Positions 1-64,000 of a stretch of 64,000 nt of DNA are shown here, piece after piece (position 1 is the first letter of the stretch; each line of letters begins with the position of its first letter). The DNA is from Dyadobacter jejuensis (GTDB taxonomy: Bacteria; Bacteroidota; Bacteroidia; Cytophagales; Spirosomataceae), in assembly GCF_003149085.1 (NCBI RefSeq), contig NZ_QGDT01000001.1:744001-808000 (forward strand). The letters are read 5' to 3'. The notes under the pieces are model-generated. The model was not told the DNA's origin. It made no database searches and saw nothing but the letters and a program-made list of their open reading frames with translations. A program made the position numbers and the translations under genes.

Positions 1-1035
1 TACTATAAAGCCGCCAACACCCTCTATGAGATGTTTGTGGAGGCAGGCCAATACGCCATAGACCAGCACCTGTTTAAGGAGATGGGTATTCCTGAAAACT
101 TGATTGAGCTGGTGCGCCAGAGCTGGGACGACGATCGCCATACCCATTTATATGGTCGTTTCGATTTTGCAGGAGGGATCGATGGAGAACCCATCAAATT
201 ATTGGAGTTCAATGCCGATACTGCCACTTGTCTGCCCGAAACAGCGGTGGTACAGTGGGCTCAGCTCATGATGAATGGCCATGATGAGGCCGCTCAGTTT
301 AATGCCGTATACGAGACCATGGTCGAACAGTTTCGTTATATACGCAGGGGCAATAACGATCTGACGCCTTCCATACTATTCTCCTCTCTGGAGGGGTATC
401 CTGAGGACTTTGCCAATGTCACCGTACTCATGGAAGCGGCCAAAGAGGCAGGGTTTGAAACGGACCATCGTTTTATTCATGAAGTAGAGTTCTCCTCGGA
501 GCAGGGGATTTTTAAGCAAGATGCGGAAACAGGACATTTTGTGCGCTACGACTTTTGGTTTAAGCTGGTTCCCTGGGAGCAAATTGCCGAAGATGAACCG
601 GAGCTTACAGCCATGCTTACCCAACTGAGTAGAGAACGTAAAGTGCTGATCTTGAATCCGGCCTATACCCTGCTTTTTCAGTCGAAATATATTTTGAAAA
701 TCCTATGGGATTTGTACCCTTATCACCCCTTATTGCTTCAAACCGAAGCGAGGCCTTTGTCGTATAAGCAATATGTAAAAAAGGTGATTTTGGGCAGGGA
801 AGGTGCTAATGTGTCCATTGTCCAAAAAGATGGCACGGTGCTAGAGTCGGTAGGTGGTGAGTACGGGGAGCAGCCAAGCGTCTATCAGGAATATGTAGCG
901 CTCAACCAGGATGAGCATGGACAGAGCTACCAGGCAGGGGTCTTTTATGCCGGTGAAGCCAGTGGGCTTGGGTTCCGTAGAGGCAGTAAGATCCTCGACA
1001 ACAAGGCGCAGTTTGTAGGGCATATGGTGGATTAG
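1..1035 (+). CDS. Glutathionylspermidine synthase family protein (5' end outside window)
   Basis: The frame is open from base 1, so the true start lies upstream; 344 codons plus the stop are visible. The sequence matches the C-terminal ATP-grasp-like part of the GspS/YgiC/YjfC family, with segments such as LLEFNADTATCLPET (substrate/ATP site region), LNPAYTLLFQSKYIL and the near-terminal pair GLGFRRGSKILDNKAQFVGH. Family members ligate an amine or peptide in an ATP-dependent way, but most homologues outside enterobacteria and trypanosomatids lack the amidase half and have no proven substrate. No amidase half is visible here. The family call is strong; the exact reaction is inference. Confidence 0.88.
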   Translation, partial: YYKAANTLYEMFVEAGQYAIDQHLFKEMGIPENLIELVRQSWDDDRHTHLYGRFDFAGGIDGEPIKLLEFNADTATCLPETAVVQWAQLMMNGHDEAAQFNAVYETMVEQFRYIRRGNNDLTPSILFSSLEGYPEDFANVTVLMEAAKEAGFETDHRFIHEVEFSSEQGIFKQDAETGHFVRYDFWFKLVPWEQIAEDEPELTAMLTQLSRERKVLILNPAYTLLFQSKYILKILWDLYPYHPLLLQTEARPLSYKQYVKKVILGREGANVSIVQKDGTVLESVGGEYGEQPSVYQEYVALNQDEHGQSYQAGVFYAGEASGLGFRRGSKILDNKAQFVGHMVD

Positions 1036-1121
1036 TGCACCCTATACGATAGGAGGGGGCATTTTTTTATTTTTCGGGTTAAAAACCTACTTTGCGCTTT
1101 ACACCCTTAAACCCCATTGCA

Positions 1122-1520
1122 ATGACCCGGTTGACGGCCATAGTAAAACAGAAATGCCCGCATTGCAGGCAAGGTGACTTGTTTGTAAAAAAGAACCCTT
1201 ATGCCATCAAGGATGCCTTGAAAATGCCCGAACGCTGCCCCATTTGTCAGCAGGATTTTCGTATGGAGCCCGGGTTTTATATAGGGGCCCTGTGGACGAG
1301 CTTTCCCTTGGTGATCAGTCTGCTGGCCCTGTTTTCTGTATTGTTTTTGGTGGTGTTGCAGATAGACCTCTATGTGTTTTTTGTGCTGATCGCCATAATC
1401 CTGTTTTCTCTACAGCCTATCATTATTAGGCTAGGGAGAGCCATTTGGATCAACGTTTTCGTAGATTATGATCCTGAAGCAGGGGAGAAGGAGGCTAGTC
1501 AGCGGGATTTGAGAGTATGA
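1122..1520 (+). CDS. DUF983 family zinc-ribbon membrane protein
   Basis: A 132-residue protein. An N-terminal zinc-ribbon-like region carries two CxxC pairs (C12/C15 in CPHC, C39/C42 in CPIC), followed by two hydrophobic helices at about residues 57-80 and 83-108. This is the usual DUF983 layout; the role of the family is not established. I chose the ATG at 1122 because the only upstream in-frame start is a TTG at 1092 next to a promoter-like TACTTTGC at 1088-1095. It lies 86 bp after the preceding gene on the same strand, so it may have its own promoter. Confidence 0.85.
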   Translation: MTRLTAIVKQKCPHCRQGDLFVKKNPYAIKDALKMPERCPICQQDFRMEPGFYIGALWTSFPLVISLLALFSVLFLVVLQIDLYVFFVLIAIILFSLQPIIIRLGRAIWINVFVDYDPEAGEKEASQRDLRV

Positions 1521-2053
1521 TGCGTAGGTCAATTACTCTTATGACTTCCGATACTCTCAAGCGATTTCGAAGATCGACCGCCCAATATTCAACAAGCTGG
1601 TAGAGAAAAAGGGTACATATCAGTAGGGCTTGATTTCCTAGGAACCGCAAGTTGTCCTTTAGATCAGTCGTTAACTTCTTAAAAAGATGGTAATTAAAGT
1701 ACACCAGAGAGAATTAGGAATTCTTTTAAAAAGGGATTAATAAAGATAGAACTTGATGAATATAACTGTATATGGAGTAATTCAATAATTGGCCCACCCG
1801 CGCAAAATCAACAGCCATTATAAATATTGGAGTTATTATATTTCCAAGCTGTGGGGATGATAGCACCACTGCTGATGCGGGAAATTATGGGTGCAAATTT
1901 GAAGGTCTACTTTAGTTGACGCTGTGGATGGGAAAAGGATAATATAGGGGATTTTGACCATTCTGAACGTCCACCTTGATGGTCATGACAGTTGGCATTC
2001 GAAAACTAATATTTTGCCAAATTTCCAATGTCCTCAAATGTTGAACTGTATTA
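1521..2053. other. Intergenic region, 533 bp, no gene recognised
   Basis: AT-rich stretch between the DUF983 gene (plus) and the end of the sensor kinase gene (minus). A minus-strand open frame of 69 codons at 1495-1704 overlaps the DUF983 3' end and resembles no family I know. I saw no strong hairpin. It marks the start of the AT-richer block that runs to about 15 kb. Confidence 0.5.
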
Positions 2054-5000
2054 TCACCTTCCGACCAAAAAAAGAAGTGTAATTACAGTGCCTTTGTCCC
2101 GTGTAGATTGGATCGTGAGTTGTCCCTTCATCTGCATTGCACGATGCCGCATGTTTATTAGGCCATTTCCTTGTCGGTCCAACTGCTTGTCGAAACCTTT
2201 ACCGTTGTCCCTAATAACCATTTTTACTTTACCCATTGAGTAGCCAATATCCGTGTAAATGGCACTACATTCAGCATATTTGGCGGCGTTATTTATGGCC
2301 TCTTTAAATATCAAATAAAAGTTTTTGCGGGTTTGCATGTCCAGTTTCAGGTTATTTAGCGGTGTATCTGTGTTGAAATGAAAATCATAACCTTTGGATT
2401 CTGCCAGTTCGCCTCCAAAGTGTAACATGCGGGCAAATACATCGCTGATTTGGTCTTTTCCTGCTTTTACACTCCAGACTATATCGCTTAACCCTTCCTG
2501 TACTTGCTGTGCATTTTCCTTTATTTTCTGTACAACTTGCTGATGCTCTGTTTCCACTATTTGCATTAGTAATGCCTGGCTATAAAACGAGATGCTGCTG
2601 AGAGTACCTCCAATTTCATCATGCATATCGGCACTGATCCCGTTTCGTATCTGCTGAATTTTAAGGATCTGGCGTAAACGGTATTGGTAAAACGCATAGA
2701 ATATTGCACCGAGGGAAATTATACTCAGGATAAAAAACCAGACAGACTTATACCACGGTGCCAGCACAATGAGTGGAGTCTGCCATTGGTAGGTACCCCA
2801 GTCGGCACCAGCGGCAGAGACTTGGACCTTTAGGTTGTACTCGCCAGGTGGCAAACTGTTAAAAAGCAGTTTATTTCCGTCCTCAAACATATGCCATCTG
2901 TCGTCGTTCCATCCTTCCAGTTTATAACGGAACCGATTGAGAGCTGTATTATGGTAATTAGTACTCATGAAAGAGAATGTGAAAAGACGGTCATCGGGCT
3001 CCAAAATAATCTTATTACCTTGCTTATGACTGGTTACGGTGTCGGTATGGTTACGGCCGGAGGCATATTTCGAGTAAGATATCAACTGTAACTCGCCCTC
3101 TTTTTCCGCACTTGTGTCGAGCCGTGCTGGATCGAAAGCCACAATGCCATTCAGCCCACCAAAATAGAGCGTTCCATCTTGTGATTTAAGATATGAACCG
3201 TGGTTGAACTCCATATGGGGCAGGCCGTCAAAAATGGCATAGTTATGAAACTTCTTCGAGTGTGTATTGAATCGAGACAGTCCTTTATTGGTGCTTAGCC
3301 AAAGGTTTTCCTGCTCGTCAGGCAGGGCAGCGTAAATATTGTTATCAGGAAGGCCATCTTCCGTTGTAAAAAGGCGTATCTCTTGATTTAGGGTATCAAT
3401 ACGAATTAGTCCCTTTCCAGATCCCGCCCATAATGCATGCTCGTACCAAAGCGTGTGGAATATTTGTAAAGCAGGAAGTTTGATCTTGTCGCCGGCAGTT
3501 TGTCCGTAATGTTCATGAATGGTGGCATCCGGGTTTAATACATATAAACCATTGGTCGTGCTGACCAAAATACGGTTTCCTGACCAGGGCATGAAGTGGT
3601 TTACCCGCTCGTTTTTAATATACTTGCCTGCTTTCTCATTCAGTAGCACAGGTTTTAGGTCCCGTGTGTCTAGCACAGCCATTCCGCCCCATGTACCCAT
3701 CCAAAAGGTATATTCATTGAGTTTATAAAAGGAGGTAAACCCCCGGCCGCTGACAAAAGGGAGCTCTACCGAATAATATTGCTCCCTTTCAGGATCTATT
3801 TTGATAAATTGGGTACCATCCGTCACTGCATATACTTGGTTGCCGGCAAATAGCACTTTATAAGGTATTACGGTATCACCCGGCACGTTCTTTGGACGTT
3901 TTAAAATCATGTGCCTGGTTCTACCTGTCGCCGGGTCTATTTGGTGGAGTAAATTCGGTTTTCCGTCAACCATGAATCCATAAGAGCAAACCCATATTTT
4001 TCCCGTAGGATCTTGTGTAATACCCCGAATGCTGCTACCAATATCCCCCGGTTTTTCCAGGGGTACACTCAGGTATTTCCGGAATACTTCGTCAGTCAAC
4101 GTTATTTTGAAAAGTCCGTCCACACAGGATATCCAGAAACTACCGTCAGTGCTCACCAAGGATGCAAATAGGAAGATGCGTGCCCCTGATTTCTGTTGCA
4201 GCCGAGTGGTCAGGTCCGTGAAATGGTTTGTTTTTTGATTTACAAATCCGATTTCCTCGGCCGATTTAAGCCATAGGTTTCCTTTTTTATCAGGTGAAAT
4301 TATTTTGGGCGCTATCGGCGTATCGATGTCTGTTAGTGGTCCGAACGTACCTGTCCCGAAGAAATATTTACGCATCAAATATTCCTTACTGTCTCCTTGT
4401 CGGTAGTATATGTGCAGCCCATCTATATCTTGCTGGACAACACTTGAAACATGGAAGTGCTTGTTAACAAGTTCTTTATTCAACAAACTGATCCTGCGGA
4501 TAAAATTTGCTTTCGAATCGATTTCATCCAGAAAAACATCTTCACTAAATAAATACGCATTATTTCGAAGATCATTAAAAAAGAAGACGACCAAGCTTTC
4601 AGCTGAAAATGAATGGGAAGAAGTTGCGGGTGGAGTGTACACCGCCACGGACCTATAATCCATATTAATCCTGATCAGTTTTCCATACGGAATTGCCATC
4701 CATGCATTCTTGTTTTTATCAAAGAAAATATTCAAGGTTTGTTTGGAATCCACGCCCTTTATATTGCGAGAAGGATCGACTGTCCTACAGGTAAGATAGA
4801 CGGGGTCGAGAATGCTGAAACCATTATTATGCGCCACCCATATATTGCCGTCAGGTGCTGTCCGGAGCTGATTTATCAGAGTACGGCTGCCTATCGACCG
4901 GGTCAGTGTTTCTGTAAAGTTTTGAAAGTTGTATCCGTCGTAGCGCCATAGATCCTGTCCGGTAGCTACCCACATAAAGCCACGTCTGTCTTGTGCAAGG

Positions 5001-5182
5001 CAACGAACATTTCTACTCGGTAATCCTTGCTCGGGCCCGAGCAATTGAATGTTAACGCGCGTTTGAGGAATTTGTGCCAGACAGTTTTGAATGCCATTGA
5101 GAACTACTAAAATAAACAAAGAGAAAAAATGAATTTTTCCCGGTAATTCAAAAAGATTAAAAATTGAAAATTCACGTGGCAT
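2054..5182 (-). CDS. Periplasmic beta-propeller sensor histidine kinase (Reg_prop/Y_Y_Y type)
   Basis: 1042 residues. An N-terminal hydrophobic segment (about 14-36) is followed by a long two-component-regulator propeller domain with recurring blocks of the type GLPSRNVRCLAQDRRGFMWV and GLPDNNIYAALPDEQENLWL. Then come a Y_Y_Y domain (about 730-800), one membrane helix (WFFILSIISLGAIFYAF) and a cytoplasmic kinase of the NarL-partner class with phospho-acceptor motif DMHDEIGGTLSSI (His about 854), an N-box around FKEAINNAAKYAE and a G1 box DNGKGF. Unlike hybrid HTCS proteins there is no receiver or AraC output domain, so it needs a separate regulator, presumably the NarL-type gene at 5579-6211. 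The stimulus is unknown. Confidence 0.92.
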   Translation of the reverse strand: MPREFSIFNLFELPGKIHFFSLFILVVLNGIQNCLAQIPQTRVNIQLLGPEQGLPSRNVRCLAQDRRGFMWVATGQDLWRYDGYNFQNFTETLTRSIGSRTLINQLRTAPDGNIWVAHNNGFSILDPVYLTCRTVDPSRNIKGVDSKQTLNIFFDKNKNAWMAIPYGKLIRINMDYRSVAVYTPPATSSHSFSAESLVVFFFNDLRNNAYLFSEDVFLDEIDSKANFIRRISLLNKELVNKHFHVSSVVQQDIDGLHIYYRQGDSKEYLMRKYFFGTGTFGPLTDIDTPIAPKIISPDKKGNLWLKSAEEIGFVNQKTNHFTDLTTRLQQKSGARIFLFASLVSTDGSFWISCVDGLFKITLTDEVFRKYLSVPLEKPGDIGSSIRGITQDPTGKIWVCSYGFMVDGKPNLLHQIDPATGRTRHMILKRPKNVPGDTVIPYKVLFAGNQVYAVTDGTQFIKIDPEREQYYSVELPFVSGRGFTSFYKLNEYTFWMGTWGGMAVLDTRDLKPVLLNEKAGKYIKNERVNHFMPWSGNRILVSTTNGLYVLNPDATIHEHYGQTAGDKIKLPALQIFHTLWYEHALWAGSGKGLIRIDTLNQEIRLFTTEDGLPDNNIYAALPDEQENLWLSTNKGLSRFNTHSKKFHNYAIFDGLPHMEFNHGSYLKSQDGTLYFGGLNGIVAFDPARLDTSAEKEGELQLISYSKYASGRNHTDTVTSHKQGNKIILEPDDRLFTFSFMSTNYHNTALNRFRYKLEGWNDDRWHMFEDGNKLLFNSLPPGEYNLKVQVSAAGADWGTYQWQTPLIVLAPWYKSVWFFILSIISLGAIFYAFYQYRLRQILKIQQIRNGISADMHDEIGGTLSSISFYSQALLMQIVETEHQQVVQKIKENAQQVQEGLSDIVWSVKAGKDQISDVFARMLHFGGELAESKGYDFHFNTDTPLNNLKLDMQTRKNFYLIFKEAINNAAKYAECSAIYTDIGYSMGKVKMVIRDNGKGFDKQLDRQGNGLINMRHRAMQMKGQLTIQSTRDKGTVITLLFLVGR

Positions 5183-5578
5183 GTAGAGGAGACTGAGTTC
5201 GTGAGAACAAGTATGCAGTATACAGTAAAAATCAACACGATAGTCAAGGTACGGTTACTTTTTATTAAACGGTAAGCGGTGCCCCAATTGGGTCGTATAT
5301 AGCAAGAATTTACATTTGTACCAGAATAGAACGTTTTGCCTCTTTTGTACTAACTAATTTTACTCTCGAGTGCTATGCTTGTTTCTGGAGTAACCATATT
5401 GAATAAACATGCCTGAAATAGATGCGAGTGACGTTGCTATTCCATATTAGCCTGTGACGGTTTTGACCCAAGTCACATTTGCATACGTCCTTTTGGTCGT
5501 TGCTCTGGGCTTGTCTGTCCTAGTTTGATTATTAACCAAACTCTGGTAGACTAAAGGTAACCGATAACGACAGTCTTT
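5183..5578. other. Intergenic region, 396 bp, between sensor kinase and response regulator
   Basis: Both flanking genes read on the minus strand, so this should hold the kinase promoter. I found no exact TAnnTTTG element, no strong hairpin and no credible small gene. The length suggests the kinase is not tightly co-transcribed with the regulator. Confidence 0.45.
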
Positions 5579-6211
5579 TCAAACCAGCCTCTCTCTGATT
5601 GCCAGACTGATGGCTTCCGTAGCACTGTTTACGTAAAGCTTATCGTAGATATTTCTTATATGATTGTTTACCGTGTTGTAGGAAATGTTACACTCGGCGG
5701 CGATTAATTTGTAACTATAACCCTTGGTTAAGTAGGCAAGAATTTCCTTTTCGCGGACGGTAAGATGGTAATCTTTTTTTGATTGTACTTCATTGGCGAA
5801 GTACCGCAGTACCTGGGTGGCGATGCTGCCCGTCATAGGCGCTCCGCCTTCTAAAGCCTCTTTTAAGCTTTCCAAAAATTTTTCCGGGGCTGTTTTTTTT
5901 AACAGATATCCGTTGGCTCCAGCACGAAGGCTGTCGAATATCCGATCGTCTTCCTCAAAGTTAGTTTGCATCAGGACAGGGAGCTCCTCAAAATTGCTTC
6001 GTATCATTTTGGTTGCTTCAATACCGTTTATCCCTGGCATATCGATATCCATAAGAACAAGGTCCGGTTTGGAACCTGCAATATCTGCTACCAGATTATT
6101 GGCATTGATAAAGGTACCCGTGCAGGTAAACTCAGGTGACAGATTCAGGAGCATGGCCACACTGTTAAGCCTTTCTTGATTATCGTCGAAAATAATGATT
6201 CTTGATGTCAT
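5579..6211 (-). CDS. LuxR/NarL-family response regulator
   Basis: 210 residues. The receiver domain (1-120) has the acidic pair D9-D10, phospho-acceptor D55 in LVLMDIDMPG, T84 and a lysine in YLLKK. The C-terminal LuxR-type helix-turn-helix spans about 145-205 (LTVREKEILAYLTKGYSYKL, then YNTVNNHIRNIYDKL). It lies upstream, in transcription order, of the propeller kinase and is its likely partner. The large GEVED protein gene starts further upstream on the same strand and is a plausible target or co-inherited neighbour; that link is inference. Confidence 0.93.
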   Translation of the reverse strand: MTSRIIIFDDNQERLNSVAMLLNLSPEFTCTGTFINANNLVADIAGSKPDLVLMDIDMPGINGIEATKMIRSNFEELPVLMQTNFEEDDRIFDSLRAGANGYLLKKTAPEKFLESLKEALEGGAPMTGSIATQVLRYFANEVQSKKDYHLTVREKEILAYLTKGYSYKLIAAECNISYNTVNNHIRNIYDKLYVNSATEAISLAIRERLV

Positions 6212-6351
6212 GGTGTAAAATTAACAAATAAGAATGTTGAAGCACTTAGCAAATATTTGCCAACATCACCAGACAGTGAACGGCTTGTCTCGTTGAAATA
6301 GCTTACTTTTTTAAAAGGTTGTCCAATTTTAGTGAAGTAGTTGTAATGCTA

Positions 6352-6387
6352 AACAATAGAAACTGCGAAAATGTAATTTCTATTGTT
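6352..6387 (-). terminator. Hairpin downstream of the GEVED protein gene
   Basis: Perfect 11-bp inverted repeat AACAATAGAAA / TTTCTATTGTT with a 14-nt loop, 29 bp beyond the stop codon of the 2685-residue protein gene. It is AT-rich without a long T tract, so intrinsic termination is plausible but not certain. Confidence 0.5.
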
Positions 6388-6415
6388 AACGAGTAATAGC
6401 TAATAATCAGAAAAA

Positions 6416-9400
6416 CTACTCTTTAATTACTTTCCTAATTTCAGAGATAAATCCATTCTCGAATTTTACAAAATTGATACCCGGATTCAGTTTTTCTATT
6501 GAAATTTTATTCAATCCAATTTGTAAAAGGTTACTTTTTACAGATATTACTCTGCCACTTAAATCATAGGTAGTTATGGTCCAGGTTCCTGTTTCTAGTG
6601 CATTAATTTCAATAGATGCTTTGCCCGTACTTGGGTTGGGATAGAAATCACCTACCATAGCTGTTTCTGCATGGCTATCTATTGCTATAATCTTCGAGAA
6701 GCTGTAGGTACCATCTAGATCTATCATTTTGAGGCGATAATAGGCGTTACCATTGGGTGCGTCCGAATCAAGGAACATATAATTTCCGGACTCATTGGAT
6801 ACCTGTTTGCCTATTTTTTCAAATACTCGTGCGTTCGTACTTCTCTGTATTTCGAAATGGCTGAAATTGACCTCGGAGCTGGTTTTCCAGTTTAGCTCAG
6901 TGTCTTTCTCAGTGGCTTTTCCTGTAAAATAAATCAAAGTAACGGGCAAAGGCTGTGAAATTGATTTAGCTAAAAAACCACTAAAACCCGTAACAGGGAA
7001 GGTTACCTCCCAAATGGAATTTGCTGCATTCCAAACAAAAGTGTGATCATCTACATTCCAGACCTTTCCTTCTCCTGGAATATACGTTGGTGAACCCGTG
7101 TAGCCCAAGCCTGTCGGACTGGTTCCCGCGTACTTAATAATTTGAAAATTAGCAATTTTTGACAAATCAGATGGGCTGGTGGGCAATAAGCCATTCGTTA
7201 AAGTTCCATTATAAGCATTGAAATCGGCTTGTGTGAAATATAAGGTTATGGTACCAGTTGCCGCATCTGGGCTGGTATTTGGTGTAATTTCATAATGCCT
7301 TGGCACATAACTAAATGGTGGGGTTGTTTCGAGCCAACTTTTAACAGTGGCAATAGTAAAGCCTGTTGTGGGCACTACCTTGGCGATATATTGACAGTCA
7401 TTGGCTATCAAAGGCGTTGTCGCTACATTTTGCGTATTTGTTGTAGCTGCTGTAGGGAGCGAAACCTGGATTACATTTATAGTTATTGGTGTTGAAGAAA
7501 CTTTTAATGCACTATTGGTACAGCTTACTTCGCAATAAAAAAGATCAGTCGTTGAAATTGTTGTCGTAAGATTGGCATCTGTTGCGCCTATAATAGCCCC
7601 GCCATTATTGAACCATTGATATGTGATTCCCTTGGTGTTTGCCGGAGGAGATGACAGTGACAAGGTAATGCTTGTACTGGCGCACACATTGTTTTGGCTG
7701 ACGACCGTATTTCCAGCAGTAGGCGTGTCACTACAATCCGGAAGAACAATATTTACAAAGTAATCTTCAGTTTCACCCTTGGTATATTCACCGCATGCGG
7801 AGGTCATTGGCAGCGCTCCATCTCTGGCAGTAATTACTCTCATACGCGTTAGGCCAGGTAAGGCGTTCGCAGGGACGATAAATGAACCCGATTCTGTATA
7901 TGAGGGACGCAAAGGATAACTTGGAGAACTGAAGACTCTCTCATCAGGAGCGTCAAAAACACCATTGTGGTTAAAATCGATCCACATAGAAGTTGCCATT
8001 GGGCCATAAGCATTACAAGCAGTTATTAAAATGGAAAATGGAATAGTCGCTATTATTGGAAGATCGGGGGCGGACACCAAAGTTGTATAATCTGCATATT
8101 TCCTTAACACAGATCCTGGACCACCAGTTTGGTCACAATTTGAAGAGTTATTTAAAGTGCCAACAGTAACATTGAATATTTTTTCGTAATTGAGATCAGT
8201 AGGGCCAGAAACACAAGAACTATATAGATAGGGCGCTAACACAGTAACTGGCGTTGATGCTGTTGTTAAATTACCATTGGGACAAGTAACCTTACAATAA
8301 AAATGATCTGCTTTGGTAATGGTTGAACTATATGTTTCATTGGTCGCACCGGCGATTAGTCCTGCATCGTTGTACCATTGATAAGTATTACCAGATGTAG
8401 CAATTAAAGGACTCAGGGAAAAAGTGAAATTAACTTCAGAGTCAACCGGATTTTGAGTAGCTATTGTGTTCATTTGTACTGGGCTGCCACTACAAACTAA
8501 GGGTACTGCTATATCAACTAAATAATCTTCTGTTTCTCCATTACTATAATTTTCACAAGCAGAATTTACGGGGAAAATACCCTCACTGGTAATAATTCTC
8601 ATACGAGTACTACCTGTTAAAGAGGTTCCGGGAATCGTGAACGTACCAGTTTGCGTATAGTTTTTAAAATTCTGCCCTGTTGATTGATAGGCCAGTTCAC
8701 CCGGGCTATCGAAAGCTCCGTCACGGTTATAATCAATCCAGATCGAAGTTTGGGTAAAATAGGTGCTTGCACCTATTTCTACTGAAAATGGAATCGTAGC
8801 TAATTGATTAAATACCGGTGCAGCGACCAAGGTTGTGAAGTCGGAATACCGATTTAATATGGATCCGGGCCCTCCCGTTTGAGAACTGTTCGATGAATTG
8901 TTTAGTGTTCCTGCCGTTACATTATAAATATCGATCGATTCGGCACCGTTGGCTATAGAAGGACAATAGCACTTTAAGACAGCAACCGGCGCTGATGTTG
9001 TTGTTTGATTGCCGTTGGGACAGGTAACTTTACAATAAAAATTATCTGGACTTGTAATTGTTGTCGTGTAAGTTTCATTTGTAGCACCGGCAATTAAGCC
9101 AGCGTCATTATACCATTGAAACGTGTTGCCGGTAGTAGCAACAAAAGGACTTAGAGAGAAAGTATACGTTGATTCGGGACAAACCGAAGTGGCTACCGTT
9201 TTCATTGGTATCGGGCTACCACTGCAAGCAGGAGTTGGTACAATATTTACAAAATAATCTTCTGTTTCTCCCGCACTATACTCACCACAGGCAGAGGCCA
9301 TTGGCAAGCCTCCGTCTCTGGCAGAAATAATCCTCATCCGGGTCAGGCCAGTCAAAGCATCCCTTGGAACTGTAAATGAACCTGATATTGGAGCTTCGTT

Positions 9401-12400
9401 AGGCAAAACATAAGATGGAGAGTTATACACCCTTTCTTCAGGAGCATCAAAAACACCATTATGGTTAAAATCGATCCAGATAGAAGTTGAAAAATAATTG
9501 CCGACGCCGCACCTACCTGTTGCAATAGAAAATGGGATAGTGCCTAATATGGGTAGCTCCGGGGCAGCGACTAACCGGGTATAATCTGAATACTTGTTTA
9601 GTACTGACCCTACACCGCCAGTTAGGTTACAATCAGAGGAATTATTTAATCCTCCAACAGTTACATTATATATTTCTTCCCACTCAGAAGTAGTAGCGGT
9701 AGAAACACAGGAACAGTAGAGGTAGGGGCCTTCTATAGCAACGGGAGTTGACGTTGTTGTTTTGTTACCATTGGGACAAGTAACTTTACAGTAAAAATTA
9801 TCCGCTTTTGTAATTGTGGCTGTATACGTGTCATTTGTAGCACCGGCGATCAGGCCAGCATCATTATACCATTGATACGTGTTACCTGTAGTAGTTATTA
9901 AAGGACTGAGGGAAAAAGTAAAACTTACGGTAGGGCAGACCTGGTTTTGAGTTGCTATTGTGTTGGTTTGTATGGGTGCACCACTACAAGCAGGAGGTAC
10001 TGCGATGTTCACTAAATAATCTTCTGTTTCTCCATCAATATAATTTTCACAAGGAGAACTTATTGGATCACTACCATAATTAGTAACGATTCTCATACGG
10101 GTAATACCTGTTGAAGCGGTTATTGGAATTCTGAAAGAACCGCTGGCAGTATAATTGCCCCAAATTATTGCTGTCGTCTGATACACCAGTTCCCCCGGGC
10201 TCTCAAAAGCTCCATTACGGTTATAATCAATCCAGATAGATGTGTGGGAATAAAAGTCGCTTGCACCATTTTGTACTGAAAAAGGAATCGTAGCCAATTG
10301 ATTAAATACCGGCGCAGCTACTACGGTTGTATAGTCGGAATATCTATTTAATATCGATCCAGGCCCTCCGGTTTGAGAATCGTTACTTGAGTTGTTTAAT
10401 GTTCCCGCTGTTACATTATAAATTTCTAGTCTCCTGGTGGCAGTTGCCCCAGAGGTGCAATAGCATTTATCAAAGGTTTTTAAACTAATAGCGACCGGAG
10501 TTGATTGCCCCGTTTGTCCACTTTGGACACAAGTAACCTTACAATAATACGCATCAGTAGCTGTAATTGTAGCTGTATAGGTTGCTTTAGTAGCACCCTC
10601 AATAGCGCCCGCATTATTAAACCATTGATAAGTAAGCCCGGCAAAAGCATGACCATCAGGTGTAGATAATGATAACGAGAGGTCAATGCTTGAATTAAGG
10701 CAAACAGTGGTTTGACTTGCTATTGTATTTCCCGGTTCAGGTAGGCCATTGCACTGCACTGGTGCTAGAATATTTACATAATAATCTTCTGTTTCACCCG
10801 CACCATACTCACCACAAGCGGAGAGCATTGGCAACCCTCCATCTCTGGCACAAATAATTCTCATGCGAGTCAGGCCGGGCAAAGTACCTGCTGGAATTAC
10901 GAATGAGCCAGATGCGGTATAAGATATAGCAAAGGTGTGTTCGTCAGAATTAAATACTCTTTCAATCGGAGCATCAAAAACACCATTATGGTTGTAATCG
11001 ATCCAGATAGAAATTGACGTCCCTGCAAATCCACCACAAGCACCTGTTGTTACCGAAAAGGGAATGGTATTTGATGCAGCCAGATTCGGTGCAGAAACCA
11101 AGGTCGTGTAGTCTGAAAATCTTTGTAATGCAGAACCCGGGCCACCAGTCTGGTTGCAATCAGAGGAATTAGTTAAACTGCCTACAGTTACATTAACTAT
11201 ATCTTCGTAAGCGGGAGTATCAGAAATAGAAACACAAGGACAATAGAGATAGGGCTCTCGTACAGCAACTGGTGTTGAGGTAGTTGTTTTGTTAGCATTA
11301 GGACAGGTAACTTTACAGTAAAAGTTATCTGCTTTTGTAATCGTTGCAGTCAATGTTTGATTTGTAGCCCCTGCAATTAAGCCAGCATCATTATACCATT
11401 GATAGGTGTTACCGGTAGTCGTAATTAAAGGACTTAGGGAAAAAGTAAAACTTACAGTAGGGCAGACCGGATTTTGAGTGGCTATCGTATTCGTTTGTAT
11501 TGGGCTGCCACTACAAGCAGGAGGGACGGCAATATTTACTAAATAATCTTCTGTTTCTCCATAAGTATAATTTTCACACGCAGAATTTAAAGGTGTAGAA
11601 CCGTAGCTGGTAATCACTCTCATACGCGTGTCACCTGTTAAAGCGGTGATGGGAATGGTAAAGGAACCGGTTAAAGTATAAGTTCCAAAATTTCCTCCTG
11701 CTGTCTGATAGGCCAGTTCTTCTGGGCTATCAAAAGCACGATTGTGGTTATAATCAATCCAGATAGCAGTATGAGTATAATAGCTACTTCTAATTTGTAC
11801 AGAGAACGGGATCGTTGCTAATTGATTAAACACTGGTGCAGCCACTATGGTCGTATAGTCGGAATATTTATCCAACACGGATCCAGGCCCTGCGATATGG
11901 ATATCGTCACTTGAATTGTTTAGTGTTCCGGCTGTTACATTAAAAATCTCTACCTGACCGGTATTGGTAGCCATAGAAGCGCAATAGCATTTTATGACAG
12001 CAACCGGAGTCGATGTTGTTGTTTTATTACCATTGGGACAGGTGATTTTACAATAGAAACTATCCGAACCTGTAATTGTTGTCGTATAGGTTGCATGGGT
12101 TGCCCCTGCAATTAAGCCAGCATTATTATACCATTGGTACATGTTACCGGTAGTGGTGATTAAAGGACTTAAAGAAAAAATGTGCTTGGATTCAGTACAA
12201 ACCGGCGTGGCTATTGTTGCAGTTTGTATAGGGGGGCCATTACAAGGAGTCGCCGCTGCAATATTTATGATGTAATCTTCTGTTTCTCCGTTAATGTAAT
12301 TTTCACAAGCCGAATTTGCCGGATCAAGACCTTCAATCGTAACAACTCTCATACGAGTAATACCTGTTAAAGCGATTAAAGGAATCGTAAAAGAACCATT

Positions 12401-14473
12401 TTGGGTATAACTTCCTGAATTTACTCCTGTTGATTGAAATACGCGTTCACCGGGATCCTCAAAAGTGCCATTATGGTTATAATCGATCCAGATGGAGGTT
12501 TGAGAATAATAGTTGCTTGCCCCGATTTGCACTGAAAATGGGATGGTAGCCAATTGACTAAATACGGGTGCCGACACTAAGGTGGTAAAGTCGGAATATC
12601 TATTTAATATGGATCCAGGCCCACCGGTTTGAGACAGGGTAGTTGAATTGTTGAGTGTTCCTGCTGTCACATTATAAATGTCCAGACCACCCGTACTGGT
12701 AGCCATCGAAGTACAATAGCATTTATCAAAGGTTTTTAAACTTATAGCAACCGGAGTCGACTGCCCAGTTTGCCCACTTTGGCTACACTTTACCTTACAA
12801 TAAAATTCATCAGCAGCTGTAATTGTTGCTGTATAGGTTGGTTTCGTAGCGCCCGGGATAGCTCCTGCACTATTAAACCATTGATATGTAAGCCCGAGAA
12901 AGGCATCGTCGTTAAGTGTAGATGATGATGAATACGACAAATCAATATTGGTGTTGAGGCAAGCAGTGGTTTGACTGGCAATTGTATTTCCCGGTGCGGG
13001 TACACCACTGCAATACACGGGTTCAACAATATTTACGAAATAATCTTCTGTCTCGCCCACTTCATAGCTTCCACAAGCAGAGGCCTGAGGAATACTCTCA
13101 CCTTTCGCAATTATAACTCGCATTCGCGTTAGGCCTTTCAAAGCACTTTCCGGAATGATGATGGCACCGGTTAGGGTAAGGGGTTTGTTTAAACTAACGC
13201 CTGAGTTGTATACACGCTCACCTGGCGCATCAAAGCTCCCATTGTGGTTATAATCGATCCAAATCGATGTTGAGCTTACACTGATACTTCCACAGGGGCC
13301 GAGTTCGATGGAAAAAGGGATTGGATTTAGTTGCTTAAGATCCGGGGCAGGAATGGTTGTATAATTTGAATACCTGTATTGTATGGAGCCCGGACCACCC
13401 GTTGGATCACAAGTTGAGGAATTATCTAGGGTGCCTATTTTTACATTAAATATCTTGTCGCCATTAGCCGCATTTGAAGCAGAAGAACAGGAACAGTAAA
13501 GATAAGGATCATGTATAGCAACCGGGGTTGAGGCCGTTGTCTTTGCACCAGTGGGACAGGTAACCTTACAATAGAAATTATCTGCCCTTGTAATTGTTGC
13601 TGTATATGTAGCACTGGTGGCACCTGCAATTAAGCCTGCATTATTATACCATTGATAGGTGTTGCCGGTAGTAGTAATTGACGGACTCAGGGAAAAAGTA
13701 AAACTTACAGTAGGGCAAGCCTCATTTTGGGTTGCTATCGTATTCGTTTGTATTGGGCTGCCACTACAAGCTGGAGGTATTACAATATTCACCAAATAAT
13801 CTTCTGTTTCTCCGTAACTATAATTTTCACAGCCAGAATTTAATGGAGTAGAACCGTAGCTGGTAATCACTCTCATACGCGTATTACCTGTTAAAGCGGT
13901 TATGGGAATCGTGAATGAACCGGTTAAAGTATAGGATCCAAAATTTCCTCCTGTTGTTTGAAATACCCGTTCACTCGCGCTCTCAAAAGTACCATTATGG
14001 TTATAATCAATCCAGATAGCAGTATGGGTATTATAACTACTTGCAATTTGTACTGAAAACGGGATCGTTGCTAGTTGATTAAATATCGGCGCAGCCACTA
14101 AGGTCGTATAGTCGGAATATTTATCCAACACGGATCCAGGCCCTCCGGTTTGGGTATGGTCACTCGAATTGTTCAGTGTCCCTGCTGTTACATTATAAAT
14201 GTCTGCCTGACCGGTTTCGGTAGCCATAGAAGCACAATAAGTTTGTGCGTAAATGCTGCTTCCTGTAGCGTAAAGGAATAGGGTTAAGCATAACAACGAC
14301 CGCCAGAATCTTTGAAGGAAGATGATAATCGACTTTGAGTATGAACCGTATAAGGTTTGGGGAATACTGATTTCTGCCTGGCATGTAAGCTTAATAGCAT
14401 CGGTGGGGAGGTGCTGCTGATTTATACCCAGCCTTAAAGGATCAGGAAAATAAAGAGAAGTTTGCTTTTTCAT
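6416..14473 (-). CDS. Giant secreted protein with nine GEVED + Ig-like repeats and a T9SS sorting domain
   Basis: 2685 residues. An unusually long N-terminus (about 50 residues) precedes a hydrophobic signal core ending at SSIYAQT (about residue 78). Nine units of about 240-260 residues follow (about 79-2340). Each has a GEVED domain, with a calcium-loop-like WIDYNHNGxFD, then RMRV/RMRI and the signature GETEDY, followed by an Ig-like segment containing YQWYN(N/D)AGLIAGAT or YQWFNxAGAI. Units are joined by Cys-containing linkers (PYLYCSC, KTFDKCYC, VLKCYC). The last 90 or so residues form a type IX secretion C-terminal domain (DFYPNPSTGKASIEI to the C-terminus), so export to the cell surface or medium is expected. 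The likely role is adhesion or a surface filament. Domain order is seen; the role is inference. Confidence 0.9.
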   Translation of the reverse strand: MKKQTSLYFPDPLRLGINQQHLPTDAIKLTCQAEISIPQTLYGSYSKSIIIFLQRFWRSLLCLTLFLYATGSSIYAQTYCASMATETGQADIYNVTAGTLNNSSDHTQTGGPGSVLDKYSDYTTLVAAPIFNQLATIPFSVQIASSYNTHTAIWIDYNHNGTFESASERVFQTTGGNFGSYTLTGSFTIPITALTGNTRMRVITSYGSTPLNSGCENYSYGETEDYLVNIVIPPACSGSPIQTNTIATQNEACPTVSFTFSLSPSITTTGNTYQWYNNAGLIAGATSATYTATITRADNFYCKVTCPTGAKTTASTPVAIHDPYLYCSCSSASNAANGDKIFNVKIGTLDNSSTCDPTGGPGSIQYRYSNYTTIPAPDLKQLNPIPFSIELGPCGSISVSSTSIWIDYNHNGSFDAPGERVYNSGVSLNKPLTLTGAIIIPESALKGLTRMRVIIAKGESIPQASACGSYEVGETEDYFVNIVEPVYCSGVPAPGNTIASQTTACLNTNIDLSYSSSSTLNDDAFLGLTYQWFNSAGAIPGATKPTYTATITAADEFYCKVKCSQSGQTGQSTPVAISLKTFDKCYCTSMATSTGGLDIYNVTAGTLNNSTTLSQTGGPGSILNRYSDFTTLVSAPVFSQLATIPFSVQIGASNYYSQTSIWIDYNHNGTFEDPGERVFQSTGVNSGSYTQNGSFTIPLIALTGITRMRVVTIEGLDPANSACENYINGETEDYIINIAAATPCNGPPIQTATIATPVCTESKHIFSLSPLITTTGNMYQWYNNAGLIAGATHATYTTTITGSDSFYCKITCPNGNKTTTSTPVAVIKCYCASMATNTGQVEIFNVTAGTLNNSSDDIHIAGPGSVLDKYSDYTTIVAAPVFNQLATIPFSVQIRSSYYTHTAIWIDYNHNRAFDSPEELAYQTAGGNFGTYTLTGSFTIPITALTGDTRMRVITSYGSTPLNSACENYTYGETEDYLVNIAVPPACSGSPIQTNTIATQNPVCPTVSFTFSLSPLITTTGNTYQWYNDAGLIAGATNQTLTATITKADNFYCKVTCPNANKTTTSTPVAVREPYLYCPCVSISDTPAYEDIVNVTVGSLTNSSDCNQTGGPGSALQRFSDYTTLVSAPNLAASNTIPFSVTTGACGGFAGTSISIWIDYNHNGVFDAPIERVFNSDEHTFAISYTASGSFVIPAGTLPGLTRMRIICARDGGLPMLSACGEYGAGETEDYYVNILAPVQCNGLPEPGNTIASQTTVCLNSSIDLSLSLSTPDGHAFAGLTYQWFNNAGAIEGATKATYTATITATDAYYCKVTCVQSGQTGQSTPVAISLKTFDKCYCTSGATATRRLEIYNVTAGTLNNSSNDSQTGGPGSILNRYSDYTTVVAAPVFNQLATIPFSVQNGASDFYSHTSIWIDYNRNGAFESPGELVYQTTAIIWGNYTASGSFRIPITASTGITRMRIVTNYGSDPISSPCENYIDGETEDYLVNIAVPPACSGAPIQTNTIATQNQVCPTVSFTFSLSPLITTTGNTYQWYNDAGLIAGATNDTYTATITKADNFYCKVTCPNGNKTTTSTPVAIEGPYLYCSCVSTATTSEWEEIYNVTVGGLNNSSDCNLTGGVGSVLNKYSDYTRLVAAPELPILGTIPFSIATGRCGVGNYFSTSIWIDFNHNGVFDAPEERVYNSPSYVLPNEAPISGSFTVPRDALTGLTRMRIISARDGGLPMASACGEYSAGETEDYFVNIVPTPACSGSPIPMKTVATSVCPESTYTFSLSPFVATTGNTFQWYNDAGLIAGATNETYTTTITSPDNFYCKVTCPNGNQTTTSAPVAVLKCYCPSIANGAESIDIYNVTAGTLNNSSNSSQTGGPGSILNRYSDFTTLVAAPVFNQLATIPFSVEIGASTYFTQTSIWIDYNRDGAFDSPGELAYQSTGQNFKNYTQTGTFTIPGTSLTGSTRMRIITSEGIFPVNSACENYSNGETEDYLVDIAVPLVCSGSPVQMNTIATQNPVDSEVNFTFSLSPLIATSGNTYQWYNDAGLIAGATNETYSSTITKADHFYCKVTCPNGNLTTASTPVTVLAPYLYSSCVSGPTDLNYEKIFNVTVGTLNNSSNCDQTGGPGSVLRKYADYTTLVSAPDLPIIATIPFSILITACNAYGPMATSMWIDFNHNGVFDAPDERVFSSPSYPLRPSYTESGSFIVPANALPGLTRMRVITARDGALPMTSACGEYTKGETEDYFVNIVLPDCSDTPTAGNTVVSQNNVCASTSITLSLSSPPANTKGITYQWFNNGGAIIGATDANLTTTISTTDLFYCEVSCTNSALKVSSTPITINVIQVSLPTAATTNTQNVATTPLIANDCQYIAKVVPTTGFTIATVKSWLETTPPFSYVPRHYEITPNTSPDAATGTITLYFTQADFNAYNGTLTNGLLPTSPSDLSKIANFQIIKYAGTSPTGLGYTGSPTYIPGEGKVWNVDDHTFVWNAANSIWEVTFPVTGFSGFLAKSISQPLPVTLIYFTGKATEKDTELNWKTSSEVNFSHFEIQRSTNARVFEKIGKQVSNESGNYMFLDSDAPNGNAYYRLKMIDLDGTYSFSKIIAIDSHAETAMVGDFYPNPSTGKASIEINALETGTWTITTYDLSGRVISVKSNLLQIGLNKISIEKLNPGINFVKFENGFISEIRKVIKE

Positions 14474-15038
14474 TGTTGAGTTGGTCAGGCCTAATAGTCA
14501 TTCTTTCGGGGCTATGCCAGCTTAGTCCTGGGTCATAACACGTAACAGTGCAAAAGAAATCAATCTCTTTACCTGGCACAATAGCAAATTCTTGCTATGT
14601 GCACATGGCTTACTATCCGTCGTAGAAAAGAAAAGGAGGAAGGTAAGCTTGGCGGTAAAAGGGGGGATACAACAGGAAGAAAAACCGAAGCTTCTTTTGA
14701 AAATTGGTGTATAAATGGGCGGATTTTATCAGAGAAGTTGCAGGAATTTGCTTCTGTATTGCATCGGAACGATGCATTCTGTGACTGGGGTGAAAGCTAT
14801 GCTCTGTTAGGGGGCAATTCCACTTAATGAGTTCTGTGAAGGATGGTAGCACATGGTGTTGCTTGGTAAGCCGGCGCCCATCCCACTGTGATGCTAAACA
14901 TTAAAAGCCTGAGGACAGAACATAAAAATCCCATGGTCGAATTTAAGGACGAAGAGGCCTTAATGGTTTTAAGACCAGCCTATTATGCGATTAATTAGAA
15001 ATTTCGACATGAAATTCAGCATTTAGCCCCTTGAAATA
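14474..15038. other. Intergenic region, about 565 bp, upstream of the GEVED protein gene
   Basis: Should contain the minus-strand promoter and leader of the giant protein gene. Open frames at 14597-14827 (plus) and 14613-14852 (minus) overlap each other, are of low complexity and match no family, so no gene is called. The right edge meets the strong hairpin at 15039-15077. Confidence 0.5.
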
Positions 15039-15077
15039 GACCAAAAAGGCTCCCTTCCACAAGGAGCCTTTTTGGTC
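15039..15077. terminator. Strong rho-independent terminator
   Basis: Perfect 15-bp stem, GACCAAAAAGGCTCC paired with its complement, and a 9-nt loop. It lies 14 bp past the stop of the minus-strand metalloprotease gene. The stem carries A and T runs on its two sides, so it can act in both directions. Confidence 0.9.
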
Positions 15078-15091
15078 TGGATAAATGTCTT

Positions 15092-17533
15092 TTAAGCTTC
15101 TTTACCCTTTAGTATACTATCGATCCTTTCGGCCATATCCAGATAATGGGCCTTGACCACTGCTGGGCCCGATGCCGTCTTGAGTTTGGCAGTGATCAGA
15201 CGCAAGTTGGCCTTTAGCAAGGCGTCTATATCGGTAGAGGTGGTTTTCTTATCCTTCAATATCGTTTCGACACGGCTCACGTAGCTTCTCTGAAGTTGAC
15301 GTTGGATGGGGTCGGAAGAGCCCTTTGCCAGTACATCTTTCCAGATACCCTGAGATATGGTCGCGATCATTTCTTGAAGGGTATATACCTTCTCGGAGGG
15401 GTGCATCAGTTCATTGTCCAGCATCCTAGCCATAGCTTCGGGATTAAACACCCCCGCCAGGGCTCTGTTGTGGAGGCTGCCGATTTTATCGGTAACGCCC
15501 TTGTAGCTGATGCGCTGAACGATCTGTGGGTCGAGGAGCCATTCGGGGCTTACTAAGGCATATTGGGCCATCCACTCCGTGGCGGCGCGTTGGGTGTTGG
15601 CGGGTACGGGTTGGTATATGGCGCCCGGTTGGTCCTGGGTGCGGAGGGTCTGGTGTACTCCGCCGATATTGGTGGCTACATGGCCGATGTACCGGCTCCA
15701 AATCCCTAGCAGTTCTCCATAGATCTCCTCCAGGTCCTCGTAGTTTTCATCTGGCTTGGCGGTCCAGTCGATCAAGTTTTTCGCTACTATTTTCAAGTTT
15801 TTCAACCCATAAGTGCTGGCCTTTATGGCATCGGCACCCACCGACTCCGTCTGAGAATCGGGGTCGTAGCCACTGGATCCCGAGCCGAACTGGTAGATGG
15901 GGTCCTCCGAATGCTTAGAGACGAAATGGTGCAGAATCTGCTTTTCATCTTCTGGGGTAGTAACGTTAGGATACCAGCGGTAGCCATATTCGATGGCATA
16001 GTAATCGTAAGGTCCCATCTGCCGTACAAACCGGATGTCTTGATCGCCTGGTTGAGCTATATAGTTGAACCGGGCATAGTCCATAATGGTGGTGGCGATC
16101 CCGAACTTCTGAGTAAAACTTCCCGAACGCAGGCTGTCGGTCGGATAAGCCGAGCTGGCTTTCATATTATGGGGCAAGCCTAGGGCATGGCCTATCTCGT
16201 GGCTGATCACCCGGCGCATCATCTCTCCAATCTCTTCGGGTGAGGTATCCAAGGTGCGTGCGGTAGGGTTGGCAGCGCCAGTTTCTATCAGGTAGCGGTT
16301 GCGGTAGGAACGTAGGTGGTTGTGGTACCAGATGATATCGCTCTCGATGATCTCACCGGTCCGAGGATCGGATACGCTAGGGCCTACTGCGTTGCGGGTG
16401 GTGCTGGCTACATAGCGTACCACCGAATAGCGGGCATCTTCAGGGTTAAACTCCGGGTCTTCCTCCGGGGTAGGGGCATCTTTGGCGATGATGGCATTCT
16501 TAAAACCTGCGGCTTCAAAGGCTACCTGCCAATCCTCTATACCCTGCTTAAAATACTTTCTGAATTTTCGCGGCGTGGCCGGATCTAGGTAATAGACGAT
16601 GGGCTTTACGGGCTCTACGAGCTCTCCGCGCAAATAAGCAGCCGGGTCCTTAGGAACCAGTTTCCAGCGGCGTAGGTACGTTTTGGTGTCCGATTTCAGG
16701 GCTTCAGAACTGTAATCCACTTTTTTGGTGGTGAACCATCCCACCCGTTCGTCATACAGCCTAGAGGTCATTTTATCCTCCGGGAGCAGGATCATCGACT
16801 GGTTCATTTGCAGGGTAAGGGTCTCGGCGTCTTTGTTGGCAGGAGGAGCCGCCGCCACATAAGTCATGGTATGCAGCACTTCTATATTGGTGGGGAAGGA
16901 CTTGACAGTATCGATAAACGACCTACTTTTGTCCAGTCGGCTCACCTTATAGTCTTTCCGAAGGTTGGGATTTAGGCCCGACAGCGCCGGTACATCTTCC
17001 TCAAAAAGTTTACCCACTTGAATCAAATAACCGGTGCTATCGGTAGCACCCAGTTCGATATCGAAACCAAAAAGGATGGGGGAGAAGTTATTTTGCTGTA
17101 CCGATTTCCCCAAAGGAATGGTGTCGTTGGCCACGTTGTCGAAGGAGATAGACTTCAATAGCAGCTTATCGTGCTTTACTTCCCAGCGTACCACCTGTTC
17201 GTTTACCTTGGAGCCCGCGTTCAGGTATGGACTTAAGTTCGCAGGGATTTGTGCGATCCTGGTCACCCACAAGAGGTCCTTTCCTATCAAATCCTTGGGG
17301 ATTTCGTAGTAATATTTGTCCTGTACCTGATGCACCTGAAACAAGCCCAAATCGGTTATGGCCTTCTTGGTGATGATATCGGAATAGGTTTTTTTGTCGG
17401 ATTTTTTTTCAGGTTTTTCAGAAGCTGTTTTCGCTATTTCGGAGGATATAGGCTTGCTTTTGCTTTTTTCAGGGTTTTTACAACCGAGCACCAGGGTGCA
17501 TAAAACGGCTGCTAGGAGGTATCGATTCTTCAC
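15092..17533 (-). CDS. Zinc-dependent metalloprotease lipoprotein (DUF5117/DUF4953 type)
   Basis: 813 residues from a GTG at 17533, which places a compact lipoprotein signal (KNRYLLAAVLCTLVLGC) at the very N-terminus. In-frame codons continue upstream to a TTG at 17659, but that would bury the lipobox 55 residues in. The catalytic zinc signature HEIGHALGLPHN, with the extended HExxHxxGxxH spacing of metzincin-like enzymes, is at about residues 444-455. The order of DUF5118-, DUF5117- and DUF4953-like regions is typical of large Bacteroidota metalloproteases. Predicted to be anchored in an outer membrane leaflet or facing the periplasm. Substrate unknown. Confidence 0.92.
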   Translation of the reverse strand: MKNRYLLAAVLCTLVLGCKNPEKSKSKPISSEIAKTASEKPEKKSDKKTYSDIITKKAITDLGLFQVHQVQDKYYYEIPKDLIGKDLLWVTRIAQIPANLSPYLNAGSKVNEQVVRWEVKHDKLLLKSISFDNVANDTIPLGKSVQQNNFSPILFGFDIELGATDSTGYLIQVGKLFEEDVPALSGLNPNLRKDYKVSRLDKSRSFIDTVKSFPTNIEVLHTMTYVAAAPPANKDAETLTLQMNQSMILLPEDKMTSRLYDERVGWFTTKKVDYSSEALKSDTKTYLRRWKLVPKDPAAYLRGELVEPVKPIVYYLDPATPRKFRKYFKQGIEDWQVAFEAAGFKNAIIAKDAPTPEEDPEFNPEDARYSVVRYVASTTRNAVGPSVSDPRTGEIIESDIIWYHNHLRSYRNRYLIETGAANPTARTLDTSPEEIGEMMRRVISHEIGHALGLPHNMKASSAYPTDSLRSGSFTQKFGIATTIMDYARFNYIAQPGDQDIRFVRQMGPYDYYAIEYGYRWYPNVTTPEDEKQILHHFVSKHSEDPIYQFGSGSSGYDPDSQTESVGADAIKASTYGLKNLKIVAKNLIDWTAKPDENYEDLEEIYGELLGIWSRYIGHVATNIGGVHQTLRTQDQPGAIYQPVPANTQRAATEWMAQYALVSPEWLLDPQIVQRISYKGVTDKIGSLHNRALAGVFNPEAMARMLDNELMHPSEKVYTLQEMIATISQGIWKDVLAKGSSDPIQRQLQRSYVSRVETILKDKKTTSTDIDALLKANLRLITAKLKTASGPAVVKAHYLDMAERIDSILKGKEA

Positions 17534-17786
17534 TATAAAGTTTATTTGATGTGGTGGGATAGAACTAGACGGCAATTTAAACAGTTTGCTCAGGTTTTTT
17601 ATAAAATTCTTTTGACCCAACTTTGAACCGCCGTATAGTCCCCTGCTTCCTATTGCCAACGATTTAATATCGGTGATCTAGAGGCGTTGTACCCGTTAAT
17701 GTCGTAATTTTGCGACTTATGCAAGGGCTGGATAGCCGCCAGCGGACGAATTGTATGGAGTTTTTTGAAAAAAATAATTGGACAGC

Positions 17787-19472
17787 ATGCTGCTTGATAA
17801 AGAAAAAATAAGCCCATTCGCTATGGGACCATCGGATGGACAACGTTTGAATATTTTTGGCTTGTTGTTGATTGTGGCGATTTTATTCAATCTGCCAGCC
17901 CTCTGGCTGCCTATTATAGAGCCAGATGGAGCCTTATATGCCACGATTGCCAAGAAAATGGTAAGAGATGGGGATTGGCTCAATATGTATGGGAATGGGA
18001 GCGACTGGCTCGATAAGCCCCATTTTCCTTTTTGGGTGACTGCCCTGAGCTATTCCGTATTTGGAATCAATAGCTTCGCCTATAAACTACCTGCTTTTTT
18101 GTTTTGGTTGCTGGGGCTTCGTTTTACCTATTTGACGGGAAATTTGCTGTACAACAGGCGGGTAGCCGAGGTGGCCGTGCTCATTCAAGCCACGGCCTTG
18201 CACACGGTTTTGGCCAATTTTGACGTCCGTGCAGAGCCTTACCTCACCACTACGATCATAGGGGCTGTGTACTATATGTTGCTGCTCGATCGCGATTCGA
18301 GTGGGAAAGCCTTGGTGATGGCGGCCTTCTTTACCGCCGCCGCTCTCATGACCAAAGGGCTGTTCGTGCTCATTACCATAGGCGCCGGGTGGGGGATCTA
18401 TTGGCTGGTGACGGCCCAGTGGAAATTCCTTGTCGACTGGCGCTGGTGGGCGTGGCTCGCCTTGAGCTTCATTTTTATTCTTCCTGAACTGTACGCCTTG
18501 TATGTGCAGTTCGATATGCACCCCGAAAAACTGGTGTTTGGGAAGTACGAGGTGTCCGGGATACGATTCTTCTTTTGGGATAGTCAGTTTGGCCGGTTCT
18601 TCAATACCGGGCCCATCAAAGGGTCGGGCGATCCGACCTTCTTTGTACATACCACCTTATGGGCTTTTTTGCCTTGGACGCTGGGACTGTTGGCAGCCCT
18701 TTTTTATAAACTGAGGCCTTCCCTCAAAGATGAGCCCAGGCGGTGGGTACTCCTCGGTAGCGTGGCTGTAACGTTCCTGCTTTTTTCACTGTCCAAGTTT
18801 CAACTACCTCATTATATTATCATTTGCTTTCCGTATATGGCCATTATTACGGCCAATGGGTTGGTTCAGTTGGACCTACATGCTCGACTGCGTGGGCTAA
18901 TAATCAGTCAGAATATCATCTTCGGATTGGTGGTGGGCTTGGTTCTGGCCCTTAGCTACTGGGTGGGGCTTCCGCATTGGCCTTGGCTGATAGTAGGCGC
19001 TCTGTTGGCCATTGGGGCCGTTTTGGTAGGGAAACGAGCCAATGGGCTGGAGGCTATTATGGTGAAAGGAATGGTTACCTTCTGTCTGATTTCTGGCTTC
19101 TTATTTTTTATTTTTTACCCATTTTTGTTTAAATATCAGTCGGGTAGTGAGGTGGCCAAGCAGATAAAGGACGACTGGGCCGGTCTCCCCATAGGGACTT
19201 ACGATAGCTTTTCCTATGCCTTCGAGTTTTATGCTCCTGGAGAGGTACAACTACTCGACCAGCAAGCCGATTTGGCCGCATTTTTAGAGACGAAACCTGC
19301 CCTGCTGTATACTTCCAAGGCCATAGCCGACAGCCTTACCGCCGCCGGATTGAAGACCCAGCTGATTACCGATTCGGAGCATTTCCATATCACCCGGCTG
19401 AAAGGTAAGTTTTTAAATCCCAAAACAAGGACAAGCACCTTGGAAGCGCGACGTTTGTTGCTTATTGAATAG
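17787..19472 (+). CDS. ArnT/GT39-like polyprenyl-phosphate-sugar glycosyltransferase
   Basis: 561 residues from the ATG at 17787 (a TTG lies three codons upstream). A multi-pass protein whose first periplasmic loop carries IIEPDGALYA, the acidic motif typical of GT-C enzymes of the GT39/ArnT family, and WLDKPHFPFW, similar to the KPP region. Many hydrophobic helices are followed by a soluble C-terminal part (about 450-561). Such enzymes move a sugar from a lipid carrier to lipid A, protein or another glycan. Acceptor and donor are not readable here. Confidence 0.86.
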   Translation: MLLDKEKISPFAMGPSDGQRLNIFGLLLIVAILFNLPALWLPIIEPDGALYATIAKKMVRDGDWLNMYGNGSDWLDKPHFPFWVTALSYSVFGINSFAYKLPAFLFWLLGLRFTYLTGNLLYNRRVAEVAVLIQATALHTVLANFDVRAEPYLTTTIIGAVYYMLLLDRDSSGKALVMAAFFTAAALMTKGLFVLITIGAGWGIYWLVTAQWKFLVDWRWWAWLALSFIFILPELYALYVQFDMHPEKLVFGKYEVSGIRFFFWDSQFGRFFNTGPIKGSGDPTFFVHTTLWAFLPWTLGLLAALFYKLRPSLKDEPRRWVLLGSVAVTFLLFSLSKFQLPHYIIICFPYMAIITANGLVQLDLHARLRGLIISQNIIFGLVVGLVLALSYWVGLPHWPWLIVGALLAIGAVLVGKRANGLEAIMVKGMVTFCLISGFLFFIFYPFLFKYQSGSEVAKQIKDDWAGLPIGTYDSFSYAFEFYAPGEVQLLDQQADLAAFLETKPALLYTSKAIADSLTAAGLKTQLITDSEHFHITRLKGKFLNPKTRTSTLEARRLLLIE

Positions 19473-19582
19473 GGGGTTTTTATTGCTTTTTGATGAGAAA
19501 ATAGCGATCTTGTAACCAGTAAATACACCCTGGTAAAATAGCCTTCTGCCAGCGATTTCGACAGACAATATCCTTCCTACTG

Positions 19583-20161
19583 ATGCAAGAAAATGTGAGT
19601 CCGCCTATTCTTCCTAATAAATTGGGTCTTACGACTTTTGAGGCCGTTGGGTTTTCGGAGTTTGAGGGTTTTTTGGAGGCGGAGATCCGGCTTACCGAAG
19701 CGTTGACGAGTCGTGCCAAATTCGACTTGAAATACATACTGGCTATGCATCGAATGGCTCTGGGGCATCTTTATCCGTTTGCCGGGAAATATAGGGATGT
19801 CAATATGTCGAAAGGGGGCTTTGTGTTTCCTTCGGCGCAGTTCTTACCCCAGTCCATGGAATTACTTCAGTCAGAAATACTCGGTAACATGCCGCATCGC
19901 TACAACGACCCAGAGTCGTTTATCGTCGATTTGGCAAAAGTACATGCTGAACTGCTATTTATCCATCCCTTTCGGGAAGGCAATGGGCGTACTGCCCGGT
20001 TATTGGCCAATCTGATGATGAGAAAGCAGGGCTATGCACCTCTTCGGTACGAGCGAATAGATGCCGAAGTGATGAAGGCTTATATAGGGGCGGTGCAAGC
20101 CGCCGCCAGTCAGGAATACCAGCCGATGGAGCGACTCATCCGATTTATCTTTCCAGTCTAG
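19583..20161 (+). CDS. Fic/DOC family AMP-transferase-like protein (class I, toxin-like)
   Basis: 192 residues. The Fic core contains the full catalytic motif HPFREGNGRTAR (residues 128-139) with the catalytic His128, and the flap region KYRDVNMSKGGFVFPSAQFL. Fic enzymes usually transfer AMP from ATP to a protein hydroxyl. No inhibitory (S/T)xxxE(G/N) helix is present within this protein, which fits a class I Fic controlled by a separate antitoxin. One is encoded convergently at 20145-20300 and overlaps this gene's 3' end by 17 bp. The target protein is unknown. Confidence 0.92.
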   Translation: MQENVSPPILPNKLGLTTFEAVGFSEFEGFLEAEIRLTEALTSRAKFDLKYILAMHRMALGHLYPFAGKYRDVNMSKGGFVFPSAQFLPQSMELLQSEILGNMPHRYNDPESFIVDLAKVHAELLFIHPFREGNGRTARLLANLMMRKQGYAPLRYERIDAEVMKAYIGAVQAAASQEYQPMERLIRFIFPV

Positions 20162-20300
20162 CTTCTATCTTTTCCAGGAGCCTCTGGGCCTCCAAAGGAG
20201 GGATGCTGATCCCTTCAATCTGAAAGGAAGCAATGGCCGACTCCACAATTTGTTGTCGTAGTTCGGCCTTAGAAGGGGTTGGATTGTTTTTTTTCTTCAT
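20145..20300 (-). CDS. VbhA-like Fic antitoxin (51 aa, convergent with the Fic gene)
   Basis: Small gene read from the minus strand: ATG at 20298-20300, stop at 20145-20147. The product is 51 residues and begins MKKKNNPTPSKAELRQQ. Its middle, ESAIASFQIEGISIPP, contains SFQIEG, which fits the class I Fic inhibitory motif (S/T)xxxE(G/N). The surrounding pattern of a helix, then a Pro-containing turn, then a second helix (LEAQRLLEKIEARLE) is the layout I know from VbhA-type antitoxins. Known partners usually precede the toxin on the same strand; here the gene is antisense and overlaps the toxin stop codon. The family is inferred from the motif and the neighbour. Confidence 0.82.
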   Translation of the reverse strand: MKKKNNPTPSKAELRQQIVESAIASFQIEGISIPPLEAQRLLEKIEARLER

Positions 20301-20306
20301 AAAGTA

Positions 20307-20339
20307 AAAATAGGCATTCTGTAGTGGAATGCCTATTTT
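20307..20339 (-). terminator. Terminator of the sulfatase operon
   Basis: Perfect 13-bp stem, AAAATAGGCATTC with its complement, 7-nt loop and T-rich ends. It sits 23 bp past the stop of the minus-strand sulfatase gene and just upstream of the antitoxin start codon. It should stop operon read-through into the antitoxin and leaves almost no space between hairpin and antitoxin start for a separate promoter. Confidence 0.85.
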
Positions 20340-20362
20340 CTATTTGTAAGAATGATACCCTA

Positions 20363-22288
20363 TTATTCGCTATAGGTCGGATTGTTGGGGACTAAGCCCA
20401 AGCTCCCTAGCACGTCTATACAGGCGGCTTTTACTTTATAAGCTGTCGAATGATCACCTTTTGGTAAGGAGGATAGGCGCTCATGCTGGGTCTTTACCGT
20501 TTCCACAAAGGGGGTTCTGTCGGTAAGGTACAATAGCTCGTTCACGGCCATCAGGGCCAGTTCAGGGTTGGGGGAGAGACATAGCGTTTTAAGCTCAGAT
20601 TCCGCTTGTTTATCCTCAAACACTTCTACCAGGATAGACGATACAATGGCCTTAACGGGTGGATAGCTATCCGACAGCGCCGTTTGTAAGGAGTTTTTAA
20701 AGGGAAGAAGTGTCTCTTTATTTTGGGAATGAAGGCCCATAGCGGCCCAGTACCGTACCACCGGACTGGCGTCTGTTAGGAGTTTTACCTGCTGCTTGGC
20801 CGACTTCTTAGAACGTATCCCCGAGAGGGAGGCCGCAGCATACACCTTCTTAAAAGGATAGGTAGCGTCGGTGAGGCGGTAGGAATAGGGTGTTGTCGTC
20901 TTGGATAGTTGGGCTATTTCGTATTCAGGTAACAGTAGCACATCCCTAGCCTCCGTCAGGTTCTGGTCGAGGCGTTTTCTCATCTTACCCATAAGGGACT
21001 TGTAGGCTGGGTCCTGGGCCAAGTTTTTGGTTTCCCATACATCCTTCTCTATATCATAAAGCGATTCCGTTGGCCGAGGGGCGAACAGGCTACTCTGTAA
21101 GGCGTTAAGTTTGTTGTTGGCTAAGTCCATACGCATTTGCTGCTTAATATCACCGATTTCCATATAACGGATATATCGTGCCTCAGGCATATAGGGCATG
21201 TAGTTGCGGGAGTAAACGAAGCGGCCATCGGTGACGCTACGGACCAGGTCGATGCCGTTGTCGGAGCGGTCGGAGGATAAGACGAGGTGGTCACTGGGTT
21301 TCTGACGTTCTTTTCCCATCAGAACCTTACCTTTCATATGCTCAGGAGGAGTACCTCCTGCCAGGCTGATCAGGGTAGGGGCGAGGTCACTGAAGTCGAT
21401 GAGTTCGTCGGTGATCATCCCACTTTTTTTCCATGGACTCAGATGCTTGTACATGTCGGGTATCCAGAGCACGAAAGGGACCCTATAGCCTAGGTTGATT
21501 CCGTTGGTCTTTCCTCTGGGCACGCCTTCGCCATGGTCAGCAAAGAAGAAGATAATGGTACTGTCGCGAAGCTTGTCTTGGTCCAATCGCTCCAAAATCT
21601 TTCCTATTTTGTTGTCGGTGAGCTTTATGGCGTTATATACCCTTGCAAACTGCTTCCGCATCTCTGGGCTGTCCCGATAAAAGGGCGGCATCTCGAAGGC
21701 ATCTTCGGCTATCCGATCGGCTGCGGGAAGCTGGTCTAGGACATCCTTCTGGTACTGGGCATAGGTGTTGGTCATGGTGCGGGACTGGTGGGAGTCCATA
21801 ATATTGAAAACCGCAAAGAATGGCTGTCCGGCTTTGCGTTTCCACCAGCCAGCCTTATTGGAGCTCTCGTCCCAGGCTTCGTCTATAAAGGCCTGGGTGT
21901 TGGCCACGTTATAATCGGTCTTGCTGTTATTGCTCGTATAATACCCTTGCTGCTGCAAATAGTAAGGGAATCCTTTGATGAAGTCGGGGACGGGGTAATT
22001 GCTCCGGTGGTTGCCGGTCCCTGCTTCGTAGGTTTTGACACCGGTAATTAGGGCCGTTCGGCTTGGAGAGCACACCGTTCCGGTGGAGAAGGCGTTGGTA
22101 AACCTTATGCCCTCCGAGGCCAATTGATCGATGACTGGCGTACGGGCATTTTTATTGCCATAGCACCCTATAAACTGCGGGGAGGTGTCTTCTATGGTGA
22201 TCCAGAGAATATTGGGTTTAACTTGGGCCTGAGAAGGCAGAGCGACAGTAGCACAAAATAGTGCCACTGCCATGCGGAATACTTTCAT
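20363..22288 (-). CDS. Sulfatase (S1 family) with HEAT-like C-terminal extension
   Basis: 641 residues with a signal peptide (MKVFRMAVALFCATVALPSQAQ). The formylglycine motif CSPSR is at 73-77 (C73 becomes formylglycine), continuing TALITG. Metal ligands are suggested by TIEDTSPQFIGCYG near the N-terminus and FFFADHGEGVPRGK in the middle. After the sulfatase fold, about residues 470-620 read as short helical repeats with phrases such as SPVVRYWAAMGL and YPPVKAIVSSILVEV, a HEAT-like module seen in some polysaccharide sulfatases. The start is 3 bp from the stop of the upstream sulfatase gene, so the two are co-transcribed. Predicted to remove sulfate esters from a glycan taken up by the SusCD pair. 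Confidence 0.93.
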   Translation of the reverse strand: MKVFRMAVALFCATVALPSQAQVKPNILWITIEDTSPQFIGCYGNKNARTPVIDQLASEGIRFTNAFSTGTVCSPSRTALITGVKTYEAGTGNHRSNYPVPDFIKGFPYYLQQQGYYTSNNSKTDYNVANTQAFIDEAWDESSNKAGWWKRKAGQPFFAVFNIMDSHQSRTMTNTYAQYQKDVLDQLPAADRIAEDAFEMPPFYRDSPEMRKQFARVYNAIKLTDNKIGKILERLDQDKLRDSTIIFFFADHGEGVPRGKTNGINLGYRVPFVLWIPDMYKHLSPWKKSGMITDELIDFSDLAPTLISLAGGTPPEHMKGKVLMGKERQKPSDHLVLSSDRSDNGIDLVRSVTDGRFVYSRNYMPYMPEARYIRYMEIGDIKQQMRMDLANNKLNALQSSLFAPRPTESLYDIEKDVWETKNLAQDPAYKSLMGKMRKRLDQNLTEARDVLLLPEYEIAQLSKTTTPYSYRLTDATYPFKKVYAAASLSGIRSKKSAKQQVKLLTDASPVVRYWAAMGLHSQNKETLLPFKNSLQTALSDSYPPVKAIVSSILVEVFEDKQAESELKTLCLSPNPELALMAVNELLYLTDRTPFVETVKTQHERLSSLPKGDHSTAYKVKAACIDVLGSLGLVPNNPTYSE

Positions 22289-22291
22289 AAT

Positions 22292-23911
22292 TTATTGGTC
22301 TACTTTTTCGAAATCCGTTTCGTTGACCCATCCTGCCTTGATATCCTCACCGCGCATATAGCGTTCGTAGAAATTTCGGGTTTTAGCCTCGGAGTAAGGA
22401 TAGTTGTCAAATACAGCTCCATTCCCAAACATACGGGGATCTTTCTGTTTTTTTAATTCTTCTTCCAACTGTTTTTTAAGGGATGCTTTTAACGTTTTGT
22501 ATGCAGGGTCGTTGGCCAGGTTCTTTACCCCGTCGGGGTCCTGGTCGAATCGATAAAGTTCTTCGCTGCCTTTCTTGCCAAAAGCAAGCTTCCAGAAGCT
22601 ATCGCTGGTGCCGTTGCGACGGGCTTGGAGTACCTCCGTTTTGGTAGGGCTACCATCGGTATCCAGATACCCCGTTTCGGGGTTCCCCCCAGGCCATCTG
22701 TCAGGCTGATAGTTGATGGTATATATATACTTGTCCTTGATGATGCCTCGTACAGGGTATCCCTGGTCATGAGGCCTACCTACATCGGTTCGTTCTTTTC
22801 CGACCAACATATGGTCCCGACCTAGGCCGGTCTGGCCCGATTTGCTCGATTGCAAAAGAGGCAGCAGGGACTTTCCTTCCACTTCTTGCATGGTACTCTG
22901 CTGATGGCTCACGCCGGCAGCTTCCAGGATGGTGGGGGCAAAGTCGTTGAAGCTGACGAAATCCTCAATTTTTCGCCCCTTGTTTGCAATGCCCTTGGGC
23001 CACATAATAGCGAGAGGAAGGTGGTTGTCGTATTCGTAAACGTGGCCTTTTACCCTAGGAAAAGGCATACCGTTGTCGGAGGTCACGATAACGATCGTGT
23101 TTTCCAACTCTCCTTTCTCTTTTAAAACAGACAGTATTTTTCCCAGATTTTGATCAAAATATTCTACTTCGAAGGCATAGTCCAACATATCGGTACGGAC
23201 GGTTTCGTTGTCGGGCCAGTAGGCGGGTACCTTGTCAATGTCCGAGAGTTTCTTCTTGCTTTGGGTAAGCCCCGATCCGTAGGCATAGGACCGATGTGGC
23301 TCATGGCCCCCATACCAAAAACAGAAAGGACTGTCGTCGGTACGCTGATCCAGAAAATCTTTAAAATTGGCGGCATAGTCCGTAGAAGATATCGAAGAGG
23401 TAGGAGCCTGTAGTTTTTTGTCCTGATAGGCCTTCCCGGTGAGGAGTCGCGGTTTGCCATCTTTGCTGCCAGGATTTCCAGGGGACCATCCTTTTCCCGT
23501 ATAGCCGGTCTGATAGCCGTTGGCTCCTAAGGCCTCCATCCAGGTGGTAAACTTCGCCGGAAAGTTAGGGACATGATTGGCGGCCTCTTCTAGTTGCCAT
23601 GGGTTACGACCCGTAAGTATGCAGGATCGGGAAGGAGCACATTTGGCATTGGGTGTATAAGCATTTAAAAACAGGACCCCAGCTGCCGCCACTTCGTCAA
23701 AAGCTGGAGTCTGTACCCAGTCGGTTAGTCCGTAGGCGCTCATATGTTGATAGGAGGCATCGTCGGCTATGCAAAACAGGATATTCGGACGCTTTATGTC
23801 CTCCTGGCCGTGGCCCTGAGTTTTTTGACAGGCCATAGTCCACGACAATAGGGCGACCACGGCCAACGAATTTTTAAAAGATACCAGCATTTTAGTTGGT
23901 TTAAATATCAT
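22292..23911 (-). CDS. Sulfatase (S1 family), probable heparan-N-sulfatase-like subgroup
   Basis: 539 residues. The catalytic motif CAPSR lies at 91-95, continuing SCILTGR. N-terminal metal site RPNILFCIADDASYQHMSAYG; central VTSDNGMPFPRVKGHVYEYD. The N-terminus (VVALLSWTMACQK) could be a lipoprotein signal with an imperfect lipobox, which would place it in an outer-membrane or periplasmic compartment. An alternative start is the ATG at 23890. It is separated from the SusD gene by 100 bp containing a hairpin and runs directly into the second sulfatase gene. The subgroup name is a tentative reading of overall style, not a tested assignment. Confidence 0.93.
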   Translation of the reverse strand: MIFKPTKMLVSFKNSLAVVALLSWTMACQKTQGHGQEDIKRPNILFCIADDASYQHMSAYGLTDWVQTPAFDEVAAAGVLFLNAYTPNAKCAPSRSCILTGRNPWQLEEAANHVPNFPAKFTTWMEALGANGYQTGYTGKGWSPGNPGSKDGKPRLLTGKAYQDKKLQAPTSSISSTDYAANFKDFLDQRTDDSPFCFWYGGHEPHRSYAYGSGLTQSKKKLSDIDKVPAYWPDNETVRTDMLDYAFEVEYFDQNLGKILSVLKEKGELENTIVIVTSDNGMPFPRVKGHVYEYDNHLPLAIMWPKGIANKGRKIEDFVSFNDFAPTILEAAGVSHQQSTMQEVEGKSLLPLLQSSKSGQTGLGRDHMLVGKERTDVGRPHDQGYPVRGIIKDKYIYTINYQPDRWPGGNPETGYLDTDGSPTKTEVLQARRNGTSDSFWKLAFGKKGSEELYRFDQDPDGVKNLANDPAYKTLKASLKKQLEEELKKQKDPRMFGNGAVFDNYPYSEAKTRNFYERYMRGEDIKAGWVNETDFEKVDQ

Positions 23912-23965
23912 TTAACAAATATAGTATTTTGTCTTGTCATTGTGTCGGAAAGACGCAATTAAGTT

Positions 23966-23998
23966 GAATGAGGGGAGGATATTTCCTGCCCCTCATTC
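23966..23998 (-). terminator. Hairpin between the SusD and sulfatase genes
   Basis: Perfect 10-bp stem GAATGAGGGG / CCCCTCATTC with a 13-nt loop, 13 bp after the SusD stop. The minus-strand side is not followed by a T run. It may be an mRNA-processing or attenuation element that lowers sulfatase expression relative to SusCD, rather than a full stop. Confidence 0.6.
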
Positions 23999-24011
23999 TT
24001 TTCTCAAATGG

Positions 24012-25466
24012 TTAAGGGTTTTGTTCCAGATTGGGGTTTAATATGAGCTCTTGCTGAGGGATAAAATAAACGACCCGAGGATCGGTAGGCTCTATGACTT
24101 GCGAATTTTGCCCACTTAGCAAATGGTACCCGGGATAGTTTCGCACCAAGGGTAGGTTGTTACGGAAAAGGTCGAATTTGCGCTGACATTCGAAGGCCAA
24201 TTCCAGGTGTCTTTCTTCTAACACTGCCTCCAAAGCTGTGGCTTTGCCCTGCATATTAGCCGGGGAATAGTGCGCTGACTCGGAGAGTCCTGCTCGAGTA
24301 CGGATCCGGTTGACGTCGGCCAGGGCCTCGACATCTCGATCCAGCTTGGCGAGGGCTTCGGCACGAATCAGGTATATATCGGCCAGCCGAAGGTATATCG
24401 GAGAGCTTAGGGTTTGGATACCATCCTGTCCCGAATACTTGTAAATAAAGTATTTGGGAATCCCATTGCGGTTGGCCAATACGAGTTTCCCGCTTGCATC
24501 TTTAATATAAAAGGGAGCGAAGAAGGTGCTCCTAACATCGGAAGGGTGTTGTCCGATCAGGTCTCTATAGGACTGCGATACGTACATTTCTCCCCAGCCT
24601 AGCCCACCGGTACCGTCGTACATCGAGCCAATAGAACCTTTCCCCAGGTCATCTACAGGGGTATGTTTAATGGCGAAAATCGTCTCGCTGCTTTCGTTGG
24701 ATTGGCTGTAGTATTTTTTGAAGGTCTCAGTGTCTGCCAGATTGTATCGGCCGCTATCTATCACTTTATTGGCATACTCAACGGCCTTAGCATTTTCTCC
24801 TTTGAAAAGGTACACCCGAGAGAGTAAGGCATAGGCTACCTCTTTGGAGGCATAGCTGTTGCTTTTACTAACGGACATTAATGAAGCGGCCTGGAGTAGA
24901 TCGGCGATGATAAAATCGTAAACCTCTTTGACGGTACTTCTCGGGGGAAGCGTTTTGACATCGGTATCTTTTCTGATCATCACGCCTAATCCTGCCCCAT
25001 CATTCTGTGTATAAGGCCGGCCAAAAGTATTGACCAGGTCGAAATGCGCCATGGCTCTAAGGAACAGGTTTTCTCCCAACAGCTGATCCAGGGCAGGAGA
25101 GGTTTCTGGGCTGACATTTTCAATGACTTTATTGGCGCCATAGATCAACTCGTAAGCGCATCTCCAAAAGCCCGAGGTCTGGGTCATGTCTACAATATGC
25201 CGGTAGTTATAGGCAAAAAAGAAGGTGTTTCCCGTAGAGCCGCTTAGGGTTACGTTGTCACTGGCATATTCGGTCAGGAAGTGGTAGAAGGTAGCATATT
25301 CGAGGGTCTTTAATAGGCTATAATTCCCCGTGGTAGCGTCCTGGACTCCTTCTACCGTATTAAAGAGTGTCTGTGCTTCTTTTCCATTATAGGGTTCCAA
25401 GCCAAGTTCGCAAGAAGATAGTAGCAGCGCCGTCCAGATTAAAAGGATCGATAATAAACGTTTCAT
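24012..25466 (-). CDS. RagB/SusD family nutrient-binding outer-membrane lipoprotein
   Basis: 484 residues with a lipoprotein signal (LLIWTALLLSSCELGLEPYNG, Cys about 19). Helical TPR-like core with typical SusD phrases: LFLRAMAHFDLVNTFGRPY, LLSRVYLFKGENAKAVEYA, YLRLADIYLIRAEALAKL, and the C-terminal VLEERHLELAFECQRKFDLFR. It caps the SusC transporter and helps bind the glycan at the cell surface. It follows SusC by 21 bp. Somewhat short for the family, which often has 500-600 residues. Confidence 0.95.
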   Translation of the reverse strand: MKRLLSILLIWTALLLSSCELGLEPYNGKEAQTLFNTVEGVQDATTGNYSLLKTLEYATFYHFLTEYASDNVTLSGSTGNTFFFAYNYRHIVDMTQTSGFWRCAYELIYGANKVIENVSPETSPALDQLLGENLFLRAMAHFDLVNTFGRPYTQNDGAGLGVMIRKDTDVKTLPPRSTVKEVYDFIIADLLQAASLMSVSKSNSYASKEVAYALLSRVYLFKGENAKAVEYANKVIDSGRYNLADTETFKKYYSQSNESSETIFAIKHTPVDDLGKGSIGSMYDGTGGLGWGEMYVSQSYRDLIGQHPSDVRSTFFAPFYIKDASGKLVLANRNGIPKYFIYKYSGQDGIQTLSSPIYLRLADIYLIRAEALAKLDRDVEALADVNRIRTRAGLSESAHYSPANMQGKATALEAVLEERHLELAFECQRKFDLFRNNLPLVRNYPGYHLLSGQNSQVIEPTDPRVVYFIPQQELILNPNLEQNP

Positions 25467-25487
25467 AATTGACGAGATGGTTTAAGG

Positions 25488-28400
25488 TTATAGGCCTATA
25501 TTGATTCCAAAAAGAACCTTTTTGCTAATAAAGTAATTGGTGAGGCTTGCGGAAGGATTGTCTAAGGATACCTCTGGGTCCATTCCGCTAAACTTGGTCC
25601 AGGTAAGCAGGTTATCGCCCGAGACAAAAATGTTAAGACTGCCCAATTTTAGTTTTTCAATGAAAGCCTGCGGCAAATCGTAGCCTAGCCTTACGTTTCG
25701 TAATCGGATATAGCTCCCGTTTTCAAGGTATCTTGACGACATTTTGTTAGAATTGAGGTTACCACCGAGAACGGCCCTGGGGTATTTGGCGATGTCTCCA
25801 GGCTTTTCCCATCGTACATCGCCCGGGCGTAGGGCAATGCTGTTGGTAGTAGGGTAGGCTCCATCGGCGCCCAGATTTTCGCGAAGGGCATGGTTGATCT
25901 GGTTGCCCTGGGTGAAGGTAAAGAAGACGTCCAGATGAAGGCCTCGGTAGGAGAGGTTATTGGAAAAACCACCGGTAAATTTGGGTAACCCTCTGCCGAC
26001 AATCTGTCGGGTAGCGAGGTTATAATTGTTGGTAGCCTCCCGGCTTTTTACGCTTCCATCCTCATTATAATGAACGATTTCCCATTGAGGGTCTCCCGTG
26101 GCCGGGTCTACGCCTAGCCATTTCCGCATAAACCAAGTGCCTAAAGGCTGTCCCACGATGACCCGGCGGGTTCCAAGGTCTATATCCTGGCCCTGGTATA
26201 GGGCCACTACCTTGTTGCGGTTAAAGCCTATGTTTAGATTGGAGGTCCAGGTAAAATTCTCAGTTTTTATATTCACCGTATTAAGCTCTAGGTCCAATCC
26301 TTGGTTACGAATCTGCCCCACGTTTTGTATCTGGGTTTTAAAGCCCGTGGCAGAGGAAAGGGGGACATCGAATAGCAGGTTTTTAGTGTCGCGTTGGTAA
26401 GCGTCTATAGAGAGTTCTATTCTATTGAAAAAGCCTATATTTAGTCCTAAATTGGTCGTATAGGCCTTCTCCCAGGTGAGGTCAGGGTTTTCTAAACGGG
26501 CGGGGATGGCTCCAGCCGTACCGTTGTACTGGGTAGAGTAGCTATACAAGGCCCTGCTTATAAAATCGGTAATGTTGGCGTTGCCGGTAGTTCCGTAGCT
26601 GGCACGGAGTTTCAACAGAGATATATACTTTGAATTTTTGATAAACGCTTCATTCGAGAGGATCCACGATCCCCCCACGGCCCAGAAGTTTCCATATTGA
26701 TTGTTTTGTCCAAACTTGGACGATCCGTCTCGGCGTAAGGAAGCGGTAAGGAAATAGCGGTTGTTGTAGTTATAGTCTGCCTGGGTGAAATAGGAGTTGA
26801 AAGCGCTGCGGTATTTGGATCCTGCTATGGCCACTGGGTTAGCCGAAACGTCCATGACGTGCAGGCCTATCGGTACTCCGCCCCCGCTGCTGTTGGTAAA
26901 GTCGCCGTAATTGGATTGGAACTCCGCCCCTATCAATCCGGATATTCCGTGCGATCCGAAGTTATGACTCGCTTTAAGCAGATTAGAGTTTAGCAGACTT
27001 TGATCATAAATACTGTTGTTGCGCAGCAGTCCTTTGCGGATACCACCGGTAAGTGTTCTGGGATCATCATATATCTCGGCACGCTGATTCTTGAGGCTCA
27101 CCCGGTTGGTGGTCGAAAAACTTAGCCAATCGTTGATATCATAATTCAGGACCAAGTCGGCCTGGACGTCGCTGGATCGGGATTTGCTATAGTTGTATTG
27201 CATCGGGTATAGGAAATTGAACCGGTCGCGGCCAAACCAATCCGACTCGGTTCCGATACGGATGCTCCCATCGTCGTTATAGGGGCGGTCGGTGGGGAGG
27301 TTGAAGTAGGTGGTATAAGCCCCACCACGGTCGCCAGAGTAATCGTAATTGGTGCCATCCATGCGTCCATTGATGCGTCCGGTTAGTCGTAGCCGCTGTG
27401 AAATTCGATGGTCTAGGTTCATGCGGAGGTTATAGCGCTCATAAGCCGAGGTGGTGATGGTGCCTTTTTCATGATAATAATTGCCACCGATGTAAAACTT
27501 GGTTTTTTCATCCCCTCCCGACACAGACACGTCATAGTTTTGAGTAAGGCCTTTCCGATATATCAGATCACTCCAGTTGGTATCGTAATTGAGCAGGCTC
27601 TCCGGGAAGTTGACTTGTAAATAATCGTCCAGACTGGTCGGTAGATTTTTGGAAGTCAGATAGGCATTGATTTCTTCGGGGCTTGGATTGGGATTGGTGG
27701 CTTCCAACTGCTGGATAAAGCCCTCTCTTTTACCATTATAATCGTTCACATAGAGGGGCCGGGTATAGTCGTAGTATTCTTGGGTATTCATCATTCTGAA
27801 TTTCCCTCTCGAAATTTCACTAATACCAATAGAACTGTTGACTTGGATATTGGTTTTTCCAGACTTACCGCTTTTGGTGGTGATGACGATGACCCCATTG
27901 GCGGCCCGCGACCCATAGAGACCAGTGGCGGCGGCATCCTTCAGGACCGTTACCGATTCGATGTCGCTGGGGTTGGCAGTACCGCCAATCACCCCATCTA
28001 CGACGTATAAGGGCCCTGCCCCTGCCGAAATAGTGCCCGTACCCCTGATGCGGATGGCTGGGTCAGCTCCCGGTTGCCCCGTTCCCGAGGATATCATTAG
28101 CCCTGAAGCTTTTCCTTGAAGCAAATTCCCCAAACTCGGACTCGTTACTCCTTTCAGTTTTTCGGCACTTACCACCGACACCGAGCTCGATAGCTGCGTT
28201 TGGTTTTTGGAACTGTAGCCAATCACCACGATTTCATCGAGGGCCTTGTTGTCGGGAGAAAGTTGTATGTTCAGTTGGGTCTGCTGACCTACCGTTACCT
28301 CCTTGGGGAGGTAGCCTACGAAACTAAAAATCAATAGGTCGGTAGGGTCGGAGACCTCTAGGCTAAAGTTCCCATCCGTATCGGTAATAGTGCCCGTTTG

Positions 28401-28910
28401 GGTACCTTTTATTACAATACTTACGCCCGGAAGAGGCTCCCCATTGTCGAGGTCGCTCACCTTGCCTTTAATGGTTATTTCAATGGGTGATGCCTCGATA
28501 CGAGGGGCCGCCTTATTGCCGATCACCGTCTTGGTGGATGTGTTGGGTGTACTCTGGCTGGTTTTAAGGTTTTTAGACTCTGTGATCATATAGCTCTCAC
28601 CCTTGTCCAGTTTCTGATATTGTAGCTTTAAAGGGGAAAGCAATTGATCCAAGTTTTTCTCTAGGCTCTTGCTGGGGTTAATGCCGGAAGAAGGCACCTC
28701 ATAGGAGTCCAGATCCTTCCCGAAAAACAGCAAGTCGATGCCATATTGTTGTTTTAAAATGTTAAGGGCTTCTTTCAGTTTAATGGTTTTGCTTTGTCGG
28801 ACAGGCTCGGAGCTTTTTCGTTGGACTTGCGCCAAAACCTGTGCTTGAATAGGGCATAGGCCCCCTGTCAGATGCCCAACTAGGAGCATCAGGAGTATTG
28901 CTTTTCTCAT
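25488..28910 (-). CDS. SusC/RagA TonB-linked outer-membrane transporter with STN signalling domain
   Basis: 1140 residues. Signal peptide (1-24), then a secretin/TonB short N-terminal (STN) domain at about 45-115 beginning KTIKLKEALNILKQQYGIDL. A carboxypeptidase-regulatory-like domain follows at about 143-210 (KGKVSDLDNGEPLPGVSIVI), then the plug (NLLQGKASGLMISSG, IRIRGTGTI, PLYVVDGVIGG) and a long beta-barrel ending in a hydrophobic strand (FISKKVLFGINIGL). The STN domain is the part that contacts FecR-type anti-sigma factors, so this transporter probably both imports substrate and signals through the FecR and sigma genes upstream in the same operon. Confidence 0.96.
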   Translation of the reverse strand: MRKAILLMLLVGHLTGGLCPIQAQVLAQVQRKSSEPVRQSKTIKLKEALNILKQQYGIDLLFFGKDLDSYEVPSSGINPSKSLEKNLDQLLSPLKLQYQKLDKGESYMITESKNLKTSQSTPNTSTKTVIGNKAAPRIEASPIEITIKGKVSDLDNGEPLPGVSIVIKGTQTGTITDTDGNFSLEVSDPTDLLIFSFVGYLPKEVTVGQQTQLNIQLSPDNKALDEIVVIGYSSKNQTQLSSSVSVVSAEKLKGVTSPSLGNLLQGKASGLMISSGTGQPGADPAIRIRGTGTISAGAGPLYVVDGVIGGTANPSDIESVTVLKDAAATGLYGSRAANGVIVITTKSGKSGKTNIQVNSSIGISEISRGKFRMMNTQEYYDYTRPLYVNDYNGKREGFIQQLEATNPNPSPEEINAYLTSKNLPTSLDDYLQVNFPESLLNYDTNWSDLIYRKGLTQNYDVSVSGGDEKTKFYIGGNYYHEKGTITTSAYERYNLRMNLDHRISQRLRLTGRINGRMDGTNYDYSGDRGGAYTTYFNLPTDRPYNDDGSIRIGTESDWFGRDRFNFLYPMQYNYSKSRSSDVQADLVLNYDINDWLSFSTTNRVSLKNQRAEIYDDPRTLTGGIRKGLLRNNSIYDQSLLNSNLLKASHNFGSHGISGLIGAEFQSNYGDFTNSSGGGVPIGLHVMDVSANPVAIAGSKYRSAFNSYFTQADYNYNNRYFLTASLRRDGSSKFGQNNQYGNFWAVGGSWILSNEAFIKNSKYISLLKLRASYGTTGNANITDFISRALYSYSTQYNGTAGAIPARLENPDLTWEKAYTTNLGLNIGFFNRIELSIDAYQRDTKNLLFDVPLSSATGFKTQIQNVGQIRNQGLDLELNTVNIKTENFTWTSNLNIGFNRNKVVALYQGQDIDLGTRRVIVGQPLGTWFMRKWLGVDPATGDPQWEIVHYNEDGSVKSREATNNYNLATRQIVGRGLPKFTGGFSNNLSYRGLHLDVFFTFTQGNQINHALRENLGADGAYPTTNSIALRPGDVRWEKPGDIAKYPRAVLGGNLNSNKMSSRYLENGSYIRLRNVRLGYDLPQAFIEKLKLGSLNIFVSGDNLLTWTKFSGMDPEVSLDNPSASLTNYFISKKVLFGINIGL

Positions 28911-28955
28911 TTTGCTAAGTGTTTAAATTAACTTAAGATGATTTATAATTAGGGT

Positions 28956-29960
28956 TTAGGGCTGTATGATGGTTATCGTATCTTGATTCTGACTATATTG
29001 AAGGTTAGCCGATTTGGTAAGGGCCAAGATCAGCTCTTCGGCGCTTTTGGCACGGTACGATCCGTAAAGTGAAAAGTTATGTAGTTCCTTCCCTTCAAAT
29101 TTTAAGAAGATTCCATAATTGTCTTGAAACATATGGTTTAGCTCCTGTAGACTGGTGCCGTCGAAGGTGAATCGATTGTTGATCCAGTCGGTATAGTTCT
29201 GGTGAATATTGGTTTTCCTTTTTTCAATATGCCCATCCTGGCTCCTAGTCAACAGGTCGCCGGGGGTCATGAGAAGTTTCTTAACTTCTTTCTCTTGAAG
29301 GTATTCCAGTTGTATGCTTCCCTTGTTCAAGAGCACCTTATCACCCCGGCGCCGAGAGTTGACGGTAAACTCGGTGCCCAAAACGACAACCTTTAGGTCG
29401 TTGTCAGTTTTGACGATAAACTTCTCATCATTGGGACCATGGGTAACGGCAAAGTTGGCCTCTCCCCTAAGTACGACGTGTCGGTCCATGAAGCGAAACT
29501 TAAATCGTGGTATGAGCAGGGTCGTATTGGAGTTCATGACCACGCGGGTTCCATCGTCGAGGGTCAAGGTCCGAATATCGTTATAGGCCGTGTGGTAGGA
29601 TCTGTACCATAGCTCTTCGCGGTACTGGGCGCCAAAAAGCGTGAGCAACGCCAACACTGCGGCTACGCCTAGCCAGGCTTTCCAGGTCGTTTTCGGAGCG
29701 GAGGGCGGCATAATCATTTCATCCGCTACCTCCTGCCTGTCATTAGGATGCGCAAGCATATGGGCGACATAGGCTTCTAGCTTTGGGGTCGGGTCGGGTA
29801 GGAATTGGGGGTTCTGACGCTCCCACTCCGCCAGCCATTCATAGTAAAGCTCCCGGTTGTGGGGATCCTTCAGCCATTCACTGATCATCCGCCTTTGGAG
29901 CGAACTGCTGTTGCCAGCGAAATGGAGTCGTAGTAGCGTTTTATTTATAGTTGGGTTCAT
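28956..29960 (-). CDS. FecR family anti-sigma factor
   Basis: 334 residues. The N-terminal cytoplasmic part (about 1-90) should hold the sigma factor. One membrane helix lies at about 96-112 (GVAAVLALLTLFGAQY). The periplasmic FecR domain contains YNDIRTLTLDDGTRVVMNSN, RHVVLRGEANFAVTH and VVVLGTEFTVNSRRRGDKVL. A DUF4974-type C-terminal module follows (RFTFDGTSLQELNHMFQ to the end), which contacts the STN domain. Located between the sigma and SusC genes with 45-51 bp gaps: a standard trans-envelope signalling operon. Confidence 0.95.
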   Translation of the reverse strand: MNPTINKTLLRLHFAGNSSSLQRRMISEWLKDPHNRELYYEWLAEWERQNPQFLPDPTPKLEAYVAHMLAHPNDRQEVADEMIMPPSAPKTTWKAWLGVAAVLALLTLFGAQYREELWYRSYHTAYNDIRTLTLDDGTRVVMNSNTTLLIPRFKFRFMDRHVVLRGEANFAVTHGPNDEKFIVKTDNDLKVVVLGTEFTVNSRRRGDKVLLNKGSIQLEYLQEKEVKKLLMTPGDLLTRSQDGHIEKRKTNIHQNYTDWINNRFTFDGTSLQELNHMFQDNYGIFLKFEGKELHNFSLYGSYRAKSAEELILALTKSANLQYSQNQDTITIIQP

Positions 29961-30011
29961 GATTTGTTGATAACCGTATCAATGTTTTGTGGAATAGCGG
30001 GTACTTGTGAA

Positions 30012-30689
30012 TCAGCTTAGGCAGAGAAGCAAGAAACATAACCAATAATCCCTAAGCGCATTTTTTAAAATACTTATGGCTTTAAACAAATGGTTCTCCA
30101 CGGTTCGAACCGATAGGTTAAGTTCAGTAGCGATTTCTTTGGGTTTTTGACCCTCAAACCTACTTCTAACAAAAATTTCCTTGCATTTGGGAGGTAGGGC
30201 GTTGACGACCTGCTGTATTTTCCCTAATAATTCATCGATTTGAATCATGTCTTCGGCCGATTCGTCGGAAGGGTGTTCTTCCAAATCAAGACTGTTGATG
30301 GGCGTCTTTTGATGATGGGCAGAGGCCAAGTAATTATAGGATCTGTTCCGAACGGAACGGAACAAATAGGCGCGGTAGGAACTGTTGATAGCCTTATAGG
30401 ACTGGCTGTTCCATAAGTTATAAAATATTTCACTTACGATGTCTTCGGCTACTTCTTTGGAGTACACGAATCGCACGGCATAGGAACACAGGGGAGAATA
30501 ATACAACCTAAAGAGAAGCTCACAGCCTTGAGCGGGATTGACGTTGAAGATTCCTTTAACAAAGGATTCGTTGTTAACGGGTACCTCTTGCTCTTGTGGC
30601 TTGGTTTCTTCTGGCGTTTTCTTAGCACGGTACCTTAAGCCGTCTAAAGAACCTTCCTTGGAGTTTTCCTGTGTAATAAATGGAGCCAT
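30012..30689 (-). CDS. ECF RNA polymerase sigma-70 factor (Bacteroidetes expansion type)
   Basis: 225 residues. A non-conserved N-terminal stretch of about 45 residues is followed by sigma region 2 (YYSPLCSYAVRFVYSKEVAE, then DIVSEIFYNLWNS) and region 4 with helix-turn-helix (LPPKCKEIFVRSRFEG, then KEIATELNLSVRTVENHLFK). It is first in the operon and presumably drives SusC, SusD and sulfatase expression when released by the FecR protein. The hydrophobic C-terminal tail (YWLCFLLLCLS) is unusual for a soluble sigma factor. Confidence 0.95.
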   Translation of the reverse strand: MAPFITQENSKEGSLDGLRYRAKKTPEETKPQEQEVPVNNESFVKGIFNVNPAQGCELLFRLYYSPLCSYAVRFVYSKEVAEDIVSEIFYNLWNSQSYKAINSSYRAYLFRSVRNRSYNYLASAHHQKTPINSLDLEEHPSDESAEDMIQIDELLGKIQQVVNALPPKCKEIFVRSRFEGQKPKEIATELNLSVRTVENHLFKAISILKNALRDYWLCFLLLCLS

Positions 30690-30853
30690 AATGCTTTTTT
30701 TGCGCTTTCCGTCCTTGAAAAGATTCGAGGATGTACTGGAAGGACAAAAGCAGGGCCAAGTTTACTCAGTCAAAATTGATTTTTTTTATATTTTTTTGAC
30801 CTTATCGCTCATTGATAGGGTAAAAATCATGTTTATTCTAAAAAAGAATACCT

Positions 30854-31753
30854 TTATGCAGGGACTATAAAATCCAAAATGCCCTTTTGAATATGAATTT
30901 TAAGTTCAGAGAATTTTTGGAGTTTCAGGTATTGGTCATCTATATGGAGATGGGGGCTGTTATAAGCGATACGTACCCGATGTGCCTGTTTGAAAGGCGG
31001 ATTCCACTGGGGCTCGTTACCTATTATTTTCGCTGCCAAGTATTTCAAAAGCTCTTTGCGGTGTTTGGCTTCGATCATGACTACTTCCAAGCAGCCATCT
31101 CCCGGGTCGGCATTGGGAGCCATCTGTAAATTAGACCCCATATAGGGCGTATTCATTACCTCGACCCATAGGTATTCACCAGAATGGTCCTCCCCGTCAA
31201 TCTCCACATGGCATTCTTTGGGTTCGTAGGTTTCTGCGAGGCGGTGCAGTACTTTCAGAATATAACGAATCTCTTCTTTCGGTGTTTCATGGGTGGGGCG
31301 GTCCTCCGACGCCAATTCTTTCAGTAACTTGGGGAAAAGCCCAAAACCGAGACTTTCTAAGAAGAAAGCTGGGCGGTCTAAGCCTTCTACGAGGCCGATA
31401 TCAAAACTCTTGACATCGCCCTTCCACCAATTGTCACTCAATTTCTTTAGACAATCGTTCAGTCCGAGGGTGAGAGCTATGTTATTGGCTGTACCCAGAG
31501 GGTGCAGGGCTATGGGGTATTTTTTCTCTATAAGCTTCCGATTCAAGAGTTCGGCGGTTACCTTCCTGACGGTGCCATCCCCCCCAGCCAACACGATGAA
31601 GTCGGCCTCTGAGTCGAGTTTTTGCCAATTTTTGTTGTTGGTCGATCGATAAACACAGGAAAAGCCTTGCTCCTCTAGGGTTTGGATGAGCCATTTTTTG
31701 GAGTGGTCCTCTGTACCCGCTCCAGGATTGTGGAAGATCTGAACGATAGCCAT
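30854..31753 (-). CDS. Diacylglycerol kinase family lipid kinase
   Basis: 299 residues from the ATG at 31753 (an upstream in-frame ATG lies at 31780). Begins MAIVQIFHNPGAGTEDH, the usual start of the DagK/YegS fold. It has the nucleotide-binding motif VLAGGDGTVRKV and LHPLGTANNIALTLG, and a C-terminal beta-sandwich with PNADPGDGCLEVVMI. Predicted to phosphorylate diacylglycerol or a related membrane lipid at the inner membrane. Divergent from surE, with about 115 bp between the starts. Confidence 0.92.
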   Translation of the reverse strand: MAIVQIFHNPGAGTEDHSKKWLIQTLEEQGFSCVYRSTNNKNWQKLDSEADFIVLAGGDGTVRKVTAELLNRKLIEKKYPIALHPLGTANNIALTLGLNDCLKKLSDNWWKGDVKSFDIGLVEGLDRPAFFLESLGFGLFPKLLKELASEDRPTHETPKEEIRYILKVLHRLAETYEPKECHVEIDGEDHSGEYLWVEVMNTPYMGSNLQMAPNADPGDGCLEVVMIEAKHRKELLKYLAAKIIGNEPQWNPPFKQAHRVRIAYNSPHLHIDDQYLKLQKFSELKIHIQKGILDFIVPA

Positions 31754-31867
31754 AGTCAAATTAATTTTTGGAATACTCATAAAAAAGCGTTCCAGATCGC
31801 TGGAGCCGTTGGTATGTGTTTTGTAGTGATAGAGGCTTACTATTTTTCACATAACTACTTTGATCGC

Positions 31868-32611
31868 ATGAATATTCTAATTGCAAACGACGATGGTATA
31901 TATAGTCCGGGTATCGCCGCTTTGGCTCGGGTTGCTACCCGCTTTGGCGAAGTACGGGTAGTGGCTCCCGATGTGGAGCAATCCTCTATGGGACATGCCA
32001 TCACGGCCTCTAGGCCCTTGTCCTACAAGAAATCACCCATCGAATTTCCAGGAGCCGAGGCCTATAAGGTCAATGGTACCCCGGCCGATTGTGTAGCCTT
32101 AGGGACGCACCTTTGGAGCAAGACCGATCTGGTCCTTTCTGGAATTAATATGGGTCCTAACCTGGGGAATTCCATGTGGCACTCAGGCACACTTGCAGCG
32201 GCCAAGCAAGGGGCCCTACTCGGTATCAAATCCATTGCCTTTAGCACCTTTGCCGATAAGCAGGATCCCGACTTTGAGCACCTAGACCCCTTTGTAGAAA
32301 AGGTATTGGAGCAGTTGATTCATGATGGAGATGTGGGACTGTACAATGTGAACCTGCCTAGAACTCCCGTTGGGATGCAGTGGACGCGACAGTCGGTACG
32401 GTTGTATGATGGGCGAATAGAGCCTGGAATGGACCCTATGGGGCGAAAGCACTATTGGTTTACGGTAGTGCCTCTGGAGCCTGCTGAGGAGGGTACCGAC
32501 CGATGGGCCGTAGAAAATGATCTGGTATCTATTACCCCACTAAGGCTCGACCTGACCGACGAAAGGGCATTGGCGATACAGGTACAAGCGGCCAAATGGC
32601 AACCGTCCTGA
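31868..32611 (+). CDS. surE: 5'/3'-nucleotidase SurE
   Basis: 247 residues from the ATG at 31868, chosen because SurE proteins start at MNILIANDDGIYSPGI; the frame is open further upstream but that stretch overlaps the lipid kinase 5' end. Metal ligands are the DD pair in ANDDG, with S in EQSSMGHAIT and N in GINMGPNLGNSMWHSGTL. A metal-dependent phosphatase of nucleoside monophosphates linked to stationary-phase survival. Length is typical (about 250). Confidence 0.96.
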   Translation: MNILIANDDGIYSPGIAALARVATRFGEVRVVAPDVEQSSMGHAITASRPLSYKKSPIEFPGAEAYKVNGTPADCVALGTHLWSKTDLVLSGINMGPNLGNSMWHSGTLAAAKQGALLGIKSIAFSTFADKQDPDFEHLDPFVEKVLEQLIHDGDVGLYNVNLPRTPVGMQWTRQSVRLYDGRIEPGMDPMGRKHYWFTVVPLEPAEEGTDRWAVENDLVSITPLRLDLTDERALAIQVQAAKWQPS

Positions 32612-32628
32612 TCGCTCAGGAGGGTTGC
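32599..32628 (+). terminator. Hairpin overlapping the surE stop codon
   Basis: 13-nt arms GCAACCGTCCTGA and TCAGGAGGGTTGC with one internal mismatch and a 4-nt loop; the stop codon TGA is within the left arm. Only a short T-containing run follows. A likely transcript end between the convergent surE and GT14 genes. Confidence 0.6.
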
Positions 32629-32641
32629 CGCTTCATAGGTT

Positions 32642-33550
32642 TTAGCTACAGTTCCGATCGAGGTAGTCCATGAGCTCCACGTTATGGCTCATGTCGAACT
32701 TCCTAGCCAGCAGGTCGCCTGAGCCAAGGATCAGGTCTAGGTCGCTCATGCCTAGTGGGACGGTGTAGAGCTCCGGAGCGCGTTTCCAATGGCAAAAGGT
32801 GAAATTCGTATTGATAATCTCTCCTCTGTCGGCCTCACTTCCCGAAAGTAAGATGGTTTGGAATATATGCTCTTCCGCAAGCGTAGTATAGCGGAAAAAT
32901 CTGATCAGTTCGGGTTCGCGTTCCAGGGTGTCCAAAAGGTAATTAACTGCTTTTTTGGAAAGACGAACCCAGTTAGACCCGAAGAATATAGGCCTTTCAC
33001 CGGGCAAGGTTCTGGGCAGGGGGAATTGACCGGAAAGAGCCAGGGCACCGTTTAAAAGCTTTTTGACTGGAGTAGGGGAGTCGTAAGGATACACTACTTT
33101 CTTATTGAAAGGCACGTATATATGATACTTGCGCATCCTTTCGGCTACATGGGCATCTGGCGTGTCGGCGACGGGTGTATAATGCATAAAGCTCGCCAAT
33201 GGGTTGCCGGCCAAGAGGGTCAATATGGCTTCATTGGAACTTAAAAGGTAGTCCTGACCGCTGAGGATGACCAAATGGTCGTAGGCGTATCCACTACGGG
33301 CTATGCTACGTATGCCCTCAAGGTTACCTTCTACAAAGCCAAATCGCCCCCAGGCACCGCTCTTTCGATTCTGAACGAAATGGACCTGAGGCATATGCTC
33401 CAGTTCCCGTTGAAACGTCGCCAGGTCCACCTTTAAATCGACTTGAATCCAAAATTGGGCCTGTTTGGCGTCTAGCCTTTCTATTAATCTGCGTACCTGT
33501 TTGGAGTTTTTATGGACCATCAGTAAATAGGCCACTCGATAATTAATCAT
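32642..33550 (-). CDS. GT14 beta-1,6-N-acetylglucosaminyltransferase-like (core-2/I-branching type)
   Basis: 302 residues. Begins INYRVAYLLMVHKNSKQVRRL and has the characteristic WIQVDLK, GAWGRFGFVEGNLEGIRS and YDHLVILSGQDYLL segments, then FFGSNWVRLSKKAVNYLL and EEHIFQTILL. This matches the core-2/I-branching enzyme family. Bacterial members build surface polysaccharide or glycoprotein sugars, but donor and acceptor are unknown. Starts 20 bp after the PhyH gene on the same strand, so the two are probably co-transcribed. Confidence 0.9.
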   Translation of the reverse strand: MINYRVAYLLMVHKNSKQVRRLIERLDAKQAQFWIQVDLKVDLATFQRELEHMPQVHFVQNRKSGAWGRFGFVEGNLEGIRSIARSGYAYDHLVILSGQDYLLSSNEAILTLLAGNPLASFMHYTPVADTPDAHVAERMRKYHIYVPFNKKVVYPYDSPTPVKKLLNGALALSGQFPLPRTLPGERPIFFGSNWVRLSKKAVNYLLDTLEREPELIRFFRYTTLAEEHIFQTILLSGSEADRGEIINTNFTFCHWKRAPELYTVPLGMSDLDLILGSGDLLARKFDMSHNVELMDYLDRNCS

Positions 33551-33570
33551 GAGTCGGATCGGGTTGTTGC

Positions 33571-34533
33571 CTATTTATTAATCAATCTGCGAGCCCATTG
33601 CCGTAAATTAGTAGGCAGTACTTTCCGCATGAGCCCTTCGGGAAGGTACATCTTATAAGAGTAACCCACATAATTGATGGGGGTGCCGAAATAAGTGCTC
33701 TTTACATCTTGGCCCGTAGTGATATCGGTTACCTTCTGAATCGAAATTCTTTCTAAGGCCATATCCGTTTTCATAGGACGGTAATAGGCACAGTTTTCAA
33801 AATAAAAATGGTTGACTTGTGTAAAGCGAGTGGAACCTTCCATAGAGATAGGCTCTCCTCCATGCAAGAGGTTGGCCGACCAAATAAGTGCTTGCCCCTT
33901 TTTGATGTTCAATATCTTTTTATTGAGATGCTTTTGAGCGACAAGCTGTTCAATAAAATCCTCGTACTTATGGTAATAGTTGGCTAACATATCTTCAATG
34001 GACACACTGGTAGAGCCCTTGAGCCCCAATATGGAAAGGTCGTAGAAGGGAAGGCGATGGCTACCAGGATAATAATGTAAGGGTCCATTGCCGTCGTGGA
34101 CGTCCTCTAAGGCTACCCATACTCCGGCCAGGAAGCGCTCAGGAACGGAATTGAAATGAATCGAATCGCTATGCGTCCGTTGTTGGCTCCCCGTCGAAAA
34201 GTTGAGGGTTTGAAAAGGGATAGGACGGCGCTGGTACAGCAAGGATAATATTTCTAATACCCTAGGGGCCGTGGCTATCTTTTTAACAGCATCGTAATCC
34301 TTCCAGGCATCTTGGATTCTGTTGGTGTTACGCGATGCAAATATTGGCTTCAACTCTTCAACGGCCCGGTCCAATAGGTCAACGTCTAGCTCTGGGTCGA
34401 TAATTAAGTAGCCGTTTTCTGAATAAAAACGGATCATTTCTCGGGTTTTATCGTCTAGATTGGCCCTGCTCAGTTCGGCTTCGAAAAAAGGGGATTCTAC
34501 CCAGGGGGTTTGCATGTTCAATGGAGAGCTCAT
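33571..34533 (-). CDS. Phytanoyl-CoA dioxygenase (PhyH) family protein
   Basis: 320 residues. Non-haem Fe(II)/2-oxoglutarate oxygenase with an HxD pair in QQRTHSDSIHF, conserved AGVWVALEDVHDGNGPLHYYPGSHRLPF, and the distal His in LIWSANLLHGGEPI. The family hydroxylates varied small molecules, and the substrate cannot be read. Followed by a GT14 gene, so a role in modifying a surface sugar or lipid is possible. A phosphate-like decoration enzyme is not implied. Confidence 0.9.
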   Translation of the reverse strand: MSSPLNMQTPWVESPFFEAELSRANLDDKTREMIRFYSENGYLIIDPELDVDLLDRAVEELKPIFASRNTNRIQDAWKDYDAVKKIATAPRVLEILSLLYQRRPIPFQTLNFSTGSQQRTHSDSIHFNSVPERFLAGVWVALEDVHDGNGPLHYYPGSHRLPFYDLSILGLKGSTSVSIEDMLANYYHKYEDFIEQLVAQKHLNKKILNIKKGQALIWSANLLHGGEPISMEGSTRFTQVNHFYFENCAYYRPMKTDMALERISIQKVTDITTGQDVKSTYFGTPINYVGYSYKMYLPEGLMRKVLPTNLRQWARRLINK

Positions 34534-34870
34534 AGAGGCTTGGATAGGTTGGTAAGTATACGATTTTAAAGACCAAATTAATCGCTTCCGTCCGTATTTA
34601 TGTTACCAGCAGGTTATCAATATTCGCCTTTTTATCTAACGGTTTTTTATTGATTTTTTTAGCTGAAAATGCACCTATTTTTATGTCAGGTAGCCTTTCA
34701 ATTATTACGGATAATGGAGCTATGTAACTTTTTATATCTAGGTTAGGCGAAATAAGAGTATGCCCGTCAAAAATGGTTGGTTCCTCATTAGTAGGTACTA
34801 AGGACTAGAATGCCCCCTGTTTTAAAAAAAATAAAAGAGTAAAAAGTCTTTTATTTAAATGCCTTTGAAA
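34534..34870. other. Divergent intergenic region between the PhyH and globin genes
   Basis: AT-rich stretch of about 340 bp between divergent genes. Apart from the globin promoter element at its right end I found no gene, strong hairpin or repeat. Confidence 0.45.
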
Positions 34871-34878
34871 TATCTTTG
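34871..34878 (+). promoter_or_regulatory. Bacteroidota -7 element of the globin gene
   Basis: TATCTTTG, an exact match to TAnnTTTG, 22 bp before the globin ATG. A -33 TTG element is not clear. Confidence 0.6.
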
Positions 34879-34900
34879 TTGAAAGGAAAACAAAAAAGAC

Positions 34901-35311
34901 ATGGAACCATCAATAGAACGCAGACAAACGATAGAAGGACTGGCCGATATTAAGCTGTTAGTAGACACTTTTTATGGGAAGGTACGGCAAGATGCACTTT
35001 TGGCTCCTATATTTAACGAGCGAATAGGGGCCCATTGGCCCCAGCATTTAGAAAAGCTGTATAAATTTTGGCAGACGGTACTGTTGAAGGAGCATACCTA
35101 TTTTGGGAGTCCTTTTACGCCACATGCCTTGTTGGAGATCGACCATACGCATTTTAGAAAATGGGTTGGTTTGTTTGTTGAGACCATCGATACACTCTTT
35201 GTAGGCGAGCGGGCCGAAGAGGCCAAGTGGAGAGCGCAAAAGATGGCCGAGATGTTTGAATACAAAAATGCCTACTACCGGAAAGAATCAGAAAAGCGGG
35301 TAGGTGGGTAA
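34901..35311 (+). CDS. Group III truncated hemoglobin
   Basis: 136 residues, the usual length. Contains LVDTFYGKVRQDALLAPIFNE, FWQTVLLKEHTYFGSPF and the proximal-His region LEIDHTHFRKWVGLF, followed by AQKMAEMFEYKNAYY, all typical of group III (YHb-like) globins. Binds haem and small gases; nitrosative stress or redox roles are proposed for the family. Next to a flavin transferase and iron genes, but the 120-bp gap and own promoter suggest an independent unit. Confidence 0.92.
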   Translation: MEPSIERRQTIEGLADIKLLVDTFYGKVRQDALLAPIFNERIGAHWPQHLEKLYKFWQTVLLKEHTYFGSPFTPHALLEIDHTHFRKWVGLFVETIDTLFVGERAEEAKWRAQKMAEMFEYKNAYYRKESEKRVGG

Positions 35312-35431
35312 TTCCTAATTTTGAATGGGCCAGCCTTGGCCGGGTATTGAATGGGTATGTTATGCCTATTTTTCTAAGTATTCGGTGCAATTGCTGGGTG
35401 GGTTGCCTATCTTCGGAGTTTTGTTGCCATT

Positions 35432-36424
35432 ATGAAAAATGTTTTGACTTTCCTTTTCGCAATGATTATGCTGAGCTCCCAGGCTCAGGTGTTGCGCAAA
35501 AGAACCACGATGCTGATGGGTGGGCGCTTCGATATCACCCTGGTGGCTAAGGATGCCCGCACCGCCGAAATGCATATTGATACGGTGATCGCCGAGATCG
35601 CTCGTATAGAGCACCTGATTTCCGACTGGATACCCAGTTCTCAGGTCTCGACGGTCAATGCCCAGGCCGGTATAGCTCCCGTAAAAGTGGATTGGGAGCT
35701 GTTGTTGCTAGCCGAAAGGGCCCTAGAGCTATCTAGACTTAGCCACGGAGCCTTCGATATTAGTTTCGCTGCCATGGACCGTATTTGGAAGTTTGATGGC
35801 TCCATGACCTCCATGCCAACCCCCGAGGCCATCCGCAGGTCGGTAGAAAAGGTGGGGTATCGTCATATCCTGATTAGTCGGGAGGACAGCACCCTATATT
35901 TGGAAAGAAAGGGTATGAAGATAGGCTTTGGAGCGTTGGGTGAAGGCTATGCCGCCGACCGATGTAGGAGCATGATGCAGGAAAGAGGGATCCAGGCCGG
36001 GATTGTGAATGGCACTGGCGACATGAGTGCCTGGGGTAAGCAACCCGACGGGAGCGACTGGATGATCGGTATCAACGATCCGGCCGATAGCGGCCGGCTA
36101 TTGGCTGTGGTCCCCTTGCGGCAAGGGGCTGTGGTGACCTCGGGGAGTTATGAAAAATTTGTAACTTTCAATGGTAAGCGATATGCCCATATTATAAATC
36201 CGGTTACCGGATACCCGGCCACAGGCCTCACTAGCGTTACGGTGTTTGGGCCGAGTGCCGAGCAGGCCAATGGGCTGAGTACTACGATGATGGTATTAGG
36301 AAAAAAGGAGGGATTAGAATTCCTCTCCAATTTTCCTGAATATAGCTGTCTGATGGTCGCCGACGATGGCAGCATGACGCACTCTCCCAATTTGGATCTA
36401 GCAGCATTTCAGATGAAGCCCTAA
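35432..36424 (+). CDS. apbE: FAD:protein FMN transferase (ApbE)
   Basis: 330 residues with a short signal peptide (MKNVLTFLFAMIMLSSQAQ). ApbE signatures: MGGRFDITLVA, HGAFDISFAAMDRIWKF, IGFGALGEGYAADR, GIVNGTGDMSAWG and HIINPVTGYPATG; the DG-type Mg site is near the C-terminus. It attaches FMN from FAD to a Thr or Ser in target proteins outside the cytoplasm. It is convergent with, and 14 bp from, the PepSY/flavodoxin reductase gene. The DUF2271 protein next to that gene carries a TGAS sequence that could be the acceptor, making a flavinylation module for iron reduction plausible. Confidence 0.94.
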   Translation: MKNVLTFLFAMIMLSSQAQVLRKRTTMLMGGRFDITLVAKDARTAEMHIDTVIAEIARIEHLISDWIPSSQVSTVNAQAGIAPVKVDWELLLLAERALELSRLSHGAFDISFAAMDRIWKFDGSMTSMPTPEAIRRSVEKVGYRHILISREDSTLYLERKGMKIGFGALGEGYAADRCRSMMQERGIQAGIVNGTGDMSAWGKQPDGSDWMIGINDPADSGRLLAVVPLRQGAVVTSGSYEKFVTFNGKRYAHIINPVTGYPATGLTSVTVFGPSAEQANGLSTTMMVLGKKEGLEFLSNFPEYSCLMVADDGSMTHSPNLDLAAFQMKP

Positions 36425-36438
36425 TTCCCGGATGAAGG

Positions 36439-38634
36439 CTAGTAGCAATCCATTAAGATCTGCCCATGCGACTGGTAATAGCTGACAGACTTATGGAGTC
36501 GATGTTGGCAAATAGTCTCCAGCAGTTCCACTACGTCTTTTTGCATGTCCAAGGAGCCGCAGAGCATTATTACCCCTCCACCTTCCAGTGTTTCGATTAC
36601 TAGTGATTCGTCGCGCTGCAACAGATCCTTTACATAGTACCGGTTATCTTCCCTTGAGCGGGCCAGTTGGAACCCACTGAGCTTACCCTGCTCTACATAA
36701 TCCTCTACAGAGGCTCGATATAAGCTAAAGGAGGCATGATCGCGGAAACCGCAGTACAGATAAATATTAGTATCGGAAGTGCATTCATCTATCATTCCTA
36801 GGAAGGGAGCTATGCCCGTACCATTGGAGACCATCAACACTTGTTGGGCCTTTTGTGGAAAATGAAAATGAGGGTTTTCGTCTATTCGGGCCGTAATGCT
36901 GTCGCCTGGCTGCAGGGCATATAGATATTCCGAGCCTAGCCCACCAGGATGTAGCTTCACACTGAGCTGAACCTCCCCGGCCACTTTGCCTATGGAGTAT
37001 TGGCGCTCTCGGTGGTCGTCGGCAGGATATACGCTGAGCAGGTCGCCGGAGCGGTAGGTGAGGCCATGTTGGGGACGAAGCCGAACTCGGAAAGCATCGT
37101 GGGTTTCGGATAGGGTGGTCCTTTCGGTGACCACCAAGGTATGTGGGCGATCCTGTCGGGTGGTCATCAGACTTGCCGGTAGCGTCAACGACACCGCGGC
37201 ATGTTGGGCCCAGACGCCCGCCCAATGGCCAAACTCGTCGGGCGACTTATCATGGACCGTTTGAATTTCGACGAGTGGAACGGCCCATTCCTGGCGCGAA
37301 AGCAGGTGGTCTACTTCAAAGGCAAATTTACAAAAATCGGGATAGGCATGCGAGCCAAATCCTACCACCGAATAAGATACCGACTGAGCCTGCGGGTATT
37401 GGGCAAGCTTAGCTGCAAATTGTAAGGAGTTGGTAGGTGGGTTCCCCAGGCCATAGGTGGCCGTTAGCACTACGATATGCTTGGCTCTGGGGAAGGCTTG
37501 ATAATTATTCAGCTCACTGACATACACTTTTTTGCCTTGCGCTATGAGTTGCTCCTGTATTGCATTGGCAAACCTGAAGGTGCTGCCATTCTCCGAACCC
37601 ACCAACAGGATGTATTCGCTTTCGCGAGGGGTATGCTTATTGCGAACCCGACCAGCGCGGCGTTTAATGGTAATGGCAAACCCGGAATATATAAAAAACA
37701 GGATATTCCCAGAGGCCAAGGCGAGTAGTATCGCCCATAGGCTATTGGTTTTGCCGGTATGGAGGTCTAGGCTGAGTTCGGTCAGGATGACCGACATGGG
37801 GTAGCGTACTTCCGACAATACTTCCCCCGTCACTTGATTGACGTTCAGCTCCCGGTCCTTCAGTTTGAGCGTATAATAGTCTTCTACATCATCCGAAAAA
37901 GGAAAGTCGATCGACTGTAAGTCGGCCAAGGGAGTTTTAGTGAAGATCTCAAAAAGGGTAGGATCCAAGGCTGGTTCGTCCTGGATGGAGTCGTAGTCCA
38001 CATCGGGTAGGATATACGCCGTGTCGATTAGCTGAAAGCGCGCCAGCGACAGGTAGGTCCCCGTTAGGGCTATAATACATATCGGTAGTAGCGACAGGCG
38101 CCCCCATACTACATGGTAATATTGCGCAAAATTTTCTCTAACGATGCTGGTAAAAAAACGCTTCCACCCCCGTTGGCGTTGTACCACTAGGGCCGCACCC
38201 GAAATGGTAATCAGTAGGAGTAAAAAGGAGGTGAGGCCAATGAAGAAACGACCGGTTTCGTGTAAAAATAGAGAACGGTGCAATGCCGTGACCCATTCGA
38301 AAAACTCTGATGGAGCCTCTGGCTCCCCCAATAGGGCTCCGGTTGTAGGGTTTACATAGGCCAACAGATTTTCTCCATCCTGGTCCATCCCTTTGATAAG
38401 TACAAACTGATTGGCATCTACCGAGAGGTTGCTTACCCCGGGATATTGCTTTCGGAGCTGGGGAATCACCTCGGCGAGGCTAATGTTTTCAAAAGATTCG
38501 GTACGATAGGGCTGTAGCTTTTCCTGGATGGGCTTAAAGGCTAATATGATCCCGGTGATCGATGCGAGGGTCAGCAATATAAAAGAAGATACAGCCAACG
38601 CCAAGTGGCTGTATCTCCAAATAGAAATAGTCAT
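36439..38634 (-). CDS. PepSY transmembrane / flavodoxin / FNR-like fusion reductase
   Basis: 731 residues. Part 1 (about 1-325): PepSY-associated membrane domain with four helices and two PepSY-like loops (YVNPTTGALLGEPEAPSEFF; LNVNQVTGEVLSEVRYP). Part 2 (about 340-480): flavodoxin fold with LVGSENGSTFRFANAIQEQL and VLTATYGLGNPPTNSL. Part 3 (about 490-731): ferredoxin-NADP-reductase-like domain with RQYSIGK, VLMVSNGTGIAPFLGMI, VIMLCGSLDMQKDVVELL. It resembles the reductase half of sulfite reductase fused to a membrane anchor. Predicted to carry NADPH electrons across the inner membrane, probably for ferric-siderophore reduction. Last gene of the ankyrin-DUF2271-reductase operon. Confidence 0.92.
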   Translation of the reverse strand: MTISIWRYSHLALAVSSFILLTLASITGIILAFKPIQEKLQPYRTESFENISLAEVIPQLRKQYPGVSNLSVDANQFVLIKGMDQDGENLLAYVNPTTGALLGEPEAPSEFFEWVTALHRSLFLHETGRFFIGLTSFLLLLITISGAALVVQRQRGWKRFFTSIVRENFAQYYHVVWGRLSLLPICIIALTGTYLSLARFQLIDTAYILPDVDYDSIQDEPALDPTLFEIFTKTPLADLQSIDFPFSDDVEDYYTLKLKDRELNVNQVTGEVLSEVRYPMSVILTELSLDLHTGKTNSLWAILLALASGNILFFIYSGFAITIKRRAGRVRNKHTPRESEYILLVGSENGSTFRFANAIQEQLIAQGKKVYVSELNNYQAFPRAKHIVVLTATYGLGNPPTNSLQFAAKLAQYPQAQSVSYSVVGFGSHAYPDFCKFAFEVDHLLSRQEWAVPLVEIQTVHDKSPDEFGHWAGVWAQHAAVSLTLPASLMTTRQDRPHTLVVTERTTLSETHDAFRVRLRPQHGLTYRSGDLLSVYPADDHRERQYSIGKVAGEVQLSVKLHPGGLGSEYLYALQPGDSITARIDENPHFHFPQKAQQVLMVSNGTGIAPFLGMIDECTSDTNIYLYCGFRDHASFSLYRASVEDYVEQGKLSGFQLARSREDNRYYVKDLLQRDESLVIETLEGGGVIMLCGSLDMQKDVVELLETICQHRLHKSVSYYQSHGQILMDCY

Positions 38635-38646
38635 ATATTGGGTGCG

Positions 38647-39138
38647 TTAGTTGGGGCTAAAGCGTACATAACGAATGTAGCCCGTACCCTCACTCTTTGC
38701 TGAGAGGCCTGCCGTGGTCAACGGGATTTCCAGATCAGCTGCATGATATTTATTGTCCTCTACAGCACTTTCAAAACGGAGCTTGTAGCCGGCATTAATT
38801 TTTGAAGTTTCGATATCCAAAACATTGACCGCCCTGTCGCCACCCGTTACTGAGGCTCCAGTAATGGCGCTGATATTGCTCGGTTTTTTGGATTGAAATT
38901 GATGCCATTTTTTAAGGGTGTTGTACCACTCCTTGTCGGGCCCCAACACATATAGGGTTTTTTCGTAGGCACCTTTCGGGTTGATCAACGAAATTACCAC
39001 ATAGGCACCTTCACCCATATAGTTGGTCATTTGGATCATGCACCTGTACTTGGAAGTCGCCTTTTGGGCCATGACGTCCGAAGGGCTGGCCCATAGGAGT
39101 GCCACTAGCAATAAGGCAGTTTTAAATAGGGAAGACAT
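38647..39138 (-). CDS. DUF2271 protein with candidate flavinylation site
   Basis: 163 residues with a signal peptide (FKTALLLVALLWASPSDVMAQ). The body matches DUF2271 in style (MIQMTNYMGEGAYVVISLIN, VLGPDKEWYNTLKKWHQF, and ending TGYIRYVRFSPN). It contains ISAITGASVTGG with T93-G-A-S96, which resembles the (S/T)GA(S/T) core recognised by ApbE, though the usual preceding Asp is not in the standard place. Located 12 bp upstream of the reductase gene, with apbE just beyond. Likely a periplasmic FMN-carrying electron carrier; this role is inferred from the motif and neighbours. Confidence 0.82.
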   Translation of the reverse strand: MSSLFKTALLLVALLWASPSDVMAQKATSKYRCMIQMTNYMGEGAYVVISLINPKGAYEKTLYVLGPDKEWYNTLKKWHQFQSKKPSNISAITGASVTGGDRAVNVLDIETSKINAGYKLRFESAVEDNKYHAADLEIPLTTAGLSAKSEGTGYIRYVRFSPN

Positions 39139-39145
39139 ATACTAT

Positions 39146-40618
39146 TTATTTCAGGAAATTAATATCAATTTTATTTTTTGCAAACGATTCGTTTTCAGAG
39201 GCCAAGTCGTAAGGCGTTTCGTCAAAGCCCGTCATGGCATCTTTTTTGGCTCCCTTGGCAATGAGGTATTTTAGCAGTGCATCGTCGGTAGATACCATAG
39301 CCGCTTTATGAAGAGCCGTCAGTCCTTGCTTATCCTTTGCATTTACGTCTATTTGGAAGGGCTCCAATAGTTTGACGAGCTCTAGGTCGTTTTTAGCTAC
39401 TGCAAGGTGATAGAAGCTGCTGCCATTGGGCTGCTGCGCGTCTACCTTAAAGCCCTTATCTTGTAATACTTTAAGTTTGGCTTCAAAGGCGTCGGTGCTT
39501 CGGCTATTATAGGATTGTACCAAATAGTAGGCTAAGTTGTCACCATTATTGTCAGCTTTGTCGATGCTGGCGCCTTTGCCAATCAAAAGTGCTACCGCTT
39601 CAGCAGAGTTGCCTTTTGTAGCCATCATTAAAGCGGTTACGCCTTGGGCATTGGCCTGGTTGATATCCTTTACCTTCGGTAGTAATAGATTCAGCGTAGC
39701 TAGGTCGTCATTAGAGGCAGCGGCATTCATAAATACGGTGGTGCCGGTTTCGTCTGCCTGGTTAACATCTACCCCCTTCGATAGGAAATATTCAATGATA
39801 TCGTTTTGGCCGGGTCTGCGGACAATGGTATGCAGCGCATTCTGACCATTTTTACCAATAAAGTCAGGCTTTACTCCCTGGCTTTCTAGGTATTGATATA
39901 CGTCCAGTTTGTTGACACTACGACGAGACCCTTGGGCCGCCATGAGCATAGCCGTTCCGTTGGGTTTAATTCCCTTGGCCTGAAGTTTTTTTAGCAAGTC
40001 TATATTACCCGATCGTGCCGCATAACTAAAGGCGTTGGCACCACTGGCATCGGTACTCTTCAAATCGAGACCTTTGGAAATAAAATAATTGGTCAGTTTG
40101 AAGTCTTCGTCACTGGCTACCGCAATGAGTAAGGCATTGGCTCCGTTTTGGTTGAGGTCTTTTTTAAGATCGGCACCATTTGCCAGGCATAGTTCATATA
40201 CTTTGGTATTGGTTTGTCCGCTGCCAGCAGCAAAATTCAACGCCGTAGAACCATGGCTATCCACCACATTATCTTTGGCTCCCTTGCCAATTAGGAACTC
40301 CATAATTTCTACATTTCCATGAAGGGCAGCCCAATGCAAATAGGTTCGGCTGTCATGAGTGATCTTATCCACTCCGTTTCCGGGTTGGTCGAGCAGATAC
40401 TTGATGGTTTCGTTGGGGGCCGAAGAGTTGATGGCCAATACTACCGGATCGAAACTATTATTGTTAAATTGAGCCGGGTTACTTCCCTTTTCTATGGCGG
40501 CTTTTACTGCTGCAACATCGGGGCTACCTTTCCAAAAGGATGGTTCCAAGAGTAGGTTCTTCTGCGCATGGACAGAGAACCAAGAAAGGGTGCAAAGTGC
40601 AAATAAGAGTTTTCTCAT
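39146..40618 (-). CDS. Exported ankyrin-repeat protein
   Basis: 490 residues with a signal peptide (MRKLLFALCTLSWFSVHAQ). Ten or more ankyrin repeats with motifs such as RTYLHWAALHGNVEIMEFLI, NALHTIVRRPGQNDIIEYFL and LTALHKAAMVSTDDALLKYL. It is the first gene of an operon ending in the PepSY reductase (gap 7 bp to DUF2271). Ankyrin proteins bind partners; in siderophore loci their task is unproven. A copy of the AATTAGTCTAAAT box is 76 bp upstream of the start. Confidence 0.92.
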   Translation of the reverse strand: MRKLLFALCTLSWFSVHAQKNLLLEPSFWKGSPDVAAVKAAIEKGSNPAQFNNNSFDPVVLAINSSAPNETIKYLLDQPGNGVDKITHDSRTYLHWAALHGNVEIMEFLIGKGAKDNVVDSHGSTALNFAAGSGQTNTKVYELCLANGADLKKDLNQNGANALLIAVASDEDFKLTNYFISKGLDLKSTDASGANAFSYAARSGNIDLLKKLQAKGIKPNGTAMLMAAQGSRRSVNKLDVYQYLESQGVKPDFIGKNGQNALHTIVRRPGQNDIIEYFLSKGVDVNQADETGTTVFMNAAASNDDLATLNLLLPKVKDINQANAQGVTALMMATKGNSAEAVALLIGKGASIDKADNNGDNLAYYLVQSYNSRSTDAFEAKLKVLQDKGFKVDAQQPNGSSFYHLAVAKNDLELVKLLEPFQIDVNAKDKQGLTALHKAAMVSTDDALLKYLIAKGAKKDAMTGFDETPYDLASENESFAKNKIDINFLK

Positions 40619-40693
40619 ATTTAATTAAGGCTTTGATAATATACTTTTAACACAACGGGGCTAATCCCCCTGAAGATGCTGCAAGTTAATAAT

Positions 40694-40706
40694 AATTAGT
40701 CTAAAT
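40694..40706 (-). promoter_or_regulatory. Iron-box-like operator upstream of the ankyrin operon
   Basis: AATTAGTCTAAAT, with the 9-bp dyad TTAGTCTAA, 76 bp before the ankyrin start. The identical 13-mer recurs at 41170-41182 and, with one change, at 48207-48219, all upstream of iron-related genes. Resembles DtxR/IdeR- or Fur-type sites; which repressor binds is not known. Confidence 0.6.
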
Positions 40707-41151
40707 AGACCCAATTGCTGGTGTACCTATGGACAAATTTTATTTGAAGAAGGCGGCTCAAAATTACGGTTCAATACCTATTCTATGATGAATTAGATAA
40801 AAGTCTGTCTGTTGAAGTGCCAATATTTGGTAGTGTGATGGTCCACTATAAATAGGCTCCTTCCCATTGTGTGAGGCGCTTGGTTGGCGAAAGAAATTAT
40901 TATTTCCCTTTACATATATAGGTGCAGTATGGTTTTCGGCCGATTTAGGAACTTCATGTGGCCGTGTCAGAGGTTTTTTGCGAGGAGGCTTTACTAAGTA
41001 GTACTAGTGGTTATGAGGGAGGTCGGGGACCTTTGGGATTGGCCAGGTGTTTGTGTTGGGGAGCTTTCGGGAAGGGGAGGCTATGTTTGATATTCTCCGC
41101 CTATCGTTACTAGAATTCCTTTTAGCGTCATTTTTCCCCAATGTAGCCTTT

Positions 41152-41159
41152 TATATTTG
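41152..41159 (+). promoter_or_regulatory. -7 promoter element of TonB receptor 1
   Basis: TATATTTG, an exact TAnnTTTG match. The iron-box-like operator begins 11 bp downstream, so a bound repressor would cover the start point. The expected leader is about 70 nt. Confidence 0.6.
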
Positions 41160-41169
41160 CCATTGTTAT

Positions 41170-41182
41170 AATTAGTCTAAAT
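41170..41182 (+). promoter_or_regulatory. Iron-box-like operator of TonB receptor 1
   Basis: AATTAGTCTAAAT just downstream of the -7 element at 41152-41159, at the expected transcription start. Identical to the box at 40694-40706. Confidence 0.65.
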
Positions 41183-41237
41183 AAGACTTGTCCCGTTCAA
41201 GGGTAACTCCTACTTCAAAGGAGAGCATAAGAAGATC

Positions 41238-43730
41238 ATGTATTTAGTCAAAAAAATGGCCCATTTGAAATATACTTTACTCAGTACCGGATTATTCCTT
41301 TTTGTAAGCTTCTGCACCGTTGCACAACCCATGGCGCCTAAGCTGGCCACTATCAAAGGGAAGGTCAAGGACGAGAAGGGAGCCATTGTTAGCTTTGTTA
41401 CCATTCGAGTTGGCGACACCAGCATTGCCACTTTCTCTGAAACGGATGGTACCTTTCAGCTCAAAGAGGTGCCCTATGGGGATCAAAACATCGAAATCAG
41501 TTCGATGGAAATAAAGTCGGAAACAATAAAGCTGCATGTCGACCGACCCAGCCACGAGCTAAACCTGGTGGTGGCCAAAACGGCCCTGGACCTTAATGAG
41601 GTGCAGATTGTTCAAAAAACTGAAAAAAAAGAACTGGAGACACAGGGCTTTGCTGTGGCCGTGATAGAAACCAAAGAGGCCTCTCTAAGAAATATTACGA
41701 CCAACGAGCTGCTTAATAGGGCCGTAGGGGTACGGGTCCGTCAGAACGGCGGGGTCGGCTCCAATGTAGAGTATAACCTCAATGGTATGTCGGGGAGTGC
41801 CGTGGGGATGTTTTTGGATGGAATCGAAATATCAACTTACGGTTCTTCCTTCAACCTGAATAACATTCCACCTGCCATGATCGAACGGATAGAGGTGTAC
41901 AAGGGCGTATTGCCGGCTCACCTTTCGGGCGATTATGTAGGAGGGGCTATCAATGTGGTTTTAAAAAAGGATGCTTCTCAAAATAATGTGTCTGGTTCGG
42001 TATCCTATGGTTCATTCAATACCTTTCAAGCGGATGTGTCGGGGATCTACCGGAACAAGAAAAACGGATTCACCACAAGGGCAGCGGGGTTTTATACCTA
42101 TACCGACAATAGTTATACTACCTGGGGTAAGTTTTCCAAATTCGTACATCCCGACAGGACCTTAGAGCGCTATTATAAAGCAAAGCGGTTTAACAATACC
42201 TATAAGTCCATTGGTGGAAGGTTTGAGGTGGGGTTTACCAACGTAAACTGGGCGGATCTTTTCTTTGTAGGTTATAATATTTCCGATACCTACAGTGAAA
42301 TACCCCACGGTACCACTATGGCCAGGCCGTATGTGGGTCGGTTTGGGGAGTACCAGGCCCATGTGGTAAGCTTAAATTACCAGAAGAAGGACTTTCTGAC
42401 CAAGGGTTTGGCTCTTAATGTTAATGCGGTAAGGAGTTTTCGGAGTACCTATGTTCAGGATACGGTAGGGCAGGTGTACAACTGGGATGGAAACCCAAGG
42501 ATGCTGATCAGAAATGGTCAGGTGATACCGGTACCCGCCATAGCTGGTATGGGCCAGCAAGGTGAGGCTTCTATTGTGGAGGTAAATCGTAAAATAACCA
42601 ATATGCGGGCTAACTTGGGCTACACCATTGCGCCAGGTCATCGGTTATCGATCAACCATAAACTCGAAACGACGGATCGGGATGATAATGACTTACTCCT
42701 TCCGGTCAATAAGGATTTGGTGACCGTAAGTAAGGTAATGAATAATATTTTGGCGGCCAATTATGAGTCGCAACTCTTGAATAATAAGCTAAAAACGAAT
42801 CTATTATTTAAGTACACCTTCAATAGTACGATCCAAACACGGCCCGAACTAATAGAGCAGGACGGTGTCAATATTGTGAATCGGGTTCAAAAAAAGACGG
42901 TCAACAACAACAAAGGCTATGGGGCTACGGTATCTTATAATATCATCCCTAAAATGTACCTCATAGGCTCCTTTCAAGACTCCTATGTGGTGGCTACCGA
43001 AAATCAGCTCTACGGTGATCCAGAAAACAATATCCTGGAGAGCCCTGATCTAATTCCTGAAAAGAATGTGAACTATAATATTGGCTTCCGCTATGGTACT
43101 CTGCAAAAAGGAAAGCATAAGCTCACTTTATACGGTAGTCTTTTTTGGAGAAATGGTTACGATAAGATTACCCTTCAGGCGGTGGAAGACGAAATTGTGC
43201 AGGGTCGAGAAAGCGATGCAGATATTCAAGTTACCAAATATGTCAATCTGGAAAGAACGCAATCCCGTGGCTTCGAAGGCGAGCTGATTTATGTTTACGA
43301 CAACCGTTTGAATGTCTTGTTCAACTTATCAAAATTCAGCACGCTCTTTAAGCAACAGTATGATGCTAACGGTAAGCCCCACGACTTGTACGATCTGCAG
43401 CTTCCTAACGAACCGTTTTTTACCATGAATGGGAGTGCGCAGTACCGCTGGAAGGATGTGTTCCAAAAGAAATCTATTTTGAATATCTATTATAATACGG
43501 GTTTTGTAGCGCCTTTTCGCACCGTATGGATGGAGTCGGATTGGTTTACTACACCCACCCAGTTTTATCATGACCTGGGCGCTAGCTATAGGCTTCCCAA
43601 TGGTAAGATGGTCGTGAGTGTCGATATAAAAAATATGCTGAACGCAGAGATTTATGACAATTTCGGCGTGCAGAAACCAGGGAGGAGTTTTTCAATTAAG
43701 TTAAATTATACAATTAGTAAATTTTTATAA
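41238..43730 (+). CDS. TonB-dependent siderophore-type outer-membrane receptor (XusA-like), copy 1
   Basis: 830 residues. Signal peptide, then a carboxypeptidase-regulatory-like domain (about 37-110, IKGKVKDEKGAIVSFVTIRV), a plug with RNITTNELLNRAVGVRVRQN, VGSNVEYNLNGMSG, MFLDGIEIS and ERIEVYKGVLPAHLSGDYVG, then a 22-strand-type barrel ending in SFSIKLNYTISKFL with a terminal aromatic-like residue. No STN domain. A DUF4374 lipoprotein gene follows with an overlapping TAATG junction; this receptor/lipoprotein pair matches the layout of Bacteroides XusA/XusB. Ligand not known. An alternative start is the ATG at 41256. Confidence 0.94.
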   Translation: MYLVKKMAHLKYTLLSTGLFLFVSFCTVAQPMAPKLATIKGKVKDEKGAIVSFVTIRVGDTSIATFSETDGTFQLKEVPYGDQNIEISSMEIKSETIKLHVDRPSHELNLVVAKTALDLNEVQIVQKTEKKELETQGFAVAVIETKEASLRNITTNELLNRAVGVRVRQNGGVGSNVEYNLNGMSGSAVGMFLDGIEISTYGSSFNLNNIPPAMIERIEVYKGVLPAHLSGDYVGGAINVVLKKDASQNNVSGSVSYGSFNTFQADVSGIYRNKKNGFTTRAAGFYTYTDNSYTTWGKFSKFVHPDRTLERYYKAKRFNNTYKSIGGRFEVGFTNVNWADLFFVGYNISDTYSEIPHGTTMARPYVGRFGEYQAHVVSLNYQKKDFLTKGLALNVNAVRSFRSTYVQDTVGQVYNWDGNPRMLIRNGQVIPVPAIAGMGQQGEASIVEVNRKITNMRANLGYTIAPGHRLSINHKLETTDRDDNDLLLPVNKDLVTVSKVMNNILAANYESQLLNNKLKTNLLFKYTFNSTIQTRPELIEQDGVNIVNRVQKKTVNNNKGYGATVSYNIIPKMYLIGSFQDSYVVATENQLYGDPENNILESPDLIPEKNVNYNIGFRYGTLQKGKHKLTLYGSLFWRNGYDKITLQAVEDEIVQGRESDADIQVTKYVNLERTQSRGFEGELIYVYDNRLNVLFNLSKFSTLFKQQYDANGKPHDLYDLQLPNEPFFTMNGSAQYRWKDVFQKKSILNIYYNTGFVAPFRTVWMESDWFTTPTQFYHDLGASYRLPNGKMVVSVDIKNMLNAEIYDNFGVQKPGRSFSIKLNYTISKFL

Positions 43731-45082
43731 TGCAAATCAATATGAATAAGAACCTGTTAAAAGCGCTGATATTAGGGATAACCTTGTCCTTTGCAGGATG
43801 CAAGGAGGATGCTACCGATCCGGTAGATGGAGGCGAGGGTTCAGTAGATACCCGCGAGTTTATTTCATTGACGGCCTCTATTCCTGATGCTACAGGCACG
43901 GCCGGAAATGGTGGAACTATGGCCTATGCCATTACCCATGAGCAGGCGATAGACCCAAATTTTTCGGTGAATATTTATCAGGATGGATTTGGCTTACGGT
44001 CGGCGCGTACCGCTCGTGTACAGGCATCTGAAAATGGCCAGGAGTTATATAATATCCAATATACGGGCGAAGATGGGGGCGTTTTTAATAAATACATCGT
44101 CAATGGCGCCAGCAATTATTTGGATACCGGCAATGAACTAGACCTGTCCGATATTGTTGGGACTTCTCCACGTTGGACCAAAGCAGCCGAGAATATCGGA
44201 ATTGGGGTTCACCTTACCGGAAGCACCACCGTTACCGAAGGCGAAGCTCCCAACCATGTTTTTAAATACACCAGGGGAACCGTTCGGATTGCGGTCATCG
44301 ATTTGGAAAACGCCAGAGTACCTAACTCTACCGAATTTCCTTTCCCATTCCCGGCTGAGCTAGAAGCACAGGGCTATTCGGTGGGCCGTATCGACGTTCC
44401 TATTTTGAATGAAGATCAAACAAAAATCTTTATAGGTTGTAATGTGAGCAAAATCGATCCTACCAAGCTTTCCTACGACGAGAGTGGAGAACCTACTTGG
44501 GCGAGTGATACCGACAATAGAACGCTAGGGACGACTACCCTCGTTGTGGATTATCCCTCTTTGCAGAACCCCACCCTGATCTATTCTACCGTCTCTACCA
44601 CCAACAACCATTCATACCGTACTATGACGCAACACTTAGGAACGGACGGTCATATTTACCAAGCTACCGCTACGGGTGGGAAGGATATTTTGCGCATAAG
44701 CAAAGGCACGAATGACTATGATAATAGCTATCATTTCGATTTAGATCAGGCACTAGGCCTTACAGGAACACGTATTCAGGCATTCAGATACATCGAAGAT
44801 GGTATGGCCGTGGTATTATATAATATTGCCGGCAATGGAGGATATGTTGCCCTGATCGACCTAGATGCCAAAACGGCTACTAAAATTGTCAGCGATTACC
44901 AGGCTACCTTGAGCTTTCAGCAATATCAAAATATAGCTGTAAGTGGCGACTACGCCTATGTACCCCTTACTCCAGTGGGAGAGTCGGGAAGGTTGTATGT
45001 CATTAACTGGAAAACGAAAGAGGTTATCAAAGGAGCCGTCTTGACCGGACAAACTGGATCGAGCTATATCGGATCGTACTAA
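43730..45082 (+). CDS. DUF4374 lipoprotein (XusB-like), copy 1
   Basis: 450 residues. The start overlaps the receptor stop (TAATG), which indicates translational coupling; a second ATG at 43742 would give a shorter signal peptide. Lipobox LSFAGCKED. The rest alternates beta-strand blades (DGHIYQATATGGKDILRISK, FRYIEDGMAVVLYNIAGNGG, YAYVPLTPVGESGRLYVINW) as in a propeller. In Bacteroides the DUF4374-type protein beside the receptor binds ferric siderophore at the surface; the same role is inferred here. Followed by a strong terminator. Confidence 0.88.
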   Translation: MQINMNKNLLKALILGITLSFAGCKEDATDPVDGGEGSVDTREFISLTASIPDATGTAGNGGTMAYAITHEQAIDPNFSVNIYQDGFGLRSARTARVQASENGQELYNIQYTGEDGGVFNKYIVNGASNYLDTGNELDLSDIVGTSPRWTKAAENIGIGVHLTGSTTVTEGEAPNHVFKYTRGTVRIAVIDLENARVPNSTEFPFPFPAELEAQGYSVGRIDVPILNEDQTKIFIGCNVSKIDPTKLSYDESGEPTWASDTDNRTLGTTTLVVDYPSLQNPTLIYSTVSTTNNHSYRTMTQHLGTDGHIYQATATGGKDILRISKGTNDYDNSYHFDLDQALGLTGTRIQAFRYIEDGMAVVLYNIAGNGGYVALIDLDAKTATKIVSDYQATLSFQQYQNIAVSGDYAYVPLTPVGESGRLYVINWKTKEVIKGAVLTGQTGSSYIGSY

Positions 45083-45096
45083 GCTAATTGAAGCCA

Positions 45097-45134
45097 AAGA
45101 AACGGAGGAAAGGATAGTCTTTTCTCCGTTTCTT
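45097..45134 (+). terminator. Terminator of the TonB receptor 1 / DUF4374 operon
   Basis: 16-bp stem (11 perfect pairs AAGAAACGGAG / CTCCGTTTCTT, then 5 inner pairs including one G-T) with a 6-nt loop, 14 bp after the stop codon. Confidence 0.85.
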
Positions 45135-45167
45135 CGTTTAAGAACAAATCGGAAGCGTCTAAGCAAT

Positions 45168-46036
45168 GTCATGCAGTGCTCGGCGAAGCACAGTACAAAC
45201 CATGTCATGCAGCGCCTGTCGAAGCATAGTCCATACAATGTAATGTTAAGCCCTTCGACAGGGCCCTGTCAAGCTCTGCATGATCAGGGTGACAATCTTG
45301 AACTTCATAGCATTGCCAAAACAATGTCATGCAGAGCCTGTCGAAGCACAGTCCATACGATGCAATGTCAAGCAATGTTCAGCCCTTCGACAGGGCCCTG
45401 TCAAGCTCTGCATGATCAGGGTGACAATCATGAGTTTTGAAGCACAGTCAAAACGATGTCATGCAGAGCCTGTCGAAGCATAGTCCATACAATGCAATGT
45501 CAAGCAAAGTTAAGCCCTTCGACGGGCCCTGTCAAGCTCTGCATGATCAGGGTGACAATCTTGAACTTCATAGCATTGCCAAAACGATGTCATGCAGAGC
45601 CTGTCGAAGCATAGTCCATACGATGTAATGTCAAGCAATGTTCAGCCCTTCGACGGGCCCTGTCAAGCTCTGCATGATCAGGGTGACAATCATGAGTTTT
45701 GAAGCACAGTCAAAATGATGCAATGTCATGCAGAGCCTGTCGAAGCATAGTCCATACGATGTACTGTCAAGCAATGTTCAGCCCTTCGACGGGGCTTTGT
45801 CAAGCTCTGCATGATCAGGGTGACAATCTTGAACTTCATAGCATTGCCAAAACGATGTCATGCAGAGCCTGTCGAAGCATAATCCATACAATGTATTGTT
45901 CAACCCTTCGACGGGCCCTGTCAAGCTCTGCATGATCAGGGTGATAATCTTGAACTTCATAGCATTGCCAAAACGATGTCATGCAGAGCCTGTCGAAGCA
46001 TAATCCATACGATTCAATGTTAAGCCCTTCGACGGG
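45168..46036. repeat. Palindromic repeat array, left block (about 7 units)
   Basis: Each unit has a left arm with ATGCAGAGCCTGTCGAAG and a right arm with CTTCGAC, then GGGCCCTGTCAA, then GCTCTGCATGATCAGGGTGA. The right arm is the reverse complement of the left, interrupted by a 10-bp insertion, so one unit can fold into a hairpin of about 18 bp with a 30-45 nt loop. Left arms begin near 45168 (degenerate), 45203, 45326, 45458, 45589, 45725, 45857 and 45978; right arms near 45251, 45383, 45515, 45646, 45782, 45904 and 46025. The spacing is 121-136 bp. The last right arm is cut off after GACGGG at 46036, where a different sequence begins. Spacers alternate between two types (CTTGAACTTCATAGC and CATGAGTTTTGAAGC). 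Confidence 0.93.
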
Positions 46037-46117
46037 TATGATAAAATCACATACCAGCTCATCGAACGCTACCACTACCCAATAAACAAATCATTATCAG
46101 ACAAATACACTAAGTAA
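46037..46117 (+). pseudogene. Orphan 3' gene fragment at the array breakpoint
   Basis: Immediately after the truncated right arm, an open frame reads 26 codons, starting YDKITYQLIERYHYPINK and ending at TAA 46115-46117. It looks like the natural C-terminal tail of a protein, but there is no start and the upstream part is repeat DNA. It could be a leftover of the gene into which the repeats moved, or chance. I do not recognise the family. Confidence 0.3.
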
Positions 46118-46223
46118 AAAGAAATATGGATGGTCAAATCGCAAGCAAGTTTCATTTCTAATTTTAATGTGACTTACAATAAAAAATGCGTAATTTCATA
46201 TTCCACGACACCGTTCATATATC

Positions 46224-46514
46224 ATGAAAAAGTATTATGTATATATCGTTAAATGCCATGATAGTAGTTATTATATTGGAGTTACTAACGATGTAGAAAG
46301 GAGAATGGATGAGCACAATGCGGGTAAGATTAAGACTGCATATACCTACTTTCGCAGGCCTGTAGTTTTGGTATTTGTTCAAGAATTCGCTGATATTACT
46401 CAAGCAATCGTTTTTGAAAAACAATTGAAAGGTTGGAGTAGAAAAAAGAAGGAAGCTATCATCTCTGATCAGTGGCACTTGCTCCCCGCACTATCTAAAA
46501 ATAGAAATAAGTAG
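46224..46514 (+). CDS. Small GIY-YIG nuclease-domain protein inside the repeat array
   Basis: 96 residues: essentially one GIY-YIG domain with YYVYIVKCHDSSYYIGVTND (the GIY-YIG strand pair appears as YVYI and YIGV), the catalytic Arg in VERRMDEHNAG, and the metal-binding Glu in QAIVFEKQLKGWSRKKKEA. This is the stand-alone URI/YhbQ-like type common in Bacteroidota, not UvrC. It sits in a unique segment of about 510 bp (46037-46546) framed on both sides by palindromic repeats. A role in spreading or processing the repeats, as proposed for REP-associated transposases in proteobacteria, is an inference from position only. Confidence 0.9.
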   Translation: MKKYYVYIVKCHDSSYYIGVTNDVERRMDEHNAGKIKTAYTYFRRPVVLVFVQEFADITQAIVFEKQLKGWSRKKKEAIISDQWHLLPALSKNRNK

Positions 46515-46546
46515 TAATGTTTTGAGTTAAACAACGTCTATGCAAT

Positions 46547-46990
46547 GTCATGCAGAGCCTGTCGAAGCATAATCCATACAATGCAATGTTAAGCCCTTCG
46601 ACGGGGCCCTGTCAAGCTCTGCATGATCAGGGTGACAGATGTGAATTTTTGAAACAACGTCTACGAAATGTCATGCAGAGCCTGTCGAAGCATAGTCAAA
46701 ACGATGCAATGTCATGCAGAGCCTGTCGAAGCATAATCCATACAATGCAATGTTAAGCCCTTCGACGGGGCCCTGTCAAGCTTTGCATGATCAGGGTGAC
46801 AATCTTGAACTTCATAGCATTGCCAAAACGATGTCATGCAGAGCCTGTCGAAGCATAGTCCATACGATGTAATGTCAAGCAATGTTCAGCCCTTCGACGG
46901 GCCCTGTCAAGCTCTGCATGATCAGGGTGACAATCTTGAAATTTGAAGCACAGTCAAAACGATGCAATGTTAAGCCCTTCGAGGGGCTTA
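46547..46990. repeat. Palindromic repeat array, right block (about 4 units)
   Basis: Same repeat family as the left block. Left arms begin near 46547, 46670, 46711 and 46833; right arms near 46594, 46758 and 46890, with a degenerate one near 46975. The arm at 46670 has no partner and is followed by another left arm 41 bp on, a sign of deletion or recombination. The block ends about 70 bp before the stop codon of the minus-strand AraC gene. Confidence 0.9.
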
Positions 46991-47062
46991 GGGTGGCATG
47001 TTTAATTAGATATTAATCAATTAGTTACGAAGTTTATCAATGCTAGCTTACTGCCTAGAGCC

Positions 47063-48151
47063 CTACAAGAGCGTAACCACCCCGGAGTCACCACATGCTG
47101 CCGCCAGCGCTTCCAACGATTCCAGGGCCTGAAAGAAATATAGGAGGCTCAGCCTAATCTTATTGGGCAGGTAACCAAAGTGTTTCTTAAAAGCCGCCGT
47201 AAAATGGGTGGCATGCTTATAGCCCACCATCTGAGCGACTTCCGAAATTTTGTTTTCTTCTTTGCATAGTAATTCCCGAGCATGTTGCATGCGGTATTTG
47301 TGTTGATATCCGAAAACGGTATCTCCAAAAATTAGCTTAAATTGTTTCTTTAAGTTAAACTCATTGGTGCCTACTTGCCGTGCCAAGTCCTTTAATGAAA
47401 TGGGGGTTTCTAGGTTGCCAATAAGTATCTCCCGGGCATGCTTCATTTTTTTGAGGTCAGTTTCCTGGAGCGGGTCGCTTTGGGTTGGGGGAGGGCATTG
47501 CTCGAACTGGTCGAGCTGGAGGGCTATTAGTTCGATGACCTTGGCCTTTAGGAACATACCTTTTTGTTGGCCCTTGCAGTCGTGGTGCAATATATCAAAA
47601 AGCACCGAGAGGGTTCGTGGAGTGAGTGGCAAGTGCCGCTGACATAAGAAAGCAGGGCTGTTAGACTGATTCGCACTTTCAAACCGTGCTTGTAGCTTAT
47701 GCCCTCTGGCCAGGTTGCGGAATAAAAAGTCGGTGCTGATATGAATAGAAAAAGCTTCATTATCCTCTTCAGGTTGCCACTCCACATACCAATTTTTTTT
47801 AGGGAGCAGGAGCATATTCTGCTGGTGCGTTTCGAACCGCACGAAGGGCTCTCGCTCGTTTTCGTGACGGTAAGACATAGGGGAGCCCAAACTAAAAAAC
47901 ATTTGGATATGAGACTGGAGCGGTATGACCGCCAAGGGTTTTTGCGAAGGGGAGTGAAACTTCCCATACCAAATATAAATGTCCTCCATTATAAACTCCT
48001 TACCCCATCCGATGCGCAGGTCATCCTTATATTCAATATCGTTTTCGATCACTTCATGCTCCTGAAAATTGCCAAAATCTGGAAACTTCCATGAGGCGAT
48101 CTGGATATCTCGTGCAATTTTATCTCCCTCCATTTGCTCGTAATTTGCCAT
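47063..48151 (-). CDS. AraC-family regulator (PchR-like), iron locus 1
   Basis: 362 residues. The N-terminal ligand-type domain resembles PchR-class siderophore sensors (FSLGSPMSYRHENEREPFV, LLLPKKNWYVEWQPEEDNEA, FSIHISTDFLFRNLARG). The C-terminal double helix-turn-helix (about 240-340) reads ISLKDLARQVGTNEFNLKKQ, FGYQHKYRMQHARELL and ISEVAQMVGYKHATHFTAAF. Probably activates the receptor genes when a ferric siderophore is present. Two iron-box-like sites lie upstream. A C-terminal extension of about 30 residues beyond the DNA-binding domain is unusual. Confidence 0.92.
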   Translation of the reverse strand: MANYEQMEGDKIARDIQIASWKFPDFGNFQEHEVIENDIEYKDDLRIGWGKEFIMEDIYIWYGKFHSPSQKPLAVIPLQSHIQMFFSLGSPMSYRHENEREPFVRFETHQQNMLLLPKKNWYVEWQPEEDNEAFSIHISTDFLFRNLARGHKLQARFESANQSNSPAFLCQRHLPLTPRTLSVLFDILHHDCKGQQKGMFLKAKVIELIALQLDQFEQCPPPTQSDPLQETDLKKMKHAREILIGNLETPISLKDLARQVGTNEFNLKKQFKLIFGDTVFGYQHKYRMQHARELLCKEENKISEVAQMVGYKHATHFTAAFKKHFGYLPNKIRLSLLYFFQALESLEALAAACGDSGVVTLL

Positions 48152-48192
48152 CCTTTTGGATATTTTTCCATCATCAATAAAAGGACCCTAAT

Positions 48193-48219
48193 ATTTAGGC
48201 TAACATAATTAGACTAAAT
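48193..48219 (-). promoter_or_regulatory. Double iron-box-like operator of the AraC gene
   Basis: Two boxes with centres 14 bp apart: ATTTAGGCTAACA at 48193-48205 and AATTAGACTAAAT at 48207-48219, each built on a TTAGnCTAA dyad. They lie 42-68 bp upstream of the AraC start. Tandem dyads suggest stronger iron control of the regulator than of its target genes. Confidence 0.6.
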
Positions 48220-48374
48220 ACAAACAATAATACAAAGAAGCTTTCAGAATATCCTAATTTATACAAATAGTTACATGGAAGTGTATAAAAGTTTTATTTC
48301 TTGCGGCTCTTTGATACTGAGAAGGCTCCTCGTCATTCAGATGGCCTAAGGGAGCTTGCTGGGGCATCAGCAAA

Positions 48375-48402
48375 AATGGGTGCCCTCGTAAAGGCACCCA
48401 TT
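48375..48402 (-). terminator. Terminator of katG
   Basis: Perfect 10-bp stem AATGGGTGCC / GGCACCCATT, 8-nt loop, followed on the minus strand by TTTTTG. It lies 24 bp beyond the katG stop codon. Confidence 0.88.
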
Positions 48403-48426
48403 CGCACTGCTATTATACACTTCGGA

Positions 48427-51070
<2,644 letters not shown>

Positions 51071-51649
51071 CTAGTCGTTGAGTCCCTTGCCGTCCATGAT
51101 TTTGCTAAGGTTTTTTTCAATTCGTGCCTCCCGAGTTTTGGATTGTTTGGGCTGAGAGAAATGCAGTAGATAGGCGCGTTGGCGTCCGGGAGTCAGGGCC
51201 CCAAAGGCGGCCTGCAGGTCGGGTAGCTCATCGAGCTTTCTTTGAAACTCTTCGGGAACGGAATATTCGCGGGTGGTTTTCATGGGGACTTTTAGTCCTG
51301 CTTTTTCAATTTCAAGGGCTTCGAAGATATAGGCTTTAAGTATGGGCGCTCTGGTAATTACCTCTTGAAGTCCGGTGAAGCGCATCTGTCGGGCGGCTTG
51401 AACGTTTTCAGATTGTTGTATCAATATCCCCTCTGCGTCAGCAATGAGTGCCCCTTTAAAAAACAGGACGGCACAGTATTCCTTGAAAACATGGATTAAT
51501 ACCACGTTCTGCTTCTGGTAAATGTAACAGGGGCACCCCCATTTCACCTCTTCCGATAGTCCACAGTCGAGCACTACCTGCCTTAACATTCCTATCTCCT
51601 GGGTCCAAGGACCGGCTTTTTCAAAATAAAAATCAGCTTTTGGGTTCAT
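51071..51649 (-). CDS. YdeI/OmpD-associated family protein with DUF1801 domain
   Basis: 192 residues. The N-terminal DUF1801-like part contains CGLSEEVKWGCPCYIYQKQNVVLIHVFKEYCAVLFFKG split by conserved turns. The C-terminal YdeI tail reads ALTPGRQRAYLLHFSQPKQ, then KTREARIEKNLSKIMDGKGL. This two-part layout is common in Bacteroidota. Function unknown; the fold is compared with iron-scaffold-like proteins, but nothing here proves metal binding. Confidence 0.9.
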   Translation of the reverse strand: MNPKADFYFEKAGPWTQEIGMLRQVVLDCGLSEEVKWGCPCYIYQKQNVVLIHVFKEYCAVLFFKGALIADAEGILIQQSENVQAARQMRFTGLQEVITRAPILKAYIFEALEIEKAGLKVPMKTTREYSVPEEFQRKLDELPDLQAAFGALTPGRQRAYLLHFSQPKQSKTREARIEKNLSKIMDGKGLND

Positions 51650-51682
51650 CCTATTTTTTGGGTTTATGTTAAAGGGAAATTC

Positions 51683-52243
51683 CTAGACGCTAAGAGCACC
51701 ACGAAAGCCTCTAGCGGCATAGTAGGAATCGGCACCGTTATGGTAAACGAACACCCTCCCGTAACGCCGGTCTCCGAAGATCGCCCCACCGCGTTTTCTC
51801 GTTTCGGCGGGGGTATATAGCCAGCTGGAGGTTTTAAGGTCAAATTCCCCCAAGGATTGTAAGTGCAGGTATTGCTCCTCGGACAATAGCGCTATGCCCA
51901 TCTGGGTAGAGAGGTCGATGACACTGTTGGTGGGTTTATTGGCTTTTCGAGCCTGTAGGGCCTCCCGGTCGTAGCAAAGGCTTCTACGCTCTTTAGGACT
52001 CTCTGCCGAGCAATCAAAAAACAGGAACTCCCCACGGCCGCTATCGAAGCCCACCACGTCGGGTTCCCCACCAGTGCTTTCCATTTGTTGCAAGGACCAT
52101 AGCTTTTCTGGACTAGCCTCTAACTTAACCCGAAGTAGGTCCCAATCCAATCCAGAATGCCTAGATTCGTATTTTATAAAACGGTTTTTTAGCGTCTGCA
52201 GGAGCGACTGGCTTTGGATGGCTGTTAAAGTGGGTGTATTCAT
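51683..52243 (-). CDS. DUF4256 domain-containing protein
   Basis: 186 residues, a typical family length. Signature phrases: ESTGGEPDVVGFDSGRGEFL, FDCSAESPKERRSLCYD, and the C-terminal WLYTPAETRKRGGAIFGDRR followed by VFVYHNGADSYYAARGFRG. No known reaction. Located 33 bp upstream, in transcription order, of the YdeI/DUF1801 gene, so the two probably form one transcript. Confidence 0.92.
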   Translation of the reverse strand: MNTPTLTAIQSQSLLQTLKNRFIKYESRHSGLDWDLLRVKLEASPEKLWSLQQMESTGGEPDVVGFDSGRGEFLFFDCSAESPKERRSLCYDREALQARKANKPTNSVIDLSTQMGIALLSEEQYLHLQSLGEFDLKTSSWLYTPAETRKRGGAIFGDRRYGRVFVYHNGADSYYAARGFRGALSV

Positions 52244-52380
52244 AGGGTTAATCTAATTGATGAAAACTAAAACCGGTGCTTAATAACCCCTATGGGTAGG
52301 GTTGATCTCTTGGGCTATTACGATTCATGGGTTAGTAATATGATGGACCTTCAGTCACGCACCTATTATCCGTGGGGTGA

Positions 52381-53037
52381 TCAAGAGGCTTCGAGCTTGA
52401 CTAAGTTGGCCTTTATGGCTTCTAAGACCATTCCGACCCTGCTTTTTACATTCATTTTTTGAAATACCGATTCTCGGTACCCGTCCACCGTTCTTGGGCT
52501 CACGCACATCTTATCCGCAATTTCGGTATAGGTGAGTTCGCTACAGGAGAGTTCAACGAACCGTTTCTCCCGGTCGTTGAGGGCGTATTGTGCTTCCGGT
52601 GGGTTATTAACGTCGGGATTAAGGCTCTTGATCAGCTGACTCGTTACATAATCGGTATAGTAAAACCCCTTTTTGACCAAGGACTCTAGGGCTTGCTTCA
52701 ATTCCTGCGGTTTACAACCTTTAAGCAAATAGCCACGAGCTCCGTTTTGAAGCATTTTTACAATGGCCGTCTCCTTGTCGTTCATCGAGAGGGCAAGGAT
52801 TTTTATCTGAGGATAATGTATCTGAAGCCAGGAGGCTATTTCAAAGCCATCCATATCGGGCATGTTGATGTCCAATAGCAGGATATCGGGCAGCATGCCG
52901 AGCTCAAGCCGTTGGATAAGGGTACTCCCACTCGATACCTCAAATATGACGTCATAACCATCAAAGCGTTGGACTAGGCCCGAGAGCGCCTTAGCCATGA
53001 GTTCATGATCGTCTACAATGGCAATTTTAATGTCCAT
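52381..53037 (-). CDS. NarL-family response regulator (second two-component system)
   Basis: 218 residues. Receiver with acidic pair D9-D10 and phospho-acceptor D56 in DILLLDINMPDMDG; lysine in YLLKGCKP. C-terminal LuxR-type helix-turn-helix (ALNDREKRFVELSCSELTYT, then EIADKMCVSPRTVDGYR). The kinase gene lies upstream on the same strand across a 236-bp gap. Targets unknown. Confidence 0.95.
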   Translation of the reverse strand: MDIKIAIVDDHELMAKALSGLVQRFDGYDVIFEVSSGSTLIQRLELGMLPDILLLDINMPDMDGFEIASWLQIHYPQIKILALSMNDKETAIVKMLQNGARGYLLKGCKPQELKQALESLVKKGFYYTDYVTSQLIKSLNPDVNNPPEAQYALNDREKRFVELSCSELTYTEIADKMCVSPRTVDGYRESVFQKMNVKSRVGMVLEAIKANLVKLEAS

Positions 53038-53273
53038 GGATTTTTAATTAACATGATTCACTGCTATGATATGGGTCGGGAATATAGGTCTAAATCCTTA
53101 TTGTCGAGGCTAATAAATGCGCTGCTCGGTGGTCGGTTACGCAGGCCATGGGCATCAGAATCTATTCAATGAAATTTATTGACAATTTAGAAAATAAAAT
53201 ATTTATTCCTACCCATCCTCCCCATTATTTCCTGGGCAAAGGCTTGGAGCCAAATCGTCTAAGTTTTCCATAC

Positions 53274-54074
53274 TTAGCTAGCTTGCTCCAGGGGCACGGT
53301 GATGGAGACGTTCGTGCCGCAGTCCTGAGATGAGGTGATGGTACAACTACCTTGTATGAGTTGGGCCCTACGTTGTATGTTTCGCAGTCCCGCACCCGAG
53401 GGTACTAAGGAGACCTGGTTGCCGGTTGCGAAACTAAAGCCTTTTCCGTCGTCTCGAAAGGATAGGGTCAGAAGGTTGGAGCTATAATGTAGGGTTATCG
53501 CAATAGACTTGGCTTGGGCATGCTTGATGATATTAGTGAGTACTTCTTGTGCTATTCTGAAGAGGACAATCTCTTTTTCGTAGCCTAAGGGGACCGATTT
53601 TCCCGCCGATTCCCAGCTCACTTCGAATTTCTTTGTTTTTTCTATCCGCTCCAGTTCCTGAATTAAACTTTCCTGCAGGCCAAAATCTCGAACGAAGTCA
53701 CTGTTGTAGCGCTTGGTGAGGGTACGGACCTCTTGGGTGGTTAGCCGGATGATTTCAATGGTTTGGTGGATATAATCGGTGGGGTCCATTTCTGGATTGT
53801 CTTCGAGGATATTCAAGTTTAGGTGCGCCACAGCCAGTAGTTGCCCAACATTATCATGAAGTTCTTGAGTAATATAGCGGAGTGTTTCATTTTGAACTTC
53901 TATTCGGGCTTGTAGGAGTTCCTTTTCGTAGGTAGCCTGAAGGCCCTCTTTTTCTTTTTGACTATGCAATTGCCTTTTAAAATATAGGACAATCATCGAA
54001 ATGATGAATAGTATCGTAAGAAAGATTACCGTACTGGCTCCCACCATCCAGGCAATATCATAGGTTGTGTTCAT
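53274..54074 (-). CDS. Membrane sensor histidine kinase (NarL-partner class)
   Basis: 266 residues. One N-terminal helix (VGASTVIFLTILFIISMIVL), a short coiled coil (about 36-65), a HisKA_3-type dimerisation helix with TQELHDNVGQLL (His73), and an ATPase domain with FRIAQEVLTNIIKHAQAKSI, FRDDGKGFSF and GAGLRNIQRRAQLI. There is almost no extracytoplasmic sensor region, so signal input probably comes through the membrane helix or a partner. The membrane protein gene ending 2 bp upstream may have been that partner, but it looks damaged. Confidence 0.94.
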   Translation of the reverse strand: MNTTYDIAWMVGASTVIFLTILFIISMIVLYFKRQLHSQKEKEGLQATYEKELLQARIEVQNETLRYITQELHDNVGQLLAVAHLNLNILEDNPEMDPTDYIHQTIEIIRLTTQEVRTLTKRYNSDFVRDFGLQESLIQELERIEKTKKFEVSWESAGKSVPLGYEKEIVLFRIAQEVLTNIIKHAQAKSIAITLHYSSNLLTLSFRDDGKGFSFATGNQVSLVPSGAGLRNIQRRAQLIQGSCTITSSQDCGTNVSITVPLEQAS

Positions 54075-54076
54075 GG

Positions 54077-54775
54077 TTAATCCAGGTTTTGACTGAGCGC
54101 AATTCCTATCAGTACGAGCATGTATAAATCGTTGAAGATATAGCCAGCATCATAAAAACTTCGGGCAATCGCCATATTATGCGGTAGCAGGGTATCCACA
54201 AGGCCGGTGATAAAGCGTTTTCCACCAAAGTAAAAAGCCGCCGATACACAAAACCAGAAGGCCGAAGGCAAGCTTGAAGAAATAAACGGCTTCTTAGACA
54301 ACCGCTGTTTAGAATAAAGCATGCAGAGAAATACCATGGCGATGGATTGGATCAGGAATATTTTTGAAGTCGTACGATCCAGGCCATCCCCCACCGAAAT
54401 GCCTAAGCTGACCACCGTCAAGACGAGAATGGGGTAGACGATGGCTTTTTTAATACGAGTCGAATCTAAAAGTAGGTAAAAGATCAGGCAATTGGTTATA
54501 AGGTGAAAAATGAATGTATTGGTATGCGGTGGACTGGGGCGTTGGGTGTCCCCGGTTGATAAGGGAGCCGACCCCGTCCCATTTGCATACAAATAAAATA
54601 TTTTCGGCCTTCCTAAAACAGGGGTTTTTTCCCCTATTTTAGAAGGTGTTTCTATAGATTCATTTCCATAAGCCTCGACTCCCAAAATTCTAATAATATG
54701 CTTCGAAAGACCATCGCTATGTTGCAATGTGCATGGAGGAGGTGTAGAGCCGGGTAGGGGACTAGCTCCTATCAA
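54077..54775 (-). CDS. Multi-pass membrane protein, probably 5'-truncated
   Basis: The frame runs 232 codons from a TTG that overlaps the preceding stop codon, but only the part from about residue 84 reads like protein: five hydrophobic helices (FIFHLITNCLIFYLLL; YPILVLTVVSLGISV; FLIQSIAMVFLCMLY; SAFWFCVSAAFYFGG; LYMLVLIGIALSQ). The first 80 residues are Pro/Gly-rich, non-membrane, and contain a terminator-like hairpin at 54615-54640. Comparable proteins that precede NarL-type kinases in Bacteroidota carry two or three more N-terminal helices. Best read as a gene that has lost its 5' end, or a gene with an unusual internal start. It ends 2 bp before the kinase start. Confidence 0.6.
   Translation of the reverse strand: MIGASPLPGSTPPPCTLQHSDGLSKHIIRILGVEAYGNESIETPSKIGEKTPVLGRPKIFYLYANGTGSAPLSTGDTQRPSPPHTNTFIFHLITNCLIFYLLLDSTRIKKAIVYPILVLTVVSLGISVGDGLDRTTSKIFLIQSIAMVFLCMLYSKQRLSKKPFISSSLPSAFWFCVSAAFYFGGKRFITGLVDTLLPHNMAIARSFYDAGYIFNDLYMLVLIGIALSQNLD
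54615..54640 (-). terminator. Terminator-like hairpin inside the membrane-protein frame
   Basis: AAAACAGGGG and CCCCTATTTT arms (one mismatch) around a 6-nt T/A loop. On the minus strand the stem ends in a T run. It lies about 130 bp past the stop of the DUF3299-like gene and would end the zinc-linked operon, which argues that the frame around it is not translated. Confidence 0.65.
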
Positions 54776-55215
54776 TTTACCACCTCGGCCTCTGTTAAAA
54801 TATAATTGAGGTGTTCGATATCGCTGGGGTTTAATACGAGCCTTCCTTTCACCTTCCTGATGGCATCGGTCTTAAAGCTGAGTCGTTTATTTTTAAACTG
54901 TAGCTCCATGATAGACTCGGGACCTGCTCCCCCGCAAAAAAAACACATGGACATAGGTTGTGAGGAAAGGACGTACATATTGGACTCAGGATCCACGGGG
55001 ATCATATAACCGCGTATTTGTATTTCCTTCCCACTAAGGGCGAGTACCTTAGGGCCAAAGGTGGGATAAAGAAAATGCATATCTACTTCCTGATTATATT
55101 TCCGAACGAACTTTACATCCGTCAATCTTTTCCAGTCGATGGTGATCGGAAGGCCCGCCATAGGCGATACCAGGTTGGATAAGAAGAAGCCGATCAAGAG
55201 TGAAAGTTTTATCAT
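54772..55215 (-). CDS. Exported DUF3299-like protein with CxxC motif
   Basis: 147 residues with a signal peptide (KLSLLIGFFLSNLVSPMAG). The body reads as a small beta-barrel: VLALSGKEIQIRGYMIPVDP, SSQPMSMCFFCGGAGPESIM, KGRLVLNPSDIEHLNYILTE. The CFFCGG segment could bind a metal. Overlaps the His-rich lipoprotein gene by 4 bp (ATGA), so the two are translated together. A role in periplasmic zinc handling is inferred from the operon and operator. Confidence 0.75.
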   Translation of the reverse strand: MIKLSLLIGFFLSNLVSPMAGLPITIDWKRLTDVKFVRKYNQEVDMHFLYPTFGPKVLALSGKEIQIRGYMIPVDPESNMYVLSSQPMSMCFFCGGAGPESIMELQFKNKRLSFKTDAIRKVKGRLVLNPSDIEHLNYILTEAEVVN

Positions 55216-55601
55216 GGGGTTATTTCTTCCAACTGCATTTGGATGGAAAGGATGGCTTCTTTGGCCTGTATCTGGTAGTCGAGCATGGACTCGGCGGTCA
55301 TGGCAGGCGCTGGCTTATGTTCGTGAGGTCCCTCGTGGGTATGTTCATGTTCGAAGCCAGGGACTTCCAGCAGAGCCTCCTGCCACTGGTCTAGGAGCTG
55401 GCTTAGGCTATCGGCCTTGCTTTTCTGGGAAGGGGGTAATGCCCTGTTTTGAAGTATGGATAGGGTTTTATGTAGCTCCTGTGCCGTAGCAGCCGACTCG
55501 AGGTGAACCTCATGGGCTTGCTTCAATGTGTCCTGTTCTCCTGAACAGGAGATAAGAAAGAGAATCCCCGCTAATACCGGCAGATAAAGAAATGTTTTCA
55601 T
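55212..55601 (-). CDS. His-rich lipoprotein, probable zinc handling
   Basis: 129 residues from the ATG at 55601 (an upstream TTG lies inside the operator). Lipoprotein signal KTFLYLPVLAGILFLISCSG. A helical segment (about 25-75) is followed by a His/Glu-rich loop, HEHTHEGPHEHKPAPAM, and a last helix. Such loops bind zinc or other metals. First gene of a two-gene unit under the TTTGCAACA palindrome. Confidence 0.82.
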   Translation of the reverse strand: MKTFLYLPVLAGILFLISCSGEQDTLKQAHEVHLESAATAQELHKTLSILQNRALPPSQKSKADSLSQLLDQWQEALLEVPGFEHEHTHEGPHEHKPAPAMTAESMLDYQIQAKEAILSIQMQLEEITP

Positions 55602-55616
55602 GGTCGTGAACTTATG

Positions 55617-55639
55617 TATTTGCAACAATGTTGCAAATA
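55617..55639 (-). promoter_or_regulatory. Zur-type operator 1
   Basis: Perfect 23-bp palindrome: arms TATTTGCAACA and its complement around one central base. It lies 16 bp upstream of the His-rich lipoprotein start and 37 bp before the divergent MerC-like gene, so one site could control both directions. A near-identical site precedes zigA. Assignment to Zur is by gene content. Confidence 0.75.
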
Positions 55640-55660
55640 TTACAAAATTTTCTGAATTTT

Positions 55661-55668
55661 TAAGTTTG
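55661..55668 (+). promoter_or_regulatory. -7 element of the MerC-like gene
   Basis: TAAGTTTG, an exact TAnnTTTG match, only 7 bp before the ATG at 55676, so the transcript would be nearly leaderless. Confidence 0.55.
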
Positions 55669-55675
55669 CTACCCC

Positions 55676-56263
55676 ATGATTCAAAAATCTATCTCTACCT
55701 TATCCGCAGTTTTAGTCCTTGCGCTTGCACATGTGGGCTGCTGTTTATTGCCGCTGGTAGCGCTCGCAAGTAGTTCTATCCCGTTTTTTTCCTTTCTGTC
55801 GGAATACCAGGATGTCGTGGCTTTTTTTCAGTTAGGAATGCTGGCTTACCTCGGCTTTCACCTCTCCAGGCATTACACCGGTAAGGAACGTTTTCATTCC
55901 TCATTGGAGCGCCTTACCTATCACCTAGGACTGGTATTTACCGTTTTGTCGTTGGTGGTGGGGCATTTTGAGCCTTTTCATACCGAAAACCAGCGCATCG
56001 CCCAACAACAATTTCAATTCTTTAAAACACATCGCCGCACGGTGTTAGGCTTTACGGGGACTTTTGACGCAGGGTCAATAAAAAAGGAAATCACCCTGGT
56101 GAAAGGTATCCGATCGTGTCGGCAAGTCGCTTTACCTGAAGCCCCCCCGACCAAAGGCAGTACCATCGGTTTTTCGATTACCTATCAGACCGAGCAGGTC
56201 AGTCTTGAACAGCTTATCGAAGCGTTTCGGCAAAAGGGGCATCGGGTATGGGTTCAAGAATAA
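55676..56263 (+). CDS. MerC-like membrane protein with HMA-like C-terminal domain
   Basis: 195 residues. Three to four helices in the first 105 residues; the first helix carries HVGCCLLPLVAL, the metal-binding Cys pair of the MerC family. From about residue 125 a ferredoxin-like fold (VLGFTGTFDAGSIKKEITLV, EQVSLEQLIEAFRQKG) resembles a heavy-metal-associated domain, but the usual CxxC is absent. The operator shared with zigA and the lack of merA/merR point to zinc or general metal transport, not mercury resistance. Confidence 0.78.
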   Translation: MIQKSISTLSAVLVLALAHVGCCLLPLVALASSSIPFFSFLSEYQDVVAFFQLGMLAYLGFHLSRHYTGKERFHSSLERLTYHLGLVFTVLSLVVGHFEPFHTENQRIAQQQFQFFKTHRRTVLGFTGTFDAGSIKKEITLVKGIRSCRQVALPEAPPTKGSTIGFSITYQTEQVSLEQLIEAFRQKGHRVWVQE

Positions 56264-56296
56264 GTTCTCTCAGGAGGAGGGGATTATCAGTTTATT

Positions 56297-56327
56297 TTTA
56301 TATTTGCAACATTGTTGCAAATATAAA
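56297..56327 (+). promoter_or_regulatory. Zur-type operator 2 with embedded promoter, upstream of zigA
   Basis: Perfect 31-bp palindrome around a single central T at 56312; inner half-site TATTTGCAACA as in operator 1. The -7 element TATATTTG (56299-56306, exact TAnnTTTG) is inside its left arm, so a bound repressor would block RNA polymerase directly. The zigA start codon is 10 bp downstream. Confidence 0.82.
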
Positions 56328-56336
56328 TTCAAGTGT

Positions 56337-57545
56337 ATGAACCAAAGAAAATTGCCGGTAACCGTGCTAAGCGGATTTTTAGGGGCCGGAAAAACTACCC
56401 TGCTCAACCACCTGCTCCACAATAAGGAAGGCTTAAAGGTGGCCGTGATCGTCAATGACATGAGTGAGATTAATATTGATGCACAACTCGTAAGGGATGA
56501 GAATACCTTGAGCCGTACCGAAGAGCGGTTGGTGGAGATGTCGAACGGTTGTATTTGCTGTACCCTCCGTGAAGATTTGATGGTAGAAGTCAAGAAACTG
56601 GCTCAAGAGGATCGATTCGATTATCTGCTCATAGAGAGTACCGGTATTTCTGAACCCATACCAGTGGCTCAGACCTTCAGCTTTATGGACCAAGAAAAGG
56701 GTATTGACTTGTCGGAATGGGCCACCATCGATTGTATGGTGACGGTGGTTGACGCCCTGAATTTTGCTAAAGATTTTGGTTCACTCGATACGGTCCTAAG
56801 CAGGAATATGAATGAGGACGGGACGGATACACGGACCATCGTGAACCTGCTAACCGACCAAATCGAATTTGCCGATGTGATCGTTCTAAATAAAGTCGAT
56901 TTGGTTTCAGCCTTCGCCTTGAAAGAACTTCGTGCTGTAATTAGCGCTTTAAACCCAACTGCGAAGTTGATAGAGAGTAGCTTTTCCAAGGTAGCCCCCC
57001 AGGAAATACTTCATACCGGATTGTTCGATTATGAGAAGGCCGAGCAGTCGGCAGGATGGATACAAGAACTCAATAAGGCTGAAAATGGGGGGCATGTGCC
57101 TGAAACGGAAGAATATGGGATCAGCTCCTTTGTATATCGGGATGAGCGCCCTTTCCATCCCCAGCGTTTTTGGGATTATATTTCAAACCATTGGCCTGCG
57201 GGAATCATCCGTAGCAAAGGTTTATTTTGGATGGCCTCTCGAACCAACGATGCCTATAACTGGAGCCAGGCAGGAGGATCGGTACGGGCAGAGGCCGCTG
57301 GTGTATGGTGGGCTAGTATGAGCCTAAGTGAGCGACAGCGCTACCAGGCATATCAGGAAAATAGGGAACATATTGAGTCCAGATGGGGGCGCTTTGGCGA
57401 CCGGCAGAACGAGCTGGTCATTATTGGTCAGGATATTGACCGAGACGCCATCTTTCAAGAGCTAGAGGCTTGCCTCTGTAACCCAGCAGAAATAGCCCAA
57501 ATGCAGGAAAGTCATTCGTTTCCTGATCCATTCCCCTCCATGTAA
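56337..57545 (+). CDS. zigA: ZigA-type COG0523 zinc metallochaperone GTPase
   Basis: 402 residues from the ATG at 56337 (a longer frame upstream is open but crosses the operator). Walker A GFLGAGKT (13-20), zinc site CICC (72-75) in MSNGCICCTLREDL, guanine-specificity NKVD in VIVLNKVDLV, and a CobW C-terminal domain. Zinc-responsive members of this family supply zinc to key proteins in zinc shortage; the NDMSEINID and LSRTEERLVEMSNG segments match that branch. The 31-bp operator immediately upstream supports zinc-dependent repression. Confidence 0.94.
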   Translation: MNQRKLPVTVLSGFLGAGKTTLLNHLLHNKEGLKVAVIVNDMSEINIDAQLVRDENTLSRTEERLVEMSNGCICCTLREDLMVEVKKLAQEDRFDYLLIESTGISEPIPVAQTFSFMDQEKGIDLSEWATIDCMVTVVDALNFAKDFGSLDTVLSRNMNEDGTDTRTIVNLLTDQIEFADVIVLNKVDLVSAFALKELRAVISALNPTAKLIESSFSKVAPQEILHTGLFDYEKAEQSAGWIQELNKAENGGHVPETEEYGISSFVYRDERPFHPQRFWDYISNHWPAGIIRSKGLFWMASRTNDAYNWSQAGGSVRAEAAGVWWASMSLSERQRYQAYQENREHIESRWGRFGDRQNELVIIGQDIDRDAIFQELEACLCNPAEIAQMQESHSFPDPFPSM

Positions 57546-57586
57546 CCCCCTCCCGGCCCATCAAGTGCTCTACCTAGGGAAAGTGA

Positions 57587-57630
57587 ATATGGGAATAGCG
57601 CCACACTGTTGAATGGTCCTATTCCCATAT
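57587..57630 (+). terminator. Inverted repeat downstream of zigA
   Basis: 12-bp perfect arms ATATGGGAATAG / CTATTCCCATAT with a 20-nt loop, 42 bp after the zigA stop. Likely transcript end; no T run on the 3' side. Confidence 0.6.
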
Positions 57631-57926
57631 ATGCTGTAGCCTGCCCATGGAACGAACCTATTTATTAATCCCCGTTTAAAGGTATAATATTAAGAGCTAC
57701 AAGCCCACTATCCTTGTCTTGCCCAAATATGTGATAGCCACAGATCCCCTACCTAAAACCGGACTGTTTGTAGGCTATCCGGAGAAGGGGGACGTGGGGT
57801 TAGTGGAATGGTATAATTATAAGAATATTCAGGACTCGATATAAATGGTTTTTGTTACCATTGTGAAACTTCCGATTTGTCCCACTAAACGGGCAGATTG
57901 TATAAGTACACTGTTTAAAATCTAGC
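57631..57926. other. Intergenic region upstream of iron locus 2
   Basis: Stretch between the zigA hairpin and the promoter of receptor 2. An open frame of 54 codons without a start (57680-57844) reads like protein, beginning RYNIKSYKPTILVLPKYVIA and including TGLFVGYPEKGDVGLVEW. It may be a gene remnant. Nothing else seen. Confidence 0.4.
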
Positions 57927-57934
57927 TACATTTG
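57927..57934 (+). promoter_or_regulatory. -7 promoter element of TonB receptor 2
   Basis: TACATTTG, an exact TAnnTTTG match, 222 bp before the receptor start; a variant iron-box follows 14 bp downstream, the same order as at receptor 1. It implies a long 5' leader of about 210 nt. Confidence 0.45.
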
Positions 57935-57947
57935 TGCTATTATTTAG

Positions 57948-57960
57948 AATCAGTCTATTT
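57948..57960 (+). promoter_or_regulatory. Weak iron-box-like site of receptor 2
   Basis: AATCAGTCTATTT matches AATTAGTCTAAAT at 10 of 13 positions and sits just downstream of the -7 element. The wider stretch is also rich in TAGA/TCTA half-sites. Weaker than the sites of locus 1. Confidence 0.4.
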
Positions 57961-58156
57961 ATAATTAGTACACAATCCCTTCCTCTCTCGCTGTAATCCA
58001 GGATGAATAGGAGGTTTCGGCTAAAGAAAATCTAAAAACCATATGAACTGAATTATACTTCATCTCCTGTAAATATCTAATGTTAAAGTCCTTAGGGCTT
58101 ATTCTACCTGCTGACACCCGGTTGTCAGGCCTTCTTACTCTGTATATTTTAAAGCT

Positions 58157-60532
58157 ATGCAAATTAATACTATTCTTATTTCGGGGCTACTCTGTGTACT
58201 GTCTCTGCTCACCATGGCCCAAAAGCCAGGGACGGTACTCACGGGCCAGGTTTGGTCGGAGGATGGGGAAGCCCTTCCAGGGGCAACGGTAAGTCTTCAA
58301 GGGACTTCTTATGGTACCACGGCTGATGCGGACGGCAGGTATGTGCTGAAGCAGGTCCGGCCCGGTCGGTATCAGCTGTTGGTGGTCTTTATGGGATACG
58401 AGACGGTTTCTAAAGACATCACGGTCAGCGTCGGGGAGCCAATCGAGCAGAATTATAAACTCGTGTCTACGACTCGTGAACTGGAATCATTGTCGGTGGT
58501 AGGGAGAACTGAAACCACGGAAGTGAATCGCCAGGCATATAATGTCACGGCCATAGATGCCAAAAAATTACAAAACTCTACACTGGATTTGTCCCATGCC
58601 CTCGACCGAGTGGCAGGCGTACGGGTGAGGGAAAGTGGGGGCGTGGGTTCCAATATGAATTTCTCTTTGAATGGATTTACGGGTCGCCAGGTGAAATTCT
58701 TTCTAGATGGGGTGCCTATGGATAATTTTGGTTCCTCCTTCCAGCTCAATAATATCCCTATTAACCTCGCCGAGCGGGTAGAGGTATATAAAGGGGTAGT
58801 GCCGATCTGGCTGGGTTCTGATGCTTTAGGAGGGGCGGTCAATATCGTGACTAGCACCCGGCAGAATAGCTATCTGGATGCCTCCTATTCGTATGGTTCG
58901 TTCAATACCCACCGTACGACGGTCAATGCGGGTTATACCAGCAAAAATGGCTTCACGGCCCAGCTGAATGCCTTTCAAAACTACTCCGACAATAACTATT
59001 GGATTAACGTCGACGTGGCCGACATCAACACCGGGGCCTATTTTAGAGATCAACGCTTGAGACGCTTCCACGACACCTATCATAACGAAACGGTGATTGC
59101 CAATGTAGGGGTGGTCAACAAAAAGTTTGCCGATCGGCTCCTAATAGGGATTACACTGGGTAAGAATCGGGCCGAGATCCAGACGGGCGCCAGGATGGTG
59201 AGCGTGTTTGGAGCCTGGCATCGCAAAGGGAATATTGTGATGCCTAGCTTGAAATATCAGAAAAACGATCTGTTTGTCAAGGGATTGAATGTCAATGTTT
59301 CGGCTAATTATAACCTGGGTCAGGAGCAGAATGTAGATACCCTCTATCGCCGCTACAACTGGTTTCAGCAATTTAAGCAGTACGATGGGCTAGGTAGTGA
59401 GCGCGAACGGTCGCTATACCGTTTTAGAAATAATAATGGTCTGGTCACTGCCAATATGAGCTATCAGATCGATTCTAAACACTCCATTACCCTCAACAAC
59501 GTCTACAACACTTTTAACCGGAGAGGGGAGGACGAACTTTTTCCTGATGCCGAAAAATATGAGCAGCCTAAGGTGAACAAAAAGAATGTGCTGGGCCTTG
59601 GCTATAAGTACGATTATAGCGAGCGCTGGAACACCTCGGTATTCCTGAAGCAGTTTACTCAATACAACCAGTACTCGGTGTCCTACAATCCGAGTGGGAA
59701 CTGGGGGGACAATGCGTACGAAGAGCAGAAAAACAGTTTTACGAAGCTGGGCTATGGGATAGCTTCTACCTTTTTTCTGCTGGAGAAGTTACAGCTCAAG
59801 GGCTCTTTTGAAAAAAGCTACCGTTTACCCGAAACCGATGAACTTTTTGGTGATCTGATCAACCTGGAAGGCAATATCGCACTCGATCCGGAAACGAGCT
59901 ATAACTATAATCTTGGCTTTAGCTATCAAACCAATATTAATAAGTTCCATCGAATTGGCTTGGATGCCAACCTGCTCTATCGCGATGCCCAGGGCTTTAT
60001 ACGTCCCCGGCTCAATGCCAATCAGACCAAGCAGGTTATGGATAACCTGGCCGATGTGACCAACTTTGGGATCGATGGGGAGGTGCGCTATTCCTACAAA
60101 CAGCTACTGACGGCGAGTGTAAACCTGACCTATCAGGATCTGCGCAATAATACCCGTTTCGAGGAGGGATATACCATCGAAAGCCCGCTTTACCGCGACC
60201 GTATCCCCAATATGCCCTTTATGTTCGGGCATGCCGATGCCTCATTATTCCTGAAGGACTTTATTAAAAAAGGAAATTCGCTCACATTGGGCTATAACCT
60301 CCTGTTTGTACATGCCTATTACCTCTATTGGCCGAGTTTGGGTAGCGATAAGCTCGATATCCCCCGGCAGGTAAGTCACGATGTGAATATGGTATATGCC
60401 ATGGCCAACGGAAAATATAATATATCTCTAGAGTGCAAAAATCTTCTGGATGCTAAGCTGTTCGACAATTTTAGCCTGCAAAAGCCTAGCCGGGGCTTCT
60501 ATGTCAAACTGCGCTATTTTATTAGTAAATAA
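58157..60532 (+). CDS. TonB-dependent siderophore-type receptor (XusA-like), copy 2
   Basis: 791 residues. Signal peptide (MQINTILISGLLCVLSLLTMAQ), carboxypeptidase-regulatory-like domain (about 28-95, LTGQVWSEDGEALPGATVSL), plug (LSHALDRVAGVRVRESGG, VGSNMNFSLNGFTGRQVKFF, ERVEVYKGVVPIWLGSDALG) and a barrel ending GFYVKLRYFISK. The plug is clearly related to receptor 1 (shared VGSN, NLNG-type, IEVYKG/VEVYKG and SSFQLNNIP versus SSFNLNNIP). Followed by a DUF4374 gene, so this is a second receptor/lipoprotein pair, probably for a different siderophore. Confidence 0.94.
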   Translation: MQINTILISGLLCVLSLLTMAQKPGTVLTGQVWSEDGEALPGATVSLQGTSYGTTADADGRYVLKQVRPGRYQLLVVFMGYETVSKDITVSVGEPIEQNYKLVSTTRELESLSVVGRTETTEVNRQAYNVTAIDAKKLQNSTLDLSHALDRVAGVRVRESGGVGSNMNFSLNGFTGRQVKFFLDGVPMDNFGSSFQLNNIPINLAERVEVYKGVVPIWLGSDALGGAVNIVTSTRQNSYLDASYSYGSFNTHRTTVNAGYTSKNGFTAQLNAFQNYSDNNYWINVDVADINTGAYFRDQRLRRFHDTYHNETVIANVGVVNKKFADRLLIGITLGKNRAEIQTGARMVSVFGAWHRKGNIVMPSLKYQKNDLFVKGLNVNVSANYNLGQEQNVDTLYRRYNWFQQFKQYDGLGSERERSLYRFRNNNGLVTANMSYQIDSKHSITLNNVYNTFNRRGEDELFPDAEKYEQPKVNKKNVLGLGYKYDYSERWNTSVFLKQFTQYNQYSVSYNPSGNWGDNAYEEQKNSFTKLGYGIASTFFLLEKLQLKGSFEKSYRLPETDELFGDLINLEGNIALDPETSYNYNLGFSYQTNINKFHRIGLDANLLYRDAQGFIRPRLNANQTKQVMDNLADVTNFGIDGEVRYSYKQLLTASVNLTYQDLRNNTRFEEGYTIESPLYRDRIPNMPFMFGHADASLFLKDFIKKGNSLTLGYNLLFVHAYYLYWPSLGSDKLDIPRQVSHDVNMVYAMANGKYNISLECKNLLDAKLFDNFSLQKPSRGFYVKLRYFISK

Positions 60533-60569
60533 TTACCCCTTATCATATATTTTAATTCAAAACAAAAAC

Positions 60570-61799
60570 ATGAAAAAGTCATATCTTCAATTATATTTAG
60601 CATTGGGAATGGGTCTGTTTCTAGCTGGGTGCAGCGACGATAATACCACCGAGCCCACCCCCACGCCGACGCCTACTAGCGCACGTTATGTAGTAGCCTC
60701 CTCGCCGATAGGCTCACAAGGGGTGGCCGATTACCTACTGACCACCAGCGACCTCTCCCAAGGCACGATAAGTACTGTAGGGCAGGGTATAGAACAGGAC
60801 GGCTCGTATCGGTATTATGTTACCCATAAAAACAAATTTTTTAGCCTATTATACGGTCAGGGGAACCCTGGTGCCGTTACCACCTATGAGCTTGATGATA
60901 ACGGAGCGCTACAAAAAATCTCCGACTTTCAGTCGGAAACGGTACAGGTCTTTACTACGGCCGGGGACGATATCTTGACGATCAAAGTACCTCGTAGCGG
61001 AAATGAAAGTGCTTCTTGGTTCCGTATCAATGCCGATAAGTCGCAAATTGTGGGCGAAGGACAAATCAATATTGTATCCCTGGCGGGTAACGGAGAACGG
61101 GCGCACTTTACCTGGGCTACCCAGGTAGGCGACAAGGTATATGCCCCTTATATGAGTATCAAGGGGGCGTCGCCCGATGTCTTCGGGACGGCTTATCCCG
61201 ACAGCAGCTGGATCGCCGTATTTTCTTACCCGAGCATGACCTACGAGAAAACGATCAAAGACGACCGTACCAGCTTCATTGGGTCTTATTTCAATAATGG
61301 TCTGGCGGTCGACGAGTCCGGCGACGTGTATGCCTTTTCTCCGGCGGCAGCTACCAATGCAGGAGTGCCCACCTCCACCAACCCTTCGGCTATCATTCGT
61401 ATCAAAGGGGGGACTACCGAGTTCGATCCCAGCTATTTCTTTAATGTTCAGGAAAAATCGGGGGGCTATAAAATGGCCAATCAAACTTATTTGGGCAGTG
61501 GTAAAATCCTACTCTATATGTATGGAAATGTCAACGAAAACGCTGGCAACAAGCGACTGGCCATTGCAGACCTTTATAACCAAACCTTTACCTGGGTAAA
61601 TGGTATACCCGAAGTGGTTTCTTCTTCGTCGGCATCGTATAATAACAATACCATCAGCGACGATAAAAAGCAGGTTTATGTGGGTATCAATACCGAGGCT
61701 GGTAGCTGGGTGTATACCATCGATATAGAATCGGCTGTGGCCCAGCAGGGGCTAAAAGTAGAAGGTGGCGCCATTACCGCCATTGTCAAAGTAAAATAA
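60570..61799 (+). CDS. DUF4374 lipoprotein (XusB-like), copy 2
   Basis: 409 residues from the ATG at 60570. Lipobox LFLAGCSDD followed by a Thr/Pro linker (TEPTPTPTPTS) and propeller-like repeats (YVVASSPIGSQGVADYLL, HFTWATQVGDKVYAPYMSIK, VYVGINTEAGSWVYTIDIES). Same family as 43730-45082 but shorter. Start 37 bp after the receptor stop. Surface capture of ferric siderophore is inferred from the Xus-like layout. Confidence 0.88.
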   Translation: MKKSYLQLYLALGMGLFLAGCSDDNTTEPTPTPTPTSARYVVASSPIGSQGVADYLLTTSDLSQGTISTVGQGIEQDGSYRYYVTHKNKFFSLLYGQGNPGAVTTYELDDNGALQKISDFQSETVQVFTTAGDDILTIKVPRSGNESASWFRINADKSQIVGEGQINIVSLAGNGERAHFTWATQVGDKVYAPYMSIKGASPDVFGTAYPDSSWIAVFSYPSMTYEKTIKDDRTSFIGSYFNNGLAVDESGDVYAFSPAAATNAGVPTSTNPSAIIRIKGGTTEFDPSYFFNVQEKSGGYKMANQTYLGSGKILLYMYGNVNENAGNKRLAIADLYNQTFTWVNGIPEVVSSSSASYNNNTISDDKKQVYVGINTEAGSWVYTIDIESAVAQQGLKVEGGAITAIVKVK

Positions 61800-61804
61800 T
61801 AGGA

Positions 61805-61877
61805 CGCTTCTCCGCTCATTTCCCATACTTGTTCGCTAAGCAGGGAATGGGAAATGAGGAGGGGAGAGCGGTTTTTT
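61805..61877 (+). terminator. Terminator after the DUF4374 gene, iron locus 2
   Basis: Large hairpin: inner 12-bp perfect stem CTCATTTCCCAT / ATGGGAAATGAG with a 20-nt loop, outer G/C-rich pairing CGCTTCTCC with GGGGAGAGCG (imperfect), then TTTTTT. Confidence 0.88.
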
Positions 61878-61945
61878 CAGTAGGTCCATCGGTCCTAAGT
61901 GGCTGGGTTTATTAAGTTTTTGGTAGAAACGAGGGATAAAAAGAT

Positions 61946-62830
61946 ATGGAGAGGAGCGACGACATCAGCAAAAGAAAGCACGAGCCGGAGGCAGGGGCGC
62001 CACTACGGCCCCATGCCTCGAGTCATCACCTGAGCGAAGCTTTTTTTGCGATCACGACCATCGAAGAGGAAGCTGATAACAGAAGGACCCGTCTGGCTGG
62101 TCCGGGCTATTATGAGGTGACTTGGTTTACCGACGTGGAATCGGACTATCTCCATGTAATCGATGGGAATCAGGTTTCGGTGGTGGCCAATCAGGTATAC
62201 TTCACGGTGCCCGGTCAAAAACAAAGTTTGGAGCCTCGGGGGGCGCGTGGTTTTCGAATGGCTATAGCAAAGGATTTTTTTGAAGTCACCTTAGGAAGTG
62301 ATGTCTATTGGCTGGTGAGCGCCGCTTCCAACTTTTCAGTCGTGATTCCCAGTTGTTCTTTAAAGGTGTTGAATATGCTGACTGACCTGATTCGCATGGA
62401 GTATATCGGCAACCGTCGGTCGGCCATACTCGGGTCTTATCTGCGCAGCTGGTTCCTGCATTGTATAGAAGTTCAAAAAAGGAACTGTACGCTATCAGCC
62501 GAAGATCCACGCCTTCAGGTATTGATAGAAACGGTAGATAGGAATTATCGCCGGCAGCATCAGGTGGCATTTTATGCCAAACGGCTGTGTGTAAGTGCCA
62601 AACGACTCAATGAAGTGAGCCGAAAATCGTTTGGAAAAACCATATCCCAGCTCATTAACGACCGACTCATCCTCGAGGCCAAACGGGAAATGGGGGATAT
62701 CCAAAAACCTATTAAGGAAATTAGCTATGAACTGGGGTTTTCCGAGCCCTCTTACTTTACTCGTTTCTTTAGAAAACAAACGGGCTGTAGTCCACAGGAC
62801 TTTCGTAAGAAGGTTGTGGATCTAAAATAA
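61946..62830 (+). CDS. AraC-family regulator, iron locus 2
   Basis: 294 residues. The N-terminal half is of cupin type (YYEVTWFTDVESDYLHVIDG, QVYFTVPGQKQSLEPRGARG). The C-terminal DNA-binding domain reads VAFYAKRLCVSAKRLNEVSR, FGKTISQLINDRLILEAKRE and IKEISYELGFSEPSYFTRFF. This branch differs from the PchR-like regulator of locus 1. It lies between the receptor pair and the membrane genes, 68 bp after a strong terminator. Confidence 0.92.
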   Translation: MERSDDISKRKHEPEAGAPLRPHASSHHLSEAFFAITTIEEEADNRRTRLAGPGYYEVTWFTDVESDYLHVIDGNQVSVVANQVYFTVPGQKQSLEPRGARGFRMAIAKDFFEVTLGSDVYWLVSAASNFSVVIPSCSLKVLNMLTDLIRMEYIGNRRSAILGSYLRSWFLHCIEVQKRNCTLSAEDPRLQVLIETVDRNYRRQHQVAFYAKRLCVSAKRLNEVSRKSFGKTISQLINDRLILEAKREMGDIQKPIKEISYELGFSEPSYFTRFFRKQTGCSPQDFRKKVVDLK

Positions 62831-62912
62831 CCTGGTGCCCCCCCCCATCTCCGCTCTCACCCTGCCGGAGGGAGCCTAGGCATGTGTATCACCTAAAACA
62901 GCATTCAGCGAA

Positions 62913-63245
62913 ATGTTTAGTACCATTTTTTTACTATTTCTAATTGGCTTTATCGTGTGGATGAATACCTCTAAGCGGATCGCCTGGCCTGATAAAAACC
63001 GGACCCTGACCTATATGGCCAGCAGTCCCAATTATAGCCTGGTGGCGGTGGGAGGCTTATTCCTGATGGCCACCACCCTTTGTGTGGCCTCCATGGGTTT
63101 GGGAAGCGGGCTATTTGCCGCAGTCGTGGTACTGATGGCCGTAGGATCGGTCTCTGTTCTATTCTTCCCTTTCCGTTATTTCGGTCTAAAAGGCATTATT
63201 ATCCTATATATCTGCTCTCTCGTTATCGAACTCCTTACCCTTTAA
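62913..63245 (+). CDS. Small membrane protein, DUF3325-like
   Basis: 110 residues with three to four helices (IFLLFLIGFIVWM; LVAVGGLFLMATTLCVASMG; FAAVVVLMAVGSVSVLFF; IIILYICSLVIELL). Size and place, directly before a DUF3649-like and a PepSY gene, match the DUF3325 proteins found beside siderophore receptors in Pseudomonas and relatives. Probably part of an inner-membrane ferric-siderophore reduction complex. The family call rests on context and helix pattern. Confidence 0.7.
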   Translation: MFSTIFLLFLIGFIVWMNTSKRIAWPDKNRTLTYMASSPNYSLVAVGGLFLMATTLCVASMGLGSGLFAAVVVLMAVGSVSVLFFPFRYFGLKGIIILYICSLVIELLTL

Positions 63246-63249
63246 TCGT

Positions 63250-63549
63250 ATGCCTGCCAATAAGAAACACCTTACCAAGTCCCCCTGGCTGCGGCTGAGC
63301 AAAATTCTGGCCGGTACTGTGGGTGGCTATGCCGTAATGATGAGCCTGCACCTATTTCTTACCGCCTTTTTGCCCAAAGAAAATGTGATCATAACGGCCT
63401 TTTTTACGGGGTATATCCTCTGGGCTTTTTTGCTTCTCTACGCATTCGTTGCATCCAATGTGTGGCGTGTATGGGCGATTTATATCGCCTGTACCTTACT
63501 GTTCTCATTGCCTTACCTGCTGAAAATAAATCTCAACCATGGATATTAG
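63250..63549 (+). CDS. Small membrane protein, DUF3649-like
   Basis: 99 residues. LSKILAGTVGGYAVMMSLHL and FFTGYILWAFLLLYAFVASN fit DUF3649 iron-transport-associated proteins (GGYA motif, then an AFVA-type helix). Starts 4 bp after the DUF3325-like gene, and its 3' end overlaps the PepSY gene start by 11 bp, so the three are translationally coupled. Confidence 0.78.
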   Translation: MPANKKHLTKSPWLRLSKILAGTVGGYAVMMSLHLFLTAFLPKENVIITAFFTGYILWAFLLLYAFVASNVWRVWAIYIACTLLFSLPYLLKINLNHGY

Positions 63550-64000
63550 GAAGTACAACATCTATTTTCACACCCATACCATCAGCGGGATCTTCATCGC
63601 AGCGCTTTTATATGTGATCTTTTTTGCCGGGTCATTCTCCTTCTTTAAGGACGATATCTCGGCTTGGCAAAAGGGGGAGTCGATCGTAGCACATAAGCCC
63701 GTGCCGCTATTGAATCCTGTGATCGACTCCTTGGCCGGAAAATACAATATGCTTGGCCGGAATATCGATTTTAACTTCCAGCGACAAGGCCAGGGGAGTT
63801 ATGTGAGTATGACCGCCTCGGCCGACAGCACCATCAGCAAACCAAAGCCAAAGCCTGCCGGCAAAAGAAAGGGTAGGGGCCGAAGGGGAGGCGACGACGA
63901 TTCGGCCTACTTTCTTTATAGTTTCCAGGACCATAAAGCCAAGGGCGACTATGCCCAAGCCTACGATATGGGGGAATTCCTGTACCGGCTTCATTTCCTG
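63539..64000 (+). CDS. PepSY-domain membrane reductase (3' end outside window)
   Basis: Start ATG at 63539-63541, inside the DUF3649-like gene; 154 codons are visible and open to the window end. Begins MDIRKYNIYFHTHTISGIFI followed by a membrane helix (AALLYVIFFAGSFSFF), the usual start of PepSY-associated membrane proteins (FoxB/FpvG/XusC type), and a first periplasmic loop with PepSY-like text. That loop holds a charged insertion, KPKPKPAGKRKGRGRRGGDD, not typical of the family. Predicted to reduce or help release ferric iron from siderophore. No flavodoxin part is visible yet, unlike the reductase of locus 1. Confidence 0.88.
   Translation, partial: MDIRKYNIYFHTHTISGIFIAALLYVIFFAGSFSFFKDDISAWQKGESIVAHKPVPLLNPVIDSLAGKYNMLGRNIDFNFQRQGQGSYVSMTASADSTISKPKPKPAGKRKGRGRRGGDDDSAYFLYSFQDHKAKGDYAQAYDMGEFLYRLHFL

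Follow-up and report, generated by a model that had tools for sequence, protein, structure and literature searches.

A small stand-alone GIY-YIG nuclease gene and its bracketing palindromic repeats in Dyadobacter jejuensis and related bacteria

The stretch of DNA analysed here, called the window throughout, comprises 64,000 nucleotides of the Dyadobacter jejuensis genome (5.76 Mb), positions 744001-808000 of contig C1. The repeat array around a GIY-YIG gene that the original prediction described is real: between 45168 and 46990 we find 12 elements on the plus strand and 11 core sites on the minus strand, 8 of them complete. The features are the following.

45161..46041, no strand: left half of the array, with 8 plus elements and minus sites at 45251, 45383, 45515, 45646, 45782, 45906 (tag mutated) and 46027 (truncated)
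45168..45190, plus strand: plus element, diverged
45204..45226, plus strand: plus element, one change
45251..45294, minus strand: minus element, long loop, TGTC tag outward
45326..45348, plus strand: plus element
45383..45426, minus strand: minus element
45458..45480, plus strand: plus element
45515..45557, minus strand: minus element
45589..45611, plus strand: plus element
45646..45688, minus strand: minus element
45725..45747, plus strand: plus element
45782..45825, minus strand: minus element
45857..45879, plus strand: plus element
45978..46000, plus strand: plus element
46042..46536, no strand: stretch free of repeats that holds the nuclease gene, boundaries set by eye
46224..46514, plus strand: stand-alone GIY-YIG nuclease gene, 96 aa, intact (Pfam PF01541, E=5e-20)
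46537..46990, no strand: right half of the array, with 4 plus elements and minus sites at 46594, 46758, 46890 and 46977 (truncated)
46547..46569, plus strand: plus element
46594..46637, minus strand: minus element
46670..46692, plus strand: plus element
46711..46733, plus strand: plus element
46758..46801, minus strand: minus element
46833..46855, plus strand: plus element
46890..46932, minus strand: minus element

The common form of the plus element is GTCATGCAGAGCCTGTCGAAGCA, from which two of the 12 copies have diverged. The complete minus element reads, on the minus strand and with small changes, TGTCACCCTGATCATGCAGAGCTTGACAGGGCCC(C)GTCGAAGGG, and the outward end of all 8 complete copies is TGTCA; the sites at 45906, 46027 and 46977 were classed as incomplete by reading. 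Plus and minus elements mostly alternate, with a typical spacing of 121-136 bp. A search with the 18-base arm, allowing at most 3 mismatches, gives 12 matches in the window, all of them inside the array, while shuffled windows give a mean of 0.08 matches and a maximum of 1. The gene-bearing middle of the array is free of repeats, as originally stated, its length being about 495 bp by eye (approximately 46042-46536) rather than 510 bp. The plus elements of the window carry CAGAG in place of the CTGAG found in relatives, so that one stem pair is broken, and no canonical CTGAG element occurs within the array: the window array is a diverged variant of the relatives' repeat. Its tandem arrangement could be the product of ordinary unequal recombination.

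The gene in the middle is the intact 96-residue GIY-YIG gene that had been predicted. In a Pfam search the protein matches only GIY-YIG and T5orf172, with no Y1 match, and in NCBIfam it has only a weak match to TIGR01453 (E=0.16), far below the cut-off of that model. Residues Y7, Y17, G19, R27, H31 and E65, which we take to be the catalytic residues of the GIY-YIG family, are invariant in a 35-row alignment. The closest solved structures by sequence are BH0048 (1zg2, E=3e-13) and EF2693 (1ywl, E=2e-12), both UPF0213 proteins deposited as hypothetical.

Compared across relatives, the element consists of a GTC tag and a short covarying stem around a GAG…CGA core. For the form with a five-base loop the consensus is tGTCAnnCTGAGCtTGTCGAAGnnt (172 distinct elements from 53 loci), with the tag tGTCA. 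At the two variable stem positions adjoining CT/AG, 98% and 94% of these 172 elements have complementary bases, against 27% and 35% in shuffles, and the 51 elements with a six-base loop give 90% and 92%, against 35% and 33%. Because the single-strand folding energy is no better than that of shuffles (z approximately 0.2 for three elements, -0.4 for a fourth and -1.6 for an 86-nt composite stretch), we use covariation as the evidence for the stem. The GAG…CGA core could form a G-C pair and tandem G.A mismatches. The claim that each repeat can fold into a hairpin holds only weakly: it gains from the covariation among relatives, but not from the folding energies or from the window's own, partly broken stem. 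Two markers for the repeat were discarded: the literal GAGCCTGTCGAAG was too narrow (15/59 relatives), so CTGAGCN{2,4}GTCGAAG was used as its replacement, and a perfect five-base stem was too strict (58/79 and 4/62), four bases being adopted instead.

The prediction that such repeats are enriched beside GIY-YIG genes can be examined in the nearest relatives of the protein, for which we took the best 80 of 219 matches in one-genome-per-species data, giving 79 distinct loci picked on protein similarity alone. An element of the form CTGAG…CGAAG (scored as CTGAG-N(2-30)-CGAAG, at most 300 bp from the matched stretch) lies beside 78/79 of these genes, compared with 53/490 control ORFs taken from the same loci more than 1 kb away; the loci, like the sampled genomes, are non-independent draws, and the motif was fixed after viewing elements at these 79 loci and is therefore partly post hoc. 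The sole locus without it within 300 bp is L148. An inverted pair of repeats surrounds the gene in 58/79 cases and only 2/490 control ORFs. Element density at the 79 loci is 7.1 per kb within 250 bp of the gene and 0.04-0.27 per kb beyond 750 bp. Upstream of the nuclease gene plus-strand elements tend to prevail, and downstream of it minus-strand elements, so that the tags point outward.

In many loci elements sit approximately 20-100 bp from the ends of the nuclease gene, as would also be expected if they regulated it, as autoregulatory sites or RNA hairpins, and had been spread by other means. We consider this very improbable: many genomes carry tens of copies of these elements at other positions, and in one genome (G047) they form doublets away from the gene. 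Here 18/18 close neighbour pairs are tag-outward and 60-72 bp apart (67 listed of 104 sites), G047 being the one genome scored for inverted doublets.

A second set, of 62 stand-alone PF01541 matches picked from 58 related genomes of the same order and from that of the window, separates the types of GIY-YIG gene. The CTGAG…CGAAG element is found at 17/17 window-type genes of the genus, one broken copy included (two of the 17 are loci already in the 79-locus set, and G024 and L077 are the same locus, in a genus group that includes Dyadobacter luteus RS19). Remnants and more distant genes have it in 2/21 cases, counting the truncated remnants of G002 and G003, and it is found at 0/9 tRNA-type genes, 0/15 other GIY-YIG genes, 0/37 genus control ORFs and 0/20 UvrC genes.

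A more general structural motif, with any 4-bp stem around GAG…CGA and the stem bases left free, was written after seeing the phylum loci without CTGAG…CGAAG among the first 29 core loci, where the phylum genomes were divided into core and weaker by our own choice, core meaning a best match above about 85 bits. It lies near the nuclease in 73/79 nearest, 17/17 genus window-type and 28/29 phylum core loci, near 65/467 control ORFs, and near 0/9 tRNA-type, 0/15 other GIY-YIG and 0/20 UvrC genes. With the motif fixed beforehand, fresh core loci give 15/21 against 8/91 for controls and fresh weaker relatives 11/20 against 1/72; a second fresh weaker set, scored without control ORFs, gives 12/42. 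The motif is missed at 6/21 core and 9/20 weaker fresh loci, several of which, by reading, hold an element still recognisable as a variant, its loop being longer or its tag altered. The earlier CTGAG…CGAAG motif is found at 15/29 of the first phylum core loci and 13/21 of the next. Independently of any motif, a strong inverted match of any sequence brackets 12/42 weaker-relative genes, compared with 1/84 control positions.

These counts also bear on chance, under which the repeats would gather between genes generally and turn up beside small genes of every kind. Elements are indeed present at 11-14% of the control ORFs from the same loci, but the nuclease genes have them in 73 to 78 of 79, and chance is refuted by the UvrC, other GIY-YIG, tRNA-type and genus ORF controls; we give it practically no weight. 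The pairing of nuclease and repeat is real, widespread and specific to one GIY-YIG subfamily.

The type of repeat can be compared with the phylogeny of the nuclease, using a protein tree of 122 rows (20 of 142 having been dropped beforehand) that is limited by its small number of columns and its many weak forks. For this purpose a looser motif, C[TA]GAG, was adopted, so that the window is labelled as well. When each row is given one of four labels by its flanking repeat (five-base loop, six-base loop, other or none), the tree requires 19 changes, whereas shuffled labels require 60.6 on average and are as low as 19 in 0/200 cases; such shuffles ask for clustering alone, and since near relatives cluster anyway, plain relatedness stays in. 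The distinction between five-base and six-base loops requires 4 changes over 77 rows, an unshuffled count. Twenty of the 25 six-base rows group in a single clade of the nuclease (22 rows; its support of 89 is not starred), whose hosts are Dyadobacter, Algoriphagus, Zobellia, Ulvibacterium and one Aquimarina (L110), whereas in a second Aquimarina (L126) the nuclease belongs to a different clade and the repeats have a five-base loop. Loop type follows the nuclease clade, across host families too, with relatedness not fully controlled.

Repeat numbers across whole genomes were counted with the pattern CTGAGCN{2,4}GTCGAAG, the window's own genome being in both the genus and the phylum samples; reversed-pattern controls give 0 to 2 per strand. 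Genomes without the gene had been expected to hold fewer repeats, and this is what the medians give. Among 37 genomes of the genus, the 16 with an intact gene have 5 to 106 repeats (median 37) and the 19 without it have 0 to 38 (median 0, 11 at zero), a difference with p=7e-6, uncorrected for shared ancestry; the two genomes with gene remnants have 9 and 65. Among 198 genomes of the phylum, the median is 6.5 for the 36 with a strong match, 1 for the 50 with a weaker match and 0 for the 112 without one (strong match versus none, p=9e-9, again uncorrected for shared ancestry). The correspondence has exceptions on both sides: 4/19 gene-less genus genomes have 11 to 38 repeats, 7/112 gene-less phylum genomes have at least 10, and 13/36 phylum genomes with the core gene have fewer than 4 copies of the counted pattern. 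One genome of the phylum sample, G060, has 215 copies of the pattern and no nuclease match at E<=1e-15; loss of the gene, its divergence, or another enzyme are candidate readings.

In the window's genome GAGCCTGTCGAAG is present in 30 copies, 10 in the array and 20 elsewhere, 15 of the latter in three clusters at C12:132-134 kb (10), C1:424 kb (3) and C11:62 kb (2), near which no GIY-YIG match was found. Locus L037 (G000:C12:128000-138000) holds two large CTTCGACAGGCTCAGGGTGACA arrays, at approximately 4310-4790 and 5960-6320, with no GIY-YIG match; by eye they sit between genes resembling nucleotide-sugar enzymes.

Because Y1 transposase matches occur in 32/36 genomes searched, one could imagine that RAYT (Y1) transposases mobilise the repeats and that the GIY-YIG gene is a bystander. 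However, among the best of the matches listed, the structural motif lies within 600 bp of the Y1 domain at 0/30 loci and the strict motif anywhere in the Y1 locus at 0/30, and we find this reading hardly credible.

On the evidence of the genus, the nuclease gene itself may move only rarely. It is single-copy in 14/16 genus genomes that have it, occupies at least 4 syntenic groups plus single sites, and is mostly inherited in place. By eye, a decayed gene tail without repeats remains in G014 at a site used by others, and G006 and G012 have no gene at that site, the insertion boundary not being sharp. In-place inheritance, the G014 relic and the gene-less sites in G006 and G012 fit slow gain and loss rather than frequent jumping. 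The window's genome has a broken (frameshifted) window-type paralogue at C1:874 kb (L040, G000:C1:868000-880000, near 6020-6272), flanked by six-base-loop repeats GAGCGGAGTCGAAG unlike those of the window. It also has a GIY-YIG copy with an internal TAG on C20, where repeats are not evident, and a different, tRNA-linked GIY-YIG gene on C16.

Such a history can be set against a homing-like selfish gene, which would cut the repeats as double strands and be copied into repeat clusters by repair. The gene does lie inside repeat clusters and at several locations within one genus, and the protein has a weak match (E=6e-4) to the phage homing-endonuclease family phrog_5123. But although each genome offers it tens of targets, the gene is single-copy in 14 of the 16 genus genomes that have it and largely inherited in place, and the empty-site comparison in the genus yielded neither a precise empty site nor a target duplication. 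We therefore regard homing of this kind as improbable.

The tRNA-linked gene on C16 belongs to a second GIY-YIG type, of approximately 80 aa, which has a tRNA-Pro(GGG) gene in 6/7 loci scanned (L041, at G000:C16:50000-62000, and L182, L185, L187, L189 and L193); in the seventh, L188, the locus begins where a contig ends. Upstream of the gene in L041, tRNA fragments with a TCCCGCC…GGCGGGA hairpin form a long array, and L189 (G015:C2:198847-205677) has, at 201847-202677, three tandem tRNA-type genes approximately 316 bp apart, followed by tRNA-Pro. Here too a nuclease may be paired with repeats, in this case with a tRNA gene as the target.

For the window-type gene, the sequence comparisons suggest that the enzyme acts on the matching hairpin-like repeats, the two forming an enzyme-substrate pair, and the best explanation, which we consider probable, is that the palindromic repeats on either side have the small GIY-YIG protein as their dedicated nuclease. 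The enzyme would bind the repeat as a folded single strand, in lagging-strand, transcribed or incoming DNA, and cut at or near the GTC tag; repair or strand transfer after the cut would then let the repeats spread and amplify, and the same process would sometimes move the nuclease's own gene. The window's tandem array would have arisen when a diverged variant was amplified locally. Spreading or expansion of the repeats by the nuclease is inferred here, and the original interpretation as a whole is partly supported.

REP sequences are common bacterial repeats, and the pairing described here resembles REP/RAYT systems in several respects: the repeats are tagged short palindromes in tens of copies and in inverted pairs, the enzyme gene is flanked by its own repeat type, and repeat type tracks enzyme clade. 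It differs in that the enzyme is a GIY-YIG nuclease rather than an HUH Y1 transposase, in that the tag is GTC (tGTC) rather than GTAG, and in that the Y1 genes scored here and in related genomes are not beside these repeats. The proposed likeness to REP/RAYT, with GIY-YIG in place of Y1, accordingly agrees with the enrichment within 300 bp, the lower repeat numbers of genomes without the gene, the clade-tracking repeat type and the Y1 loci without the motif, and the system may play the part of REP/RAYT with another nuclease fold.

In the accessible part of PMC3733652, RAYTs are the enzymes tied to the spread of REPs, and the CGTC/TGTC-tagged REPs were, in 2013, left without an enzyme; those with a CGTC tag are described there as having a stem of 8-9 bp starting with AT and a loop of 4-5 bases, the CGTC-1 elements of Neisseria being dRS3. 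Compared with that description, our elements share the TGTC/CGTC tag and the tag-outward dimers, but in the main element the stem measures 4-5 bp, the core is GAG…CGA and the loop is longer. Scored with C, T or A before GTC, CGTC-form elements (8-9 bp stem) are found at 0/79 nearest loci and flank 2/50 phylum core loci, both in one genome (G123). Exact CGTC-form elements flank 10/62 weaker GIY-YIG relatives (3/20 + 7/42, in 7 genomes), compared with 0/163 control ORFs, which come only from the loci of the first weaker and core fresh sets (p=1e-6). They bracket the gene in L344, L371 and L383, with TGTCATTCCCGCGAAGGCGGGAATCCA in L371 and L383. Full-text searches of a limited collection listed no paper whose title and opening lines link GIY-YIG with REP, RAYT, REPIN or dRS3; in the accessible part of PMC9465073, the single paper with both GIY-YIG and the REP term, they appear only as separate genes.

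We propose tentatively, at somewhat less than even chances, that GIY-YIG nucleases building and maintaining populations of GTC-tagged palindromes are a second, independently invented class of REP makers, present in Bacteroidota and also outside it, and that they are the enzyme so far missing for the superfamily of CGTC/TGTC-tagged REPs. For these the clade-matched GIY-YIG partner is a concrete candidate. If the proposal is true, two unrelated nuclease folds have each given rise to a REP-like way of life, and the target of a nuclease could be read from the type of repeat next to it.

The same data can be read differently: the repeats may be fixed targets of a single-strand nuclease governing DNA uptake or recombination, without being spread by it. 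The Ssn GIY-YIG family reportedly cuts single-stranded repeats (NTS) in Neisseria. Such a reading would share the same pairing, a small GIY-YIG protein with repeats adjoining it and genome-wide, and it gains from the CGTC-type elements around some weaker relatives (L371, L383); in what is accessible of PMC3733652 the Neisseria CGTC-1 elements are dRS3. On the other hand, local bracketing, tandem arrays and doublets suggest multiplication of the repeats; we consider fixed targets unlikely, and a dedicated nuclease that also spreads its repeats remains our preferred explanation. What the two systems would have in common is a small stand-alone GIY-YIG protein partnered with genomic repeats, and the Ssn-type feature of a stand-alone GIY-YIG protein with its conserved residues is present here. 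The pairing here differs in its occurrence in Bacteroidota and a few other phyla, its inverted bracketing, its clade-matched loop types and its tandem arrays. If Ssn acts as reported, the present pairing would belong with it in one broad class, set apart by the architecture of its repeats and by a clear match between enzyme and repeat.
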